Source of the DNA: Chloroflexus aurantiacus J-10-fl
Lineage (GTDB): Bacteria > Chloroflexota > Chloroflexia > Chloroflexales > Chloroflexaceae
DNA length: 64,000 nucleotides
Direction: 5' to 3'
Assembly: GCF_000018865.1 (NCBI RefSeq)
Contig: NC_010175.1
Span: 1,674,001-1,738,000 of the forward strand
The position numbers and the translations under genes were made by a program. A model generated the notes under the pieces. That model ran no database searches, was not told the origin of the DNA, and was given only the letters and a program-made list of their open reading frames with translations. Below, piece by piece: positions 1 to 64,000 of this stretch; position 1 is the stretch's first letter, and each line of letters opens with the position of its first letter.

Positions 1-979
1 TCAGCGCTCCACTATCTTCATACCGATAGAGCGTCGCAAATTCGGCAAACCTTAGCGGAAGGTCGCGGTAACTGATCACGCCAAGCTGGTTGTAGAGCGT
101 CATGTGGCTGGGGCAGTTCATCGGCTTCAGCCGGAAGACAAGGTCTTCGCTCTCGACCATCGGCGGGAACATGCTGTCACGGTAGTTGTCGTAGTGGCCC
201 GACTTGCGGTAAAGCTGTTCCTTCACCACATTGCCCGTCCAGACATGTTGATACCCGTAGCGGGTCTGGACTTCGCGCACAAACTTCTCCATTTCGTGGC
301 GAATGATTTCCCCTTTGGGGGTGAAGATCGGCAGACCGGGACCAATATCATCTGAAAAGAAGAAGAGTCCCAGCTCTTTGCCCAGACGGCGGTGGTCGCG
401 CTTACGCGCCTCTTCCAACCGGTGCAGATAGGCTTCCAGCTCCTCTTTCGTATTCCAGCCGGTGCCGTAGATACGCTGCAACTGCCGATTCTTCTCATCA
501 CCCCGCCAGTAGGCGCCGGCGATGCTCATCAGCTTGAAGGCTTCGGGATTGATCTCGCCGGTATGGTTGAGATGCGGACCGCGGCAGAGGTCCTCGAACG
601 TATCCTGGCGGTAGGTTGAGATGACGGTATCGCCGTGGTGCGTCTCGCCATATTCATCAAGCCCTTTGGCCAGGCCTTCGATCAATTCCAGTTTATACGG
701 TTGATTGGCAAAGATCTGACGAGCCTCTTCAGCCGTCACCTCACGGTAGATGAAGGGGTGATTGCCGGCAATAATCCGCTTCATCCGTCGCTCGATCTCG
801 CTCAAGTCTTCGGGCGTGAGCGGGCGCGGCAGATCAAAGTCGTAGTAAAAGCCGTTTTCAATCGGTGGCCCAATCGCAATTTTGGCATCGGGAAAGATTT
901 CGAGCACAGCCTGGGCCATCACGTGGGCCAGCGAATGCCGCAGGCGGTAATAGGGATCGCTGTTGGGATCGACTGGCAT
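1..979 (-). CDS. thrS: Threonyl-tRNA synthetase, N-terminal part (cut by window edge)
   Basis: Charges tRNA-Thr in the cytoplasm. Conceptual translation starts MPVDPNSDPYYRLRHSLAHV, so the protein opens almost directly in the editing (second additional) domain, whose HxxxH motif is at about residues 15-19 and whose C-x-G-P-H motif is seen as DLCRGPH near residue 170. The class II core follows (GNVVKEQLYRKSGHYDNY, MNCPSHM) up to the window edge, where the gene is cut. The usual N-terminal TGS domain is absent. The start is well supported: an AAGGAG box lies 8 bases before the ATG and the upstream gene stops just 18 bases earlier. It is the second gene of a T-box controlled unit. Identification is secure; the C-terminal anticodon-binding domain is outside the window. 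Confidence 0.95.
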   Translation of the reverse strand, partial: MPVDPNSDPYYRLRHSLAHVMAQAVLEIFPDAKIAIGPPIENGFYYDFDLPRPLTPEDLSEIERRMKRIIAGNHPFIYREVTAEEARQIFANQPYKLELIEGLAKGLDEYGETHHGDTVISTYRQDTFEDLCRGPHLNHTGEINPEAFKLMSIAGAYWRGDEKNRQLQRIYGTGWNTKEELEAYLHRLEEARKRDHRRLGKELGLFFFSDDIGPGLPIFTPKGEIIRHEMEKFVREVQTRYGYQHVWTGNVVKEQLYRKSGHYDNYRDSMFPPMVESEDLVFRLKPMNCPSHMTLYNQLGVISYRDLPLRFAEFATLYRYEDSGAL

Positions 980-997
980 ACTGGGTTCTCCTTCTTG

Positions 998-1585
998 TTA
1001 TCTACTGGTTGTGACAATGCTCAGGTAGCCGTCGGTGATACGTGCATCAACAATCTGGCGGTTTTGACGGTTCAGTTCAGCATTGAGCCGTTCGTGGAGC
1101 ACCGTTGAGAGGTCGGAGGCCGAGATCAACATCGCTAACGGCCCCTCAACCTGGGGGTCAAGCGGAATCAGTTCACCATCCCGCACCATCACGCCACTGC
1201 TCACCACACTGGTCACCCCGTAAGCCTGGATAGTAACGATAGCACGGCCATCACGCAGGCGCACATTGATAGCATCTACCGGTAAAGTGGTTTGCACGTC
1301 GGTGAGATAGCCATTAATCTCGGCTTCACTCACCGTCACCTGGCCGGCGGGCAGGGCAGCAAGCAGCGCAGGTAACGGCGCCTGATCAGCCACCTCAACC
1401 GGAGTCGAGACAGGCGCGATCAGGTCGGCAAGGGTACGACCAAGCGCAGAACTGATCTGCGGTCGGATCAAGAGCAGGTAGAGGATGCCGATCAGCAGTA
1501 TCCCCAGCCCAAGCCGAACCAGTTGCCCAACACAGCCGGTTGTTTCACGCCGCCGGTACGGTATCCAGCGGGCAGATGGACGCAT
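998..1585 (-). CDS. Membrane-anchored protein of unknown function in thrS operon
   Basis: 195 residues. A basic N-terminus (about residues 1-22) is followed by one strong hydrophobic segment (about 23-42, LVRLGLGILLIGILYLLLI), giving a single-pass protein with most of the chain probably outside the cytoplasm. The remainder is a mixed alpha/beta domain rich in Val, Leu and Asp with no catalytic motif I recognise; it loosely recalls lipid-binding DUF2993-like proteins, but that is a guess. AAGGAGG lies 4 bases before the ATG. It sits between the T-box leader and thrS, 18 bases upstream of thrS, so it should be transcribed with it and respond to uncharged tRNA-Thr. Confidence 0.75.
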   Translation of the reverse strand: MRPSARWIPYRRRETTGCVGQLVRLGLGILLIGILYLLLIRPQISSALGRTLADLIAPVSTPVEVADQAPLPALLAALPAGQVTVSEAEINGYLTDVQTTLPVDAINVRLRDGRAIVTIQAYGVTSVVSSGVMVRDGELIPLDPQVEGPLAMLISASDLSTVLHERLNAELNRQNRQIVDARITDGYLSIVTTSR

Positions 1586-1612
1586 ACGTCCTCCTTGCGA
1601 CAGCTATGGTCT

Positions 1613-1651
1613 AACAGAAACAGCTCTCCGTCCGCACGGGGACGAAGAGCT
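1613..1651 (-). terminator. Intrinsic terminator of the T-box leader
   Basis: A 12-bp stem (AGCTCTTCGTCC paired with GGACGGAGAGCT, one G-U pair) with a 6-base loop is followed by GTTTCTGTT on the minus strand. Its 5' arm starts within the T-box antiterminator region, as expected for the alternative fold. Confidence 0.85.
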
Positions 1652-1885
1652 GCTTCGTGGTTCCACCCTGTGTTCACCCAACGCCGGCATGCCGGCGTTG
1701 AGCCTCATTGTTCGCGGTAACGGGCGAATCCCGTCATCCCATACTGGCACTGCGCGTTCCGGGATGCACTCAGAGGGGGTTTTCCCCCGACCCATCGCCA
1801 GGCATGCTCTCAGTCGCGACACGCCCTCCCTGTGGCCGGAATCGGGCTACTCGTCCTCGTCAGCGCTTTGCGATTGACGCCGACT
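1613..1885 (-). promoter_or_regulatory. T-box leader, probable threonine specificity
   Basis: On the minus strand the T-box core AGGGTGGAACCACG lies at 1669-1656, directly followed by a terminator hairpin. Upstream is a perfect stem III-like hairpin (1680-1699, AACGCCGG...CCGGCGTT) and, before it, a stem I-sized region. The triplet ACC (Thr codon) at 1718-1716 lies where a specifier codon is expected. T-box RNAs sense uncharged tRNA and switch between antiterminator and terminator (established). The Thr assignment follows from the ACC triplet and the linked thrS; the stem I fold was judged by eye, so the 5' limit is approximate. Confidence 0.85.
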
Positions 1886-1913
1886 GACATGGTAGCGCGA
1901 AGAGCATCAGGAG

Positions 1914-3047
1914 TCAAGATTGGGCACTCAACACATGCTGTGACACTGTCTCCTGGCGGGCAGCGCGACGGTCGGCGCGTACACGATAGGCCCGGCGGGG
2001 TACGCCGGCGGTCAGCGGTAGCGCAGGCACGGCAAGCAACAGAATCGCCGCTCCAACTCGCAGATCAAAACCGGGTTCGGTGATGACCGGGAAGGGATAG
2101 TAGACCAGGATCGTCGGATCGATCAGGTGGATCGTCGCGACAACGGTGACGGCAGCCGCCGCAGCAATCCAGGTGAGCGTGTCAAGTCGCCGCCAGCGTT
2201 CGCGCCGATAAGTCGTGCGTGGCACACAACGACTCAGATCGTAAGCTGCCCAGGCGGTAAGGACGAGGCCACCACCACCGACCGGCAGCGCGAACGGCCA
2301 GCTTACCGGCCCCACCCATAGCCAGCCGATCAGAGCGGTTGTCATACTCAGCAGACCGGCAATCAGCGCAAAGACACGGGTTGGGTTGTGGGCCGCTGAC
2401 AGCGTGCGCCCGTAGCCCCGCGCCTCCAGCGCTTCCGCCAGTTGCAGCGACCGTTCCAGGCTACCGGCCAGTAGCGGGCCAATCAGTGCCCACCAGCTTC
2501 GGACACTGCCGAAGCGATGACCACGCGCACGCTGCGCAGCCGTGATGTCCTGAATAGCGTGTACCAGCGAGGGGGCAAAGGAAAGCGCAATCGTCACCGC
2601 CAGCCCGGCGTGAAACAGCGAACGCGGCGTCAGACGGAGTAGCCGATGATGATCAACCAGCGCATTGAACGCACCAAAGATGATCAAAAGCGTCCACAGA
2701 CCCAATCCACGAGTCGCGCCCCAGGCCAGCGCTTCAGCAGTGATCGGGCCACCCAACACAATCCCACCGAGCCAGACCGGCAGGTGAATAGCAGGAAGAT
2801 GGAGCAGCACCGTCGCCCCGCGCACACCTCCAACCGTCACGACGGAGAAGACGACGTAGCCAAACCAGATCAAAGCACCGACACGGGCAAACAGACTAAA
2901 ACTGCGGGCCAGTGGCCGATCATCACGATGCCTGACAAAAACCTGCGTCACGACCAGCATGAGCAGGATGTGATAGAGTGGGTGCGGGGCCAGGATGGCG
3001 ATGGTGGTAGTGGCAATCAGCCAGCAGAGCCATGTGCGTGTGTGCAT
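1914..3047 (-). CDS. ECF transporter transmembrane component EcfT/CbiQ-like
   Basis: About 377 residues, polytopic. Several hydrophobic segments lie in the first 150 residues and more near the C-terminus. Two Ala-Arg-Gly signature motifs of EcfT coupling helices are visible: AQRARGHRFGS and, about 40 residues on, ALEARGYGR. These bind the paired ATPases in known ECF transporters. The chosen ATG overlaps the cobS stop as TGATG and is preceded by a G-run; an in-frame ATG 5 codons upstream is less likely. It is the last gene of the cobalamin operon. No EcfA ATPase or S-component is visible in the window, so they must be encoded elsewhere. Cobalamin or cobalt specificity is inferred from the neighbours only. 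Confidence 0.85.
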   Translation of the reverse strand: MHTRTWLCWLIATTTIAILAPHPLYHILLMLVVTQVFVRHRDDRPLARSFSLFARVGALIWFGYVVFSVVTVGGVRGATVLLHLPAIHLPVWLGGIVLGGPITAEALAWGATRGLGLWTLLIIFGAFNALVDHHRLLRLTPRSLFHAGLAVTIALSFAPSLVHAIQDITAAQRARGHRFGSVRSWWALIGPLLAGSLERSLQLAEALEARGYGRTLSAAHNPTRVFALIAGLLSMTTALIGWLWVGPVSWPFALPVGGGGLVLTAWAAYDLSRCVPRTTYRRERWRRLDTLTWIAAAAAVTVVATIHLIDPTILVYYPFPVITEPGFDLRVGAAILLLAVPALPLTAGVPRRAYRVRADRRAARQETVSQHVLSAQS

Positions 3048-3808
3048 CACATTCCCCCCCACCGCACGGTAAGCGCGGCTAACGCGACGACCTCACCAAT
3101 CTCACAGAGGGCACCGTAGGTATCGCCGGTCAATCCGCCCAGATCGCGCACCCACCAGCGCGCTAGCACGTGAGCCACGCCGAACACCAGGCCAACCGTG
3201 ATCAGGCCGGCCAGGCCGGCGATAATCCAGGCACTGGCGACCATCAACAGCGATGCCAGCCAGAGATCGGACTGGCGTACCTGCGCATTGAATGTACGCC
3301 CCAACCCCCCTTCCCGCGCCGGCGGAAAGCGATAGATGACGTAGCAATCTGCCCAACGGCCCAGCATCGGTGCCAGGAGAAGAGCCGGCCAGGCCGGTGC
3401 CGCGCCGGCCACAAATGCCACTTTCAGCAGCAGCACAGCCATCAGCGCCAGGGCACCCATCGCCCCGATCCGACTATCTTTCATAATCTCCAGCTTGCGC
3501 TCACGCGACCGCCAGCTCATCACCGCATCGAAAGTATCGCTCAGCCCATCGAGATGCAGGCCACCGGTGATAATCCCCCACCCAACGACTACCAGCATGG
3601 CAGCGGTCAGATCGCCCCACAACGGACGCGCCAGCGCGTCAACCGCCACCAAGACTCCACCAATCACCAGCCCCACTGCCGGAAACCACGGGATTGCCCG
3701 CACCACACTCTGTTCGCTCATCGGTGACAGACCGGGGAGCGGAATGATGGTCAGAAAGCGGATCGCTTCGATCAAACCAGGCGTGGGCCGTGTCGATGTG
3801 TCGCTCAT
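3047..3808 (-). CDS. cobS: Adenosylcobinamide-GDP ribazoletransferase (cobalamin synthase)
   Basis: 253 residues, normal length for CobS, an integral membrane enzyme that joins adenosylcobinamide-GDP and alpha-ribazole (or its phosphate) in the last steps of cobalamin assembly. The family hallmark GGLHLDGLSDTFDAVMS is at about residues 82-98, followed by RKLEIMKDSRIGAMG. Multiple hydrophobic helices follow. Its ATG overlaps the stop of the upstream phosphatase gene (ATGA), which indicates translational coupling. No cobU or cobT is present in the window. Confidence 0.95.
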   Translation of the reverse strand: MSDTSTRPTPGLIEAIRFLTIIPLPGLSPMSEQSVVRAIPWFPAVGLVIGGVLVAVDALARPLWGDLTAAMLVVVGWGIITGGLHLDGLSDTFDAVMSWRSRERKLEIMKDSRIGAMGALALMAVLLLKVAFVAGAAPAWPALLLAPMLGRWADCYVIYRFPPAREGGLGRTFNAQVRQSDLWLASLLMVASAWIIAGLAGLITVGLVFGVAHVLARWWVRDLGGLTGDTYGALCEIGEVVALAALTVRWGGM

Positions 3809-4449
3809 ACGCTCTCTCCTGCACCCACCAACCGCGGAACCGCGTTAACGGTGCGGACAATGATCGTCGTACCGTAGGTGTCGAGGGCCGTTATACTCCC
3901 CAAATCAACCCGCCAGCGCCAGTGTTCGGCTATCGGCTGCCCGCAGCACCAGCAGATCACCAGTTGGATAGGGGTGGCGTGGGTTACGATCAGAATTCGC
4001 TCACCGGGATATTGGGTCAGCACCTCGTCCCAGGCCGGAGCCAGCCGGTTGGCAACATCAGCCAGACTCTCACCCTCAGCAGGCCGCCCGTCAATCCCGG
4101 CAGCCCAGCGCGCCTGGGCTTCAGCCGGGAATCGCTGCATCACTTCCCGGTAGGTTAAGCCTTCCCAACGCCCGTGGTCAATCTCGCGCCAGCGCGGGTC
4201 TTCGAGTACCGGAATGGGTGAACGACCATCGAGAATCGCAGCCGCCAGCGCGCGAGTGCGTTCCGTAGGGCTGACAATAACGCGGGTGAAGGGCAGTGCC
4301 CGCAACCGCCGGGCCAGGGCAGCGTGCTGACGCCGACCATAATCGGTCAACGGGCTGTCACCGCGACCGAGATACCGCCGGTGGCGGTTTGCCTCCGTCT
4401 GCCCATGACGAACAAGCCAGATACTGGTATGGCGCGAACGAGCGGTCAC
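3805..4449 (-). CDS. cobC: Histidine phosphatase, probable alpha-ribazole phosphatase
   Basis: 214 residues from the chosen GTG. The phosphohistidine motif is in IWLVRHGQTEANRHRRYLG near residues 9-27; further family residues are SPTERTRALAAAI and the second histidine in ILIVTHATPIQ. The superfamily also contains phosphoglycerate mutases; the CobC role (dephosphorylating alpha-ribazole-5'-phosphate) is inferred from overlap with cobS. An ATG start 20 codons upstream is open, but it would overlap the preceding gene and has no ribosome site; AAGGAGG lies about 7 bases before the GTG. Confidence 0.85.
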   Translation of the reverse strand: MTARSRHTSIWLVRHGQTEANRHRRYLGRGDSPLTDYGRRQHAALARRLRALPFTRVIVSPTERTRALAAAILDGRSPIPVLEDPRWREIDHGRWEGLTYREVMQRFPAEAQARWAAGIDGRPAEGESLADVANRLAPAWDEVLTQYPGERILIVTHATPIQLVICWCCGQPIAEHWRWRVDLGSITALDTYGTTIIVRTVNAVPRLVGAGESV

Positions 4450-4474
4450 CCGGTTCCTCCTTCCCCACCTCACG

Positions 4475-5299
4475 TCAGCCGCTCCGCTGCCGGCTAAGCG
4501 TTGCCACAATCCCGCCGATCAGCACTGCCGCAATCAGCAGAAAGCCGAGCCACTGCCCGCCACTGCTCGCCGGTGCTGAACCTGCCGGCGGAGGGGTCAT
4601 AGCTGGCGTCACCGCCGGCGATGGCGACGATGTATTGATCGTATCCGCCTGCCGGATGGCAGTAGGTGATGGTAATGCCGTTGGTATGGCCGTAGCCGGT
4701 TGGGCCGTCGGGGTTGAGCTTGCCGTCGCTATAGGCACCACCGTCGGTAGCACGGTGGCCGTCGGAGGGAGAGAGCTGGCAGGCGTGATCGTTGCTGTAG
4801 GAACGGTGGTGGGGGCTGGTTCCGCTAACGGTTTACACACATCAGTCAGCTCCAGATCGGGGGGCACCGCACCGCTACTGGCATCACCCGGCCCCCATGC
4901 CCAACCGTGCAGATCGCCATCGCTCACCACGACATTGCTCGCCCCCAAACTGGAGTAACGCCAGGCACCGGCTTCACGGCGGTAAAACGCCCAATAGACG
5001 GCCCGCCCCTGATCGCGTGCGCAGAAACAACCGGTAGCCGGATAATCACACCCTTCCCGCCCAATCTTACACACCGCCGCACCGATACTGCTCTGCTGAC
5101 TGATGACCGGCAACCCACTCCGTTCGAGCAAATCGAGACCACTGATGGTGGGTTCAGCAAACTCGACACACGCCGTCACCACCTCACCATCGCCAAAGCG
5201 CACAACAACCCCGGCGCGATTAAGCGGCGACTGTGCTGAGACCACGCCGGAAAGCAGGATCATAGCCAGCAAGAGCAGCAGCGTGCGTGCGGATCGCAT
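4475..5299 (-). CDS. Secreted DUF4430-like (transcobalamin C-terminal-like) protein with C-terminal anchor
   Basis: About 274 residues. A signal peptide (MRSARTLLLLLAMILLSGVV) is cleaved after SAQ. A domain of about 110 residues carries the pattern of DUF4430, the fold of the C-terminal beta domain of intrinsic factor/transcobalamin: a hydrophobic start (VVVRFGDGEVVTACVEF), a LDLLERSG helix, a Cys-containing strand GAAVCKIGREGC, the YWAFYRREAGAWRYSSLGA segment and a final SDGDLHGWAWG. Six cysteines may form disulfides. Then come about 80 residues of Thr/Pro/Ala linker and a C-terminal membrane helix (WLGFLLIAAVLIGGIVA) ending in RQRSG. It starts 10 bases after the stop of the alpha/alpha-barrel gene, so the two are co-expressed. 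The family call is by eye. Confidence 0.7.
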   Translation of the reverse strand: MRSARTLLLLLAMILLSGVVSAQSPLNRAGVVVRFGDGEVVTACVEFAEPTISGLDLLERSGLPVISQQSSIGAAVCKIGREGCDYPATGCFCARDQGRAVYWAFYRREAGAWRYSSLGASNVVVSDGDLHGWAWGPGDASSGAVPPDLELTDVCKPLAEPAPTTVPTATITPASSLPPTATVLPTVVPIATASSTPTAQPATAIPTALPSPTAIRQADTINTSSPSPAVTPAMTPPPAGSAPASSGGQWLGFLLIAAVLIGGIVATLSRQRSG

Positions 5300-5309
5300 A
5301 ACGACATCC

Positions 5310-6365
5310 CTATAGCGCCTGGCGACGACGGAGCCAGACACCCAACGCGAGCAGTGTGACGCCCATCAACACCACAGGCCAGACCAGCACCTCTTCACCA
5401 CCGGTCGTCGGAAGGTTGGGGGCCGGCGCGATGAGTGACTGAGCAGCCGGAATCGTCGTGCTGACCACCGGCAAGGTCTTCCCGGCAATCGCGGGTATGG
5501 CCTGATAGGTAGCCAATGCGTTATCGTCAGGCATCGCATCTTGATAGCGGAACGCCCCACTCTGATTCTGGAACGCAACCAGCGCCTTCAGCGGTGTGGC
5601 ATCACCCTGCCGCCAGGGTGCAGCGTTGGGGTCTTCGCCAAGGGCCAGAATCGCCTGAACGACGGCTGCGGTCGAGTTGGCATCACTGGCATTGCCAAAG
5701 GCCGATGTTTGCGAGTAGGGAAAGCCGCCATCAGGGTTCTGCTGGCCGCGCAGGTAGGTGCGGGCTGCGCTCAAGGCATCGGCGGCACGGGCATAACCGG
5801 CCAGCGCCATAACGGCCAGACTGGTGGTATTGGTATCACTGCCGGTTGCGGCAGCACCATCGAAGCTCCAGCCGCCATCGCGCAACTGCAAAGCGATCAG
5901 ACGGTCAATGGCTGCGGCTGGCGGTTGCACACCCATCGCCTTGATCGCCAGCAGCGCCAGCGCGTGACCGTACACATCGGCGCCGTACTGACCGGTCGCC
6001 GGATCGTAGGTTGTCCCCAACTGACGGGCCAGATTGACCCCGCCAACATTGAGCGGATCGCGTCCGGCGGCAACCGCGGCCAGAATCAATTTCGCCGTCG
6101 CACCTGCCGAAGAGGTACCGTAGGAAGCGGCCTGACCGGCCAGATACGTCATTGCATTGGCCGGTGGTTGCTCACCGCCGGCAACCAGCGCCACAATCGC
6201 ATCAGCCGTATCACCAGGGCCAAAACCGGCAAAGCTACCATCAGCCTGCTGCTGTGCCTGTACCCATCGCAACGCTGCCGCCACCACGTCGGCCTGAGCA
6301 GCCACCGGTTGCCATAAAAATATGCTCACAAAGAGGGCAAGAACACATGAGATAGCCCGACGCAT
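5310..6365 (-). CDS. Secreted alpha/alpha-barrel (prenyltransferase/intrinsic-factor-like) protein with LPXTG-like anchor
   Basis: About 351 residues. A signal peptide (MRRAISCVLALFVSIFLW...AQA) precedes a series of helical repeats with the prenyltransferase/squalene-cyclase signature (AQQQADGSFAGF, LQLRDGGWSFDG, GQQNPDGGFPYS). This alpha6/alpha6 fold is also used by the N-terminal domain of intrinsic factor and transcobalamin. The C-terminus has LPTTGGEE, a hydrophobic helix and RRRQAL, which matches the LPXTG sortase-signal layout. Its partner gene encodes the matching beta-type domain, and the operon continues with cobC, cobS and ecfT, so a surface corrinoid-binding role is inferred. The chosen ATG has AAGGA about 11 bases upstream. 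The IS607-type element ends shortly upstream. Confidence 0.75.
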   Translation of the reverse strand: MRRAISCVLALFVSIFLWQPVAAQADVVAAALRWVQAQQQADGSFAGFGPGDTADAIVALVAGGEQPPANAMTYLAGQAASYGTSSAGATAKLILAAVAAGRDPLNVGGVNLARQLGTTYDPATGQYGADVYGHALALLAIKAMGVQPPAAAIDRLIALQLRDGGWSFDGAAATGSDTNTTSLAVMALAGYARAADALSAARTYLRGQQNPDGGFPYSQTSAFGNASDANSTAAVVQAILALGEDPNAAPWRQGDATPLKALVAFQNQSGAFRYQDAMPDDNALATYQAIPAIAGKTLPVVSTTIPAAQSLIAPAPNLPTTGGEEVLVWPVVLMGVTLLALGVWLRRRQAL

Positions 6366-7596
6366 GGTACCAGATTCCTTTCTTCCCATTCAGCGAACAC
6401 CCACCGGGCAATAAAAATCCCCCCACCTTCACCGAGGCTGGGTTCACCATGGTCGTGTCGCCATGGCCAGTGCCTGCCTCTCCACAGGCGTTCCTTCGGG
6501 CGCAACTCGCCCTAGACAGCGCCATCCGCTGGAGATTCTTCGCTGCGTTCACGTCCCGATCGTGATCCGTCCCACACGCTGGGCACACCCAGTCGCGCAT
6601 CCCAAGCGGCATCTGCTCAGTTACCGCCCCGCACACCGAGCAGGTCTTCGACGACGCAAACCAGCGATCTGCCTCGACCACTTCCACCCCATACAGCGCC
6701 GCCTTGTACTGCAATTGCCGCTTGAACTCGTACATACCGATGTCGGCAATGTGGCGTGCCAGCGTCCGGTTCCCCAACATACCCCGCACGTTCAGGTCTT
6801 CGATGCCGATCACGCCGTAGGTCCGCACCAGACGGGTGGTGGTCTTGTGCAGCCAGTCGCGGCGGATGTTGGCGATGCGTGCGTGCAGCCGAGCCAGCTT
6901 CAGCGCCGATTTGTATTGGTTTTTGCTGCCGTTCACCTTCCGGCTGTGGCGGCGACTCAACCGGCGCAGCCGCTCCAGGTTCGCCTGCAACGCCTTTGGC
7001 CCAGCCAGCTTCTCGCCGCTGGAGAGCGTCGCCGCAGTCGTCACGCCGAGATCGACACCCACCGCCGCTTGGTTATCGCAGACGGGATCGGGCAGGTCAA
7101 TCTCAACTGGGATGGCGACGTACCAGCGATCTGCGACACGGCTGACCGTGGCCGAGAGCGGTTTGCCGGTGAAGCGGAGGGCTTCGCGCATCCTGATCCA
7201 GCCGATCACGGGCAGACGGATGCACTTGCCGTCACAGCGGAACGTGCCCGGCCCGTTGTCGAACCGCGCACTGTCGTCGCGGCCTTTCTTCTTGTGTGTT
7301 GGGTAGCCAGCGCGGCGCTCAAAGAAGTTTTTGAATGCAGCGCCGAGATTCTTGATCGCCTGTTGCGGGATGGACTTGGGCACGCGCAGCATCCAGGGGA
7401 ACTGCTCGCGCTTGATCGCGTTCAACTGTCGGCGCAGGGCAGCTTCGTTAGGCGTCAGGCCAGCGCAGTATTGCTTCTTCCACTCGTCCAGGGCCCAGTT
7501 GTAGGCGAAGCGGGCAACACCAACAGCTTCACGTAGCAGCAACTCTTGCTGTTTGGTGGGACGAAGCTCAATCTTATGGGTGAGGATCACTCGCAT
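6241..7596 (-). CDS. tnpB: TnpB RNA-guided-nuclease-type protein of IS607 element
   Basis: Frame of 451 codons; the recognisable protein ends near residue 392. It shows the N-terminal helical region (KIELRPTKQQELLLREAVG), the RuvC-like acidic residues in AVGVDLGVTTAA, GVIGIEDLNVRGM and DHDRDVNAAKN, and a zinc finger CSVCG...CPACG. All catalytic residues appear present. In known elements TnpB is an RNA-guided DNA endonuclease whose guide RNA derives from the 3' end of the gene and the element end. The frame lacks a stop inside the element and runs through the right end into the start of the alpha/alpha-barrel gene (same strand, other frame), so about 59 C-terminal residues are probably not native. 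Confidence 0.85.
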   Translation of the reverse strand: MRVILTHKIELRPTKQQELLLREAVGVARFAYNWALDEWKKQYCAGLTPNEAALRRQLNAIKREQFPWMLRVPKSIPQQAIKNLGAAFKNFFERRAGYPTHKKKGRDDSARFDNGPGTFRCDGKCIRLPVIGWIRMREALRFTGKPLSATVSRVADRWYVAIPVEIDLPDPVCDNQAAVGVDLGVTTAATLSSGEKLAGPKALQANLERLRRLSRRHSRKVNGSKNQYKSALKLARLHARIANIRRDWLHKTTTRLVRTYGVIGIEDLNVRGMLGNRTLARHIADIGMYEFKRQLQYKAALYGVEVVEADRWFASSKTCSVCGAVTEQMPLGMRDWVCPACGTDHDRDVNAAKNLQRMALSRASCARRNACGEAGTGHGDTTMVNPASVKVGGFLLPGGCSLNGKKGIWYHASGYLMCSCPLCEHIFMATGGCSGRRGGGSVAMGTGTAAG

Positions 7597-8215
7597 TGCA
7601 GGGCCTCAATCGTGTTCCTGGCTCAATTGGCCGCTGTGCGCTTGCCGTACAGCCTGGCGCACATCGCTACTGTCACCTCGTGCAGATCACACACCACATT
7701 ATTGGCTCCGTCATCAGGTTAGATCACCACGATGCTGCGGCCTTGAGCGGTCATCGCCGCTTCGATGTCCGCAAACCCGAAGCGAGTGAGCCGGTCACGA
7801 TGTTCCACCACGATGGTCTGGGCTGTGGAGTGGCATAGCAGCCAGATCAGCCCTGCGCGGTGACCATTGCGGCAGTAGCCGATGTCCTTGACCACTTCAA
7901 CGATGGTCTGCGTGCGCTGGACAGCGCACTCGACGAGTCGGGCAAACTGGCGACCGAGGTCCTGAGCGTGCTCGGCGCTGGCAACGCGAGGGTCTAGGGC
8001 AGCACCACCGGACTGCGCCGCATTAGGCGGGTAATAGATGATGGTGCCGTTGGGCAACTGCTCGGCCGGTACTGGCAGCTTGCCCTCGTTCCACAGTCGC
8101 CAGGCAGTCTTGTACGTCAGCCCTTGTTGTTTGGCCCATACACTGCGCTTCATAGCTGAGTATACCATAACACGTTAAGGTATATAACGTCTAGCAATTG
8201 CCAGTCCCGTGTTGC
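6385..8215 (-). mobile_element. IS607-family element, degenerate tnpA and apparently intact tnpB (ends approximate)
   Basis: A MerR/serine-recombinase tnpA is followed by tnpB in overlapping frames (ATG of tnpB inside the last codons of tnpA), the classical IS607 order. IS607 elements have no inverted repeats or target duplications, so I could not fix the ends; the coordinates given lie between the flanking genes. At the upstream end there is an inverted repeat, TATACC...GGTATA (8161-8184), overlapping the tnpA start region, possibly promoter or recombinase site. The element separates lysK from the cobalamin operon and stops close to the ribosome site of the first operon gene. Confidence 0.75.
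7587..8153 (-). pseudogene. tnpA: IS607-type TnpA serine recombinase, inactivated
   Basis: The N-terminus reads MKRSVWAKQQGLTYKTAWRL, a MerR-like helix-turn-helix typical of IS607 TnpA; further on QDLGRQFARLVECA and TIVVEHRDRLTRFGFADIEA match the resolvase domain. The reading frame is stopped by TAA at 7719-7721 and again by TGA at 7623-7625. The same frame continues through recognisable sequence (VAMCARLYGKRTAAN) to a final stop at 7587-7589 that overlaps the tnpB start. The catalytic serine of the usual ARVSS motif appears replaced: the copy reads PRVAS. Two in-frame stops and a lost nucleophile make it very unlikely to work, unlike the intact tnpB beside it. Confidence 0.8.
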
Positions 8216-8264
8216 TTGTATTCAATTCAATCGTAGCCGATGGTAGCACAGACCGGGCTGATCG

Positions 8265-9314
8265 TCAACGCAACTGAGCGAGTACCCCGGCCAGCACAGC
8301 AATTGCCCGCTCGTACTCGGCCAGTTCAAGATGCTCATTGGGCGTATGATCAAGCCGTGAGTCGCCCGGCCCGTAAGCGACAATCGGACACTGCCACACC
8401 GGCCCAACCACATTCATATCGGCAGTGCCGGTCTTGTGGAGGAATGCCGGTTGGCCGCCGTGTTGCCGGATCGCACGCACAAACGCGCTCGCCAGCGGTG
8501 TTGTGCGTGGACTCTGAAAGGCGGGGCAGGCGCCGGTGAAGGAGACTTCAGCAGTACCGGCCAGCATGTGCAGGGTATCGGCCAACGCCGCGGGATCGAT
8601 ACCGGGGGGTAGCCGCAAACCAATCGTTGCTTCCACCCATTCGGTAATGCCATCGCTATCGCTATGCACACGCCGCAACGAAGGGATCAACTGCTCGAAC
8701 AGTCGGGTACGACCGGCATTGATACTCTGGCAGTACTGTTCAACGGCACGCCAGAAATCAACCATCACCTCTGGCGCTGCGCGCTGCTCACCGGCACTGT
8801 GCGCAACCGGTTGCCGGTAATGATAATTGACCAGGAGTCGACCTTTGTAGCCGAGCGTAATCCGATCCCAACCACTCGGTTCACCGATCACACAAAAATC
8901 GGGGCGGTAGCGGTCACGAGCCGCATGGGCACCGCGTGAACTTGCGGCCTCTTCTTCGGTAGCCCCAATAATCACCAGCCGACACCCCAACGTTCCCGAC
9001 AGCTCGGCCTGGCGGGCGGCCCAGACAAACGTTGCCAGTGGCCCCTTGGCATCAACCGCCCCACGTCCGTAGAGCCTGCCGTCCTCGATCCGTACCGGCA
9101 CCTCGCCGGGTACCGTATCGATATGACCAAGCAGCACAACCAGCGGCCCTTCGCTACCGATCAGCCCAACCGCACTCCCCGCTTCGTCAACAAAGGCTTC
9201 CCAACCGAAGGAGCGCATCTGGTCAACCATCACCGCAACTGCCGCCGCTTCCTGACCGGAAAGCGATGGCGTGCGCAGCAAACGAACAAGAAATTCAACA
9301 GCATCATGCTTCAT
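8265..9314 (-). CDS. lysK: [LysW]-lysine/ornithine hydrolase (M20 family)
   Basis: 349 residues. A zinc-dependent M20 peptidase of the ArgE/DapE group; LysK releases lysine (or ornithine) from the amino-group carrier protein LysW in the alpha-aminoadipate route. Metal-site and catalytic motifs: [10 protein letters not shown] (first His and the Asp two on), [12 protein letters not shown] (bridging Asp), [12 protein letters not shown] (Glu pair). The [12 protein letters not shown] segment and ITLGYKGRL are typical of the LysK subgroup. The start has CAGGAG 8 bases upstream. No lysW, lysX, lysZ, lysY or lysJ lies nearby, so the pathway genes must be elsewhere. The assignment to LysK rather than another M20 deacylase is fairly but not fully secure. 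Confidence 0.8.
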
Positions 9315-9539
9315 AAGGCAGACTCCTGATCAGGAACATTATGTCGTCAGGTATCGAACCTTTAGAATTAAATAACAATGTAATAGATAAAGAGCAGGGT
9401 ATGTGATAAATAAGTTTTTTGTCATTTTTCGATACAATCAATACATTTCCGTCGCGAATAAAATAATACACCACAACGCACAATCGTATGGTATCATACT
9501 GCTGTTCGTATCGGCTTTCCTAATTCCAAGAGAGATAGT
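9315..9539. other. AT-rich intergenic region between divergent genes
   Basis: 225 bases, clearly more AT-rich than the flanks, separating lysK (minus) from the anti-sigma-type gene (plus), so it must hold both promoters. An imperfect inverted repeat GTATGGTATCATAC lies at 9487-9500, about 40 bases before the plus-strand start. I could not place a convincing -35/-10 pair. Confidence 0.5.
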
Positions 9540-9953
9540 ATGCCCGCATCGCTTCGCTTTGACGCCGATCTACGCAGCCTGAAACACATCCGGCGGGCAA
9601 TGATTGATGCGGCCAACCAGATAGGTGCTCGTCGTGATAGTATTGATGATGTAGTATACGCTGCCAACGAGTTGATCTCGAATACCATTACGTATGGTTA
9701 CGGCAATCAGGCTGGCCCGATCTGGATCGACATCTGGCAAGAAGGCGATACCCTGTACGTATCGATTCGCGATACCGCGCCCGTATTTGATCCACTCAGC
9801 GTACCGTTACCGCGCAACCTCATCAAGCGTGGCCAACAGCGCATCGGTGGACTTGGGTTGTTCCTGACCCGCCATTTACTGGACGATCTCCAGCACCGGC
9901 CTTTACCAGGCGGTGGAAATGAGTTACTCTTGATCAAGCGACGTGCATTCTAG
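9540..9953 (+). CDS. RsbW-like anti-sigma/serine kinase ATPase domain protein
   Basis: 137 residues consisting of one GHKL ATPase domain. The N box is AANELISNTITYGYG (about 41-55), the G1 region is SIRDTAPVFDP and the G2 box GGLGLFLTRHLLDDL. This layout is that of RsbW/SpoIIAB-type anti-sigma factor kinases. In characterised systems they bind a sigma factor or phosphorylate an STAS anti-anti-sigma factor. No sigma factor, STAS-only protein or PP2C phosphatase is adjacent, so its target is unknown. It is followed 12 bases later by a YcxB-like gene on the same strand. Confidence 0.85.
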   Translation: MPASLRFDADLRSLKHIRRAMIDAANQIGARRDSIDDVVYAANELISNTITYGYGNQAGPIWIDIWQEGDTLYVSIRDTAPVFDPLSVPLPRNLIKRGQQRIGGLGLFLTRHLLDDLQHRPLPGGGNELLLIKRRAF

Positions 9954-9965
9954 TGGTACCCGGCT

Positions 9966-10469
9966 ATGATTATCGAGAGCACAATCAGTCAGAAAGAATT
10001 TGTTCAGCACGCTTTGAGTCGCTACTTTCGTCGTCCGATTTTCTACGTCTTTGCCTTTGTTGCCGCCGTCCTAACCGCATTTGTGATCTACGACCCAACC
10101 ATACCCCAGGCTCCAGCGCTGCTGGGCGGCTGGATTCCGTTCCTGGTTTACGCCATCGTCGGCTGGATCACGATTCGCCGTCAGAGTCGCAATCGCGATC
10201 TACCGATCTATCAGCCGACCCGCTACGAACTGGGCCGCGATACACTGATCGTCAGTGCCCGCAGTGGACGCAGCACCATTCCCTGGTCGCAGGTACGCAA
10301 CTGGCGCAAACTGGCCGGGGTGTACGAATTGCAACTGGTGAACGGCCAGGTGTTGCTGATCTCGGCCCGTGCCATCAGCCCCCGGCAAGTCGGTACGTTC
10401 GAGCGCATGCTGCGCAATCGGATCGAGCCAAAACCTGAACCGGGTGTCTTTGATGAACCCACGACGTGA
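9966..10469 (+). CDS. YcxB-like membrane protein
   Basis: 167 residues. Two hydrophobic segments (about 24-43, IFYVFAFVAAVLTAFVIY, and 51-68, LLGGWIPFLVYAIVGWI) are followed by a cytoplasmic domain with the beta-rich YcxB-like C-terminal pattern: LGRDTLIVSARSGRSTIPWSQVRNWRKLAGVYELQLVNGQVLLI split over two strands, then a helix ending FERMLRNRI. No enzymatic function is known for the family. It probably forms a unit with the preceding anti-sigma-type gene and the following helicase gene, which starts within or just after its end. Confidence 0.7.
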   Translation: MIIESTISQKEFVQHALSRYFRRPIFYVFAFVAAVLTAFVIYDPTIPQAPALLGGWIPFLVYAIVGWITIRRQSRNRDLPIYQPTRYELGRDTLIVSARSGRSTIPWSQVRNWRKLAGVYELQLVNGQVLLISARAISPRQVGTFERMLRNRIEPKPEPGVFDEPTT

Positions 10470-10476
10470 ACCCCGT

Positions 10477-13400
10477 ATGGATGAACTGCTTCGCCCCATC
10501 GCCCTCGATCCGGTGCAACCCCAGGCGATTGCGCCCACCGACCTCGCGCAGTATCTGCGTCTCGATCAGTGTCAGCGCTATCTGCGTCTCCGTCTCCACG
10601 AGCGGCGCAAAGAGCTATACTGGCTGCCAAAATACGGCCTGTCAATACAATCTATTCCACCAATGCTCACCATTGCCGGACGGCTGTTCGAGCAGGAGAT
10701 TGAAGAACAGATACAGCAGCACTTCCCGCTCACCATCCACTGCGCCCGGCGCCGTCAGCAGGGTGATCCTGATTTTACCAAACCTGACCACAATCACATT
10801 GTGCTGAATACACTTCAGCAATGCAGCGCCGACACCGCGCACGTACTCTTTCAACCGCGGCTGGCCGCGCAACTCGCCAACTGGTCGCTTAGCGGTGATG
10901 TTGATATTCTGGTGGTACGACGTGACAGCAACGGAGCGTTACGTATCCTGATTGTCGATGCCAAAAGCTCGGCGACGGCGAAGATCGAGCATCGTCTGCA
11001 ACTGGCGTGTTATCAGCGTCTGATCGAGGAGGTTGTACAGCGAGCAGGTCTTGCGGAAGTTGTTATTGAACTCGGTGTGCTCTATCGCGGCGAACTCGTG
11101 AACACGATGCGGTCACCGGCAGATCAGCGTCGCATCGAACTTGAACGTCAACAGGCAGCACAATTACTCGGCGTGCAGACCGCTTGCCTGGAACTGGTTG
11201 ATCCAGCTCCCTACCTGGCCGAGATCGAAACGCTGCTGCATGGCCCGAATGCGATTCTCGATACGATTGCGACTGTTCCCTTCGCCGCCGTGCCCTTCCA
11301 CCTGACCACCAAATGCGATGGCTGCCTCTACAATGAAATCTGTATGCGGTGGGCAGCAACCCACGACGACCTTTCACTCATTCCAACCCTGACCGTAGCC
11401 GAAAAATCGGCGCTCCAGGCCAACCAGATCAACACCGTACCGCAACTCGCTCTGCTGAAAGAGGTGGCTGACGATGGTGAAACGCTGTACACACCGCCCA
11501 CCCATCATGCAAAGGTGCGTGATCTGGTACGACACCCTGTGCTGGCTCCCCGCCTGAACGAGCTGATCTATCGCGCTCGTGCTTTTCGCCGCTGGAAAGG
11601 TGATCAGATCAAAGCCCCTACCCGGCTACCGTACCGCGGATACGGATCATTGCCCGCCGTCAGCCCTGATCTGCACGCCAATCTGGTCGCGATTTATCTT
11701 GATACCCTGTACGATCACACGCAAGGCATGATCGTCATGCTCGCTGCGCTGGTCGTCGGCCACCGCAACGGCGAGCGTCACCAGAGTCGCTACGTCGTCA
11801 ATCTGCCCACGCAACGGCCACAAACCCTGGCCGATGAGGAGCGCTTACTGACCGAATGGATCAATGAGTTATTACAGGCAATTGTCGCTGTCGCCGATCC
11901 TGATACGCAGGTTCCCATTCATCTGATCGTGCCCGACACATTCAGCCTGCAAACCCTGCTCGATGGGCTGGCCCGCCATCCAGATGTCATCGGCGCCACC
12001 GCACTTTACGATCTGGCGGCGCAGAGTGCCGGCTTTGAAGCCCCAATGGTGACAGTGCTGGTGAATGAGCGCCGTCGCTTCCTCAACGACCCGCTGGCTT
12101 ACGACTCACTGGCCCGCCTGGCCCGCATCGAAGGGTTTGATTGGGGTGAATGCCGACGCAAATTTTACCGGCGCGTCTTTGATGATCTGAGTAACGACAA
12201 AGAGATTGGCTGGTATACGCGACGGATTCGCTTCAACAATCAGATTCCGCTAGAGTACGCCTACGCAGCCTGGCAGGCATTACCACCACCACCGGATCGG
12301 GGCGAAGATGATCTGGTCGACTACCGTGACGTCAAGTACGAACAACTGCTTGCATTCATCAACAAGCGGCTTGAAGCCTTCGCACACCTGGCTGCCCGCT
12401 TACCGGCCAATCACCGCACGACCAAACCGCCATTTGATCTGACCTGTATTACCCGTTACACCCGCCGCTCACCATCACTGGCCGATGCCCTGGCCGAGTT
12501 TCTGTTGATCGAGCGTTACGTCGCCCTGGTCACGTGGGGACAACAACACCTGCCGCCGCCAGAGCAACGGGTGTTGGCCGGCGTCAGCCTGCTTGTACGC
12601 TACGAAGCGGATGACCAGGACCCGGCTCTGCTGGCAGTACTGGCCGAAAACGAACGTCGCCAGGCGTTGAAGGCAGAACTAACCGGCCAGCGTAAACGGG
12701 CGCGGCTCAACGACGAACAACGCCAGACGGTTGAGCCACTACCGATCCCGGATGTGCCGTTGCGGTTACGCATTGTCCTCGATGACGTTGAGTGCGACCT
12801 GGAGACAGCGTTGCGGCTGACCGGCTTATCACCGGGCGACAAAGTGATTCTGGCTCCACGCTGGAGTGTTGATGAACGCCTGCCCGCCGATCAGCAGCAA
12901 CCATTCACGACCACAGCCCGTCAACTCTTGTACCAGTCGCGGGCAACCCTGATCGAACTCGATCCGAATGGATTCGTCGTGCTCCAACCCAACCGGCGCT
13001 ACAGCAACGGCGACCGTCGCTTCACCTTCCCTGCAAAATGGGAATGGCCCACAACCGGCACACTCTACACCATTGAAAGTGATCCCAACGACATATACGG
13101 TCAACGCTGTATGGAGATCGTCAACGAGCTGCGGGGCGGCGCAAGCAACGCACTGTACCAGCGCCTTGCCGTTCCAGCCTCGGTGACGTGTCAGATACCA
13201 CCGGCAGCGCTAGCAGGTCACGCCCGCTTTGTCGCAGGGCTTCAGGCCCTGGCCGACGCCCACGAACTCCACACCTTCGACACATACCAGATGAGCTACA
13301 TTGCCGGTTATGGCGATGCGCCTACCCTGGTTGTGCAGGGACCACCCGGCACCGGTAAAAGCTACACCTCAGCATTTGCGCTACTGGCACGCATGCAGGG

Positions 13401-14685
13401 TTTACTGGCTGCCGACCTGCCATGTCGTGTCCTGCTCAGTTGCAAAACCCACGCCGCCACCGATGTCCTGTTGCGCAAGATTGCCGACGTTCAGGCCATG
13501 CTGGCCGGTATCCAGCAACGGCAACCTGCCCTGTTTGCCGCCTATTTCGACGAGCGCATTCTCAAGGCACCACTCTTCCGGGTACGCCCCAAAATCGACA
13601 GCGATCTGCCGGAAACAGTGCAGATCGTCGACGAGGCAGACATCATCGCCAGCACACCATTCTGCTTCGTAGCAGCGACACCCTTCGCAATCAGCTCATT
13701 GCTGAAACAGCAGCAACGCTACCACACCGATCCCTTTGCCGACATCCTTGTCCTCGATGAAGCCTCGCAGATGAACCTGGCTGAAGCCTGTATGGCGGCA
13801 ATCGCCCTCCATAAACACGGTCGCCTGATCGTGGTCGGCGATCATCGTCAGATGCCACCGATTGTTCAGCACGAATGGCGCAGCGAGCGCCGTCGCACCT
13901 TCCAGGCTTACCGGGTCTACAGCTCGCTTTTCGAGACCCTCTTGCTGCTCGATCCAGCACCCCCCATAGTACGGCTGACCGAGAGCTTCCGCGTCCATCA
14001 GGATATTGCCGAATTCCTCCGGCGTGCCATCTACGAACAAGACGGCATCCATTACTTCTCGCAGCGAACCTCACGGCTTAGCGAGGTCGCCATCGCCGAC
14101 GACTTTCTGGCCGCCGTACTCAATCCCGCTCACCCGCTGACCGTCATCGTCCACGATGAAGCGCAAAGCCAGGACATCAATCCCTTCGAGGCCGAACTCA
14201 TTTGTCCACTGATTGAGACCCTGGTCGGGCAATTGCAGTTAGACGCAACGAATGGTATCGGGGTTGTGGTGCCTCATCGGGCACAGCGGCTGACCTTGCG
14301 CGAACGTCTGCCCACGCTGATGAGCGATCTTTTCGTTGAACACGAGGGAGCAACAGTCGATACCGTCGAGCGGTTTCAGGGCGATGAACGCGATGTGATT
14401 ATCGTATCGGCTACCGAGAGCGATCCAGACTATCTACGCACAACCAGCGGCTTTCTCCTCGATCCGCGGCGGCTCAATGTTGCGCTCAGCCGCGCCCGCA
14501 AAAAACTGATCCTGATTGCGGCCCGCACCGTTTTCCAGCTCTTCGCCACCGACGAAGAGGTCTTCCAACACGCGCAACTCTGGAAGCGCCTCCTCCGCGA
14601 CACCTGTCGCGTGCCGTTATGGCAGGGGGAGCGGCACGGAGTCAGGGTAGAGGTATGGGGGAATCATTCATCAGCCCCCTCATGA
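10477..14685 (+). CDS. RecB-type nuclease fused to UPF1-like superfamily 1 helicase
   Basis: About 1402 residues. The N-terminal part is a PD-(D/E)xK nuclease of the Cas4/RecB type: SLSGDVDILVV, then RILIVDAKSS and QLACYQRLI, followed near residue 280 by a cysteine cluster (TTKCDGCLYNEICMRWA) of the type that binds an iron-sulfur cluster. A long middle region resembles TM0106-type RecB-helicase fusions. The C-terminal helicase has Walker A QGPPGTGKSY (about 953-962), Walker B LVLDEASQMN, VVGDHRQMPP, and motifs V-VI (TVERFQGDERDVIIVSATES, RLNVALSRARKKL). An earlier in-frame ATG (10453) would overlap the upstream gene; neither start has a clear ribosome site. Role: DNA or RNA unwinding with end processing; no phage-defence neighbours are visible. 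The 3' end overlaps the convergent kinase gene by 22 bases. Confidence 0.85.
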   Translation: MDELLRPIALDPVQPQAIAPTDLAQYLRLDQCQRYLRLRLHERRKELYWLPKYGLSIQSIPPMLTIAGRLFEQEIEEQIQQHFPLTIHCARRRQQGDPDFTKPDHNHIVLNTLQQCSADTAHVLFQPRLAAQLANWSLSGDVDILVVRRDSNGALRILIVDAKSSATAKIEHRLQLACYQRLIEEVVQRAGLAEVVIELGVLYRGELVNTMRSPADQRRIELERQQAAQLLGVQTACLELVDPAPYLAEIETLLHGPNAILDTIATVPFAAVPFHLTTKCDGCLYNEICMRWAATHDDLSLIPTLTVAEKSALQANQINTVPQLALLKEVADDGETLYTPPTHHAKVRDLVRHPVLAPRLNELIYRARAFRRWKGDQIKAPTRLPYRGYGSLPAVSPDLHANLVAIYLDTLYDHTQGMIVMLAALVVGHRNGERHQSRYVVNLPTQRPQTLADEERLLTEWINELLQAIVAVADPDTQVPIHLIVPDTFSLQTLLDGLARHPDVIGATALYDLAAQSAGFEAPMVTVLVNERRRFLNDPLAYDSLARLARIEGFDWGECRRKFYRRVFDDLSNDKEIGWYTRRIRFNNQIPLEYAYAAWQALPPPPDRGEDDLVDYRDVKYEQLLAFINKRLEAFAHLAARLPANHRTTKPPFDLTCITRYTRRSPSLADALAEFLLIERYVALVTWGQQHLPPPEQRVLAGVSLLVRYEADDQDPALLAVLAENERRQALKAELTGQRKRARLNDEQRQTVEPLPIPDVPLRLRIVLDDVECDLETALRLTGLSPGDKVILAPRWSVDERLPADQQQPFTTTARQLLYQSRATLIELDPNGFVVLQPNRRYSNGDRRFTFPAKWEWPTTGTLYTIESDPNDIYGQRCMEIVNELRGGASNALYQRLAVPASVTCQIPPAALAGHARFVAGLQALADAHELHTFDTYQMSYIAGYGDAPTLVVQGPPGTGKSYTSAFALLARMQGLLAADLPCRVLLSCKTHAATDVLLRKIADVQAMLAGIQQRQPALFAAYFDERILKAPLFRVRPKIDSDLPETVQIVDEADIIASTPFCFVAATPFAISSLLKQQQRYHTDPFADILVLDEASQMNLAEACMAAIALHKHGRLIVVGDHRQMPPIVQHEWRSERRRTFQAYRVYSSLFETLLLLDPAPPIVRLTESFRVHQDIAEFLRRAIYEQDGIHYFSQRTSRLSEVAIADDFLAAVLNPAHPLTVIVHDEAQSQDINPFEAELICPLIETLVGQLQLDATNGIGVVVPHRAQRLTLRERLPTLMSDLFVEHEGATVDTVERFQGDERDVIIVSATESDPDYLRTTSGFLLDPRRLNVALSRARKKLILIAARTVFQLFATDEEVFQHAQLWKRLLRDTCRVPLWQGERHGVRVEVWGNHSSAPS

Positions 14686-15974
14686 CAATCACCACTGCAT
14701 ACATGCACATCCGGTTCGCGACGCCTGAGTGGCAATTTCACCTCAATCCGGGTGCCCTGATCAGGCGGTGAGTCGATATGAAAACTGGCCCCAATTGCGT
14801 GAGCACGCTGAGCCATACTCAAGAGGCCAATCCCGCCACCACGCAGATTGGCACCACCACGACCGTTATCGGCTACCGTTAACAGCAACGTATCGTCGGC
14901 GCAGGCCAGACTAATGGTAACCCGTGATGCCTGAGCATGACGGTTACAATTAGCCAGCGCTTCCTGCACAATCCGGTACAGCGCAATCACCTGGGCCGTT
15001 TCGAGCACAGGTATGTTGGGAGCAAACGCATACTCCACCGGAATCCGCGTTGCCGCCGACCAGCGTTCACTGAGATTAACCAGGACAGTTGGAAAATCCG
15101 CTTCACCAACTTGTGGTGGATACAGGTCACGCACAATATGTGATAGTTCCTGTTCGATAGCATCAAGCGCCGCCCGCCCACGGGCAAGATGATCCTGGAT
15201 TGCCAGGGAGTCACCTTGCATGCAGGCCAGGCGCAGCGCTTCCAGGTGCAACTGCACCCCCAGGATCGCCGAACGGGCACCGTCGTGTAAATCACGAGCG
15301 ATCCTGGCCCGCTCGGCTTCGCTGACCGCCAGCGCCAGCGATACACCCGACGAGAATGAGTAATCATTAGTCAACGACGAAGGGGGAACGGCCTGGGTAC
15401 CACTGCTGTGCGCAGGATGGATACAACGCCAATGCTGTACCAGGGTCAGCGCTGCCAGCTCAGCGTATTCGTAAACCAGCCCCAGCATACTGGTTTGATC
15501 AATCGTCACGTCTGGTTTGTAAGACAGTTGCACAACCGCGATATTTTGCCCTTCCCACTGCAAAGGAATACTCAGCGTGAGCCAGCAATCGCCGCCAGAG
15601 CAGTAATGAAACCGTGCTTCGTGGTCGTGAGCACAATCCACCAGTTGCGGCAGAAAATCATGCAACGTGTGCCATGATAACCGTGCTTCATCGAGATCAT
15701 CAGGAACCTGCACATCTTTGTCGTCAGGGTACTGAGCAATCAGCGTAACCTCCTGGTTCTGGTCGAGCAGGTACAAGGCACCCCGCTGCGCACCCAGTAT
15801 CTCGCAACCAATCTGTACGACAACATGGGGTAAGCGCTGATGACCGAGATAACGCAGAAGCCGACGCGCTGTATTCATCGGCGATATGCGATCAGGACGG
15901 GGGCGGTCAGTTGTTACCGGGCCTTTGTCAACCGCTTGTTCCTGCGTTCCCTGTCCACCTGCCCATTCTGCCAT
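14664..15974 (-). CDS. NarL-type sensor histidine kinase with GAF-like domain
   Basis: About 436 residues, no membrane segment, so cytoplasmic. Residues about 40-190 form a GAF-like sensor (CEILGAQRGALYLLDQ, then CSGGDCWLTLSIPLQ). The HisKA_3 dimerisation helix carries the phospho-acceptor His in ERARIARDLHDGARSAIL, and a HATPase domain follows (VQEALANCNRHAQASRVTI, LTVADNGRGG, GIGLLSMAQRAHAIGA). GGAGA lies 7 bases before the chosen ATG; an ORF extension of 26 codons upstream is unlikely to be translated. The NarL-type response regulator expected as its partner is at 21532-22167, on the other side of the arsenite oxidase genes. Cysteines in the sensor domain are candidate arsenic or redox ligands, which is speculation. 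Confidence 0.85.
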   Translation of the reverse strand: MAEWAGGQGTQEQAVDKGPVTTDRPRPDRISPMNTARRLLRYLGHQRLPHVVVQIGCEILGAQRGALYLLDQNQEVTLIAQYPDDKDVQVPDDLDEARLSWHTLHDFLPQLVDCAHDHEARFHYCSGGDCWLTLSIPLQWEGQNIAVVQLSYKPDVTIDQTSMLGLVYEYAELAALTLVQHWRCIHPAHSSGTQAVPPSSLTNDYSFSSGVSLALAVSEAERARIARDLHDGARSAILGVQLHLEALRLACMQGDSLAIQDHLARGRAALDAIEQELSHIVRDLYPPQVGEADFPTVLVNLSERWSAATRIPVEYAFAPNIPVLETAQVIALYRIVQEALANCNRHAQASRVTISLACADDTLLLTVADNGRGGANLRGGGIGLLSMAQRAHAIGASFHIDSPPDQGTRIEVKLPLRRREPDVHVCSGDCHEGADE

Positions 15975-16539
15975 GGCTTTCTCTCCATTCTGATAACTGA
16001 ATGACCAGTATGTTTGTATGTGAAGATTACTGTCTCTTTTGTTGAACATCATTCAACTGTTCAACAGGGCAAATATGCCAGAAAGTTGCAGAAATCGATG
16101 AGAAGAGTGCTACATATCAATCAGTATCCTGTTAATCACAAGTTACTGATCCAGGATCATCAGTGAACCTTCAGGTGAAGAGAGCTGATCCACCACGGAA
16201 GTAAGATAGAATCGGCCCCCCACCACCTGCCAGAGCAGTAGAGTCAACGTGCTATCGCGACACTCCTCTCACGAAGGTGATATTCATTCTTGCCAAAAAT
16301 GTGGATTATTCTTGCCATGTATCGTACTCCCTTCCTGTTTCATCGTCAATGTTGTGAAAGTCATTGCAAGGATGAGCGGGTATCGCATGCGATTGCTCGC
16401 ACAATCGCTCACCAGAATCTTCTTCAACCACGATCACTGTCTGCCGGGTATTATTCACTACACCCAAGTGCAGATGCGCCGAACCAGCCTGCCACCTCCG
16501 CACGCAATGGGATCACATTTCGGATCAGATACCGTTGCC

Positions 16540-16715
16540 AGACTGGTTTACCCGTGTCGCAGCGTTTGGGGTGCGGCAGCCATACTGCCGCAGCAGCCGT
16601 GCTTCGTACCAGGCGCGTGTCAGGCTGTTCACCGCTGGTCACGGGGATGATGCGTGCTCTCAGCACGGAGTCTGTAATTACTGAGATAACGTCTACGCAC
16701 TACCCACCTCACTGC
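16540..16715. repeat. Degenerate copy of the MITE-like repeat core
   Basis: Shares with the copies at 16724, 20843 and 21189 the stretch around GTGCGGCAGCCATACTGCCGC, the following AGCCGTGCT, a GCTGGTCACGGG stretch and a terminal TGAGATAACGTCTAC. The outer ends are not recognisable. Confidence 0.6.
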
Positions 16716-16723
16716 GCGTACAT

Positions 16724-17006
16724 TAGAACTCATTTCATAAAACGCTGTACTGTCATGCTCTAACAACCATCTCCGGTGCCATCATGCGCTGGATTGGTTA
16801 CCTTGCTCGCTCATCATGCGCGTGCCGCGAAGTTTGGAGTGCGGCAGCCATGCTGCCGCGCCAACCGTGCTCGCGATCTGGCACGTGTCAGGTCGTTAAC
16901 CCGGCTGGTCACGCGAATGCCGGGTGTGCTCGTCTCGATCATGCATGGAATCAGTCGGCAATGAATGAGATACCTTCATAGTAGATGTTTTTTGAAACAG
17001 GTTCTA
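16724..17006. repeat. MITE-like repeat with TA-flanked terminal inverted repeats
   Basis: 283 bp. The left end reads TAGAACTCATTTCA and the right end is TGAAACAGGTTCTA, imperfect inverted repeats flanked by or beginning with TA. The interior has GTGCGGCAGCCATGCTGCCGC, shared with other copies in the window, and no coding sequence. Confidence 0.7.
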
Positions 17007-17206
17007 CATGATGCCCAATCCCGTGTGCAATGACGCTGGAGCGATCCGTCGGCGCACGTTCCCACGGAAACAGCTCATCTCTATCCCGCTACCACCCACC
17101 TTCCCGCCTTCCAGAACTTTTGTCAAAAGCAGAATGGGCAGAAGGCAGACCTTCCACCCATCTGCTTGCCCGCAGCAATGACGTGGTACTGGTAGTCAAT
17201 TACTCT

Positions 17207-19717
17207 TTAGACTACCGGCTCAAAGTTGGTTGGTTGATAGGTCAGACGGGCATCGAAATCAGCCAGTCGTCCGAGCCGTCGCAACCCGACCGCGCTCCCT
17301 TTGTAGTACGGAATAATCACTTCTGGATCAACGTAGGGTGTGGTTAGACTGTTGGCCGTCGAGCGTGGGTGGGCAAACAGCATGAAGATCAAACCGGGTT
17401 TAACACTATTGCTCACAACGGCATATGCGGTCGTCTCACCATAGTCGTTATACAGTTGAACAATATCGCCGGGCTGGATACCTTCTCGTTGGGCATCTTG
17501 CGGGTTGATCTCAATATAGGATAGTGGTACCCGTTCGGCGTGGAATGGGATGTTAAGATCGTTGTAGAAGGTCTGCCAGTTGTTGTTGCGCCCATTAGTC
17601 AGGAAGTACGGATATTTGTTGATCTGCTCCTGCACAATGGCCGGGAAACCGGGCCACGGCGTGGGTAGCATCTTGGCCTTACCGCTCTCGGTGTAGAATG
17701 GTTCGCCGTTCTCGAAATAACGCACCCGCCCCTGCGGTTGCCCATTGACAATCGTCACCGGTGTTTGAATACCGTTATTGCCTGCAGCCTTGAGGAAGGC
17801 GTAATCCACTCCCTTGTACCGTTCGGTACTGGCCTTCACACCATCGGCGAACGATTGACCACCCTCCAGGAAGACCTCTTCAGCCGTCTGCCATTCAAAG
17901 CCGCTGAAGCGCTGGGCAATGTCGGCGTTACCATCAGCCTGCGCGAGCGCCTTAATCCGCTGTGCCAGCATACCGAAAATCTTCCAGTCTGGCTCAGCAA
18001 TGCCCGGCGGATCCATAAATTTCTCGTACAGACGCAAGCGACGCTCACCGTTGATCGAGGTAATGGGGCTTTCACCCCAGGCTGCTGCCGGAAAGACAAC
18101 ATGCGCATATCTGGCCGTCTCAATGGGATAGATATCTTGCACAATGATGAACAGGCCACCCTGACTGATTGCATCAAGTATCGCTTGCGCTTTCGTTGCA
18201 TTATCTGCACCAAAGCTGGCATCGATTGCATCGCGAACCAGCTTACCACGGGTCTGCAACGTCTCGCGCATGCGCTGCGCATTGAGCGTCGTTACCGCCG
18301 GATTGCAACCGACAACGTAGAACACATTCCCCTGCCCCTGGCTCAGCAGGTCATCGATGTAGGGTGCCGGACGCGGACCGGGATAGCCGGGGCGCACATA
18401 ACCCTCTTGGTGCCCACCCAGACGACCACAGCCGGTGCCGGGCTTACCAAAGTTACCGGTCAGCAAAGCAAGGTTGACAATGCTGCCGATATTCTGGTAA
18501 TTCTTCATGCCCCAGATGACACCCTTTTCGTAGAGGAAGATGGATCGTGGTCGGCTACCATCACTCTTCGTCTCGGCGATCCAGCTTGCCGCCTGCTCGA
18601 TCTGCGCCCGCGACAGACCGGTAATCTGCTCAGCTTCAGCCAGCACCTCATCAAGGCTCTTCCCAATCTGAAGGCTCTGCTCAAGGAAGGGCTGTACCGT
18701 CTCGGCTTCAACCCGATTGGCGACAAAATCTTTGTCATGCCATCCACGCTCGTACACCACCCGCGCAATCGCATTCGCCAGCGCAATATCCGTACCGGGG
18801 TTGAGCTGCAAATGGAGTACCCGATCCTTGCCGGCAGCCCGTTCGCTCACCACAACGGTCGCCGTGCGCCGTGGGTCGATCACAATGATGCGACCAGGGC
18901 CAACCTGCTCGCCGGGCCGGGCATCCTGCTTGGCTTTGACCGTGGTGCCTTGCAGGTTGGGCAGCATGTGTACCAGATAGAAGTTGGTCTGGGTCTCGTA
19001 AGAATTCGCTCCCCAGAGCACAATCGTATCGGATAGTTCGGCATCAACGTAGGCAAAGTTCAGCTCAGGTACACCCATATCACGCGAGGCGTGTACCTCG
19101 GAATTGTAGGCCGGTCGGTTGTGGATCGAACAGTTGATCGTCTGTACCGCATTAAAGAAGAACTTGCCAACGGCCCAGTTATTCTCGAAACCGCCACCAC
19201 CACCACCGTGATCGAAAATCTTCATGAAGATAGAGTTATTCCCATCGCGCAGAATACTGCCATAGATCACCCGCGCCGCCAGATCAATGGCGTCGTCCCA
19301 GGTCGTTGGCGACTGCTCGGTTGCCCGATACACCAGCGGATGGGTCAGGCGCACGTGAGTCGGGCCATCTGGCCGGTACAGACTGGAACCGAGCGTACCA
19401 CCACGCCCGGAGTGATGACCTTTGTTGACCACACATTCCTTATCGGGCACAATCGCAATGTGGAAGCGGCGACCATCCCGCTCGGTGATCACCGTATGGT
19501 GATCCGGAGCAATCCAATCACCACTTAACGGTGCTACTTGCTTTGTAAAATCTACCCCCAACGCATTTTGATCAGGCAACAAGCCACCTGACCGTCCCTC
19601 TGGCCACTTGTAGACGTGATAGCCACAACCGACAATGCAGTAGTGGCATACCGTTTGATATTTTTCGGCATCAACCGGTGGTAAGACCATGCGATCTGCC
19701 GGACGATACACTGGCAT
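17207..19717 (-). CDS. aioA: Arsenite oxidase large (molybdopterin) subunit
   Basis: 836 residues, the usual length. Oxidises arsenite to arsenate with a bis-molybdopterin guanine dinucleotide cofactor; electrons pass via a [3Fe-4S] cluster to the Rieske subunit. The cluster ligands are C24-x2-C27-x3-C31 (TVCHYCIVGCGYHVYKW), the spacing characteristic of AioA. Other family segments are VVNKGHHSGRGGTLG, SIFMKIFDHGGGGGGFENNW, FYLVHMLPNLQGTTVKAK and GCGRLGGHQEGYVRPGYPG. There is no signal peptide, as expected if it is exported with the Tat-bearing Rieske partner. It follows aioB by 11 bases, with AGGAGG upstream of its ATG. No aioXSR regulators are seen; the flanking NarL-type kinase and regulator may take that role. 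Confidence 0.95.
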   Translation of the reverse strand: MPVYRPADRMVLPPVDAEKYQTVCHYCIVGCGYHVYKWPEGRSGGLLPDQNALGVDFTKQVAPLSGDWIAPDHHTVITERDGRRFHIAIVPDKECVVNKGHHSGRGGTLGSSLYRPDGPTHVRLTHPLVYRATEQSPTTWDDAIDLAARVIYGSILRDGNNSIFMKIFDHGGGGGGFENNWAVGKFFFNAVQTINCSIHNRPAYNSEVHASRDMGVPELNFAYVDAELSDTIVLWGANSYETQTNFYLVHMLPNLQGTTVKAKQDARPGEQVGPGRIIVIDPRRTATVVVSERAAGKDRVLHLQLNPGTDIALANAIARVVYERGWHDKDFVANRVEAETVQPFLEQSLQIGKSLDEVLAEAEQITGLSRAQIEQAASWIAETKSDGSRPRSIFLYEKGVIWGMKNYQNIGSIVNLALLTGNFGKPGTGCGRLGGHQEGYVRPGYPGPRPAPYIDDLLSQGQGNVFYVVGCNPAVTTLNAQRMRETLQTRGKLVRDAIDASFGADNATKAQAILDAISQGGLFIIVQDIYPIETARYAHVVFPAAAWGESPITSINGERRLRLYEKFMDPPGIAEPDWKIFGMLAQRIKALAQADGNADIAQRFSGFEWQTAEEVFLEGGQSFADGVKASTERYKGVDYAFLKAAGNNGIQTPVTIVNGQPQGRVRYFENGEPFYTESGKAKMLPTPWPGFPAIVQEQINKYPYFLTNGRNNNWQTFYNDLNIPFHAERVPLSYIEINPQDAQREGIQPGDIVQLYNDYGETTAYAVVSNSVKPGLIFMLFAHPRSTANSLTTPYVDPEVIIPYYKGSAVGLRRLGRLADFDARLTYQPTNFEPVV

Positions 19718-19728
19718 AGTGGTTCCTC

Positions 19729-20382
19729 CTACAGCTCTGTCAGGCTCAGATTATGCGGACGCCCATAGATCAGACCTTGCGCCCCTACAGCGTAGATATC
19801 CTGACCTTCGACTTCCAGGACGATCCGGGGTAGATGCTGCGTCGCCGGACCACTAATCAGCATGGCATCAGCGGCAGCATCGAAATGGCTGTAGTGACAG
19901 GGACAAACAAAGATCTTTGTCGCGGGATCGTAAGTCATCGGACAGCCCATATGGGTGCACAACCCGCTATAGGCAACAATATCCCCATCTGGCCCAACAC
20001 CACCGGGAACTTTCTTGCCAATCTTCAATATCTGAATGGGGGAAAACTGATCGGGATAACTGGCACCAAAAGCACCACTTTGCAGATCGTTAAGAGTTGC
20101 AACTTTGATCCGCGGATAGGGCAGAACCTCACTAATCAGCGGCACTTCCACCGTCTCGGTGACCACAACCGGCGACGGTGCCGGAGCTGCGGTTGGCGCC
20201 GGAGCCTGCGGCGCTGCGGTCGGTGGTACAGCCGTCGGTGCCGGAGGTTGAGCCGCACAGGCTGCCAGCACTGCCGCCGCACCACTGATCGAGCTGAGCT
20301 TGAGAAAACTACGCCGATCTAGCCGGGGCTTCGGGCTACGCGCAGCCTCCTCTTCCGACGGGCTGATCTCTCGATCTTCCAT
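19729..20382 (-). CDS. aioB: Arsenite oxidase small (Rieske) subunit, Tat-exported lipoprotein
   Basis: 217 residues. A twin-arginine signal (DRRSFLKLS, RR at 23-24) runs into a lipobox-like LAAC (C42), so the subunit is probably membrane-tethered; a Pro/Ala/Thr linker follows. The Rieske [2Fe-2S] ligands are in CTHMGCPM and CPCHYSHFD, each with the extra Cys able to form the stabilising disulfide. It transfers electrons from AioA to the respiratory or photosynthetic chain. First gene of the aioBA operon; GGAGGGAGG lies just upstream of the ATG. The lipobox replaces the simple cleavable or anchor signal of proteobacterial AioB, matching a single-membrane cell plan. Confidence 0.95.
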   Translation of the reverse strand: MEDREISPSEEEAARSPKPRLDRRSFLKLSSISGAAAVLAACAAQPPAPTAVPPTAAPQAPAPTAAPAPSPVVVTETVEVPLISEVLPYPRIKVATLNDLQSGAFGASYPDQFSPIQILKIGKKVPGGVGPDGDIVAYSGLCTHMGCPMTYDPATKIFVCPCHYSHFDAAADAMLISGPATQHLPRIVLEVEGQDIYAVGAQGLIYGRPHNLSLTEL

Positions 20383-20425
20383 AGACCTCCCTCCACGTCA
20401 TTGTATGACATCTGATAGCTGCTGG

Positions 20426-20438
20426 ATACTGTTAGTAT
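20426..20438. promoter_or_regulatory. Short inverted repeat upstream of aioBA
   Basis: ATACTGTTAGTAT: 5-bp arms with a 3-base spacer, 44-56 bases upstream of the aioB start. It overlaps the most promoter-like stretch on the minus strand (TTGACC followed by TATACT, too close to be a -35/-10 pair). A candidate operator only. Confidence 0.3.
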
Positions 20439-20842
20439 AGGTCAACGATCTCAAAGAGGAGAAGATCCAAAGGGGTCAGAGTGATGATCCGAACAGGTCA
20501 AATTACAACGCAATCATCTATCTGAATGAACAGTCAAACTATTGCGCAGCCATCTCAGGGCATGATTCTTGCGATGGGTGGCAACGATTGCCCATATTCA
20601 GATAGCACTCGCGTGCGGCAAATCCGGTCTATTCAATTGTTGGGATGTTGGTTGTTGTATGGAGAATAAACGAGGTTTCATTCATATCCTGCTATCAGCC
20701 GCTCTAGCATGCCCATGCCACTCCCAACGGTGGCCGCCACAACGAGAGAGATTCTGGCGGGCGAATCTACACCTGTCGCCGATCACGCACACCATGCGGC
20801 ACACGGATGACAACTGCCTGTGAGTTTCACGAGACAACAATG
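20439..20842. other. Non-coding upstream region of aioBA
   Basis: About 400 bases with only short open frames and no recognisable protein. I see no riboswitch or terminator. It ends where the first MITE-like copy begins. Confidence 0.4.
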
Positions 20843-21188
20843 CAGAACTTATTTCATTCAAAGCTGAGCTGTTGTGCTACCTGACCATCGCCCAGGCGCA
20901 GGCACGCTTGCCAATCAACAACAACAACCTACCACTCCTGGCCCGTTGGCAGAGCACAACTCCGGTCGTGCCATCAACTCACTGCATTGATTGACTTGCC
21001 GGCTCGTCATGCGCGTGTCGCGAAGTTTGGAGTGCGGCAGCCATGCTGTCGCAAGCAGCCGTGCTCACGACCCAGCGCGTGGCATACCGTTGACCATGCT
21101 GGTCACGGGAATGCTTATCGTTACGATCATAGAGTCGATCAGGAATGAATGAGACAACTTCGCGTAAATGTTTTTGCAATAGGGTCTA
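20843..21188. repeat. MITE-like repeat, copy 1 of a tandem pair
   Basis: The left end reads CAGAACTTATTTCATTC and the right end GCAATAGGGTCTA, poor inverted repeats of the family. The interior carries the shared GTGCGGCAGCCATGCTGTCGC segment. It is repeated directly 337 bases further on with very few changes. No coding capacity. Confidence 0.7.
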
Positions 21189-21524
21189 GCACTTACAACG
21201 CTGAGCTGTTGTGCTACCTGACCATCACCCAGGCGCAGGCACGCTTGCCAATCAACAACAACAACCTACCACTCCTGGCCCGTTGGCAGAGCACAACTCC
21301 GGTCGTGCCATCAACTCACTGCATTGATTGCCTTGCCGGCTCGTCATGCGCGTGTCGCGAAGTTTGGAGTGCGGCAGCCATGCTGCCGCAAGCAGCCGTG
21401 CTCACGACCCAGTGCGTGGCATACCGTTGACCATGCTGGTCACAGGAATTCGGTGTGTACTCGTCACGATCACGGCGTTTGTCAGGAATGAATGAGATAA
21501 CTTCCAGTAAACCGGATTGATCTA
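21189..21524. repeat. MITE-like repeat, copy 2 of a tandem pair
   Basis: Nearly identical to the preceding copy from GCTGAGCTGTTGTGCTACC (21200; first copy 20863) through GACCATGCTGGTCAC, after which the two diverge before a shared AATGAATGAGA end. It lies immediately downstream of the response regulator stop. Confidence 0.7.
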
Positions 21525-21531
21525 ACATCCT

Positions 21532-22167
21532 CTAAATCCAACCACGCCGCACTGCCTCTGCCACCAGTTGCGTCCGATTACGCACACCGAGGAGTTTGAT
21601 CAGATCCTGAATCCGGCGCTTGACCGTCACCTCACTCATATGCAGCATAGCCCCAATCTCTAAGGTGGTAGCGCCATCCGCCAGGGCTTTCAGCAGGCGC
21701 AACGCACTCTCATCATCGGCCAACGCCTGACGCAACCGCTCGCGCTGAAGTTCAGCCACGTTTGTAAACAGTACACCCACCAGATTCGGCGAGATGACAT
21801 ATTCGCCGTTAGCGATGGCCCGAATCGCATCAAGAATGGCCGTGTAGGCACTCTGCTTGAGGAGAAAGCCACGTGCCCCGGCTTCGATTGCCGCAATCAC
21901 ATAGTCAGGTTCGTTGTAGCTGGAAAGCACCAGACACGATGGTGCAGGTGTAAGCGCCTGAGCCTGTCGTAACACCCCCAGCCCATCAAGACCCGGCATC
22001 CGGAGATCGATCACCACCACATCAGGCTTCAAGGTGGTGATGGACGAAATCACTTTGGTACCGTCATCGGCTTCCCCGACCAGCGTCATATCAGGCTGAT
22101 GCTGGATCAGACTCCGCAAACCTTCACGCACAATCGGGTGGTCATCAACAATGAAGACCCGGATCAC
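21532..22167 (-). CDS. NarL/FixJ-family response regulator
   Basis: About 211 residues from GTG. The receiver domain has the acidic pair VDDHP, the phospho-acceptor Asp in VVVIDLRMPGLDG (near residue 53) and the Lys in FLLKQSAYTAIL. A LuxR-type helix-turn-helix follows (LADGATTLEIGAMLHMSEVTVKRRIQDLIKLLGVRNRT). AGGAG stands 6 bases before the GTG; a TTG two codons earlier is the alternative. It is the likely partner of the NarL-type kinase at 14664-15974; the aioBA operon lies between them, which suggests but does not prove control of arsenite oxidation. Confidence 0.9.
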   Translation of the reverse strand: MIRVFIVDDHPIVREGLRSLIQHQPDMTLVGEADDGTKVISSITTLKPDVVVIDLRMPGLDGLGVLRQAQALTPAPSCLVLSSYNEPDYVIAAIEAGARGFLLKQSAYTAILDAIRAIANGEYVISPNLVGVLFTNVAELQRERLRQALADDESALRLLKALADGATTLEIGAMLHMSEVTVKRRIQDLIKLLGVRNRTQLVAEAVRRGWI

Positions 22168-22453
22168 GGCCAACTCCTCTCACATCGTGACCTGTGAATA
22201 TCAGTTCGACCTGACAAGGCTTCGTTGCCTATCGTTGAGCATCCCGATTTTGTCATAGTAATCAGGAAGCCAGGCATTTTATGAATATATACCATCACGT
22301 TATGTTTATTATAGATGAAGATCATACCACACATACACTGCACTTCATCCAAACAATTCCCTTCAGTGCCGATCCGCAAAACTCTATGGGAGATGGTGAA
22401 GACGCTATGTTTGCCCGCTCGTCACGCATGTCACATCTGGTATCGGCGATTCA

Positions 22454-22481
22454 GTAGGGGCGACGCATGCGTCGCCCCTAC
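22454..22481. repeat. 28-bp perfect palindrome, REP-like
   Basis: Arms GTAGGGGCGACGCA and its exact complement; followed by CGGCGTCCAGAGATGCATCG, which is also found after the palindrome at 22877. GTAGGGGC...GCCCCTAC is the common theme of a dispersed family in this window. Confidence 0.8.
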
Positions 22482-22876
22482 CGGCGTCCAGAGATGCATC
22501 GTTAATCAACCCGATGAGTAATGTCAGGAGTGACCCACAGTATCGATGTGACGTCATCAAAGATCAGACGTGCCATCTACCGTCACCCTCACACCACGCC
22601 CTCAAGCACGCTATCGTGGTACGCAAGTGCAGCATCTCCTGGGAGCGCGAGCCTCCGGCTCGCTCCCCACCTGCACCAGCACACTGTCCCTGCTGCCAAC
22701 AGAGTATCGCCACCCTACCCCAGAGGTTCCCGCCCCCAGCGGGAGCGGGTTTCGTGTTGGCAACAGCACCACCGTCACCCCCTCGCCATTCACCACGCCG
22801 GTGCTGCCCCTGCGCACAACTGCACGCAAACCAGTTCATCCGCCTCTGCCACCAAAAAGGGCATCGTTCAGGAAAA

Positions 22877-22904
22877 GTAGGGGCACGGCATGCCGTGCCC
22901 CTAC
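22877..22904. repeat. 28-bp perfect palindrome, REP-like
   Basis: Arms GTAGGGGCACGGCA and its complement; followed by CGGCGCCCAGGGATGCATCG, matching the unit at 22454 outside the palindrome core. Confidence 0.8.
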
Positions 22905-23261
22905 CGGCGCCCAGGGATGCATCGTTCAGGTGCAGCATCATGCAGGTGGCCGGGTGTCATAACTTCTATTCCACCAGCGACTCACCAGTGGTACACCCGG
23001 CAGTCCGCCCACACGGTTCTGAACACCTGAATGACACACTGTGTCAATCAAGATATGACCCGATGCGTCGCCTTGCCAAATCGGTTGTTAATCTACCGCG
23101 CAGAACTGGTTGTATCTCCAGAAACAATCTGCTATGCTCAAAGTGGCACGAGGGTGTGCTACCCACTGCCTGCTGTGCCGTCAATGACCACCTGAACATA
23201 GACGGCCCTGTACGCCCGTTGCGAATAGACATTTCACGGCAATGGGCAAGGAGCAATTACT

Positions 23262-25982
23262 ATGACCCTATCCACCTCTAAACAAGACCCGGCTCAACCA
23301 CGCTGGCATGCACTCGAACTAACTGATGTTTTTACCCATCTGAACAGCTCACCCACCGGTTTGACGCCGGATGAGGCAGCAAAACGCCTGTCGATCTACG
23401 GCCCAAACGAGTTACAGGCAGCAGCGCGCGTCTCACCATGGACATTGCTACTCAACCAGTTTAAGAATGTCCTGATTATCATCCTCTTGATCGCTACCGG
23501 TCTGTCATTGTTGCTCGGTCACGGGATCGAATCAGTTGCCATTATCGTTATCGTGCTCTTTGCCGTATTGCTCGGTTTCATCCAGGAATACCGTGCCGAA
23601 CGGGCAATTGAAGCACTCCGCCGTATGGCTGCACCCAATGCGACTGTGTTACGTGATGGCATTGAGCAGTCTGTCCCCGCGCACACACTGGTGCCCGGCG
23701 ATGTTGTGCTATTACGCGCTGGAGATCGCGTTCCCGCCGATCTCCGCCTCATTGAAGCGCTGAATCTGCAAGTGGAAGAGGCAGCGCTCACCGGCGAGTC
23801 GGTGCCGGTTGAGAAGACTGCCGCCATCACCTTGCCCGCCGAAGCCCCGGTTGCCGAACGCAGGAATATGGTCTACGCCGGAACATCGATCAGTTATGGT
23901 CGTGGTCGGGGAGTGGTGGTAGCCACCGGTATGCAGACCGAGTTCGGGGTGATTGCCACGATGCTGCAAACGATTGAGACCGGGCGCACCCCCCTGCAAG
24001 ACAACCTCGACCGGGTTGGACATATCCTTGCCCGATCAGCCCTGGTCATTGTCGCTGTGATTACCTTGCTCGGCTTTTGGCGCGGCCAACCACCGGTCGA
24101 GATGATTATCTTCGGCATCGCACTCGCGGTTGCGGTCGTTCCTGAAGCATTACCGGCAGTGGTAACCATCTCACTGGCTATCGGCGTTCAGCGCATGGTG
24201 AAGCGTAATGCGTTAATGCGTCGGTTGCCGGCAGTCGAAACCCTCGGCAGCACCTCGGTCATTTGCACCGACAAAACCGGCACCCTGACCAAAGACGAGA
24301 TGACAGCGCGCCGGCTCTTTGTTGCCGGCCGCTGGTGGGACATTACCGGTTCTGGGTACGATCCGGTGGGCGAGTTTCGGTGCGATGATCGGACAACACC
24401 TGCTGATGAAGCTGTACGTCGGTTGCTCGAAGGTGCGGTGCTGGCATCCGATGCCCGCATTGTCTACCGCGAACAACGCTGGCATGCCCAGGGTGATCCA
24501 ACCGAAGCAGCCCTGGTCGTCGCCGCCATCAAGGCCGGCCTGGTTGTTGAGGAGGTCGTAAGTCGAGCACCGCGCATTGCTGAAATCCCCTTTTCGTCGG
24601 AAACGAAACGGATGATCACCCTCCATGAAGTCGAGGGCGAAAGAGTCGCTTACGCTAAAGGGGCCCCAGAGGTGATTGTCAGTGCCTGTAGTCATTGGCT
24701 AACCCCCAACGGCGTTGCCCCGTTGCAGCCTGAAGATCGCGACACCATATTGCAGGCCGCGCAGACTATGGCCAGTCGTGCCCTGCGTGTGCTGGCAGTT
24801 GCCACCAAAGCCACCGCCGATGTAGCCGATGCTGAACACGATCTGACTCTGCTCGGTCTGGTCGGCATGATCGATCCACCCCGTCCCGAAGCCAAAGCAG
24901 CCATTCAAACCTGTCAACAAGCCGGTATTCGGGTCGTCATGATTACCGGCGACCACCCGTTAACCGCCGCCGCCATTGCGCGTGAACTGGGTCTGCTCAC
25001 CCACGGGCGCGTAATAACCGGTGTCGAACTCGATACGTTGAGCGACGAAGAGTTTGCGCGTACTGTCGAGACTATCGATGTCTATGCCCGCGTCGCGCCA
25101 GTACACAAACTGCGCGTGGTGACGACCCTACAGCAAAAGGGATATGTGGTCGCGATGACCGGCGATGGCGTGAACGATGCACCTGCGCTGAAGAAGGCCG
25201 ACATCGGCATCGCCATGGGGATTACCGGTACCGATGTCACCAAAGAGGCAGCGGCCATGACCATCACCGACGACAATTTTGCGTCAATTGTGGCCGCTGT
25301 CGAAGAGGGACGACGCATTTTTGGCAATATCAAGAAGTACCTGATGTATCTGCTCTCGTCGAATATCGGCGAAATTACGCTGATGGCCGGGGCCACCTTC
25401 GCCGGCTTACCTCTCCCGCTGACAGCAGTACAAATCCTCTACGTCAACCTTGCCACCGATGGCCTGCCGGCCCTGGCATTAGCGGTTGATCCACCCGAAG
25501 ATGACTTAATGCGCCAACCACCGCGTGATCCTCGTCGGGGCATCTTTACCCGTCCGGTCGTTGGGTTAATGCTAGCCGGTGGTTTGTGGTCAGCATTGGT
25601 CAATATCAGCCTCTTCGTCTGGGCCTTGCAGAGTGGGCGCGGTCTCGCGGAAGCAATGACGATGACATTTGTCTCGCTCGTGTTGATCCAGTTTTTCAAG
25701 GCGTATAACTTCCGCTCAGATCACCTCTCCGTCTTCCATCGCCCCTTTGCCAATCGCTGGCTCAATCTGGCTATTCTCTGGGAGCTTATCTTACTGCTGG
25801 GTGTGGTCTATCTGCCATTCTTGCATGAACCATTTGGTACATTTCCACTCTCGCTGATCGATTGGGTAATCATCGGTGGTGTCGCTTTGACCATTGTCCC
25901 GGTGTTAGAGCTGGTCAAATGGGTGCTGCGGCATCGAGTGCCCGCTGTACCGGTTGTTGAAGGTGATAAGGCGGTGCAATGA
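23262..25982 (+). CDS. P-type cation-transporting ATPase (P2-type, probably Ca2+)
   Basis: 906 residues with the N-terminal cation-ATPase domain, actuator domain with TGES (AALTGESVPVEK), M4 motif VPEALPAVVTI, phosphorylation site D337 in CTDKTGTLTKDE, nucleotide-binding KGAPE (AYAKGAPEVIV), hinge MTGDGVNDAPALKKADIG and C-terminal transmembrane helices. The P-E-A-L-P motif and full-length C-terminal domain place it among P2-type pumps related to SERCA/PMR1; calcium as the substrate is likely but Mg2+ or Na+ cannot be excluded from sequence alone. AGGAG lies 8 bases before the ATG. It stands alone, without an evident partner. Confidence 0.9.
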   Translation: MTLSTSKQDPAQPRWHALELTDVFTHLNSSPTGLTPDEAAKRLSIYGPNELQAAARVSPWTLLLNQFKNVLIIILLIATGLSLLLGHGIESVAIIVIVLFAVLLGFIQEYRAERAIEALRRMAAPNATVLRDGIEQSVPAHTLVPGDVVLLRAGDRVPADLRLIEALNLQVEEAALTGESVPVEKTAAITLPAEAPVAERRNMVYAGTSISYGRGRGVVVATGMQTEFGVIATMLQTIETGRTPLQDNLDRVGHILARSALVIVAVITLLGFWRGQPPVEMIIFGIALAVAVVPEALPAVVTISLAIGVQRMVKRNALMRRLPAVETLGSTSVICTDKTGTLTKDEMTARRLFVAGRWWDITGSGYDPVGEFRCDDRTTPADEAVRRLLEGAVLASDARIVYREQRWHAQGDPTEAALVVAAIKAGLVVEEVVSRAPRIAEIPFSSETKRMITLHEVEGERVAYAKGAPEVIVSACSHWLTPNGVAPLQPEDRDTILQAAQTMASRALRVLAVATKATADVADAEHDLTLLGLVGMIDPPRPEAKAAIQTCQQAGIRVVMITGDHPLTAAAIARELGLLTHGRVITGVELDTLSDEEFARTVETIDVYARVAPVHKLRVVTTLQQKGYVVAMTGDGVNDAPALKKADIGIAMGITGTDVTKEAAAMTITDDNFASIVAAVEEGRRIFGNIKKYLMYLLSSNIGEITLMAGATFAGLPLPLTAVQILYVNLATDGLPALALAVDPPEDDLMRQPPRDPRRGIFTRPVVGLMLAGGLWSALVNISLFVWALQSGRGLAEAMTMTFVSLVLIQFFKAYNFRSDHLSVFHRPFANRWLNLAILWELILLLGVVYLPFLHEPFGTFPLSLIDWVIIGGVALTIVPVLELVKWVLRHRVPAVPVVEGDKAVQ

Positions 25983-26100
25983 CCCTGACATACGAGGGGA
26001 ACGAAACGGATGAGAAAGGGGGATGCCTGGGAGTTACATTGGTGGTAGCGAGCATGCCGTCGGCTCACCCCCGCGCTATCATCTACGATTACTGCTCTTC

Positions 26101-26129
26101 AGCGTGCGGAAGTGCAGCTTCCGCACGCT
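26101..26129. repeat. Palindromic hairpin downstream of the P-type ATPase
   Basis: 12-bp perfect arms AGCGTGCGGAAG / CTTCCGCACGCT with a 5-base loop. There is no T-run, so it is more like the dispersed GTGCGGAA...TTCCGCAC palindromes (also at 36773 and 62730) than a terminator. Confidence 0.7.
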
Positions 26130-26187
26130 ACAGATTGCCGGGTACAATCATTACGGTAGCACGCTCTGCATAGATCCTCAGAACAGC

Positions 26188-27501
26188 TCAGCGGTTCTCT
26201 GCCCAGAATAAGGCATCCTGTTCGGCGCGCAACTGATCACTCAGCCGATTTGCCGGCAGTTGCACATCGGCATACGAAATGATCCCATCTTTGGGAATAT
26301 CGCGCAACAGGGTACACCCTTCCGCCAGACCAATCGGCAATAACCGCTCGGCCTGTACCACATCGGCATTTTCGGCCAGCCCATACGTCATGTAGCCACC
26401 CAATCCGTCCAGGGTCTGGCCGGCATGCAGATCGGTCTTGGCCGCCGTAATCACTTCAACCATAGGCCGCCCGGCTGCGGCCAGCACTGTATCACCAAAC
26501 AGGGCTGCCCGCGCCACCGAGTTGGGAACTTCAAAGTGACACAGGTGATACGGGGTGTAAAAGAGATACAGTGGCCCCTTCCCCAGCTTATACAGGTTGA
26601 GATAATGCTGCATCCGCGGATGGTCGTGGGTGCCGAGCACAAAGACGCCGGGGCCGGGGGTGGCACCAACCACGTAATCAACAATGCCCGGCCCTGCGAG
26701 CAGAGCCTCAAGCGGATACAGGTCGTGAACCACATCGGCCAGCGGTGTGCCGGATGGGACGGTTGGGCCGAACATACCCCGTTTAGCGACCCGCATACCG
26801 GTTGCATTCGCGACCACGGCCTGCTCAAACGAGATTTTCGTCCCGTCGGCAAAGCTGGTCACCATATACGGGTTTTGCCCCCATTGGCGAGCAAAGTTGG
26901 CCTGTGTGGTCGGATTACGATAGGGATCGTGCAACCCTTTGATATTCCCGCACAACACCGGCTTCACCCCTAGCCCGCGCACGAAGCGGTAGAGGTTCAT
27001 AGTCACCCCCGGCTGATCGCCGTCCGACAGCGTAAAGATTACACCGTAGCGCCGGGCGTAGACCTGCAAAATTGCGCCGAGCGTGCCGTCCAGTTCGGCA
27101 TTCATCGTCACCACATGCTTACCGTGGCGCATTGCCGTAACGGCTACCTGGGCACCAAACTCAACCGCGCCGGTCACCTCCAGAATGACATCGATACCAT
27201 CGGCAGCACACAGCAACAACGCATCGTCGGTCACTGTCGGCGCGCCAGCCGCCAGGGCTGCCGCCAGCGTTGCCGGCGAGTCTACGTAGCGAATTGCGTC
27301 AGACGGCACATCAGCCTCGGTATACGCCTGCACTGCTCGCTCAAGCGTGCGGTTGGCGATTGCTACCAGGCGCATGCCAGGAGTGTAGCGAATGATCTGG
27401 AGCGCAATACCTCGCGCCATAAAACCGGCCCCCACCATGCCAACCCGAATCGGGCGATTCTCGGCTTCAGCGCGTTGGAGTGCGGTGTCGATCAGGATCA
27501 T
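26188..27501 (-). CDS. NAD(P)-dependent oxidoreductase, homoserine dehydrogenase-like with SAF-type C-terminus
   Basis: 437 residues. The Rossmann fold begins at RVGMVGAGFMARGIALQI (about 19-36), with VILEVTGAVEFGAQVAVTAMRHGKHVVTMNAEL resembling homoserine dehydrogenase and related oxidoreductases. The C-terminal part (AKTDLHAGQTLDGLGGYMTYG, LPIGLAEGCTLLRDIPKDGIISYADVQLP) looks like a SAF-type domain. The substrate is unknown. It is the last gene of the nucleotide-sugar cluster, about 200 bases after the epimerase, so a role in a deoxy- or branched-sugar pathway is inferred. GGAGA precedes its ATG. Confidence 0.75.
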   Translation of the reverse strand: MILIDTALQRAEAENRPIRVGMVGAGFMARGIALQIIRYTPGMRLVAIANRTLERAVQAYTEADVPSDAIRYVDSPATLAAALAAGAPTVTDDALLLCAADGIDVILEVTGAVEFGAQVAVTAMRHGKHVVTMNAELDGTLGAILQVYARRYGVIFTLSDGDQPGVTMNLYRFVRGLGVKPVLCGNIKGLHDPYRNPTTQANFARQWGQNPYMVTSFADGTKISFEQAVVANATGMRVAKRGMFGPTVPSGTPLADVVHDLYPLEALLAGPGIVDYVVGATPGPGVFVLGTHDHPRMQHYLNLYKLGKGPLYLFYTPYHLCHFEVPNSVARAALFGDTVLAAAGRPMVEVITAAKTDLHAGQTLDGLGGYMTYGLAENADVVQAERLLPIGLAEGCTLLRDIPKDGIISYADVQLPANRLSDQLRAEQDALFWAENR

Positions 27502-27696
27502 AGGTTTCTCCGCTAGAACGTGTTGGGAAAAGAGGCAATAGTCGTCGTGCTACCGCTTCGGGCAATGACCTGAAAGCGGTTGGATGGTCGTGTCTTGTCG
27601 GATGGGCAAAGGTCAGACCCTTGCCCATCATTGTTCAGATAGACCCCAACGATATTCGCAGTTGGGAATGCTCACGGGGTATTTCGTTTCCGTTTG

Positions 27697-28227
27697 CTAA
27701 CCGGTAAACAACGGCCAGCGCTTGTCTTTCTCGCTCATCTCGGTAACCGGTAATGGCCACTCGATACCGAACGCCGGATCATCGTAGCGCACACCACCTT
27801 CGGCGCTGGGGGTGTAGTACTGCGAAACCTGGTAGAATACTTCCGTATCGTCCTCAAGGGTCTGGAAGCCGTGCGCAAAACCTTCCGGAACATACAACGC
27901 CAGCCGATTCGCAGCAGTCAGTTTCACGCCAATCCACCGCTTGTATGTCGGTGAGTCAGGGCGCAAGTCGATGATCACATCGTAGATCGCACCGCGGATA
28001 CAGCGCACCAGCTTGGTCTCGGCGTAGGGTGCGTGCTGAAAGTGCATACCACGCAGCGTACCGGCTACCCGGTTGTACGAGAGGTTCATCTGCACCACTC
28101 GATCAACCAGACCATGCTCAGCAAATTCGTCTTTCGCCCAAACCCGGGCGAAGAAACCACGATTGTCTTCGCGTGGCTCCAACTCGATAATGTGGGCATC
28201 TTTCAATTCGGTAGGAATGAAGCGCAT
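27697..28227 (-). CDS. dTDP-4-dehydrorhamnose 3,5-epimerase-like (RmlC family)
   Basis: 176 residues, a cupin of the RmlC family. Typical elements are NRGFFARVWAKDEFAEHG, AGTLRGMHFQHAPYAETKLVRC (containing the catalytic His), DLRPDSPTYKRWIGV and LYVPEGFAHGFQTLEDDTEVFYQVS. It epimerises a 4-keto-6-deoxy nucleotide sugar. With a cytidylyltransferase rather than an RmlA in the cluster, the substrate may be CDP- rather than dTDP-linked. It begins 5 bases after the end of the upstream epimerase gene, which points to one transcript. Confidence 0.85.
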   Translation of the reverse strand: MRFIPTELKDAHIIELEPREDNRGFFARVWAKDEFAEHGLVDRVVQMNLSYNRVAGTLRGMHFQHAPYAETKLVRCIRGAIYDVIIDLRPDSPTYKRWIGVKLTAANRLALYVPEGFAHGFQTLEDDTEVFYQVSQYYTPSAEGGVRYDDPAFGIEWPLPVTEMSEKDKRWPLFTG

Positions 28228-28232
28228 GGTTA

Positions 28233-29261
28233 TCAGCTCCTCCAGAACAGTTCGGCGTCAAGCTGATTGGTGGCAATCAGATGACGCAGCATCTTGAGCC
28301 GCGTGTAAGGCGGCGCCTCGAAGATCTCGCGTGTCATACCGATCCGCTCAAAGACTGCGCGTAATTGCCGGGCGCCGGCGACCGCATCATACCGACAGGC
28401 GAAACCGGGGAGGCGCGTGGCAATTTTACTAAAATCAACCCGGTAGCTCCGATTATCGCCATCGTTCCGACCGAACGTCAGCTCACAGCCAGGAAAGACT
28501 TCGGCGACAATTTCGGCAATTTCGCGCACACGGTAATTGTACCGGCTATCGCCAACATTGAAAACCTGGTTGTGAATCGCTTCGCGGGGTGCTTCCAGGG
28601 CACAGGCCACCGCATGGGCAATATCAAGGATGTGTACCAGCGGTCGCCACGGCGTGCCATCGCTCACCATCGCAATTTTACCGGTTGTCCAGGCCAGGCC
28701 CGCAAGATTGTTGAGTACAACATCGAAACGCTGACGTGGTGATGGCCCAAACGCAGTTGCGTTGCGCAAAAAGACCGGTGAGAAGGAGTCATCGGCCAGT
28801 TGCGCCAGATCACGCTCAACCAGCACCTTACATTCGGCATAGGCGGTTTGGGGATTGACCGGTGATTCCTCGGTTTTAATCTCACCCTCTTCACCAATGC
28901 CGTAGACTGAACACGACGACATATACACAAAGCGGGTGACGCCGGCGGCCTTTGCCGCTTGCGCCAGTTTGACGCTCCCCTGATGATTGATCTGAAACGT
29001 CAGTTCACGATTGAGCTGGCCGAGCGGATCATTCGATAACTCGGCCATATGTACCACGGCATCAAACCCAACCAGATCACTCACCGTCAGGCGGCGAATA
29101 TCCTGTACGATGAGTGCCGGTTGCCGTTGGCCGCTGTGGAAGAGCCAGCCGCTTTCGTAGTAGCCGGTATCAACCCCAACGACCTCGTGGCCACGTTCGA
29201 TCAGGTAAGGAGCGGTAACGATCCCGATATAGCCACCACTGCCGGTTAAAAGGACTTTCAT
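28233..29261 (-). CDS. NAD-dependent nucleotide-sugar epimerase/dehydratase (extended SDR)
   Basis: About 342 residues. The cofactor motif is VLLTGSGGYIGIVTAPYL at the N-terminus; Ser in YMSSCSVYGIG and the Tyr-x3-Lys pair in YAECK give the expected active site. The FRN-type DNATAFGPSPRQRFD and DIAHAVACAL segments are usual for sugar epimerases. Substrate not determinable. The chosen ATG lies behind GGGGGAG and starts 14 bases after the cytidylyltransferase stop; an ATG 11 codons upstream would overlap that gene. Confidence 0.85.
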   Translation of the reverse strand: MKVLLTGSGGYIGIVTAPYLIERGHEVVGVDTGYYESGWLFHSGQRQPALIVQDIRRLTVSDLVGFDAVVHMAELSNDPLGQLNRELTFQINHQGSVKLAQAAKAAGVTRFVYMSSCSVYGIGEEGEIKTEESPVNPQTAYAECKVLVERDLAQLADDSFSPVFLRNATAFGPSPRQRFDVVLNNLAGLAWTTGKIAMVSDGTPWRPLVHILDIAHAVACALEAPREAIHNQVFNVGDSRYNYRVREIAEIVAEVFPGCELTFGRNDGDNRSYRVDFSKIATRLPGFACRYDAVAGARQLRAVFERIGMTREIFEAPPYTRLKMLRHLIATNQLDAELFWRS

Positions 29262-29275
29262 AGTTCTCCCCCTGC

Positions 29276-30052
29276 TTACGCCCAAATCTTCCACGGTGCC
29301 TTACCGCTCTGCCACAGTTCTTCCAGATAATTCTTGTCGCGCAGGGTATCCATTGGGTGCCAGAACCCATGGTGGCGATAGGCTGCCAGTTGGCCGCTTA
29401 GAGCTAACTGTTCGAGTGGCTCACGTTCCCAGACGGTATCGTCACCGGCGATGAGATCGAAGGCTGCCGGTTCCACTACGAAAAAGCCACCATTGATGTA
29501 AGCACCATCACCACTCGGCTTCTCTTTAAAGCTTGCAATCAGACTCTGGTCTTCGGCCAGCGTAAAGGCGCCAAAACGGCCCGGCGGTTGCACGGCGGTC
29601 AGCGTTACGGTCACCCCCTGCTCGCGATGATAGGCAATCAGCGCCCGAATGTCCACATCGCTCACGCCATCGCCATATGTCAGGCAAAAGGTCTCGTTAC
29701 CGACATAGGGCTGGATGCGCTTGATACGTCCGCCTGTCATCGTCTTCTCACCGGTATCAACCAGAGTCACCTGCCACGGTTCGATAGCCGTGTGATGCAC
29801 CGTCATGCGATTTTCGCGCATATCGAAGGTCACATCGGCGTGATGCAGGTAGTAGTTGGCAAAATACTCTTTGATCATGTGCCCCTTGTAGCCGCAACAG
29901 ATGATGAATTCGTTGATCCCGTGGGCGGAATAGATCTTCATAATGTGCCAGAGAATTGGCCGATTGCCGATTTCGACCATCGGTTTCGGACGAATGGCAC
30001 TCTCTTCGCTGATCCGGGTGCCGTAGCCGCCAGCCAGAATGACCGCCTTCAT
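29276..30052 (-). CDS. rfbF: Glucose-1-phosphate cytidylyltransferase
   Basis: 258 residues, standard length. It makes CDP-glucose from CTP and glucose-1-phosphate, the entry to CDP-deoxysugars. The N-terminal [27 protein letters not shown], followed by [22 protein letters not shown], is diagnostic for RfbF rather than Rml[13 protein letters not shown] gives the metal-binding Asp, and [21 protein letters not shown] the end. Usually followed by a CDP-glucose 4,6-dehydratase (RfbG); none is obvious here unless one of the three SDR genes does that job. Confidence 0.92.
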
Positions 30053-30076
30053 ACGCTTCGTACCGCCTCCTCGTGC

Positions 30077-31027
30077 TTATAATTCGCCACGTCGTTGTAG
30101 TTCCTGCCGGAACCAGGGTATTGTCTGCTCTAGGCCTTCGCGCAACGTCACTTTCGGTTCCCAATTGAGAATTCGGCGCGCTTTGGTAATATCGGGTTGC
30201 CGCACTTGAGGGTCGTCTTTCGTGCGCAGATCGCGGTAGACGACGCCAGCCTTATTGCCCGTGATCTCATTCACAATCTGGGCAAACTCGGCTATCGTAA
30301 ACTCACCCGGATTACCAATATTGACCGGTTCGACCTCATCACTGAAGAGCAATCGGTACACGCCTTCAACCAGATCGGAAACGTACTGGAACGAACGGGT
30401 CTGGCTGCCATCACCGTAGATAGTGAGCGGCTCGCCACGCAGTGCCTGTGAAATAAAGTTGGGCACGACCCGCCCGTCACGCAACCGCATGCGTGGGCCA
30501 TAGGTATTGAAGATGCGAACAATGCGGGTTTCCACACCGTGATACGTGTGATAAGCCATCGTCATCGCCTCAGCGAAACGCTTGGCTTCATCGTAGACGC
30601 CGCGCGGCCCGACCGGATTCACGTGCCCGTAGTAACTTTCGGGTTGCGGATGGACCTGGGGGTCGCCGTACACTTCCGAGGTTGAAGCGAGGAGGAAGCG
30701 GGCACCTTTGGCCCGTGCCAGACCAAGCGCCTTGTGCGTACCGAGAGCACCCACTTTGAGCGTCTGAATCGGTAGCTCAAGGTAATCAATTGGCGATGCC
30801 GGTGACGCAAAATGCAACACGGCGTCAATCGGCCCTTCGATATAGATGTAATTAGTAACATCGTGGTGAATGAAGAGGAAGCGAGGGTGTCCGGCCAGAT
30901 GAGCGATGTTGTCGGTGCTGCCGGTGATCAGATTATCCATTGCGATCACCGTATGACCTTCAGCCAGAAAACGATCACAGAGGTGTGAACCGAGAAATCC
31001 TGCTCCGCCGGTAATTAACACGCGCAT
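30077..31027 (-). CDS. UDP-glucuronate decarboxylase-like SDR (UDP-xylose synthase)
   Basis: 316 residues. [20 protein letters not shown] is the NAD-binding start; [12 protein letters not shown] supplies the Ser/Thr, YDEAK the Tyr and Lys. The sequence [20 protein letters not shown] and the [19 protein letters not shown] segment are close to UXS-type enzymes that convert UDP-glucuronate to UDP-xylose. It starts 83 bases after the upstream epimerase stop. Confidence is high for the family, moderate for the exact reaction. Confidence 0.85.
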
Positions 31028-31110
31028 AGATGATGTGCTCCTTCGTTGCTTTTCAGCCTGTATTCTAATCTGTCATCGTGAAGGTTTGATGAATATTGTA
31101 CCGATACCTG

Positions 31111-32124
31111 TTAAACTCCTTCTACCTGCACATCCCAATAGTGGTGGCGATGCTCACGGTAGAAGGCAATAGTCCGGGCCAGACCGGTGCGGAGGTCAAT
31201 TCGCGGCTGCCAGCCCAGCATGGTGCGGATCCGCCGATCATCGGCATAGTAATCACCAATATCAATCGGCTTGCGGTCGGCTGGATAGGGAATAATCTCA
31301 AAGCTGCCCCCGCCGGCCACTTCAACCGTCAGTGCGGCCAGGTCACGCAGACTGATGACTTCAAGCCCGCCTAGATTAAAAATTTGTCCGCTTGCTGCCG
31401 GATGCAATGCCGCCAGCAAGAGGGCATCAACACAATCATCAATATAGGTAAAATCGCGTAACTGACTACCATCGCCCCACACCTGGATCGGCTTCCCTTC
31501 GATGACATTCCTGATCCAGATACCAAGAAAGGTCTGGCGCGCGTCTTTGACCCGCATGCGCGGGCCGTAGGTGTTGGTCAGACGTAAGGCGCATGCCCGA
31601 ATACCATAGACATTGTTGTAGAGAATGTGATACCATTCGCCGGCCATTTTATTGATGCCATTCACATCAACCGGATGCAAAAGATGCCGTTCATCTACCG
31701 GCAGGTAATTGGGCTTACCGTAAATCTGCCGGGTTGAGGCATACACGACGGTGATGCCTGGATTATGTTTACGGCACGCTTCGAGGATAGAGAGCTGCGC
31801 CCGGCAATTGATGTCGAGATCGATATACGGATTGCGCATCGAATCGAGATGACTGGTCTGGCCGGCCAGGTTAAAGAGCACATCCTGCCCCTGCACCAGA
31901 TAGTTCATCGAGTATTCATCGCGTACATCGGCAATGTTCACGCGCACCCGATCTTCGATTCCGGCGATGTTGTAGAGATTCCCGCCGTACTCTGGGATCA
32001 GCGAATCGACCAGAGTGACGTTCGCGCCCAGTTCAACCAGGCGATGGGCCAGATTTGAGCCGATAAAACCCAGGCCACCGGTGATCAACACCCGTGCCCC
32101 GGCAAACGTTTGTAGATTTACCAT
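31111..32124 (-). CDS. Extended SDR of nucleotide-sugar type with Asn in place of catalytic Tyr
   Basis: 337 residues. The NAD motif is VLITGGLGFIGSNLAHRL; substrate-binding segments include [32 protein letters not shown] and VWGDGSQLRDFTYIDDC, so it belongs with GalE/GME-type enzymes. At the usual Y-x3-K position it has N155-G-I-N-K159 (PVDVNGINKMAGEWYH), so the catalytic tyrosine is missing; Tyr in the neighbouring EWYH could substitute or the reaction may differ. It overlaps the aminotransferase gene by 7 bases. Its substrate is unknown. Confidence 0.8.
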   Translation of the reverse strand: MVNLQTFAGARVLITGGLGFIGSNLAHRLVELGANVTLVDSLIPEYGGNLYNIAGIEDRVRVNIADVRDEYSMNYLVQGQDVLFNLAGQTSHLDSMRNPYIDLDINCRAQLSILEACRKHNPGITVVYASTRQIYGKPNYLPVDERHLLHPVDVNGINKMAGEWYHILYNNVYGIRACALRLTNTYGPRMRVKDARQTFLGIWIRNVIEGKPIQVWGDGSQLRDFTYIDDCVDALLLAALHPAASGQIFNLGGLEVISLRDLAALTVEVAGGGSFEIIPYPADRKPIDIGDYYADDRRIRTMLGWQPRIDLRTGLARTIAFYREHRHHYWDVQVEGV

Positions 32125-33254
32125 ATCCCCCCCGCTCGAATCGTCTCGGCAACCAGCATAATCTCTTCATACGTCAATTCCGGGTACATTGGCAGAGATA
32201 AAATGCGTCCGGCCAGATCTTCGGTCACCGGCAGGCTTCCTGGATGATAGCCAAGATCGGCGTAGGCCGGTTGTAGATGGGTTGGTACCGGATAATGAAT
32301 ATCACAACCAATGCCGTTGGCAAGGAGATGGTCGCGTAACCGGTCACGGCTGGCCCGATCAGGTAAGGTGACCACATAGAGATGATACACGTGACCCGGC
32401 TCGTCCACCGGCAAACCAAGCGGCAGATCGGCCAATGCAGTCGCGTACCAGGCCGCCCGTTCACGACGGGCCGCATTAGCGGCGGCAAGATGCGGGAGCT
32501 TGACACGCAGAAGTGCTGCCTGTAGCTCATCGAGGCGCGAATTCCGCCCACCCACCTCGCTCGTGTAGTATTTGCGTTCCCAGCCGTACATGCGCAACCG
32601 ACGAAGTTGCGCTGCCATCTGATCATCATTGGTTACTACCGCACCACCATCACCAAGCGCGCCCAGATTCTTGCTGGGGTAGAAGCTAAACGCTGCCAGA
32701 TTACCCCATTGCCCGGCCATCCGTGGTTGTCCATCAGCACCGGTACGCCATGCTCCGTGCGCCTGCGCTGCATCTTCAATGACGACGAGACCGTGCCGTT
32801 CGGCCAATGCCGTAATAGCCGCCATATCGGCTAGCCGCCCGAACAGATGTACCGGAATCACGGCTTTCGTGCGCGGAGTGATAGCCGCCGCCACTGCCGC
32901 CGGATCAATATTCTGCGTAGCGGGATCAACATCAACCAGTACTGGACGTGCACCGGCCTGAAGAATGGCAGCTACGTCGTACATGCACGCATTTGCGACG
33001 GTAATCACTTCATCACCAGGGCCGATCCCGGCAGCCGCCAGTGCCAGGTACAACGCTTCGGCACCACTGGCCACACCAACACAATGGCGGGCACCACAAA
33101 ACGTGGCAAACTCCTGCTCGAAAGCAGCAACTTCATGACCCAAAATAAACCAGCCGCTCTCAATCACACGACCGGCGGCAGCGATCAGGTCTGCGGTGAG
33201 TGCCTGATGACTGCGTCGTAAATCGCCAAACGGCACCCGCCATGATGTTGTCAT
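32118..33254 (-). CDS. DegT/DnrJ/EryC1-family PLP-dependent sugar aminotransferase
   Basis: 378 residues. Family motifs: GHEVAAFEQEFATFCGARHCVGVASGAEALYLAL cut over several strands, VVIEDAAQAHGA (cofactor-ring Asp), and FYPSKNLGALGDGGAV with the PLP lysine near residue 189. These enzymes transfer an amino group to a keto nucleotide sugar. First gene of the seven-gene minus-strand cluster; AAAGGAG precedes the ATG. It fits a pathway to an amino deoxysugar for cell-surface glycan, but no glycosyltransferase lies in the cluster. Confidence 0.9.
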   Translation of the reverse strand: MTTSWRVPFGDLRRSHQALTADLIAAAGRVIESGWFILGHEVAAFEQEFATFCGARHCVGVASGAEALYLALAAAGIGPGDEVITVANACMYDVAAILQAGARPVLVDVDPATQNIDPAAVAAAITPRTKAVIPVHLFGRLADMAAITALAERHGLVVIEDAAQAHGAWRTGADGQPRMAGQWGNLAAFSFYPSKNLGALGDGGAVVTNDDQMAAQLRRLRMYGWERKYYTSEVGGRNSRLDELQAALLRVKLPHLAAANAARRERAAWYATALADLPLGLPVDEPGHVYHLYVVTLPDRASRDRLRDHLLANGIGCDIHYPVPTHLQPAYADLGYHPGSLPVTEDLAGRILSLPMYPELTYEEIMLVAETIRAGGIW

Positions 33255-33356
33255 AGATATGCTCCTTTGCTAACATTGCCTACCCGGTTGTGCTCACAAA
33301 GATAAAGATACGAGCAGAGCCGTCATTGGTATTCAGCATGTACCTTGCATTGCCCA

Positions 33357-33378
33357 GGTACTATAGCGTAATAGTACC
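33357..33378. promoter_or_regulatory. Inverted repeat upstream of the Flp pilin gene
   Basis: Perfect 7-bp arms GGTACTA / TAGTACC with an 8-base spacer, 76-97 bases upstream of the pilin ATG. Placement suits an operator or the promoter region; no regulator gene can be assigned. Confidence 0.4.
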
Positions 33379-33453
33379 TGATACTGATTGCATATTGCTC
33401 GCATTCAGGATACAGTGGAACTATCAATCTTTTCAGAAAGGAGGTGAAAGCAG

Positions 33454-33636
33454 ATGGTCGTTACATACCTACCGCGTCTCGTACACACATTACGGCTGCA
33501 CCGCGAGCGTGGACAGGGGCTGGCCGAGTACGGGTTAATTATCACATTAATTGCTCTAGTTTGTGTATTGGCAATCAGTGCGATTGGCGGCTCCTTGTCC
33601 GACATGTACAATACCGTTGCGGCGCTCTTCCAGTAG
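33454..33636 (+). CDS. flp: Flp/Fap-type pilin
   Basis: 60 residues, typical size for the Flp pilin subunit of tight-adherence pili. A basic leader ends RERG and is cut by a TadV-type prepilin peptidase before QGLAEYGLIITLIAL; the conserved Glu5 of the mature chain is present (E25). The hydrophobic helix makes the pilus core. AGAAAGGAGGTGA lies 8-10 bases upstream, an unusually strong ribosome site, suggesting high expression. No tad secretion genes are near, so this is an orphan pilin gene with its own terminator. Confidence 0.9.
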   Translation: MVVTYLPRLVHTLRLHRERGQGLAEYGLIITLIALVCVLAISAIGGSLSDMYNTVAALFQ

Positions 33637-33671
33637 GCATTATCCGTTGATCTGGTCTGAATCTCTCTGCA

Positions 33672-33713
33672 ACACGGCACGCTGCGCCATTGTGGGCAGC
33701 GTGCCGTGTTTTT
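33672..33713 (+). terminator. Strong intrinsic terminator after the Flp pilin gene
   Basis: A 14-bp GC-rich perfect stem (ACACGGCACGCTGC / GCAGCGTGCCGTGT) is followed by five T. It makes the pilin a single-gene transcription unit. Confidence 0.95.
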
Positions 33714-34018
33714 AGAACATCGGGCTGGTACCGGATTAGAACGTATCTCATGATCAGGTATAGCCTGCTCTGCTGAATACACACCCGCACATATGCCGCA
33801 TACCACACCTGGAATGCGGAATTACAGCCGCTGAACCAGACTCATTCATCACCACGATCATACAGGAAGAGTAGCCCGTGTCTATGCCAACTTGCGGCAG
33901 ACGGCTCCTACACTGCTATAGGAGCGTGAACGAATGCCATCATCGTACAAACGCTCGCGAAACTCGCGAGAGGTGTGATGCCTGTCACATCACTTCACTG
34001 CTCCGAGATAGCTTCTCC
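33714..34018. other. Intergenic region after the Flp terminator
   Basis: 305 bases between the pilin terminator and the convergent end of the Crp-type regulator. A direct CTCGCGAAACTCGCGAGAGG hairpin-like stretch is at about 33953-33974. Nothing else recognisable. Confidence 0.4.
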
Positions 34019-34669
34019 CTACTCTTCGGCCACCTTCGCCAGCCGCACTCGATCCAGCACAACCACCCGGCCACGCTCTAACTTGACCAGGCGTTCTTCG
34101 GCCATCCGCCGTAGGGCCCGTCCGGCAATCTCGCGCACGGTACCGGTACGTTCGGCCAATTCCTGCTGCGTGACTTCGGCGGTGCCTTCGGCTGCCTCGG
34201 CCAGCAACAGGCGCGCCAGACGGGCACGTACCGAACGAAAGGCCAAATCCTCAACCAGAGTAACCAGCTCACGTAACTGTCCGGCCAGATCAGAGAGCGC
34301 TGCCAGCGCCAGATCGGGGTGTTTCCGAATGAGCGCCAGCAAATCCTCGCGTGCCAGCAGTAAACAGGTGACCTGACTCATCGCACGAGCAGTGGCCGGA
34401 CTTAGCCCGGCGTCGAAGATCGGCACAGCGTTAAAATATTCTCCCGGCCCAACCATTGCCAGCACCTGCTCGCGACCATCAGGTGCCGTGCGTGACAGTC
34501 TGACCCGACCGCGCACCACAAAGAAGATCGCGTGTGCCGGCTGGTCTTCATAGATGATATGCTGACCGGGGCGATAATGACATATCTGCACACGACGGGC
34601 AGTATCGGCCAGAGTTGCCTCATCGAGCGTGGCAAATAACGGAATAGCGCGCAGGTCTTCAATCGTCAT
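34019..34669 (-). CDS. Crp/Fnr-family transcriptional regulator
   Basis: About 216 residues. The N-terminal cyclic-nucleotide-binding fold is clear (LRAIPLFATLDEATLADTAR, GQHIIYEDQPAHAIFFVVRGRVRLSR, GPGEYFNAVPIFDAG). The winged helix is VTQQELAERTGTVREIAGRALRRMAEERLVKLERGRVVVLD. The usual cAMP-phosphate Arg-Ser pair is not evident and there are no Fnr-type cluster cysteines, so the effector is unknown. Two upstream in-frame ATGs (34732, 34825) are open; I prefer 34669 because a TATAAT box overlaps 34732-34737 and the family normally begins here, but no ribosome site decides it. Confidence 0.85.
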   Translation of the reverse strand: MTIEDLRAIPLFATLDEATLADTARRVQICHYRPGQHIIYEDQPAHAIFFVVRGRVRLSRTAPDGREQVLAMVGPGEYFNAVPIFDAGLSPATARAMSQVTCLLLAREDLLALIRKHPDLALAALSDLAGQLRELVTLVEDLAFRSVRARLARLLLAEAAEGTAEVTQQELAERTGTVREIAGRALRRMAEERLVKLERGRVVVLDRVRLAKVAEE

Positions 34670-35049
34670 TGCGCTGCCCACAATGTGTATCACATACTGC
34701 ACAGCAGGCACAGTGCCGCTGTTGCTATTCATTATAGAGAGTTTTGTACGTGAGTAAGTTACGGTGGGGTGGTAGGGATGTTGCGATGTGTTCATCAACG
34801 ATGACCTGTTCGCTTCTGACCGCACAGAGGCCAGAACCCAGAGAAGCCAAGCGTCTCGTCTGTTGAGGAGAATGTCTTCATTGGCAAAGCCGAAGGGGTG
34901 GCCGGCCTGTCACCTACCTCTTGTATGCCCGATAGTGCAGACAATGCCTGGCAACCCCTTCACCATACCAAAGCTGATATGCTGTTCCGGTAGTGATAGG
35001 TATGATCGACCTGAGCCTCCTGGTAATGCTTTAAGCGCCTTATTGCCAT
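34670..35049. other. Region upstream of the Crp-type regulator
   Basis: On the minus strand TATAAT lies at about 34737-34732 and between it and the chosen start is ATGTGATACACAT, a near-palindrome with ATGTG/CACAT arms, similar in style to Crp-family half sites, so autoregulation is possible. The rest up to 35049 contains no gene I can support. Confidence 0.35.
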
Positions 35050-36354
35050 CTAGGATCGACTCATCACCAGCCGATACACCCCACCTGCCCGATCCAGCAG
35101 ATACACCTCCCCTTGTTCATCCAGACCGAACGACGTGGTTTGGATCGGTAGCCGGGCAATCAGTGCGTGTTGCCAGGTCTCGCCATTTGCCCATAGCGCC
35201 CACAAATTGCCGGTGCAGTAATCGGCGTAGAAGTAGACACCGTGTAATGCCGGTTGCTGAACCCCGCGATATACTTCACCACCGGTGACTGAACAACCAC
35301 CACTCGCGCTATCGTGTGGATAAACCGCGACCGGTAAGACCAGTCCGGTTGGATCGCAGCTTGCCGGTCGGTAACACTGATCGCCCTCCATCAGACGCCA
35401 GCCATAGTTGAGACCGCCCGTCGCTGCGGATGCAACATTGACCTCTTCCTGTTCATTCTGGCCGACATCCGCAATGAAGATCAGGTTTGTAACTGGATCG
35501 AAGGTGAAGCGCCAGGGATTGCGTAAGCCGTAAGCCCAAATCTCTGGCAATGCAGCGGCTGTATTCACGAAGGGATTATCGGCTGGGATTGCATACGGCT
35601 GCCCGTTATCAATGTCGATCCGCAGCAACTTACCGAGTAACGTATCCAGCCGTTGCCCGGCATCGAGTGGATCGCCGGCACCACCACCATCACCGGTACC
35701 GATGTAGAGATAGCCGTCATTGCCAAAGAGTAGCAACCCGCCATTATGGTTGGCTGCCGGCTGATCAATCCGCAACAGCTCACGAGCACTGGTTGGATCG
35801 GCCTGATCCGAGCCAGGATCGGCGCGATACTCGGCAACAACCGTATCACCGTTGGTGTTGGTGTAGTTCACAAAGAAACGTCCGTTACCGGCAAATTGAG
35901 GGTGAAACGCAACACTCAGCAAGCCCTGTTCATTGCCACGCGAGCCAACCTGTTCGCGAATGTCGAGAAACGGCGTTGACACCTTCACGCCGTTTCGCAA
36001 GACCCAGATACGACCGGTCTGTTCGACCACAAAGAGACGGCCACTGCCATCGCCGGCATGCGTGATATGGGTCGGACGTGAAAAACCATCAGCAACCTGT
36101 TCCAGAGCATAGCTGAACATAGTGGGATCAACCGCGACCGCCGGTGAGGTTGGCGCAGGCGTCGGTGCAGTGGCCGGCGGTAACGTAGCGACGGGTGGTG
36201 TGGCTGATGGCTCCGGGAGAGGAGACGCGGTGGTAGCCGGCGTCACGATTGGCGCAGCAGGTGGTGCGGGCGAATCGTCAGCAACACGTTCCGGGATACT
36301 GGAACACGCCGTCATCCAGAGAATACTCATCAAGATCATCAAGATACGTGGCAT
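35050..36354 (-). CDS. PQQ-type sugar dehydrogenase lipoprotein (soluble aldose dehydrogenase fold)
   Basis: 434 residues. A lipoprotein signal (MPRILMILMSILWMTACSS, C17) leads into a Thr/Pro/Ala linker of about 60 residues and a six-bladed propeller of the glucose/sorbosone dehydrogenase family. Characteristic segments: GFSRPTHITHAGDGSGRLFVVEQTG, GNEQGLLSVAFHPQF (His of the active site), AANHNGGLLLFGNDGYLYIGTGDGG, AYGLRNPWRFTFDPVTNLIFIADVGQNEQEEVN. Such proteins oxidise aldoses with PQQ and are extracytoplasmic. Whether this bacterium makes PQQ is not shown here. It is a single gene. Confidence 0.88.
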   Translation of the reverse strand: MPRILMILMSILWMTACSSIPERVADDSPAPPAAPIVTPATTASPLPEPSATPPVATLPPATAPTPAPTSPAVAVDPTMFSYALEQVADGFSRPTHITHAGDGSGRLFVVEQTGRIWVLRNGVKVSTPFLDIREQVGSRGNEQGLLSVAFHPQFAGNGRFFVNYTNTNGDTVVAEYRADPGSDQADPTSARELLRIDQPAANHNGGLLLFGNDGYLYIGTGDGGGAGDPLDAGQRLDTLLGKLLRIDIDNGQPYAIPADNPFVNTAAALPEIWAYGLRNPWRFTFDPVTNLIFIADVGQNEQEEVNVASAATGGLNYGWRLMEGDQCYRPASCDPTGLVLPVAVYPHDSASGGCSVTGGEVYRGVQQPALHGVYFYADYCTGNLWALWANGETWQHALIARLPIQTTSFGLDEQGEVYLLDRAGGVYRLVMSRS

Positions 36355-36565
36355 CGATTTCCCATCTAGTTATAGAACGTTATCCTACAGGATTCATACC
36401 ACACCTGGCATCATGAATGTCGAGTGCGTTATCAGCGAGATTCATTGCTGAGAGAGACAGAGTTATATCAAACCTGCTACAGTCCAATGCATAGCCCGCG
36501 ATCCAAGACGTATCCGTTCGCCGCATTCCTCGAATGGTAATGTGAACGGGCACGTCATCGTCCGT

Positions 36566-36590
36566 AGGGGCGGGTTTGGAACCCGCCCCT
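36566..36590. repeat. REP-like palindrome (GTAGGGGC family)
   Basis: AGGGGCGGGTT...AACCCGCCCCT; one of several GTAGGGGCGGGTT...CCCCTAC units (also 47573, 54836). Confidence 0.75.
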
Positions 36591-36772
36591 TCATGTGCAA
36601 GGGCGGACAGAACGAGCAGGAAGAGACGTGTCTTCGACGTTCCAGCACGGTGATGACATCGGAACGATGCATATCGTTGCGCAAGAGGTGGTACCACCAG
36701 ATGAAGGGTCGCACATCGTATCTGTGATCAGCAGATTGATCGGCACAACACCTGACCGGCAGGCAAAACGAT

Positions 36773-36799
36773 GAGTGCGGAAACGTGGCTTCCGCACTC
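36773..36799. repeat. REP-like palindrome (GTGCGGAA family)
   Basis: GAGTGCGGAA...TTCCGCACTC hairpin, related to those at 26101 and 62730. Confidence 0.7.
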
Positions 36800-36897
36800 C
36801 AAACGACACAATGCACACTCTACTCGTGGGAAAGGCACCCGATCCAGCACGTGATTAAATAGCTTCCACAGAAACCGCACGCCGTGCACCCTTAGCG

Positions 36898-38178
36898 CTA
36901 AAACACCGACGTGCGCTCGGCCAGCTTCTGGTTAATAACTTCCTGGATCGTCTCACGCACTTGCTCGGACAGTGCCAGCACCGTGATCGGATCATCAGCC
37001 GCATCGGCGTCGTACTCATCGGTGGCAATCGGCGGACAGAACGTAATACTCCAGCGGGTCGGAAGTGGAATGACACCGAGCAGACCAAACCAGGGGAAGA
37101 AGGGCGTAAGCGGAAAATAGGGAAACCCGAGCAATTTAGCGATGCCCTCAGCGTTCGCCAGCATCGGATAAATCTCTTCCGCCCCTACCACAGCCACCGG
37201 TATAATCGGTGAACGTGTTCGTAAGGCGGCCTGAACAAACCCACCGCGTCCAAAACGGGCCAGCTTGTAGCGGTCCTTGAAGAGTTTGCCAACCCCTTTC
37301 AAACCTTCAGGGAAAACACATACCAGCTCATCCTGTTCAAGTAACCGGATCGCGTTTTCCGGAATACCGGGCACCTGCCCTAGCGCAGCCAGAGTTGGGG
37401 CGATGATCGGTAAGGTGCTGAACCAGTGTAAATGCAGCGAGCGCACAATCCGTTCATTCTGGGCCGGGTGTTCATTGAAAACTGCCGTAGCAATCATCGC
37501 CCCGTCCCACGGCAGTACGCCACTGTGATTTGCCACCAGCAAAGCCCGCCCACTGGCAGGTACGTGTTCGAGACCGGTAGCTGTCACCCGCCACCACGTA
37601 CTATACATAAACGAGAGAAATGGACGGGCAATCTCGATAATTTCACGATCCATCCCAAACGGATCGGTACTGTATTCACCACGCAGGCGGCGTTGAATAA
37701 AGGATGCCTGTTCATTGATTTGATACTGCAAGATCATCCCGACCCCCTTCCAGAAATCAGGATCGAGATAGTCACGCAGATCAACACCTTGCAGCATGCT
37801 ATTAATGCGCTCGACCTGCTCGTTGGTCATGCGTTGCAGATTTTCACCAATGAGCCGAATGACACCAGCAGCGAACTGACCGAGCGCAGCCTGGGGAGCA
37901 GGTTGTTGCTCACTCTGCTGACGAATATCAATCTCTACCTCGAAAAGCTGTTCAGCCGAACGACTGGATGCCGACGGCTCGTCCCAGCTCGTTAGCGACG
38001 GTGAAGGTTGCGGCGAATCGAGGGCTGGTGTCGGAGCGACAGCTCCATCAACGTGATCGGGATCGGCGGTTGTCGGCGTCTCTGAGGTTGTCTCAATGGT
38101 CACCGCCTTTGTCCGGCGTCGCCGGGGATGCTGAACCTCTGTATCACTGGTCAGTGGATCAACCGGCTCGTCGTTCAT
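36898..38178 (-). CDS. Lysophospholipid acyltransferase-family protein (MGAT/DGAT-like)
   Basis: About 426 residues. The first 150 are Thr/Pro/Ser-rich, then helical. The acyltransferase core begins RALLVANHSGVLPWDGAMIA; here His and Asp are 7 residues apart rather than the PlsC HX4D, as in the MGAT/DGAT-like branch. Further motifs: LVCVFPEGLKGVGK (substrate Glu-Gly) and SPIIPVAVVGAEEIYP. It is probably membrane-associated and uses acyl-CoA or acyl-ACP to acylate a lipid. The ATG follows CAGGAG by 8-10 bases and lies inside the end of the upstream epimerase-like gene, so the two are coupled. The pairing recalls mycobacterial Rv0501/Rv0502. Confidence 0.85.
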   Translation of the reverse strand: MNDEPVDPLTSDTEVQHPRRRRTKAVTIETTSETPTTADPDHVDGAVAPTPALDSPQPSPSLTSWDEPSASSRSAEQLFEVEIDIRQQSEQQPAPQAALGQFAAGVIRLIGENLQRMTNEQVERINSMLQGVDLRDYLDPDFWKGVGMILQYQINEQASFIQRRLRGEYSTDPFGMDREIIEIARPFLSFMYSTWWRVTATGLEHVPASGRALLVANHSGVLPWDGAMIATAVFNEHPAQNERIVRSLHLHWFSTLPIIAPTLAALGQVPGIPENAIRLLEQDELVCVFPEGLKGVGKLFKDRYKLARFGRGGFVQAALRTRSPIIPVAVVGAEEIYPMLANAEGIAKLLGFPYFPLTPFFPWFGLLGVIPLPTRWSITFCPPIATDEYDADAADDPITVLALSEQVRETIQEVINQKLAERTSVF

Positions 38179-39142
38179 CGTGCATTCTCCTGCGATTGAA
38201 AAATTCATCGAGGGCGCGGGCAGCCGTAGCCCGCTCCTCTTCTGGCGACAACGGCTTCAGTGTGTCGAGAGCCGTTGCCATATCGTAGTGGGCCGACCAT
38301 CCTAGCAAGCGACAGGCACGCTCAGGATCGATAGTACAACGGTAGCGCAAGAAATCAACGTCGAAGGGCCATCCGGCCGGCGGTTGATTGTCGAAGAGAG
38401 GGCCTAATACCGGTACCGGCTGATGTCCCAGCCGGCGAATGACCTGGCTCAGCGGCATCGATTGCGCTGGAGCGAGATTGAAAGCACCGCCAATCGGTTG
38501 CTGCACCGCCGCCAACACTGCCTGAGCAGCATCGGTGAGGTGGAGTAGCTGGATCATTGGGTCGAAGCCGAACAACATCTGGGGGGCTGGTGCGCGCAGA
38601 TAGCGCATCAGCGGGCTATCCTGGTCAAGCAGCGGTGCATAGCGCAACACCGTCACTGTGATTTGAGGGTGGCGGGAAGCAAAATCGGCCACCACCTGCT
38701 CTACTTCACCCAGAGTACGCAGGAGGCCCCGGCTATGCTGCGTCTTGATCGGACGCTCTTCGCTGATCAACAACGGATTCAACGGACTGGCGCCATAGAT
38801 CCAGCCATGACTGCGTAACACAACATGGCGTATGCCGGCAGCACGACAGGCACCGAGCAACTCCATCGTGCCAATGACATTGTGCTGAACCGTCGTTTCG
38901 TGGTCAGGCAGCGGTTCATCGAACCCCAACAGATCGCAATGAACGACGGTGTCTATCTGCTCATGGCGCAATAACTCAAGCAACTGATGACGATCAAGTC
39001 GGGCTACCAGCCAGTCGGCTTTGCCGATAGGAGCTGTTGGTGGTTGTTGTCCCAGGACGATAACATCGTGATGCTGGCTCAACACCTGGGCGGCCTGCGC
39101 ACTTAACATTCCTTTTGCGCCGTTGATAAGCACCCGCTTCAT
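38159..39142 (-). CDS. NAD-dependent epimerase/dehydratase-like SDR
   Basis: 327 residues. It starts RVLINGAKGMLSAQAAQVLSQ, a glycine-poor version of the GxxGxxG motif, then VVHCDLLGFDEPLPDHETTVQHNVIGTMELL. There is no standard YxxxK at the expected place: HVVLRSHGWIYGAS is followed by SRGLLRTLGEVEQVV. So it may bind the cofactor but not act as a classical epimerase. It overlaps the downstream acyltransferase gene by 20 bases and the toxin-like gene upstream by 4. The function is unknown; lipid or surface-glycan metabolism is inferred from its partner. Confidence 0.75.
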   Translation of the reverse strand: MKRVLINGAKGMLSAQAAQVLSQHHDVIVLGQQPPTAPIGKADWLVARLDRHQLLELLRHEQIDTVVHCDLLGFDEPLPDHETTVQHNVIGTMELLGACRAAGIRHVVLRSHGWIYGASPLNPLLISEERPIKTQHSRGLLRTLGEVEQVVADFASRHPQITVTVLRYAPLLDQDSPLMRYLRAPAPQMLFGFDPMIQLLHLTDAAQAVLAAVQQPIGGAFNLAPAQSMPLSQVIRRLGHQPVPVLGPLFDNQPPAGWPFDVDFLRYRCTIDPERACRLLGWSAHYDMATALDTLKPLSPEEERATAARALDEFFNRRRMHDERRAG

Positions 39143-39555
39143 GGCAATATTCCTACATTTTCGCGCAACCAGCGCTCAAGCTCTTCCCGATCCATATCAC
39201 CGTGGCTCAATGCCCGAAACACCCAGGCAATCTCATCAGGTCCAACTTCCGGTCGTAAACAGGCTCCATTGATTGCAAGAAAGCGGAGCAGGCAGGCAAA
39301 TGCAGTCGCCTCGTTAGCCGAATTGAAGGGATGATGCTTCACGAGCAAAAAGGTGAAGACAGCGGCTTTACTGCACAGATCGGGATACAGCTCGGTTTCA
39401 AAGAGAATTTGGCGTGGTGCCTGCAAGACCATCTGCAACCGATCCTGGCTTTTAATGCCGAGCAGTCCACCGTAGCGCTCTATGACCAGGGTGTGCAGAT
39501 CAAGCACATCATCCAGTGAAAGATAGACGATGTCGGTCGCTTCCTCGTCAAACAT
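39139..39555 (-). CDS. Doc/Fic-family death-on-curing-like toxin with degenerate motif
   Basis: 138 residues. The layout is that of Doc: YLSLDDVLDLHTLVIERYGG, LQMVLQAPRQIL, then the Fic motif region KHHPFNSANEATAFACLLRFLAING. Doc of phage P1 has the HPF...ANKRTA motif; here the Lys and Arg are replaced by Glu and Ala, so phosphotransferase or AMP-transferase activity is doubtful. A GTG one codon upstream is an alternative start. It follows a 71-residue antitoxin-like gene by 15 bases, the usual TA order, and overlaps the SDR gene. Confidence 0.8.
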   Translation of the reverse strand: MFDEEATDIVYLSLDDVLDLHTLVIERYGGLLGIKSQDRLQMVLQAPRQILFETELYPDLCSKAAVFTFLLVKHHPFNSANEATAFACLLRFLAINGACLRPEVGPDEIAWVFRALSHGDMDREELERWLRENVGILP

Positions 39556-39570
39556 CACACCATCTCGCGT

Positions 39571-39786
39571 CTATATCCCGACAATCTGCCGAAACGCTCG
39601 ATCATACTGATCACACATTGCTTCAGCCCATGCCCGCAGATGGGGACTCATAGGCCGGCGAATGAGCAGTTCTCGTTCGGTGAAGACCAGTTCAACCAGC
39701 TCTTCTTCGCCGAGACCAATCGCTTCGATCCAGCGTTGCACAACCGCAGGCAAACTCTCACGCTCAACCGTAAATGAGCGGGGCAT
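39571..39786 (-). CDS. Small antitoxin-like protein paired with Doc homologue
   Basis: 71 residues, MPRSFTVERESLPAVVQRW. The basic start and a short C-terminal helix (LRAWAEAMCDQYDRAF) fit an antitoxin with an N-terminal DNA-binding region, but I do not recognise the family securely. AAAGGAGG lies a few bases before this ATG; the 16-codon upstream extension would start inside the end of lysS. It is placed between lysS and the Doc-like gene on the same strand. Confidence 0.65.
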   Translation of the reverse strand: MPRSFTVERESLPAVVQRWIEAIGLGEEELVELVFTERELLIRRPMSPHLRAWAEAMCDQYDRAFRQIVGI

Positions 39787-39826
39787 ACGCTCCTCCTTTC
39801 CGGCGATAGATTGCCTGCACCGCTCG

Positions 39827-41302
39827 CTACTCATCAGACCGTTCCCGCAAATGCGGGAAGAGAATCACTTCGCGAATGTTGGATTGATCGGTCAAGACCA
39901 TCACCAGGCGGTCGATACCTACCCCAAGACCACCGGTCGGTGGCATACCGTAACGTAGCGCATTGATAAAATCTTCGTCCATCTGGTGCGCCTCTTCATC
40001 ACCGGCAGCGAAGGCGCGTAACTGTTCACGGAAGCGTTCTTCCTGGTCGAATGGATCATTCAACTCGGTGAAGGCATTGCCAATCTCCATACCGGCGATA
40101 AAGGCCTCGAAGCGCTCGGTAAAATCAGGCCGGTCAGGAATCCGCTTTGCCAGCGGCGACATCGCCACCGGATAATCGATGATGAAGGTTGGCTGGAACA
40201 GATGAGGTTGTACAAACTCCGAGAAGAGTTCGTCAACCTGCTTTGCCCACGACGCCTTGCGTTCAACCCGCAATCCACGTGCGCTGATAGCTTCTTGTAA
40301 GGCATCCAGATCGGTGATCTGGGTAATGTCGATACCGGTGCGGTCGGCAATCGCTGTTGCCATCGCAATGCGCGGCCAGGGTGGACGAAAATCAAGTTCA
40401 CGGCCCTGATAGGTGATCGTTGTGGTGCCGTGGACAGCCAGACAAATCTCGCTCAGCATCTCTTCCACCAGAGTCATCATGGCGTGATAATCAGCATACG
40501 CCTGATAACATTCCATCATGGTGAACTCTGGATTGTGTGAGCGATCAACCCCTTCATTGCGAAAGTTCTTCCCGATTTCGTACACACCGGGAAAGCCGCC
40601 GACAATCAGGCGCTTGAGGTAGAGTTCGGTGGCGATCCGCAAATAGAGATTCTGGCCCAGCGCATTGTGATAGGTGATAAAAGGGCGTGCAGCAGCCCCA
40701 CCGTAGAGTGGTTGCAACACCGGTGTCTCAACTTCGAGAAAGCCCCGTTCATCCAGGACGCGCCGCATCGTGCTGATGACACGGGCCCGCGCCCGGAAAA
40801 TCTCGCGGCGGTCACGGTTAACGATCAGGTCGAGATAGCGCTGGCGATGGCGCTCTTCGACATCTTGCAAACCGGCCCATTTTTCAGGGGGTGGATTAAT
40901 CGCCTTGGCCAGTATTGCCAGCTCACGCACAAAGAGCGAGCGTTCACCGGTCTTGGTGCAACGTAATACACCACTCGCCTGGACAATATCGAAGGTGTCG
41001 AGCTGATCGCGAAAACGCTCGAACCATTCATCACCGAGATCGGCCCGGCTGAGCCAGAGCTGAATCTCACCCGTGCCATCTTCAATATGAGCAAAGGCGA
41101 TCTTACCCATAATGCGGCGAGCGCCGATGATGCGTCCGGTCAGCGTCAGTGTGGTGGACTGGGCGACCAGATCATCAAACGCAGCCAGAGCTTCGGCAAT
41201 GGTATGGCTGCGGTAACAGCGAGGTGGGTATGGATCGAGACCGGCAGCACGCAATTCGGCCAGCTTTGCCGCACGTTGGGCCTGTAAATCATTCAATTCC
41301 AT
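39827..41302 (-). CDS. lysS: Lysyl-tRNA synthetase, class II
   Basis: 491 residues, the normal length. The N-terminal OB-fold anticodon domain has [25 protein letters not shown]; the class II core shows motif 2 ([21 protein letters not shown]) and motif 3 ([15 protein letters not shown]). It attaches lysine to tRNA-Lys in the cytoplasm. No T-box is seen upstream. Downstream genes (antitoxin, toxin, SDR, acyltransferase) follow closely on the same strand and may share its transcript. Confidence 0.97.
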
Positions 41303-41375
41303 AGCATGTTTTCACGATAGTATCAAGCCAGAGAATATCTTCAAAGCACCGGCACAGCTCTTCCCATTATACCGG

Positions 41376-41411
41376 AAAAAAGACAATAGGGCATCGGCTT
41401 ACCGACGCCCT
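41376..41411 (-). terminator. Intrinsic terminator after greA
   Basis: Minus strand: stem AGGGCGTCGG / CCGATGCCCT (one G-U) with a 4-base loop, then TATTGTCTTTTTT. It separates greA from lysS. Confidence 0.85.
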
Positions 41412-41500
41412 CTCAAAACAACAATCAGCACCAGGCAATCAGCAACTACCAGATAGTTGTTGCTGACAAAGGTGGTTCACCCGTCCACAATCGTTAATTA

Positions 41501-41974
41501 CTAACGCACTTTGAGAATGGTTAATTTCATGACGCCGGAAGGCGTGTGAACGGTCACCTTATTACGTGCGCGCTTGCCGAGCAGTGCAGCACCGAGCGGT
41601 GACTCATTTGAGATACGGCCCTGGCGCGGATTGGCTTCCGCACTACCAACAATCGTCCAGGTCTCTTCTGTACCATCGTCTTCAAAGCGCACGGTTACAG
41701 ATGAACCAACCCGTACTTCACCATTGCTGGCCTGATCCTCATCAATGACTTCAGCGCGTGAGAGCAAGTGCTTCAGCTCGCGAATACGACCTTCAAGGAG
41801 CGCCTGTGCCTTTTTGGCATCCTCATATTCACCGCTCTCGGAAATATCGCCCAATTCTTTGGCCGCTGCGATCCGTTCGGCAATCTGCTTGCGCTCAACC
41901 GTGGTTAGATACTCAAGCTCTGCCTCCAAACGGGCGCGACCTTCGCGAGTCAGATACGTTGGCTTCTCTGTCAT
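41501..41974 (-). CDS. greA: Transcription elongation factor GreA
   Basis: 157 residues from the chosen ATG, exactly the family length. GreA stimulates transcript cleavage by backtracked RNA polymerase. The N-terminal coiled coil reads YLTREGRARLEAELEYL...KELGDISESGEYEDAKKAQ, with the acidic tip (GDISESGEYEDAK) intact. The C-terminal FKBP-like domain includes IVGSAEANPRQGRISNESPLGAALLGKR. An upstream in-frame ATG would add 44 residues with no homology. GAGG lies upstream of the chosen start. Followed by a clear terminator. Confidence 0.95.
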   Translation of the reverse strand: MTEKPTYLTREGRARLEAELEYLTTVERKQIAERIAAAKELGDISESGEYEDAKKAQALLEGRIRELKHLLSRAEVIDEDQASNGEVRVGSSVTVRFEDDGTEETWTIVGSAEANPRQGRISNESPLGAALLGKRARNKVTVHTPSGVMKLTILKVR

Positions 41975-42652
41975 CACTACTGCCTCTACGCTGCCCGCAC
42001 CGCCCAACCGGACGGTCGGAAAACCCTCAATATAAAAAGAATAACTGAGAGCACATCTCTCAGTTGAAGTCAGGCAGGCGGTGCAATCCACCACATACCT
42101 TGCCACAATTATATGAGGTTAGCAGCAATTTGTAAAGAGGGGCACAATTGCAGACTGATAACTCCCTGTGGATGCTGGTTGGAAATCGGCTCGTCACACC
42201 GCTTGATTACCACTCCCCATCATCTCGCCAGACCCATAACGTCAGGCTCTGTCCTGTCCGGGTGAGAGTAGCGCAGGTGCTGTTCCCGTACTCTACCCGC
42301 TCTGAACTGCCCCATAGCCCAACGACTCCGGGCTGACCAGGGTGTGAGTATTCATAGCCGAATTGACGGCACTGGCGAGGGTGAGCTGTGCCACGAACGC
42401 ATCGGCAGGTGCGCACAGCCACGATCCCCTGCATCAGGTCAATCACACCCGACCCATATTTTGGGTAATACGTGCACACCTCTGCGGGAATTGCCGGTGG
42501 ACGGGATAGAACCTCGCCCCACGATCCGCTACCCAACACGCCTCGTGGATAATAACATAATTGAATCTCCTAGACAGTAGCTTTCTCGCACAAATATGCT
42601 ATAATCGTATCGCATATATTTTCATATATTTGATGCACTACAAGCAAAAGCC
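41975..42652. other. Divergent intergenic region between greA and ftsK
   Basis: About 680 bases. The central part (42150-42540) is GC-rich, unlike ordinary promoter DNA, and has a long open frame on the minus strand (MLGSGSWGEVLSRPPAIPAE...) with CysxCys-type residues but no family I recognise; an IS relic is possible. The last 100 bases are AT-rich and carry the ftsK promoter. Confidence 0.4.
42597..42605 (+). promoter_or_regulatory. Extended -10 promoter element upstream of ftsK
   Basis: TGCTATAAT, a consensus extended -10 about 47 bases before the ftsK ATG, with AT-rich DNA downstream. There is no good -35. Confidence 0.5.
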
Positions 42653-45004
42653 ATGGCTTCACGCAGTGGTAATAAATCAACAGGATCACGACGAGCGAGC
42701 AGTCAGAAGCGCGGCAAAAGCAGCGCGAAAGGGGGCTGGCGGATCGTCTTGCGACCCGAACACCAACGTGAACTTTTCGCGTTGGGGCTGATGCTGGTTG
42801 CTGTCCTGACCATTATCTTTGTCTTTACCGGCGAAGCTGGCGGTCTGGGAACTCTCTATCTCAATACCGTGCGTTCGCTGTTCGGTGCCGGTGTCTTTTT
42901 TGTCCCGCTCACGCTCTTCATGATCGGGCTGGCGATTCTCTGGCAAGAGCGCATGCACGATGCCAGTCTGAGCGGTGCCAATGTTCTGGGTACCGGCATG
43001 ATATTACTGGCCATGCTGGGTCTGCTTGAAGTGCCGGTACATTCCATTCTCATCGCTGATCGAATGAATGAGGGTGGGGGCTGGATTGGTTACTGGCTGC
43101 TTGAACTGCTTCAGATGGCGATTGGGCAGATCGCAGCGGTGCTGGTGATTCTGGCGCTCGGTCTGGCCGGCCTGCTGCTCACGTTCAATCTTACGGTACG
43201 CGAGCTGGTGGTGGGGATGGTCGAACGTACTATCGCGTTCTGGCAGGTGTTGTGGAGTGCACCACGACGCCCGCAATCATCACCGGCAACGCTGCCGCGC
43301 AGTGGCGCCGATCTGGTATTTTCCCCACCTCCCCAGGGTGGGAGTGATGATGATATTGTGCCGACCCCAATCGCGGCCCGTCCTACCCGGGCCAGCCTCT
43401 TCCAACGCCCTACGCCTGAGCTACCTCCACCGGCCAGAGAGCCAGCGGTGTCGGTAAAGCCGATTACACCGGTGAAGCCCGAACCGGTACAAGAGGTGGT
43501 GCAGGAACCGCTAGATGGCTTTGAGATTTCGCCGGTACGCCGGGCATGGCCGCTGCCTTCCCTCGATCTGCTCCTGGAACGCACGGTCGATGGCGGGATT
43601 ACTGATGAAGAACGCCGACTCAAGGCACGGGTGATCGAGGAGACCCTGGCCAGTTTTAAGGTCGAAGCCCGTGTTGTGGGGGTGAATACCGGCCCGGCGG
43701 TAACCCAGTTTGAGCTGCAACCGGCAGTAGGGGTGAAAGTCGCCAAGATTACGACGCTCGAACGCGACCTGGCACTGGCGCTGGCAGCCCAATCGATACG
43801 AATTGAAGCACCAATTCCAGGCAAGAATGTAGTTGGGATCGAGATTCCCAACAGCGCGATTGCCATGGTGTCACTGCGCGAGGTGCTCGACAGCGAGGAG
43901 TTTGAAACCTTCCGCGGGCGGCTGAAATTGCCGCTGGGTAAAGATGTCAGCGGTACGCCGGTGATTGCTGATCTGACCAAAATGCCCCACCTGCTGGTGG
44001 CCGGTGCAACCGGTTCGGGGAAGTCGGTGGCTATCAATGCGTTTCTCTGCGGTCTGCTCTTGAAGCATACGCCTGATGAACTCAAGCTCATTCTGATCGA
44101 CCCCAAGATGGTCGAGATGATTGTTTACAACCATATCCCCCATCTGCTCTCGCCGGTCGTCACCGAAGTGGAACGGGTGGTGCCAACGCTGAAGTGGGCA
44201 ACCCGCGAGATGGAACGCCGGTATAAGGTCTTCGCCCGTAACGGTTGTCGTAACATTGACAGTTATCGTCAACTGGCGCGTAAACGGGCCGATCTGGAAC
44301 CGATGCCCTATATCGTGATTGTGATCGATGAGCTGGCCGACCTGATGATGATGGCAGCCGATGAAGTCGAGACGTATATCTGTCGGCTGGCCCAGATGGC
44401 CCGCGCAACCGGGATTCACCTGATTATTGCGACGCAGCGCCCTTCGGTTGATGTGATTACCGGTTTGATCAAGGCCAACTTCCCGTCACGAATTGCCTTT
44501 GCCGTCACGTCGCAAGTTGATAGCCGGGTGATCCTCGACGTGCCGGGTGCTGAACATCTGCTTGGCCGGGGTGACATGCTGTATATGGCCGCCGACTCGG
44601 CCAAACTGATCCGGATTCAAGGCACCTACGTCGCCGACCGTGAAGTCGAGCGGATCGTTGAGTTCTGGCGTCATGCCGCGCCACCGACCGAGGCGACTGC
44701 GGCCCAGCCGAATACGGCCACCGGTGAAGGAAAGGCGGCTGAAGAGTCTTCCGGCGCTGAGCCATTCCGACCGCCAGCCGAGTTTCTTTCTCCCGCCGAA
44801 CAAGATGAGTTATTACCGCAGGCAATTGCGCTTGTGGGTCAACACCAGCGTGCCTCTGCTTCGCTGTTGCAACGTCGGTTGCGCATCGGTTATTCAAAAG
44901 CCCAGCAATTGATCGATCTGCTCGAACAGCAGGGGTATGTCGGCCCAGCCGAGGGGGGACGTTCACGAGAAGTGCTCAAGCGCAACGGTTCAGCAACGTC
45001 GTAA
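42653..45004 (+). CDS. ftsK: DNA translocase FtsK/SpoIIIE
   Basis: 783 residues. Four membrane helices lie between about 40 and 190, followed by a Pro-rich linker (about 205-290), then the motor: beta part (ERTVDGGITDEERRLKARVIEETL, VGVNTGPAVTQFELQPAVGVK), Walker A VAGATGSGKSVAINAF near 451, Walker B PYIVIVIDELADLMMMA, and ATQRPSVDVITGLIKANFPSRIAF. The C-terminal gamma winged helix is QHQRASASLLQRRLRIGYSKAQQLIDLLEQQGYVG. It pumps chromosomal DNA through the division septum. The start ATG has no strong ribosome site, but an N-terminal Lys/Arg/Ser tail is usual. Confidence 0.97.
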   Translation: MASRSGNKSTGSRRASSQKRGKSSAKGGWRIVLRPEHQRELFALGLMLVAVLTIIFVFTGEAGGLGTLYLNTVRSLFGAGVFFVPLTLFMIGLAILWQERMHDASLSGANVLGTGMILLAMLGLLEVPVHSILIADRMNEGGGWIGYWLLELLQMAIGQIAAVLVILALGLAGLLLTFNLTVRELVVGMVERTIAFWQVLWSAPRRPQSSPATLPRSGADLVFSPPPQGGSDDDIVPTPIAARPTRASLFQRPTPELPPPAREPAVSVKPITPVKPEPVQEVVQEPLDGFEISPVRRAWPLPSLDLLLERTVDGGITDEERRLKARVIEETLASFKVEARVVGVNTGPAVTQFELQPAVGVKVAKITTLERDLALALAAQSIRIEAPIPGKNVVGIEIPNSAIAMVSLREVLDSEEFETFRGRLKLPLGKDVSGTPVIADLTKMPHLLVAGATGSGKSVAINAFLCGLLLKHTPDELKLILIDPKMVEMIVYNHIPHLLSPVVTEVERVVPTLKWATREMERRYKVFARNGCRNIDSYRQLARKRADLEPMPYIVIVIDELADLMMMAADEVETYICRLAQMARATGIHLIIATQRPSVDVITGLIKANFPSRIAFAVTSQVDSRVILDVPGAEHLLGRGDMLYMAADSAKLIRIQGTYVADREVERIVEFWRHAAPPTEATAAQPNTATGEGKAAEESSGAEPFRPPAEFLSPAEQDELLPQAIALVGQHQRASASLLQRRLRIGYSKAQQLIDLLEQQGYVGPAEGGRSREVLKRNGSATS

Positions 45005-45030
45005 CAGCACAACACCAAAGGAACAATGCT

Positions 45031-45300
45031 ATGGCAATCGAGGATTTCTACACGAAGACCCGGCGGATTCTGGCAAACCTGCTGGAAGAGACGCCCAAAG
45101 CCGACCGGGAGCAATTGCTCGATGCATACGCTGAATTACTCACCCGGCTGCATGCCGAAGAGTCCCATCGGATGCTGACCGAGGTGATTGAAGATGCCCG
45201 GACCCGTCTCGATGCCCGCCTCTCCCCTGATCCCATTCGCCAGACAATCGCCGGTGTGCAGAGTACGTTGCAGGACCTCTGGAACAATCTGTGGCGGTAA
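45031..45300 (+). CDS. Small conserved-looking helical protein, unknown function
   Basis: 89 residues, no signal or membrane segment, highly charged and helical (TKTRRILANLLEETPKADREQLLDAY...). AAGGAA stands 8 bases before the ATG and the gene follows ftsK by 26 bases, so it is probably co-transcribed. I do not recognise a family; codon use is normal for the window, favouring a real gene. Confidence 0.65.
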   Translation: MAIEDFYTKTRRILANLLEETPKADREQLLDAYAELLTRLHAEESHRMLTEVIEDARTRLDARLSPDPIRQTIAGVQSTLQDLWNNLWR

Positions 45301-45396
45301 GCGCCGGTTATCCGGCAACGTGGGCACCGGTAGCCAGAGTGATGTCTGAATCAAGAGATATGAGCCTGCCGGGCACCCCATTGCCTCCTCAATCGG

Positions 45397-45512
45397 AGTT
45401 GCTACCAGATCACGGCAGTAACCATACGCTATCGAGCAAGAACATCGCGGCGTCGAAGATCGCAGTCTTCAAGTTGCTACCAGATCACGGCAGTAACCAT
45501 ACGCTATCGAGC
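45397..45512. repeat. Two identical 41-bp direct repeats separated by 34 bp (CRISPR-like pair)
   Basis: The repeats (45397-45437 and 45472-45512) begin AGTTGCTACCAGATCACGGC and end GCTATCGAGC, identical over 41 bp. The 34-bp interval is unique and contains GAAGA...TCTTC. Repeat and spacer sizes fit a minimal CRISPR unit, but two copies alone also fit a small duplication. There are no cas genes in the window. Confidence 0.55.
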
Positions 45513-45668
45513 GTGACCGCTGGGTTAGTGTGTGCCAGATGCCTGGCATGACATACTGTGAATGCGGAAGCATGGCTGACGCACTTCATGTGATGGACAC
45601 AAGCGGTACTAAGGGCATAGGGTGAATCATTCGGTAGCGTGCTCTCGACATGGATGTGGAAGCATTAC

Positions 45669-45914
45669 TAGAACTTATTTCCTATAAAGTTGTGCCGTTG
45701 TGTTTCCATACGGTCGCCCAGGCGCATGAACATTTGCCAATTGCCAATGACAGCCTATCCCGCTCACGGCACGCTGGTATGGAAGCGAGTAGCGCTGGCG
45801 ACCATCTATGGTGCAAATCCCCCGCCGGATCGTTTGTCTTACCCGCTCGTTATGCGCGTGTCGCGCCGTTGAGTTGAGATAGCTTCGAGTAGATGTTTTC
45901 TGAAATAAGTTCTA
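45669..45914. repeat. MITE-like element with 13-bp perfect terminal inverted repeats
   Basis: 246 bp. The ends are TAGAACTTATTTC and GAAATAAGTTCTA, exact inverted repeats including the TA. Interior sequence shares TTATGCGCGTGTCGCG with other copies. No coding capacity. Confidence 0.8.
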
Positions 45915-46059
45915 CTTACATCTGAAGAGGCGCCTGGTGGTTTGTTCTCTGTAGGAGCGAATGAGATACTATCAAATCTGGTAGGATAGAGAGCATGACA
46001 CACCAACCACCGGTTACCCCGACGCTGCACCTGAACGATGCACGGCTAGAGGCCAGCCA

Positions 46060-46086
46060 GGAGGGGCACGGCATGCCATGCCCTCC
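46060..46086. repeat. REP-like palindrome (GAGGGGCACGG family)
   Basis: GGAGGGGCACGGCATGCC...CCTCC, near-perfect; the flank CACCTGAACGATGCAC is the reverse complement of the flank of the unit at 22877, so this is an inverted copy of it. Confidence 0.7.
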
Positions 46087-46237
46087 TGCCACGCCGCCAA
46101 TGACCCACCAGCGCCTCGCCGATGGCATACCCTGGTAACGCTTTAGCAAGAGGGTTGCGCCTGGACAATGCACATTGTTGAGCAAGATTTGGTATAACAC
46201 TGGTGTCGCTGATCCAGTGTAAGAAATGGAGCGCTGT

Positions 46238-47422
46238 ATGACGGACCTCTATCACGAAAAGTTACATCAGGCACAAGAGCTGCTGGCTGCGTATGACCTT
46301 GATCTCTGGCTGATCTTTGTCCGTGAGACTGCCGAACATACCGATCCCGCCCTGAAACTTCTCGGTCATTTTTCCCTCACCTGGCCAACCGCAATTGTGA
46401 TTACCCGTCAGGGTCGGGCACTGGCGCTAACCGGATTGGGTGATGATGAAGCGGTACGCCATACCGGTTTATTTGATGAAGTACGTACCTACACCCAAAG
46501 TATCGGCCCTGAACTGGTACGTCTGTTATCCACATATAATCCACAGCGAATTGGGATTAACATCAGTCGGAGTGATGTCAGTGCTGATGGACTAACGTAT
46601 GGGATGTACCTCAATCTGTGTGATTATCTGGCCGATACACCCTACCGGGAACGGCTCGTGTCAGCCGAGCAGTTTGTTGCCGCATTGCGCAGCCGCAAAA
46701 CGCCCCAGGAAGTAGATCGCTTGCGCGCTGCGGCTGACCTCAGTATGCGCATTTTTGCCGCAGTTGGTGATTTTCTGCGTCCCGGTGTCAGCGAATACGA
46801 CGTTGCAGCCTTTGCTCACGCGCAAACTCAGGCTGCCGGCGCCACCACGGCCTGGGACCCCGCCCATTGCCCTGGCCTCAACGCTGGCCCCAACTCGCCA
46901 TGGGGGCACGTCGGTCCCTCGGCTGAAATTGTCCGACCCGGGGAAGTATTTCACATGGATTTTGGCGTCAAACTAAACGACTACTGCTCTGATCATCAGC
47001 GTGTCTGGTACTGCCTGCGCCCGGATGAACACGAGCCGCCAGCAGAAGCGCAGCATGCGTTCAATGCCGTGAAGACCGCGATCCGTGCGGCTGCCGCTGC
47101 GGTACGTTCCGGCGTGGTCGGTTGGGAGATCGATGCGATTGCGCGCCAGACCATTACCGCTGCCGGTTATCCTGAATATCCCCATGCGCTCGGTCATCAG
47201 GTTGGTCGATCAGTGCATGACGGTGGTGTTGGCTTCTACCCACGCTGGGAGCGCTACGGTGACAGGCCGTATGGTACCATCGAAGCCGGGATGGTTTTGA
47301 CGCTGGAACTGGGTGTACGAACGCGCTTCGGCTATATATCGCTTGAAGAAGAGATTCTGGTGACGGCGGACGGTTGTGAGTGGATTGGTCAACCGCAAGA
47401 AGAATTATGGTTAATTCGGTGA
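46238..47422 (+). CDS. M24-family Xaa-Pro peptidase-like protein
   Basis: About 394 residues. The creatinase-like N-terminal domain is followed by the pita-bread metallopeptidase domain. The metal ligands look complete: the two Asp in FHMDFGVKLNDYCSD, His in HALGHQVGRSVHDGG, Glu in MVLTLELGV and Glu in ISLEEEILVT. It should act as a dimetal aminopeptidase on X-Pro peptides, though creatinase-type roles are possible for the fold. Start chosen at the second ATG, 6 bases after GGAG. No operon partners. Confidence 0.88.
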   Translation: MTDLYHEKLHQAQELLAAYDLDLWLIFVRETAEHTDPALKLLGHFSLTWPTAIVITRQGRALALTGLGDDEAVRHTGLFDEVRTYTQSIGPELVRLLSTYNPQRIGINISRSDVSADGLTYGMYLNLCDYLADTPYRERLVSAEQFVAALRSRKTPQEVDRLRAAADLSMRIFAAVGDFLRPGVSEYDVAAFAHAQTQAAGATTAWDPAHCPGLNAGPNSPWGHVGPSAEIVRPGEVFHMDFGVKLNDYCSDHQRVWYCLRPDEHEPPAEAQHAFNAVKTAIRAAAAAVRSGVVGWEIDAIARQTITAAGYPEYPHALGHQVGRSVHDGGVGFYPRWERYGDRPYGTIEAGMVLTLELGVRTRFGYISLEEEILVTADGCEWIGQPQEELWLIR

Positions 47423-47780
47423 GTTGTCGCCATCTTGCAGCACTGCGCGGTTTGAGTGATGCGTCATATCAAATCTTGAGTGATAGCACGCATCACAGCT
47501 GATGCCACCGAACACGCAGTGAACGGTGACAATCCGTCTCCTCTGCAACGATTTCATGATACGGATGGGTTCGTAGGGGCGGGTTCAGAACCTGCCCCTA
47601 CGAACGGGGCACGTGCCCGTTCACATTGCTATACAAGGGATGCAGCGAATGAGGAACCGGTGAAAGGGCACGTCTTGAGTCACGTGCCAGAGATTGTTTT
47701 TCAGATTTGATATTATCTCCAGGCTAACCGTAGCCAAAAGGGGGTGAGATATACATCACCCCTCTTTTAGCTTCATCGAC
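47423..47780. other. Intergenic region with a compound palindrome
   Basis: 358 bases between the M24 peptidase and the convergent hydrolase. It contains the repeat listed at 47573-47622 and no gene. Confidence 0.5.
47573..47622. repeat. Compound REP-like palindrome pair
   Basis: GTAGGGGCGGGTT...CCTGCCCCTAC (47573-47601), followed at once by GAACGGGGCACGTGCCCGTTC-type hairpin to 47622. The first unit recurs at 36566 and 54836. Confidence 0.75.
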
Positions 47781-49736
47781 TTATGATCCCACCACCACAA
47801 TACGCGGTGAGAGCGTGAGGGTCAGCGTTGAGGTAATCGGCAGGGCCGTACCTGTCGGATCATAGATAGCGCGTGTTCCTGCCGGTACAGTCCATGTTCG
47901 CTCGGTGCCATCAACACTCCAGACTACCAGAACCTCACCATCGGCGGTGCGGAAGTAGTAGCCCTCCAGGCCAGAGGTCTCTACAGATCGCAGGTAGCGT
48001 GCTTCGCCAAGGCGCTGGCGCAAGAACTGAAAGGCACGGAAGGCCGGTAATGGTTGCTGATCCTTATCAAGCAAACCGCTCTCTTGCCAGCCAGGGCCGT
48101 TGAGTGTATACCAGTGAGCCATCAAGACATCGGCAGCTATGATGCGAGCGTAGAGACGAACGACTGCATCAGCTTTGGCAGCTTCAAATCCGTTAGGCCG
48201 GCAGGTAGGTGAGCTGCGGTAACACAAGAATGCCCCTTCGTTCATCATGATCGGTTTGGCGTATCCGTATTGAGCCAGAGTTGTGCGCAGATAAGCCAGC
48301 CGGCCCAGAGTGGCTCCACCTAACTCCTGCCAGTTTGGACGTTCGCGATCAGGATCACGCCCTGCACCAAAGTAACCGTAGGCGTGATACGCCACAATAT
48401 CGAAGTAGTCACCGCCCCCGGCACGCAACACTCCCTCGAAGAAACGGCCGGCCCGGCAGGGTTGACCATCGGCGCGGGGGCGATCAGGTGGACAATCGAG
48501 CAGTAATCCACCCAAAATCACCTGCGCCTGGGGGTCGGCAGCCTTTATCGCCGGATATGCCACTTTCAGCATTGCCGCATATGCAGCTCCACCATAACTG
48601 TCAGCATCGTTTTCATCACCCCAACAGCCAAAGGGTGATGAACCGCCAACGAGTTGGAATGGTGCATCCGGCTCATTACCCAATTCCCAAAACGTGACGT
48701 TGTACGGCGGTTGGCTGTAACGGGCAACCAGATCGCTGAGAAACGCGGCAAATGCCGGGAGGGCCTCGGTGCGGATCGGGCCACAAATGCTGTTCGGTTG
48801 CGCCTGTGCCCAGTCCGGTGCCCCGCGTATAATCACCATCGGTCTGGCGCCGGCAGCATTAATTGCCTGCAATTCGGCTTCGACCTGGCGGAGCGCTGCC
48901 CAGTTGCGCGCACCCGGCGTTGGTTCAACCTCCGACCATAGAATACCGTTGTAGCGCACCCAATCTGCTCCCAGCTCGGCCAGGCGCTGAGCAGTAGCGG
49001 CGACAAACCCACGGTTGATCTCGACGCCAAAACCCGACCGGCCACTCCGCAGATCGGGCAATGGTTGCGGCGATGTGTACAGCTCACGACCGAGCAGACC
49101 CAGCAACACTCTTGAGCGGGCTGGATTTTGCGGATGCCACTCGAACCGTGCCCGCTCAAACCACTGCGTCAGCACCAGATCACCGTTCGCATTGCGCTCC
49201 ATCTGCGGTGCAGTCAACGGATACCCGAACAGCGCCAGCGACTGTGCGTAGCGGCTCAGGCCGGGAATGCGTAAACCGTTGTTCTGCCAGTACGAACGAA
49301 ACCCGATACCAGGCTCCTGATCGCAGACATTATGACCGGTTTCGGGAAACCAGAGGCATCCAGGCTGAGGCCCGTTATCGGGCGGATCGGCAAACGGATC
49401 ACGACCACTGCGCGCCAATGCCTCTGCCCCCATCCGCCCGATCTGGATGCGATAGGCCGGTGGATTAGCGGGATGCAGTTCCAACCGGTTTCGTTCTGTC
49501 CACTGCACTGTTAACAGCCGCCCTTCATCACCCCGAAACTGTTCCAGCGCGCTGATTGGATAGCCGAAGACTGGTAAACCACCGTTATCACGCCAGTAGG
49601 CGGCGAACGAGGGATGGAGACAATCGTCGATGAGCGGAATATCGGGAAAGCAGACCGGCGCAGCCGTTTGGGCTACTGCGGGTGCGGTTGATACCAGTAA
49701 CGCCAGGAGTGCGCTGATGATCAGCCATTGTTTCAT
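47781..49736 (-). CDS. Secreted glycoside hydrolase-like protein with N-terminal GGLPVFGYP repeats
   Basis: About 651 residues. A signal peptide (MKQWLIISALLALLVSTAP...AQ) precedes two repeats of the type YWRDNGGLPVFGYPIS and YWQNNGLRIPGLSRY...LFGYPLT, each followed by a LTVQWTERNRLELHP / LTQWFERARFEWHP strand pair. The remaining 430 residues are a TIM-barrel hydrolase of the clan including GH5/GH39: WVRYNGILWSEVEP, WELGNEPDAP (acid/base Glu), IMMNEGAFLC (candidate nucleophile Glu). The substrate is unknown; the repeats may bind the cell surface or glycan. Single gene; GAGAGGAA precedes the ATG. Confidence 0.85.
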   Translation of the reverse strand: MKQWLIISALLALLVSTAPAVAQTAAPVCFPDIPLIDDCLHPSFAAYWRDNGGLPVFGYPISALEQFRGDEGRLLTVQWTERNRLELHPANPPAYRIQIGRMGAEALARSGRDPFADPPDNGPQPGCLWFPETGHNVCDQEPGIGFRSYWQNNGLRIPGLSRYAQSLALFGYPLTAPQMERNANGDLVLTQWFERARFEWHPQNPARSRVLLGLLGRELYTSPQPLPDLRSGRSGFGVEINRGFVAATAQRLAELGADWVRYNGILWSEVEPTPGARNWAALRQVEAELQAINAAGARPMVIIRGAPDWAQAQPNSICGPIRTEALPAFAAFLSDLVARYSQPPYNVTFWELGNEPDAPFQLVGGSSPFGCWGDENDADSYGGAAYAAMLKVAYPAIKAADPQAQVILGGLLLDCPPDRPRADGQPCRAGRFFEGVLRAGGGDYFDIVAYHAYGYFGAGRDPDRERPNWQELGGATLGRLAYLRTTLAQYGYAKPIMMNEGAFLCYRSSPTCRPNGFEAAKADAVVRLYARIIAADVLMAHWYTLNGPGWQESGLLDKDQQPLPAFRAFQFLRQRLGEARYLRSVETSGLEGYYFRTADGEVLVVWSVDGTERTWTVPAGTRAIYDPTGTALPITSTLTLTLSPRIVVVGS

Positions 49737-49901
49737 TGCTGGTATTCCTCTCTCACTCAAACAGAGCATCTCGCCAACGGTGTCTGCTGAACGGCTTCTG
49801 ACGCATGAAAACCATCCCGAACCCGGTGCTCAAGCGGGTTGCAAACGGCATTACCTCATATGTAGCAATCCTCACCCTCCGCCCGAATACTACCTGCTCC
49901 C

Positions 49902-51392
49902 TTACTCATCCCAGCGACAGGCGTGGATGGTCAGAGGAGCCGGGTAGCGCGGATCGGGTATCTCGGCGACGACCGGACAGCGCTCCGCAAGATCAGGCCG
50001 ACCGGACAGTAATGGGAGCGCCTGCTCTTGCAACACCAGATACGCGGGCCGGTACTGATCGATAGCATACAGAGCAGCCTCGCCAAACCCACCCGGTCCC
50101 AACCGGGCCGCAATATCGGGCTGCAAGAGGCCGGCAAAATCGACCATTGGTCGTTGGGCATAATAGCCGATAATACCAATCTCCAGCGTCGCCACACTGT
50201 CAGTTGGCGAGGTATTGGCTGCCAGCCACTCACCGGCGGCACGATAGACGGTTAGTCGCTGATCGATCTGTTGACCCAATCGATAGACAGAACTACCCAG
50301 CCAGAGCGTTGTGCCACCTACCAATACAACAACGCCGATCACCATGAAGCGCATACCGCCAACTCGCCGCAACCAATCACTACAAAAACGTACACCAAGC
50401 CCGAAGAGAGGGGCAAGACCGATCACGAGAGGAGCAACGTACCAGAAATACCCGGCGACGTGCAACCACGTATACGCCAGACCATAGAGCGCGGCCCAGC
50501 CGGGCAGAAACAACCAGCGCCAGGAACGAATACTTACGATCAGACCCAATACAGATAGGTAGAGGATCATCCGATACAGTGGTTGCGCAAGATGAGCCGT
50601 CAACGTTACCCACAATCGATCACCAAAATCGTAGAAACCGGGAATCAGTGCCTGTTGTTGTTTGGCGTAAAGCGTAACCGGTAACGGTCTGCCGTACACA
50701 ATCCACGCCAGTCCCATACCGGCGAGCACGATTCCGATCCAGATTAGCGCTGCCGACCACGGCCAACGCCGCGGGTTGCGCCAGTTGTTATCGATTGTCA
50801 TCAGGAGCAGCAGGGCTAATGGCCCAACCAAAATACCGTCCGGGCGCAACCAGACCAGTACCCCCAGCAAGAGACCGGTCAGCACTTGCCGCCCGCGTGC
50901 AGCAAAGACAAACACCCATAGAGTTAGGGCCATTGCCGGTAATGTTTCACTCCCCAGGGTAGAAAGCGGCAGTGGAAAGAGGAGATACAAAAGTGCCGCA
51001 CTACCACCGGTGATAGTATCACCCCACTGCCGCCCCAATTGCCAGAGGGCCAGTGCGCCGGCAGCATGGCTTAAACAGCCAAGCAAATTTGCAGCCAGTG
51101 GTAACGACCAGCCCAGCATGGCAATCGGGGTGAGGATCAGGCCAAACAACGGTGCGGTTGTGCTTAAGGTTGGTGTGTCAGGGTTATAGACAAAACCCAA
51201 TCCGTGAGCCAGATTATGAGCGTAGCGGTAGGTGATGTACGGATCATCGTAACCGCGTTGATACAGGATAGCGAATAAACATAGACCGATTATCCCTACC
51301 AGGAGCCAGCGAATACGATCAATGACAGCTAACCATCGCAATTGCGATGAGCTACTATCAATTAGGGATGATTGTGCAAATCTGGAACCCAA
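49902..51392 (-). CDS. Polytopic membrane glycosyltransferase-like protein (GT39/ArnT type)
   Basis: 496 residues with about ten hydrophobic helices. After the first helix it has YQRGYDDPYITYRYAHNLAHGLGF, the acidic loop motif seen in dolichyl-phosphate-mannose/ArnT-type and related GT-C enzymes, and NPDTPTLSTTAPLFG. The C-terminal part is extracytoplasmic (QRPMVDFAGLLQPDIAARLGPG). Such enzymes move sugars from polyprenyl carriers outside the membrane. The precise donor and acceptor are unknown. It is convergent with nothing close and is probably its own unit. Confidence 0.8.
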   Translation of the reverse strand: MGSRFAQSSLIDSSSSQLRWLAVIDRIRWLLVGIIGLCLFAILYQRGYDDPYITYRYAHNLAHGLGFVYNPDTPTLSTTAPLFGLILTPIAMLGWSLPLAANLLGCLSHAAGALALWQLGRQWGDTITGGSAALLYLLFPLPLSTLGSETLPAMALTLWVFVFAARGRQVLTGLLLGVLVWLRPDGILVGPLALLLLMTIDNNWRNPRRWPWSAALIWIGIVLAGMGLAWIVYGRPLPVTLYAKQQQALIPGFYDFGDRLWVTLTAHLAQPLYRMILYLSVLGLIVSIRSWRWLFLPGWAALYGLAYTWLHVAGYFWYVAPLVIGLAPLFGLGVRFCSDWLRRVGGMRFMVIGVVVLVGGTTLWLGSSVYRLGQQIDQRLTVYRAAGEWLAANTSPTDSVATLEIGIIGYYAQRPMVDFAGLLQPDIAARLGPGGFGEAALYAIDQYRPAYLVLQEQALPLLSGRPDLAERCPVVAEIPDPRYPAPLTIHACRWDE

Positions 51393-51532
51393 TGAGACCT
51401 CTTTATTTATCTATTCATTACAAAGCAGCGCTACAATAGGGGTGTCATACCTGCATTATAGTCGGTTAGTAAATTACCCGTGCAGAGTGGAGATAGTTAC
51501 CGGACGTACCATTTGCAGAAATCGTGCCTTCT

Positions 51533-53644
51533 ATGCTCGACTATTTACGTACAGTTGCCATTTTGTTCGCCCAACCAATCCGGTTGGTACGTACCTTCAC
51601 GCCTGACACATTGCGGGCTGACTTTCTGGCTGGCTTAACCGTTGGGCTGGTTTTGTTACCGCAATCGCTGGCCTTTGCGATTTTGGGCGGACTGCCGCCA
51701 ATTGTTGGCCTGTATAGTGCGTTGACAGCTACAATTGTTGGTGCGCTGTGGGGATCATCGAGCCATCTCAACAGTGGCCCCACCAACACCGCTGCTATCA
51801 TCACCTTATCGGTGCTGGCGCCGATTATAACTGTCGGCAGTTCCGAATTTGTCACTGCGGCCAGCCTGATTGCCGTCATGGCCGGTATCATCCGACTCGT
51901 GATGGGGATTGCACGGCTGGGCATGCTGGTTAACTTTGTCTCCGATGCGGTGGCCGTTGGCTTCACTGCCGGAGCCGGTATTCTCATTCTCTCGAATCAG
52001 ATTGGCCCACTCTTGCGGATTGATCTTCCGCCAGGTGCCGGTATCCTGACAACCATCACCGAAACGGCGACCCATCTCGATGCTATTCACTTGCCGTCGC
52101 TAGCGATTGGCCTCGCAACGATTATTATCATTCTCCTTGCACCACGCTTCACCCGCAAAGTGCCGGCGGTATTACTCAGTATTACTATCGTATCACCGAT
52201 TGTCTGGTTCCTCGATCTCAAAGCTCAGGGGGTGCGCGTCATGGGACCGGTGCCACCGGGATTACCGCCACTGGCCCAACTCCCCATCTTCGACCTGGAC
52301 TTGATCGGCCATCTTGCGAATGGTGCATTAGCGTTAGCGATTATTGGTCTGGTTGAGGCAGTAGCAATTGCAAGGGCGATTGCCGGCTATAGCGGGCAAC
52401 GCATCGACAGCAACCAGGAATTTGTCGGACAAGGACTGGCCAATATCGTCTCTGGTATCTTTTCCGGTATGCCTTGCTCCGGCTCGTTTAACCGTTCGGC
52501 GCTGGCGTATCAATCGGGTGGGCAGACAGCACTGACCGCGATTGTCTCCGGGATCACAGTATTTTTGGCTACAACGGTGCTGGGGCCATTTCTGGCTGAG
52601 GTACCGCGGGCTGCTTTAGCCGGTGCGCTGGCCGTAACTGCGTGGAGCATGGTTGATCAGCGTGCAATGGCTCGCATCTGGCGTGGATCGCGCGGTGAAG
52701 CGGTGATCATGATCACAACGCTCACGCTTACCCTGACACTACCACTCCAGTTCGCCATTCTTATCGGTGTTCTCATGTCGCTTGGCTACTACCTATTGCG
52801 CACGGCTATGCCGCGTGTGGAAGCAGTGGTACCCGATACTGAATTTCGCCATTGGGAGTCGGCCTACGGACGGCCAATGTGCCCGCAGTTGCTGGTGGTT
52901 GATCTGCAAGGTGATCTCTACTTCGGCGCTGTAAATCACGTGGAAGAACAATTGCTCAACCTGCTCGAACGACAACGGCAGGCGCGCTATATGCTCTTGC
53001 GCATGCACAGTGTCAACCAGTGCGATGTGAGTGGAATCCGTGCGCTGGAAACCATCCGGCGTGTCTTGCGGGTACGCGGTGGTGATCTCTTCTTCGTGCG
53101 GGTACGGGCCAGTGTGATGTATCGTATGCAGATCAGCGGGTTTTATGAACAACTCGGCGCCGAACGCTTCCTCGACGAAGACAAAGCTATCGAATATCTG
53201 TTTTACCGGGTGCTCGACCCGGCGGTCTGCATTTATGAATGTGACCGGCGCGTCTTTCGCGAGTGTCAGGAGCTACCTAAACAACTGCTCCCCAGCCCGG
53301 TCGAGATACCTGTACTCGATGGGAAGCGTCCTGTCCATGTGACGGCGCGCCGATTGTGGGAATTACTCCACACCGACCATCCACCCCTGATCATTGACGT
53401 GCGCGAACCGCGCGAATTTCAGCGCGGCCACATTCCCGGTGCGCGCAACCTTCCGCTCTCACGGTTATTCCACGAACGTGATCAGTTACCACCTGGCCCC
53501 ATCGTGTTGGTCTGTCGGAGTGGTCGGCGCAGTCTGCGCGCAGCCGCCTTACTGGCCGGTCGTAACCCACCACCCCATATTCTCGAAGGGGGCATGCTGG
53601 CCTGGGAAGCGGCGAATCTACTTGAAGCGGTTGAGCAGTTTTGA
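51533..53644 (+). CDS. SulP-family anion transporter with STAS and rhodanese domains
   Basis: About 703 residues. The SulP membrane domain starts FLAGLTVGLVLLPQSLAFAILGGLPPIVGLYSAL and includes NSGPTNTAAIITLSVLAPI. The STAS domain is at about 440-550 (LLVVDLQGDLYFGAVNHVEEQLLN, MHSVNQCDVSGIRALE). A third domain of rhodanese type ends the protein, with PLIIDVREPREFQRGHIPGARNLP and the active Cys loop VLVCRSGRRSLRAAALL near 659. The fusion suggests sulfate or another sulfur anion as substrate, with sulfur transfer or sensing. A GTG three codons upstream is the other possible start; neither has a good ribosome site. Followed by the GlpX-like gene after 18 bases. Confidence 0.9.
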   Translation: MLDYLRTVAILFAQPIRLVRTFTPDTLRADFLAGLTVGLVLLPQSLAFAILGGLPPIVGLYSALTATIVGALWGSSSHLNSGPTNTAAIITLSVLAPIITVGSSEFVTAASLIAVMAGIIRLVMGIARLGMLVNFVSDAVAVGFTAGAGILILSNQIGPLLRIDLPPGAGILTTITETATHLDAIHLPSLAIGLATIIIILLAPRFTRKVPAVLLSITIVSPIVWFLDLKAQGVRVMGPVPPGLPPLAQLPIFDLDLIGHLANGALALAIIGLVEAVAIARAIAGYSGQRIDSNQEFVGQGLANIVSGIFSGMPCSGSFNRSALAYQSGGQTALTAIVSGITVFLATTVLGPFLAEVPRAALAGALAVTAWSMVDQRAMARIWRGSRGEAVIMITTLTLTLTLPLQFAILIGVLMSLGYYLLRTAMPRVEAVVPDTEFRHWESAYGRPMCPQLLVVDLQGDLYFGAVNHVEEQLLNLLERQRQARYMLLRMHSVNQCDVSGIRALETIRRVLRVRGGDLFFVRVRASVMYRMQISGFYEQLGAERFLDEDKAIEYLFYRVLDPAVCIYECDRRVFRECQELPKQLLPSPVEIPVLDGKRPVHVTARRLWELLHTDHPPLIIDVREPREFQRGHIPGARNLPLSRLFHERDQLPPGPIVLVCRSGRRSLRAAALLAGRNPPPHILEGGMLAWEAANLLEAVEQF

Positions 53645-53662
53645 ACAGAGCAGGAAGCATCT

Positions 53663-54643
53663 ATGGATGTACCACTGTCACAGAAACTCGGCCCGAATAC
53701 CGGCCTTGATCTGGTGCGCGCCACCGAAGCGGCTGCCATTGCCGCCGCCCGTTTGATGGGGCGGGGGGAGATTGAGGCTGCCGATCAGGCAGCCGCAACG
53801 GCGATGGCGGCAGCCCTGGCTAATCTGGAGCTGGATGGCCGTTTGGTGATGGGTGAAGAGGTACGGGAAATGACAACAACAGCGTTGGCTGGGGGAATGC
53901 GGATTGGTACCGGCAACGGGCCACCAGCCGACCTGGTCGTCGATCCGGTTGACGGACGGCGGCAACTCGCACAGGGCAGAGCGGGTGCGGTCTCGTTCGC
54001 AGCCGTTACCAATCGGGGGGCATTGTGGGCACCACACCCGGCAGCGTATATGGAAAAGATTATCGTTGGCCCACAGGTAGCGCCATACCTGGTACCGGAG
54101 TGTCTCGATGCACCTGCCGGTTGGACACTGGCCCTGGTGGCACGCGCTACCCGTCGCTCGGTGCGCGATCTGGTGGTCTTTGTGCTTGATCGGCCACGCC
54201 ATGCCCACCTGATCGAAGAGATACGGGCTGCCGGGGCACGGGTGATGCTGGCCGACGACGGCGACATTTACGGCGCACTCCTGGCCACCATTGCCGGTAC
54301 CAACGTTGACATCCTGATGGGGATTGGTGGTGCACCGGAAGGCGTACTGGCCGCCTGTGCCGTCAAATCACTCGGTGGCGCGATGCTGGCCCGTCTGGCA
54401 CCGCAGAGCGAGGCCGAGCGCGAGGCGATTACTCGTGCCGGATTGGACACCAAACGTATCCTGACCTGTGACGATATTGTGAGCAGTAACCAGATTTTCT
54501 TCGTCGCCACCGGCATTACCGATAGTGTTCTGCTGCGCGGTGTGCGTCTGGCCGGCGACCGGGCCGAAACCAATTCACTGATTCTACGCTGCGAAACCCG
54601 GACTCGTCGGATCATCTTCGCCGAGCATTTGTTGACAGGGTGA
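53663..54643 (+). CDS. glpX: GlpX-like class II fructose-1,6-bisphosphatase
   Basis: 326 residues, normal length. Family elements: RATEAAAIAAARLMGRGE, the metal-site Asp region ADQAAATAM, PPADLVVDPVDGRR, AAYMEKIIVGP and GGAPEGVLAACAVKSLGG. It should remove the C1 phosphate of fructose-1,6-bisphosphate in gluconeogenesis. The canonical D-P-[LV]-E-G-T-T motif reads DPVDGRR here, and GEGERDEAP is replaced by MGEEVREMT, so it is a divergent member and activity or substrate may differ. AGGAAG precedes the ATG; it probably shares a transcript with the SulP gene. Confidence 0.8.
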   Translation: MDVPLSQKLGPNTGLDLVRATEAAAIAAARLMGRGEIEAADQAAATAMAAALANLELDGRLVMGEEVREMTTTALAGGMRIGTGNGPPADLVVDPVDGRRQLAQGRAGAVSFAAVTNRGALWAPHPAAYMEKIIVGPQVAPYLVPECLDAPAGWTLALVARATRRSVRDLVVFVLDRPRHAHLIEEIRAAGARVMLADDGDIYGALLATIAGTNVDILMGIGGAPEGVLAACAVKSLGGAMLARLAPQSEAEREAITRAGLDTKRILTCDDIVSSNQIFFVATGITDSVLLRGVRLAGDRAETNSLILRCETRTRRIIFAEHLLTG

Positions 54644-54835
54644 GATGTGCCACAGATAGAAGTCATGACACCCTATCCAACGTCACCCAAACGCCGCACC
54701 TGGGTGATGCGTCGCTGTGCGTAAGAGTTGATCTGCCCGCTGGGAGCACGCGCCTATGGTGCGTCCATATTACACCTGGTACCAGATCAAGCGAGATATC
54801 AAATCTGAAACATACAATGCAGGGCACGCGATTCT

Positions 54836-54864
54836 GTAGGGGCGGGTTCTGAACTCGCCCCTAC
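54836..54864. repeat. REP-like palindrome (GTAGGGGC family)
   Basis: GTAGGGGCGGGTT...CGCCCCTAC followed by a further partial unit GCAACCCGCCCCTAC. Confidence 0.75.
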
Positions 54865-55277
54865 GCAACCCGCCCCTACCCGTCCACCCGCATCATGCAG
54901 GTGACACCCACGGATCATCGCAGGCGGAAGATCACAGTTCACCGCATATCCGGTGTTAGGCAGTGAAACATCGTATCGAGCAAGATTTGATATGACACGT
55001 TATCACAACCGCAGCATTGTACCAGCGCCCCTGCACCACTGACAAGCCAAAAAAGACCTGGCAGTGACGTGCCTGGTGGCACTTCAACACGGGCGTGAAT
55101 ACCGGAACAGTGTATATCGTTGCGCAAGCGTTGGTATATCGTCACGAGGACAGGACCTATCAGTGTATGAAGTAGTGGCGCACAGTCGTGCATCCCAACC
55201 AGTGCAGCAAGCCTTCACCCAAGGTACACATTCACCTGATGCACCCCTCTGCATCCGCATTTCTCGCTTCCCACCCA

Positions 55278-55318
55278 CTACTTCCTACTTCCTACTTCCT
55301 ATTTCCTACTTCCTACTC
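55278..55318. repeat. TTCCTAC heptanucleotide microsatellite
   Basis: About five tandem units of ACTTCCT, one with an A-to-T variant (ATTTCCT). On the plus strand it would read as SYFLLP-like repeats in spurious frames. Confidence 0.85.
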
Positions 55319-55452
55319 CCACACCAGATGCGTGATCGGTCTGAATTTGCTATGATTGAGAAGTATTTGTAAAGTTACGGCACAGTAAATGGTTCAATCA
55401 TTGTTCCCACGCTGCACAACACAAACTGTTGGTATTACTCGTAGAGATACAT

Positions 55453-56703
55453 ATGCACGATACTATCGAACTTGAGATTGAAGGTATTGCCCAGGGTGGC
55501 GATGGCGTAGGCAGGCATGGCGATCTGGTCGTGTTTGTCACCGGAGCACTACCGGGTGAGCGGGTCAGAGCAACCATCACCGAGCGCCACACCCGGTTTC
55601 TGCGGGCTACTGTGTGTGACATTCTGCGCGCCGCTCCAGAGCGAGTTGAACCCCAGATCAAGCCTGGTGATCACGCACCGTGGCAACACATTGCCTATCC
55701 GGCTCAAGTGCGTTACAAAGGGATCATCGTCGCAGACCAGCTACGCAAGTTTCTCCCCGACATCACCATACCGATCCAGCCCGTAATTGCGGCACCGCAT
55801 CCCTGGGGCTATCGCAATAGTGCCCGTCTGCATGTAGACGGAGCGACTCTTGGTTATCACGCAGCCGGGACGAAGACCGTCGTTGATCTGGCAGATGATC
55901 CACTACTTTTACCGGCACTACGGGATACGCTGCGGAGTTTGCGCCGGTTAGCCTTTGCCGGTTTAATCAAAGAGGTTACGCTGCGGGCCAGTGCAACCTA
56001 CGGCTATGCCGCTGCTCGCCTCTCGCCGACGCCAGATGCCGAACGACACGCGCTGTGGCGGCTGGCCACAGCCTGGAAGGCATCAACCCCTGTGCTGGCA
56101 GGAGTCACGCTGGAAGATGAACCATTCGTGGGAACGCCCTTTGTGTACGACGAACTTGCCGGCGTGATCTTTCGGTTGAGTCTGGGCAGCTTCTTCCAGG
56201 TCAATCATGCCCAGGCCGAGCGCATGGTTGCAGTCGTTCGTGACGCACTGGCCCCGCATGGCGGTCGTCTCCTCGACGCCTACAGTGGGGTGGGGAGCTT
56301 TGCCCTGCCACTGGCCAGATGCTACGATGAGGTAATTGCCGTTGAAGCCTATCAACCGGCGGTAGAGGATGGTCGGCAGAGCGCCATTGACAACCAGATT
56401 ACAAATGTGCAATTTATCAACGGCGCTGCCGAGCACACTGTTGCCCATCTCAGCGGACCTTTTCACGCCGTCATTCTCGATCCGCCGCGTCGTGGGTGTC
56501 ATCCGGCCCTCATCGAGGCGATTATCGCTCATGCACCACCCCAAATCGTCTACATTTCGTGTCATCCCGGCCTGATCGGGCGCGATCTCGCTCCACTACT
56601 GGCCGCCGGTTATCAGATCACATTCGTGCAGCCAGTCGATCTCTTTCCACAAACCCCACACATTGAAACAATTATCCATTTACGATCTGTTGTAGGAGAA
56701 TAA
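55453..56703 (+). CDS. TrmA/RlmD-family RNA uracil-5-methyltransferase
   Basis: About 416 residues. An N-terminal TRAM domain (IELEIEGIAQGGDGVGRHGDLVVFV) leads to the SAM-dependent catalytic domain: LGSFFQVNHAQAERMVAVV, LLDAYSGVGSFALPLARCYDEVIAVE, VILDPPRRGCHP and the catalytic Cys in VYISCHPGLIGRDLAPL. It methylates uracil in rRNA or tRNA. The [4Fe-4S] cysteines typical of RlmD (CGGCxxQHxxYxAQ) are absent: the equivalent stretch is DHAPWQHIAYPAQ. The chosen ATG follows GTAGAGA; an upstream start in the same frame adds 8 residues. Confidence 0.9.
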   Translation: MHDTIELEIEGIAQGGDGVGRHGDLVVFVTGALPGERVRATITERHTRFLRATVCDILRAAPERVEPQIKPGDHAPWQHIAYPAQVRYKGIIVADQLRKFLPDITIPIQPVIAAPHPWGYRNSARLHVDGATLGYHAAGTKTVVDLADDPLLLPALRDTLRSLRRLAFAGLIKEVTLRASATYGYAAARLSPTPDAERHALWRLATAWKASTPVLAGVTLEDEPFVGTPFVYDELAGVIFRLSLGSFFQVNHAQAERMVAVVRDALAPHGGRLLDAYSGVGSFALPLARCYDEVIAVEAYQPAVEDGRQSAIDNQITNVQFINGAAEHTVAHLSGPFHAVILDPPRRGCHPALIEAIIAHAPPQIVYISCHPGLIGRDLAPLLAAGYQITFVQPVDLFPQTPHIETIIHLRSVVGE

Positions 56704-56761
56704 GATGGATTATTTTTAGTTTTTGGAATGATTAATCTGTAACCTGCTATCTATGTGATAA

Positions 56762-56788
56762 TTGACAGAAACAATCATGTGTTATAAT
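56762..56788 (+). promoter_or_regulatory. Candidate sigma-70 promoter of the GTPase cassette
   Basis: TTGACA and TATAAT, both perfect consensus, separated by 15 bases (shorter than the usual 17). Confidence 0.55.
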
Positions 56789-56800
56789 ATCTGAAACAAC

Positions 56801-56816
56801 AATTTACATGTAAATT
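56801..56816. promoter_or_regulatory. 16-bp perfect palindrome, candidate operator
   Basis: AATTTACATGTAAATT, an exact palindrome, begins 12 bases after the -10 box and so lies at about the transcription start, a typical repressor position. Confidence 0.5.
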
Positions 56817-57099
56817 TTGCGCTATGCAGCATTTGCAATCAAGCATGCAAAGACATGCCAGACAGAACGCTGTGATCAAGTTTACACGATTTTACCTTTT
56901 ACATATCATTGGCATAGGATCAACATCTTTTATATAACACATAACAACCATTCATTGCTTATACCTGGCGTCACACTGATCATCCACGTCTGCGTACAAA
57001 TCCAGCAATTGATGATCTCTGCACCGCGAATGATAAGCTGTGTTATACTACATATCGGCGTTCAGATGGTTTTCTAATTGTTTTAACTGATCACAAACT

Positions 57100-57618
57100 G
57101 TGAACCGACTCACTGCCAAAATCTGTTTACTGGGAGAATTCTCGGTTGGTAAAACCAGCCTGATCCGTCGCTTTGTCGAAGGTGTCTTCGATGAGCGCTA
57201 TTTGAGTACGCTTGGCGTCAAGATCAACCGGCATACACTGCATATCGATCAAACCGAAATTAACCTCATTATTTGGGACACAGCCGGTGGCGAGAAGTTT
57301 GATCAGGTCGTTCAGAACTATTATCGCGGTGCGGCAGGTGCCATTCTCGTCTGTGATGTAACCCGACCTGAAACGTTATCCGCACTTCACGAATACGCGA
57401 CAGCTTTTCACTCGGCCAGTCCGCATACCCCGTTCGTTATTGCGGCGAATAAGATCGATCTGACCACACAGCGGCGCATTGCCGATGAAGAGATTGCGAC
57501 AGTAGCAACAGCGCTCCAGGCTGATTGGATATTCACCAGTGCTCGCACCGGTGAAGGTGTTAGTGACATATTCCACGCGCTAGGGCGTCGCATCCGGCAA
57601 CGAAGGGGGACGGTATGA
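57100..57618 (+). CDS. Ras/Rab-like small GTPase
   Basis: 172 residues from GTG. G1 is LLGEFSVGKTSL (G12 to K18-T19), switch I Thr in YLSTLGVK, G3 WDTAGGEKF (D60), G4 AANKID, G5 TSARTGEG. It is a compact Ras-superfamily GTPase, closer to eukaryotic Rab/Ras than to MglA or translational GTPases. The residue at the position of Ras Gln61 is Gly64, predicting weak intrinsic hydrolysis and a need for a GAP. There is no prenylation motif. It shares its stop codon region with the next gene (ATGA), so the two are translationally coupled. Confidence 0.9.
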   Translation: MNRLTAKICLLGEFSVGKTSLIRRFVEGVFDERYLSTLGVKINRHTLHIDQTEINLIIWDTAGGEKFDQVVQNYYRGAAGAILVCDVTRPETLSALHEYATAFHSASPHTPFVIAANKIDLTTQRRIADEEIATVATALQADWIFTSARTGEGVSDIFHALGRRIRQRRGTV

Positions 57619-58322
57619 CTGATGAAGTAAACGGGATCAGAACTCCGCAAGAAGAAGCGGAAGAGCTTGAGCGAGTGCGCCAGATCATTCTTGGCTCGAA
57701 TGTTCGCCAGCCACGTCAGGCTGAGGTTGATCGGCTGCGGGAGATCATCTTTGGCCCGCAAATGGAAGAGTATGCCCGCATGTTTAGCGATCTTCGTCGC
57801 CAGCTTGAACACCTCACCGAAGATGTGCGCCAATTGCAAGATCGGTTAGGCGAGGTGGAAAAGAGCGTGCAGCGTCGCTTTGACGCCCTCGAAGTTGAAA
57901 CCCGGCGGCTCAATGATGAGTTGCGGCGTGAAATCGAGCGTCAGCGCGCTCGCGAGTCGCTGTTGCAACAAGTTGTGGCCCAGGCCCGGCAGCACGAAGC
58001 GGCAATTACCGGTCTGGGGGATGGCGTAAGCGAACTGCGTCGCGTGCAGAGTCACCACGATCTTGAAATTCGCTCCGGTCGGGCCGGTCTGGCCGAGACG
58101 CGCGATCTGCTCGAACAGCGTACACAGGCACTACGACGCGAAATTCGCAGTACCGAAGATGCGCTACGGGCTGAGTTGCGGCGGATCGCTGACCGCCTGG
58201 ATAATCAGAAGACTGACCGCAAAGCGCTGGCCAGTATGCTGATTGAAATTGCCACCCGGCTGGAAACCGGAAGTACGGTCGCCGGTTTGCTCGATGGACT
58301 CTCCTCTGCCAAAGATGAATAG
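57615..58322 (+). CDS. Coiled-coil protein of the GTPase cassette
   Basis: 235 residues, no membrane segment. Almost wholly helical: a short N-terminal part (EEAEELERVRQIILGSNVRQ) followed by a long heptad-rich stretch (about 55-215, LRRQLEHLTEDVRQLQDRLG, VQRRFDALEVETRRLNDEL, LRREIRSTEDALRAELRRI). The repeated RQ(A/P)EVDRLREIIFGP-like segment at the start mirrors the N-terminus of the next protein (REIEELRRVLLKPE), so the two may share an interaction motif. Candidate GTPase effector or scaffold; no enzyme motif. Confidence 0.8.
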   Translation: MTDEVNGIRTPQEEAEELERVRQIILGSNVRQPRQAEVDRLREIIFGPQMEEYARMFSDLRRQLEHLTEDVRQLQDRLGEVEKSVQRRFDALEVETRRLNDELRREIERQRARESLLQQVVAQARQHEAAITGLGDGVSELRRVQSHHDLEIRSGRAGLAETRDLLEQRTQALRREIRSTEDALRAELRRIADRLDNQKTDRKALASMLIEIATRLETGSTVAGLLDGLSSAKDE

Positions 58323-58345
58323 GCAGGCTGGTAGTACGAGCGATT

Positions 58346-59722
58346 ATGGCTACCGATCCACAAACGAGTCGCGAGATTGAAGAACTACGACGTGTGCTGT
58401 TGAAGCCGGAGGCGCTGGTTGACCGGATCAGTCCGGTGATTGCTGACATTCTGGCCGAGCAGATTACCACGTCGAAAGATGAGATTGCCCGTGCACTGGC
58501 GCCGGCCATTGGTGAGGCTATCCGTCAGCAAGTCTATAAGGCGCGTGAAGACATTATTGATGCGCTCTACCCGGTGATCGGGGCGATGATCGCCAGGGCG
58601 GCAACCGAAGCAATCCGCGATCTGGCCTCGCAGATCGACACACGCATTCGCACCGGCCCCCTGCTGATGCTCGACCCCGGCTACTGGCAGGCACGCGCCC
58701 AGGGTATTTCTGCCGGTGAGTATGCGCTGCGCAGCCAGTTACCGTTTTCGGTACAGGAAGTCTTTCTCATCCAACGCGATTCCGGCATTTTGATCTGTCA
58801 TCTTGCCGCGCCGGGTATCCCGGCTGCTGATCGCGATCTGGTCAGTGGCATGCTCACCGCTATTCGCGACTTTGCCCGCGATGCACTGGGTGAAGGTGAT
58901 GAGCTTGGCGCCATCAGTTATGAGTCACGTCAGATCGTGATTGCAAGTGGGAGTGCCGCCTACCTGGCAGCGGTGATCACCGGCGTTGAACCGCGAGGCT
59001 TCCGCGAAGAATTACGGCAGACACTGGTAGCCATTCACGAAGGACGTTATGACCGTCTCCGCAATTTTGCCGGTGATGATGAAGCATTGGTTAGCGACAT
59101 CGAAGCCCTGATCCGTGAACGCATATCGCTGGCAACTATTCAGGTTGATCGTAGCCGCCCACAAAATACCTTTATTCAGCGAGCAGTCCTGGTCTTTCTG
59201 CTGTTGATCGCTCTCTCACCCCTCTTTCTTTGTGGCTGGTGGGTGATGAGTGTGGAAGCTCGCATGGCGACTCTCTTTGCACCGACGGCGACGCCAACCG
59301 CAACCGCCATCCCAACGGCGACGCCGACTCCAACCGCAACGCCGACGGCTACCCCAACCGCAACGGCAACGCCGACAGCTACTCCAACCGCAACGGCAAC
59401 GCCAACGGCTACCCCAACCCGTACTCCAACCCCGACGATCACACCCACACCAACCGTGACACCGATTCCATACGATGGTGTGATGACGGGGAACGTGTAT
59501 TTGTACAGCTTCCCAGATGAGGCCAGCGAGCGTAGCCCAATCGTAGCACCGCGAAATGCACCTGTCATTGTATTGGCGCAATATGGCGATTGGTACCAGG
59601 TGCGGGTTGACGTTCGGATCGACCAAGAGTCTGTCCAGCTCATCGGTTGGGTTCCGTCGCGATGGGTAGGATTGGTGCGTCCAATTCCGCCATCGCTTGT
59701 CACTCCTTTCCCTCGCCCCTGA
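58346..59722 (+). CDS. Membrane protein with cytoplasmic sensor domain and extracytoplasmic SH3-like domain
   Basis: 458 residues. The N-terminal half begins REIEELRRVLLKPEALVDRI and contains a domain (about 126-260: YALRSQLPFSVQEVFLIQRDSGILICHLA ... GYSRVVIA-type strands, ESRQIVIASGSAAYLAAVITG) that I associate with the N-terminal part of some cyanobacterial OmpA-like proteins. One transmembrane helix (about 277-295, VLVFLLLIALSPLFLCGWWV) follows, then a Thr/Pro/Ala linker made of imperfect DNA repeats, then a C-terminal SH3b-like domain (GNVYLYSFPDEASERSPIVAPRNAPVIVLAQYGDWYQVRVD...WVPSRWVGL). It sits 23 bases after the coiled-coil gene. Proposed role: links the cytoplasmic GTPase to the envelope. 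Confidence 0.75.
   Translation: MATDPQTSREIEELRRVLLKPEALVDRISPVIADILAEQITTSKDEIARALAPAIGEAIRQQVYKAREDIIDALYPVIGAMIARAATEAIRDLASQIDTRIRTGPLLMLDPGYWQARAQGISAGEYALRSQLPFSVQEVFLIQRDSGILICHLAAPGIPAADRDLVSGMLTAIRDFARDALGEGDELGAISYESRQIVIASGSAAYLAAVITGVEPRGFREELRQTLVAIHEGRYDRLRNFAGDDEALVSDIEALIRERISLATIQVDRSRPQNTFIQRAVLVFLLLIALSPLFLCGWWVMSVEARMATLFAPTATPTATAIPTATPTPTATPTATPTATATPTATPTATATPTATPTRTPTPTITPTPTVTPIPYDGVMTGNVYLYSFPDEASERSPIVAPRNAPVIVLAQYGDWYQVRVDVRIDQESVQLIGWVPSRWVGLVRPIPPSLVTPFPRP
59280..59470 (+). repeat. Low-complexity (ACGCCAACCGCA)-type coding repeat
   Basis: Imperfect 18-27-bp repeats of CCAACCGCAACGGC/ACGCC encode the Pro/Thr/Ala linker. Prone to slippage, so linker length may vary between strains. 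Confidence 0.75.
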
Positions 59723-59937
59723 GTTCAAGATATTTAAGGGTAAGCAGACGAAGGGGATGACAGGTTTAATCATAAACGGGCGGTGGAATCTTCTGGTACC
59801 TGCTGTTCGCTCTGCTCTAACCGGGCATCACGGCAGAACGGTCGCCGTGAACGAGTGTCTGGCCTATCAATTCAGCAGGTGGATGAACCTTTGACCGCTG
59901 GCGACCTGATGCATAACAGCCACAAGCGAGGTAGACG

Positions 59938-61551
59938 ATGTCGTTATCGGTTGAACAACGGGTATTGATTGAAACCGGGAGTGCGTATGTCGTGGTCGAT
60001 CCTGATCTGCGCATCCAGAGTGCCGGTGGCATGCTGGCCCTGCTTGGCGGTAAACCGCCGATTGGGGGGCATTTGCTCGATTTACTGCCGGAATTATTTG
60101 GTAATGAAGCGGCACTAGACGAGATATTGCACGGCGAACGGGATCGTCTTTACTTACCGTTGATCAACCGTCAGATGCCAGATGGCTCTACCCTCTATAT
60201 CGATCTCTTAACGATCCCTCTTACCGATAAGGATGGGCGCATCACCGGTCTGATCCAGATCGTGACCGATACGACCCAACGTAGTGTTATCGAACAACTA
60301 CGCTCCCAACAGCGTAATGAATTACAGTTGCTGAAAGATCGGCTGCAACGGCAGAATGTCGAGCTGGCGCGCATCAATGCCAGTTTGCTCAAGACCACGA
60401 AGATCAAAGACGAGTTTCTGGCCAGTATGAGCCACGAGATACGCACTCCGCTCACGGCCATTTTGGGCATGGTAGACCTGCTGCGCGCTCAGTTGGTTGG
60501 TCCATTGAGTGATGAGCAGATGGGCGCGATTGATGGCATTAAAAAAGGCAGTCAGCATCTGCTCTCGCTCATCAATGACTATCTCGATATTGCCAAAGTT
60601 GAAGCGGGTCGGATGGAGCTAGACCTGACTCCAGTTTCAGTGCAGGATGTCTGCATGTCGTTGCGCCCACTGGTGGCTGACCTCATCAGGCGCGCCAATC
60701 TGTCATTGATCTTCGACATTGATTCTGCGGTTCAGGTCATTCTGGCTGATGCACGACGGCTGCGCCAGATTTTGATTAATCTGCTCTCGAATGCCATCAA
60801 GTTCACCCCAGCCGGTGGTAAGGTGGGGCTAGAGGTACGTGGTGAGCCAGAACGGGGAGCGGTGCGCTTTACAGTATGGGACACCGGGATTGGGATTTCG
60901 GCTGAAGATGCTGTGCGCTTATTTGAGCCATTCCAGCAGATTGAGAGTGAACGGCAGAAAGAGGTGACCGGTAGTGGTCTGGGGCTGGCACTGGTGGCCA
61001 AGCTGGTTCGCCTTCACGGTGGCAGTGTTCGCGTCGAAAGTGAAGTAGGGGTTGGGAGTCGTTTTCACGTCACGCTGCCCTGGGAACCGGACGAGCAATA
61101 TCGCTTTCTGGAACAACTCGATCAGCAAGAGCGGGAGGAAGATACTCACCCAACCGAGTTGCCTGCCGCCTCGCCACGGGCCGGTGATCGCCCACTCCTG
61201 ATGGTTGAAGATGATGTCGCCAGTGCTACCTTGATTGCCGACTACCTGCGCCGCTGTGGGTATCGGGTAGTGCATGTCGAGTCAGGCGAAGAGGCGCTGG
61301 CCTACATTCAGGGTGAATTGCCGTGTTTAATCCTCCTCGATGTCCGCCTGCGCACGATGAGCGGTTTTGAAGTGATGCAGCACTTGCGCAGTCAGGTAGC
61401 CACTCGTGATTTACCAGTTCTGGTCTTAACGGCGCTGGCTATGCCCGGCGACCGTGAACGGTGTCTCGAAGCCGGAGCTGATGAGTACCTCGCCAAACCG
61501 ATTCGTTTACGGCTCCTCGCCGAACGGATTGCCGCGTTGCTTGAACGATAG
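59938..61551 (+). CDS. Hybrid sensor histidine kinase with receiver domain
   Basis: 537 residues, no membrane segment. A PAS-like domain (about 15-110, SAYVVVDPDLRIQSAGGMLALLGG, RITGLIQIVTDTTQR) is followed by a coiled linker, HisKA with the phospho-His in FLASMSHEIRTPLTAIL (near 164), a full HATPase (NLLSNAIKFTPAGG, WDTGIGISAEDAVRLFEPFQQ, GSGLGLALVAKLVRLHGG) and a C-terminal receiver (LLMVEDDVASATLIADYL, LILLDVRLRTMSG, YLAKPI). It ends the GTPase cassette after a 215-base gap and could be the regulatory input. GAGG lies before its ATG. Confidence 0.85.
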   Translation: MSLSVEQRVLIETGSAYVVVDPDLRIQSAGGMLALLGGKPPIGGHLLDLLPELFGNEAALDEILHGERDRLYLPLINRQMPDGSTLYIDLLTIPLTDKDGRITGLIQIVTDTTQRSVIEQLRSQQRNELQLLKDRLQRQNVELARINASLLKTTKIKDEFLASMSHEIRTPLTAILGMVDLLRAQLVGPLSDEQMGAIDGIKKGSQHLLSLINDYLDIAKVEAGRMELDLTPVSVQDVCMSLRPLVADLIRRANLSLIFDIDSAVQVILADARRLRQILINLLSNAIKFTPAGGKVGLEVRGEPERGAVRFTVWDTGIGISAEDAVRLFEPFQQIESERQKEVTGSGLGLALVAKLVRLHGGSVRVESEVGVGSRFHVTLPWEPDEQYRFLEQLDQQEREEDTHPTELPAASPRAGDRPLLMVEDDVASATLIADYLRRCGYRVVHVESGEEALAYIQGELPCLILLDVRLRTMSGFEVMQHLRSQVATRDLPVLVLTALAMPGDRERCLEAGADEYLAKPIRLRLLAERIAALLER

Positions 61552-61870
61552 GGCGTAATTAGCAAATCTTCGTTGACATTGATAGGGGCAACACTGCTGA
61601 TACCACCAATCGCTGTTCATTAGTCCAGTAATGGGATTTGCCTCGCTCTGAGGAGTGGCTTCCTGCTTGTGCTTGTCCATTACCTGTGCCACTGTCACGT
61701 GACGAGTGCGAAAGTGATCTGAATACCTGCGGCATAGCCCGCGTCATCGCTTACATGCAGGCAGTGCATGACGGATGGGCAAGCCAGACGGACATCCTTT
61801 GCCTGCATGTTCGTCCCTGTGACCGGTGGAGAAACTGCTGCGCCCCACCCCTGATCGTGAGCACGGCTAG
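61552..61870. other. Intergenic region before the IS5-type element
   Basis: About 320 bases with no gene recognisable; it ends at the TA target site of the insertion. Confidence 0.5.
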
Positions 61871-62728
61871 AGCCTGTTATGGACTTTTCGGTTCTGCTCG
61901 TATATCATGACGCTATGACACGAAAAGCGTATCCCAGTGATGTTTCCGATGAAGAGTGGGCGTTTGTTGCGCCCTATTTGACACTGATGGACGAAGCAGC
62001 GCCGCAGCGGAACTATTCCCTGCGCGACGTCTACAACGGGCTGCGCTACCTTCTGCGTACCGGTGCGCCGTGGCGGATGCTGCCCAACGACGTACCGCCG
62101 TGGCACGTGGTGTATCAACAGACCCAGCGCTGGCTGAAAGCGGGCGTGTTTGAGCAGATGGTGCATGATGTGCGGATGCTGCTGCGTGACATCACTGACC
62201 GCACACCCCAGCCCCGCGCCGTCATTGTGGACAGCCGGACGCTTCAGTCGACACCGGAAAGCGGGGGACGTGCCGGCTACGATGGGCACAAACGTCGGAA
62301 CGGCTCGAAGGTGCATCTGGCCGTGGATACGCTTGGACAACTGCTGGCGGTGGTGGTCACGCCAGCCAACGACCAAGACCGGGCGCAGGTAGCGGCACTG
62401 GCGCAGCGCATTCAAGAGGTAACTGGCGACACGGTAGAGGTGGCCTTCGTTGACCAGGGCTACACTGGTGAGCAACCGGCAGCCGATGCCGCCGCCCACG
62501 GCAGTCGCCTGGAGGTGGTCACGCTGCCGACCGCCAAACGGGGCGTTGTCTTGCTGCCGCGGCGCTGGGTGGTCGAGCGCAGGTTTGCCTGGATGACGCG
62601 CTTCCGTCGCCTGGTGCGTGACGACGAACGTGTGGCAGCGACGCTGGCCGGCTTGCATTTCGTTGCCGTTGCCATCTTGTTGGCCCATCGGTTTGTCGCT
62701 CTCATGGTTCAAAGTTCATAACAGGCTC
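61871..62728 (+). mobile_element. IS5-family insertion sequence, complete
   Basis: 858 bp. The terminal inverted repeats are GAGCCTGTTATGGACTTT at the left and AAAGTTCATAACAGGCTC at the right (one mismatch), with TA on both outer sides (61869-61870 and 62729-62730), consistent with a 2-bp target duplication as in the IS427-like branch of IS5. It carries one transposase gene with all catalytic residues. Confidence 0.9.
61915..62721 (+). CDS. IS5-family DDE transposase
   Basis: 268 residues. The N-terminal DUF4096-like domain is YPSDVSDEEWAFVAPYL...RNYSLRDVYNGLRYLLRTGAPWRMLP; the DDE residues are in AVIVDSRTLQS, VAFVDQGYTGEQ and VVERRFAWMTRFRRL. No stops or shifts. An upstream start in the same frame lies within the left end and is unlikely. 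It runs to the inner edge of the right repeat. Confidence 0.92.
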   Translation: MTRKAYPSDVSDEEWAFVAPYLTLMDEAAPQRNYSLRDVYNGLRYLLRTGAPWRMLPNDVPPWHVVYQQTQRWLKAGVFEQMVHDVRMLLRDITDRTPQPRAVIVDSRTLQSTPESGGRAGYDGHKRRNGSKVHLAVDTLGQLLAVVVTPANDQDRAQVAALAQRIQEVTGDTVEVAFVDQGYTGEQPAADAAAHGSRLEVVTLPTAKRGVVLLPRRWVVERRFAWMTRFRRLVRDDERVAATLAGLHFVAVAILLAHRFVALMVQSS

Positions 62729-62729
62729 T

Positions 62730-62754
62730 AGTGCGGAAGGCACGCTTCCGCACT
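62730..62754. repeat. REP-like palindrome beside the IS5-type element
   Basis: AGTGCGGAAG...CTTCCGCACT, beginning in the right-hand target TA. The element thus appears to have inserted at the edge of a dispersed palindrome (same family as 26101 and 36773). Confidence 0.7.
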
Positions 62755-63415
62755 CCAAACTACGTGCCATGGGCAACCCGGCCTGGAACCTATGCATTAC
62801 CCATAACTGGTGTCAACCACGTGCGTATCGGCTGGTATGATCGCTATTGTTGCTGTTTTGGGCGACCGAATCGGTGACAGTGCGCCGCTCCAGCCGTGCC
62901 GGCACGTGCTGGATGGATTGCCGTACCCGCTTGTTATGCGCGTGTCGCGCGGTGTGGAGTGCGGCAGCCATGCTGCCGCGCCAGCCGCGCTCACGATCCG
63001 GCGCGTAGCATACCGTTCCCCATCCTGGTCACGGCGGTGCTGGATGTGCTCGTGCCGATCATCGAGTCGGTCAGGCATGCATGCGATACCTGCGCGTAGA
63101 CGTTTGGTTGTACCAGGTTCGTACCTGCGCACCAGCAGCCACGGCCAGTACCTGACGGTAGTGGCGATGATGCCTGCACGCAGGCTGGAATCCCGCGCCA
63201 CGGGGAGCACATGCAGCCTGGCCTAACGCAGCGCGACATGTGGGTAATGCATAGGGCCTGAAACGAGGACTACCGGCATGCGATCCCATGGCGTGCGCAG
63301 CAGAAACGCTGGTGCTGCGCCGCCGCGCCCAGGAGCGGTGTCGGCGTGATCGGTGGATAATCCGCTACGACCACGATGACACCAGATTTGATTCCAGTAT
63401 TTTGTCCCCTGCCCC
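62755..63415. other. Non-coding region with another diverged MITE-like copy
   Basis: About 660 bases upstream of nothing obvious, downstream of gyrA. From about 62925 to 63125 it matches the MITE family: TTATGCGCGTGTCGCG, GAGTGCGGCAGCCATGCTGCCGC and TAGACGTTTGGTTGTACCAGGTTC at the right end. No gene recognised. Confidence 0.55.
62925..63125. repeat. Diverged MITE-like copy
   Basis: Shares the GAGTGCGGCAGCCATGCTGC core and the AGGCATGCATGCGATACC...TACCAGGTTCGTACC end with the copy at 16724; its left end is not defined. Confidence 0.55.
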
Positions 63416-64000
63416 CTACGACAACGGATCGATTAATGTCGGCGTGGAGCCGTTACCGTTCTCTTCCGGGTCTTCCACCGATAGCGCAGCCACCCGATCA
63501 CCGGTCGCCACATTGACGATGGTCACCCCCTGCGTGGCCCGGCCCAGGCGTGAGATCTCGCTGGCGCTGGTGCGCAATACCATCCCACCGGTGGTGATAA
63601 AGGTGAGCAGAGAATGCTCACGGACAACCGCCGCAGCAGCAACTTCGTCAAGATCGTTGCGCAGTTTGATGGTAATGACGCCACCGGTAGCCCGGCCTTT
63701 GACCGGATATTCAGAGAGTGCTGTTCGCTTGCCTATCCCTCGCGCAGTCACAACCAGCAGATCGGCCCCCTCTTCAGCCAGATCCATACTGACAACGCGA
63801 TCACCGTCTGCCAGGTTGATCCCGATCACGCCGGTGGCCGGACGACCCATTGGTCGCACTTCGCTCTGCTCGAAACGCAGCGTCTGACCGCGAGCCGTCG
63901 TCAGCAAGATGTCTTCGTGGCCGTGGCTGACCCGCACCCAACCCAGCACATCACCCTCTTCCAGGCCAATCGCGATTAGGCCGTTCGAGCGCACCTGACT
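63416..64000 (-). CDS. gyrA: DNA gyrase subunit A, C-terminal beta-propeller (cut by window edge)
   Basis: 195 codons visible, the 5' part lies beyond the window. Three blade repeats of GyrA/ParC type are seen, each with a RPMGRPATGVIGINL-like box (also KGRATGGVITIKL and GRATQGVTIVNV) about 50 residues apart, alternating with VSHGHEDILLTTARGQ and VREHSLLTFITTGG. This domain wraps DNA for supercoiling. The tail is EDPEENGNGSTPTLIDPLS. A GyrA is more likely than ParC in this phylum. Confidence 0.88.
   Translation of the reverse strand, partial: SQVRSNGLIAIGLEEGDVLGWVRVSHGHEDILLTTARGQTLRFEQSEVRPMGRPATGVIGINLADGDRVVSMDLAEEGADLLVVTARGIGKRTALSEYPVKGRATGGVITIKLRNDLDEVAAAAVVREHSLLTFITTGGMVLRTSASEISRLGRATQGVTIVNVATGDRVAALSVEDPEENGNGSTPTLIDPLS

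Follow-up and report, generated by a model that had tools for sequence, protein, structure and literature searches.

A candidate two-gene corrinoid carrier with predicted intrinsic-factor-like folds in Chloroflexus aurantiacus

Genes at the locus and its upstream region

The DNA analyzed here, termed the window, is a stretch of 64,000 nucleotides (bases 1674001–1738000) of Chloroflexus aurantiacus J-10-fl, a hot-spring bacterium whose genome is one contig of 5,258,541 bases. The two ORFs for which the initial annotation had proposed a split cobalamin carrier, encoding proteins A and B, were both found on the minus strand near the beginning of the window. ORF positions together with Pfam and TIGRFAM matches indicated that the pair is co-directional with cobC, cobS, and ecfT, as had been claimed; the gene order on this strand is IS607-like tnpA, tnpB, A, B, cobC-like, cobS, and EcfT/CbiQ. 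The features are listed below in window coordinates, where L026 is one of the related loci described later (all designated by L numbers).

8265–9314: lysK-type [LysW]-lysine hydrolase gene
8211–8279, minus strand: upstream remnant (lysK end and promoter-side DNA), 70% over 69 columns versus L026, E 0.008
6428–8210 (approximate ends), minus strand: IS607-like element with tnpA (7719–8168) and the tnpB ORF (6241–7596)
6358–6427, minus strand: leader remnant, downstream of the apparently lost riboswitch, 73% over 71 columns versus the L026 leader, E 5.7e-5
5310–6365, minus strand: protein A, a predicted secreted α/α toroid (residues about 33–312, numbered from the ORF opening at 6389) followed by LPTTG, a hydrophobic segment, and an Arg-rich tail
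4475–5299, minus strand: protein B, a predicted transcobalamin-type β-grasp domain with six Cys, a Thr/Pro stalk, and a C-terminal hydrophobic segment
3805–4509, minus strand: cobC-like α-ribazole phosphatase (histidine phosphatase), PF00300 2e-58, TIGR03162 153.4 bits, below the cut-off of 162.9
3047–3808, minus strand: cobS, adenosylcobinamide-GDP ribazoletransferase, PF02654 1.8e-57, TIGR00317 142 bits, above the cut-off of 110
1914–3062, minus strand: EcfT/CbiQ-family transmembrane protein, PF02361 3.8e-12, above the cut-off

The ORF of A (5310–6389) encodes 359 residues from its opening and that of B (4475–5341) encodes 288. Since close relatives align from MRR, the ATG at 6365 is the likely start of A; the ATG at 5299 is the likely start of B.

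Upstream of A in J-10-fl, no RF00174 match above the gathering score was detected within the window. The cobalamin riboswitch was present upstream of A in all seven other Chloroflexus genomes examined, and the IS607-like element of the window occupies the position that the riboswitch has in these seven. The aptamer of L026 is flanked by lysK and A. Alignment of the window with the L026 leader breaks off about 4 nt short of this aptamer and continues beyond it, with the element in between. The tnpA model scored 92 bits (cut-off 110) and TnpB was above its cut-off. As the element sits at the aptamer position and the riboswitch is kept in the seven others, the strain looks, from these alignments, like a natural case of riboswitch loss. 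The whole genome contains just two RF00174 matches, both away from the window, so that the placement of riboswitches upstream of these genes in relatives is very unlikely to be due to chance. A lysK-type gene also precedes the operon in all seven other Chloroflexus loci.

Predicted folds of A and B

Protein A contains squalene-cyclase/prenyltransferase repeats (PF13249, E 4.2e-6, 26.6 bits, just above the cut-off of 26.2). Its C-terminus consists of LPTTG, a transmembrane segment, and Arg residues (LPXTG model, 17.1 bits; cut-off 15.9), and the C. aurantiacus genome contains four sortase matches. Protein B is made up of a six-Cys core, a Thr/Pro stalk, and a single hydrophobic segment; the six Cys are invariant in a 13-row alignment of close relatives but not in a wider 23-row alignment. 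Judged from the sequence by eye, not by a predictor, both proteins have signal peptides and transmembrane segments. They are accordingly predicted to be secreted and attached to the surface, A by its LPTTG tail and B by its stalk and hydrophobic segment, which agrees with the initial annotation.

By sequence, A matched drimenyl diphosphate synthase (4e-13) and also squalene-hopene cyclase in the PDB. The AlphaFold2 model of A, built for residues 33–312 from a 30-row alignment, had a pLDDT of 95.9 and a pTM of 0.93. It aligned with the α domain of human intrinsic factor (2pmv) at Z 21.9 over 228 residues (rmsd 2.7 Å), with squalene-hopene cyclase (1sqc) at Z 25.7, and with RabGGTase at Z 21.8. 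Because terpene cyclases score above intrinsic factor and RabGGTase is level with it, A by itself does not point to B12; its modeled fold is that of an α/α toroid only and is not specific to B12 carriers. The stretch D185-T-N-T-T189 is invariant in 17 A proteins and presumably located near the acid motif of class II terpene cyclases, but HMMER alignments placed it in two registers. Searches of plasmid sequences gave two weak matches for A and none for B.

The AlphaFold2 model of B, built for residues 37–175 from the 23-row alignment, had a pLDDT of 89.3 and a pTM of 0.84. In a Foldseek search of the PDB, ranks 1–19 were exclusively 3u7z and chains of transcobalamin, haptocorrin, and intrinsic factor, and rank 20 was an unrelated fold with E 0.11. 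In VIA-align, where Z values no more than 1 apart count as tied, the model aligned with haptocorrin (4kki) at Z 12.2 (98 residues aligned, rmsd 2.1), at chain positions 308–411, which form the β domain. The Z values were 12.1 for 3u7z, 11.8 (3kq4) and 11.2 (2pmv) for intrinsic factor, 10.8–11.7 for transcobalamins, and 6.0 for the next unrelated fold. The elements of the model are arranged in the order E5–12, E18–25, H32–37, E43–48/E51–57, E77–87, E90–93, and E108–115. The β hairpin after the helix, a hallmark of the transcobalamin-like clade according to passages of PMC1796856, is present in it. As far as the model goes, B specifically matches the fold of cobalamin carriers and of a bacterial relative of theirs.

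Structure prediction thus recovered both domains of human intrinsic factor, the β domain in B and the α toroid in A. By predicted fold, each of the two proteins corresponds to one domain of the animal cobalamin carriers (Z 10.8–12.2 for B and 21.9 for A), as the initial annotation had proposed; its description of A as an α/α-barrel with prenyltransferase-type repeats also agreed with the PF13249 match above the cut-off and with the toroid model. Its term DUF4430-like for B was appropriate by predicted fold but not by HMM, since B had no Pfam match at E ≤ 1 and PF14478 had no match genome-wide; A and B likewise gave no match to PF01122 (Cobalamin_bind) or PF14478 at E ≤ 1. 3u7z is presumably a DUF4430 protein. 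In hhalign, B and DUF4430 were in register, with a weak match (E 0.012–0.013, probability about 3.5%). HMM cross-searches between B and DUF4430 gave nothing significant among 4799 Chloroflexota, 1280 Actinomycetota, and 788 Bacillota ORFs; the top Bacillota ORF for the B profile was the DUF4430 protein of L182, at a non-significant E of 0.49. No related solved structure was retrieved by sequence with the B profile, the DUF4430 profile, or the DUF4430 protein of L086. Naming B a DUF4430 protein by sequence was rejected on account of the missing Pfam match and the non-significant profile-profile and HMM cross-searches.

Gene neighborhoods, fusions, and riboswitches in relatives

Matches to A with E ≤ 1e-60 occur at 26 places, of which 21 were examined as loci L025–L045, one in the own genome and 20 from the remaining 25. 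B comes after A in 20 of these loci, and the exception, L034, stops at a contig end; the pairing is therefore not a matter of chance. A cobC-like gene lies downstream in 13 loci and cobS in 8, and EcfT follows A–B directly or after cobC/cobS in 16. Of the five loci lacking EcfT, L031, L034, L036, and L037 reach a contig end and L033 does not. Among weaker A matches (L047–L058, n = 12), B was found in eight loci and EcfT in three, and five further Chloroflexota loci (L080 and L082–L085) all have A, B, T, and AA′, the latter two standing for EcfT and EcfAA′. B was detected in 72 of 301 Chloroflexota genomes (E ≤ 1e-5).

Ten Actinomycetota loci were chosen among the 66 genomes with a SCO2322 match out of 148 sampled, and ten Bacillota loci among the 59 genomes with a PF14478 match out of 95; mainly strong matches were picked, so the sample is non-random. 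The order B-T-AA′-S was found in nine of the Actinomycetota loci, five of which show A; the tenth, L171, shows no part. All ten Bacillota loci contain DUF4430, which is followed by T in nine (L086 and L182 are one and the same Bacillota locus). A, B, S, T, and AA′ occur all together in L047, L053, L055, L080, L085, L163–L165, L169, and L172. In three phyla, therefore, many relatives have A, B (or DUF4430), or both in the neighborhood of EcfT, EcfAA′, and S genes. No B was detected beside A in L052, L056–L058, L081, and L087; in L081 and L087, which are from Actinomycetota, T was not detected either, and the SCO2322 model found nothing in either genome. Herpetosiphon-type genomes have a second A paralogue, which is diverged and has no detected B or EcfT (L056:8045–9136 and L057:7634–8788). 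A NUDIX-domain gene was repeatedly seen by EcfAA′ (L038 and L041, where it lies between EcfT and EcfAA′, and L086:17552–18097).

In three relatives the two halves are joined. L085 has toroids and B in one chain of 837 amino acids, followed by S, T, and AA′, with a sub-threshold PF01122 match (0.0054); L051 has them in one chain of 927 amino acids, whose B part is 48% identical to window B; and L080 has the reverse form, with B ahead of the toroids. These natural fusions argue that A and B are one unit. L086 encodes an SLH-anchored toroid; a DUF4430 protein (PF14478, 2.6e-15) occupies the B position there, and T and an AA′-S fusion come next. More than one B or DUF4430 stretch per locus was found in L047, L049, L050, L080, and L172–L177, except for the L174–L175 order.

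The pair, sought beside cob and btu genes in other genomes, was thus found with cobC-like, cobS, and ECF genes, and in L049 and L050 with BtuFCD-like genes. In both of these loci, a riboswitch is present and the gene for a PF01497 binding protein stands between it and A; two B genes and genes for a FecCD permease and an ATPase complete the set. The L049 permease scored best with an F420-0 model and second with BtuC models; as all were below the cut-off, its substrate was deduced from the riboswitch. The L049:4856–11798 and L050:6358–16698 clusters also hold a methyltransferase-like gene. L054, considered as a BtuCD-like case, was rejected, as the neighboring genes are those of an ABC-2 exporter.

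Of 42 loci scanned with Rfam, 35 have a cobalamin riboswitch, always upstream and in the orientation of the genes (RF00174, with RF01482 in two loci). It was found in 22 of 24 Chloroflexota loci including the window (sets of 8/8, 7/7, and 7/8, and none in the window; L086 was left out of this set), in six of nine Actinomycetota loci, and in seven of nine Bacillota loci. The seven loci with no match were the window, L033, L164, L165, L170, L178, and L182.

The genome of C. aurantiacus encodes four CbiQ proteins, one in the operon and three others. A candidate S component of the PF12822 type (C1:1389757–1390494) and a fused EcfAA′ (C1:2280912–2282525) lie apart from the A–B operon, and neither locus gave a riboswitch match. 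Candidate genes are therefore present for all ECF subunits, T in the window and A/A′ and S elsewhere in the genome. At G000:C1:1082852–1085043, another CbiQ protein adjoins another double ATPase, forming a second ECF-like set, which might share the S component. According to passages of PMC3150298, cobalamin synthesis is encoded in C. aurantiacus as well.

Interpretation and relation to known systems

We consider it likely, with a probability of roughly 80%, that A and B together make up a corrinoid carrier of the cell surface, split into two chains, that feeds an ECF-type importer. This proposal is built on the predicted folds, the gene order, the riboswitches in relatives, the natural fusions, and the candidate ECF subunit genes. 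A would contribute the toroid, anchored through sortase or through its own hydrophobic tail, and B the β-grasp domain, carried on a membrane stalk. The two would form a complex that sandwiches the corrinoid, in the manner of intrinsic factor, between the mouth of the toroid and the β domain. The corrinoid would then be handed over to an importer made up of the operon EcfT with the distant S component and EcfAA′, which we infer to act together, with a corrinoid as the probable substrate of S. CobC and CobS would complete salvaged precursors. The link of the pair to cobalamin is firmer than the initial annotation had seen, in view of the riboswitches, complete ECF operons, BtuFCD-like variant, and toroid-B fusions in relatives. 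Several observations count against the carrier proposal: the closer resemblance of A to terpene cyclases, the weak sequence match of B to DUF4430, the unlinked S and EcfAA′ genes of Chloroflexus with no riboswitch match, the four CbiQ proteins and the cobalamin synthesis of C. aurantiacus, the seven loci with no riboswitch match, the loci where A has no detected B, and L171, which shows no part.

A variant compatible with this proposal, which we regard as unlikely, is that A and B are separate corrinoid binders acting in series with no sandwich, or that Chloroflexus uses an importer other than that of the operon EcfT. Such an arrangement would suit the loci with several B or DUF4430 stretches, the unlinked S and EcfAA′ genes of Chloroflexus, and the BtuFCD-like linkage in L049 and L050, but T comes after A–B in 16 of the loci L025–L045, and four of the other five stop at a contig end. 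Considerably less probable is uptake by the pair of cobalt or another metal for a CbiQ-type cobalt importer, which would also be repressed via cobalamin riboswitches. The EcfT does belong to the CbiQ family, and the near fold match 3u7z is titled "putative metal binding protein" in the PDB. On the other hand, the fold matches of B are corrinoid carriers, the operon holds cobC and cobS, and the genome has three other CbiQ proteins; furthermore, the S genes scanned were of the PF12822 type (L047, the own genome, and weakly L086) with no CbiM match reported, and L049 and L050 join A and B to a PF01497 binding protein and a FecCD permease. Least probable, and hardly to be expected, is that A is a surface squalene-cyclase/prenyltransferase-type enzyme with B as an accessory domain and a purely regulatory B12 link: squalene-hopene cyclase and drimenyl diphosphate synthase are indeed the best fold and sequence matches of A, but A appears to be secreted and stands beside or fused to B, adjoining importer genes in several lineages, and B is modeled specifically as a transcobalamin-type β domain.

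An extension of the split-carrier proposal, which we put forward tentatively and at somewhat less than even odds, is that the carrier is assembled by its ligand, with separately anchored A and B closing in trans round the corrinoid. In three phyla or more, evolution would have set this transferable capture module next to one of two unrelated importers, either ECF or BtuFCD-like. The forms with two genes, with a fusion, or with B first would be rearrangements of the device from which animals obtained intrinsic factor.

Like intrinsic factor, transcobalamin, and haptocorrin of animals, the pair combines an α/α toroid with a β-grasp domain of the same predicted fold. The animal carriers are single chains, whereas the window has two genes for surface-anchored proteins and one-chain forms occur only in the relatives L051, L080, and L085; window B also differs in its Cys-rich insert, and the identity in the aligned β domain is 11–19%. 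In bacteria, the closest precedent is a prediction by Burroughs et al., who defined the SLBB superfamily in 2007 (PMC1796856). Passages of that paper describe bacterial transcobalamin-like proteins as secreted or surface proteins with a toroid fused on either side and often a second paralogous SLBB protein; their operons include CbiO-like and CbiQ-like genes, and B12 scavenging is given as their probable role. The same passages place the transcobalamin-like clade in animals, low-GC Gram-positives, planctomycetes, and less often euryarchaea, and propose that animals obtained the toroid plus SLBB form from Gram-positive bacteria. The window is in line with this prediction in having CbiQ, a toroid, an LPXTG tail, and predicted secretion, with EcfAA′ in relatives. 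According to PMC1796856, bacteria with such scavengers usually have no B12 synthesis, unlike C. aurantiacus (PMC3150298). The words "Riboswitch", "S component", "Chloroflex", and "Streptomyces" are absent from its main text.

Among named families, A and B resemble SCO2321 and SCO2322 (NCBIfam NF053823, 4e-34, and NF040672, 1.3e-6), whose models name no function, and the B-T-AA′-S order in 9 of 10 SCO2322-type Actinomycetota loci is that of relatives of the window pair. Both matches are below the curated cut-offs (118.2 versus 300 bits for A and 28.8 versus 85 bits for B), which distinguishes the pair from SCO2321/SCO2322 proper. The proposed import is of the ECF type, as for the vitamin B12 transporter ECF-CbrT, which takes cobalamin and cobinamide (PMC5997447); the extracellular carrier proposed here has no counterpart in the passages of that paper on CbrT. 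A phmmer search of solved structures with the S protein of L080 gave no match at E ≤ 1. L049 and L050 resemble BtuFCD in that PF01497, FecCD, and ATPase genes are present, here behind a cobalamin riboswitch; the difference is that A and B are encoded there besides the binding protein.

The initial annotation had called the system poorly described. This is true of the Chloroflexota/Actinomycetota branch, for which no description was found among open-licence PMC papers, but not of the general idea, as bacterial B12 scavengers with a toroid and a transcobalamin-like domain, beside CbiO/CbiQ, have been known as a prediction since 2007 (PMC1796856). The present analysis adds to that prediction a divergent branch found in Chloroflexota and Actinomycetota, the identification of B by fold, the riboswitch evidence, and the S genes. 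It further adds the BtuFCD-like variant, a B12 producer with the two-gene form, and the apparent riboswitch loss; among the open-licence PMC papers searched, none on these points was found.

To our knowledge, it is poorly understood how bacteria lacking a TonB/BtuB-type outer-membrane system capture extracellular B12 for ECF import. If the proposal is true, a riboswitch-controlled two-chain carrier with intrinsic-factor folds would be a concrete and testable answer to this question. It would also provide a likely function for the SCO2321 and SCO2322 families, the latter model being found in 66 of 148 sampled genomes. The two-gene form splits the domains genetically, so that each half can be removed and tested separately, and the pair would offer prokaryotic relatives for studying the origin of the animal carriers.
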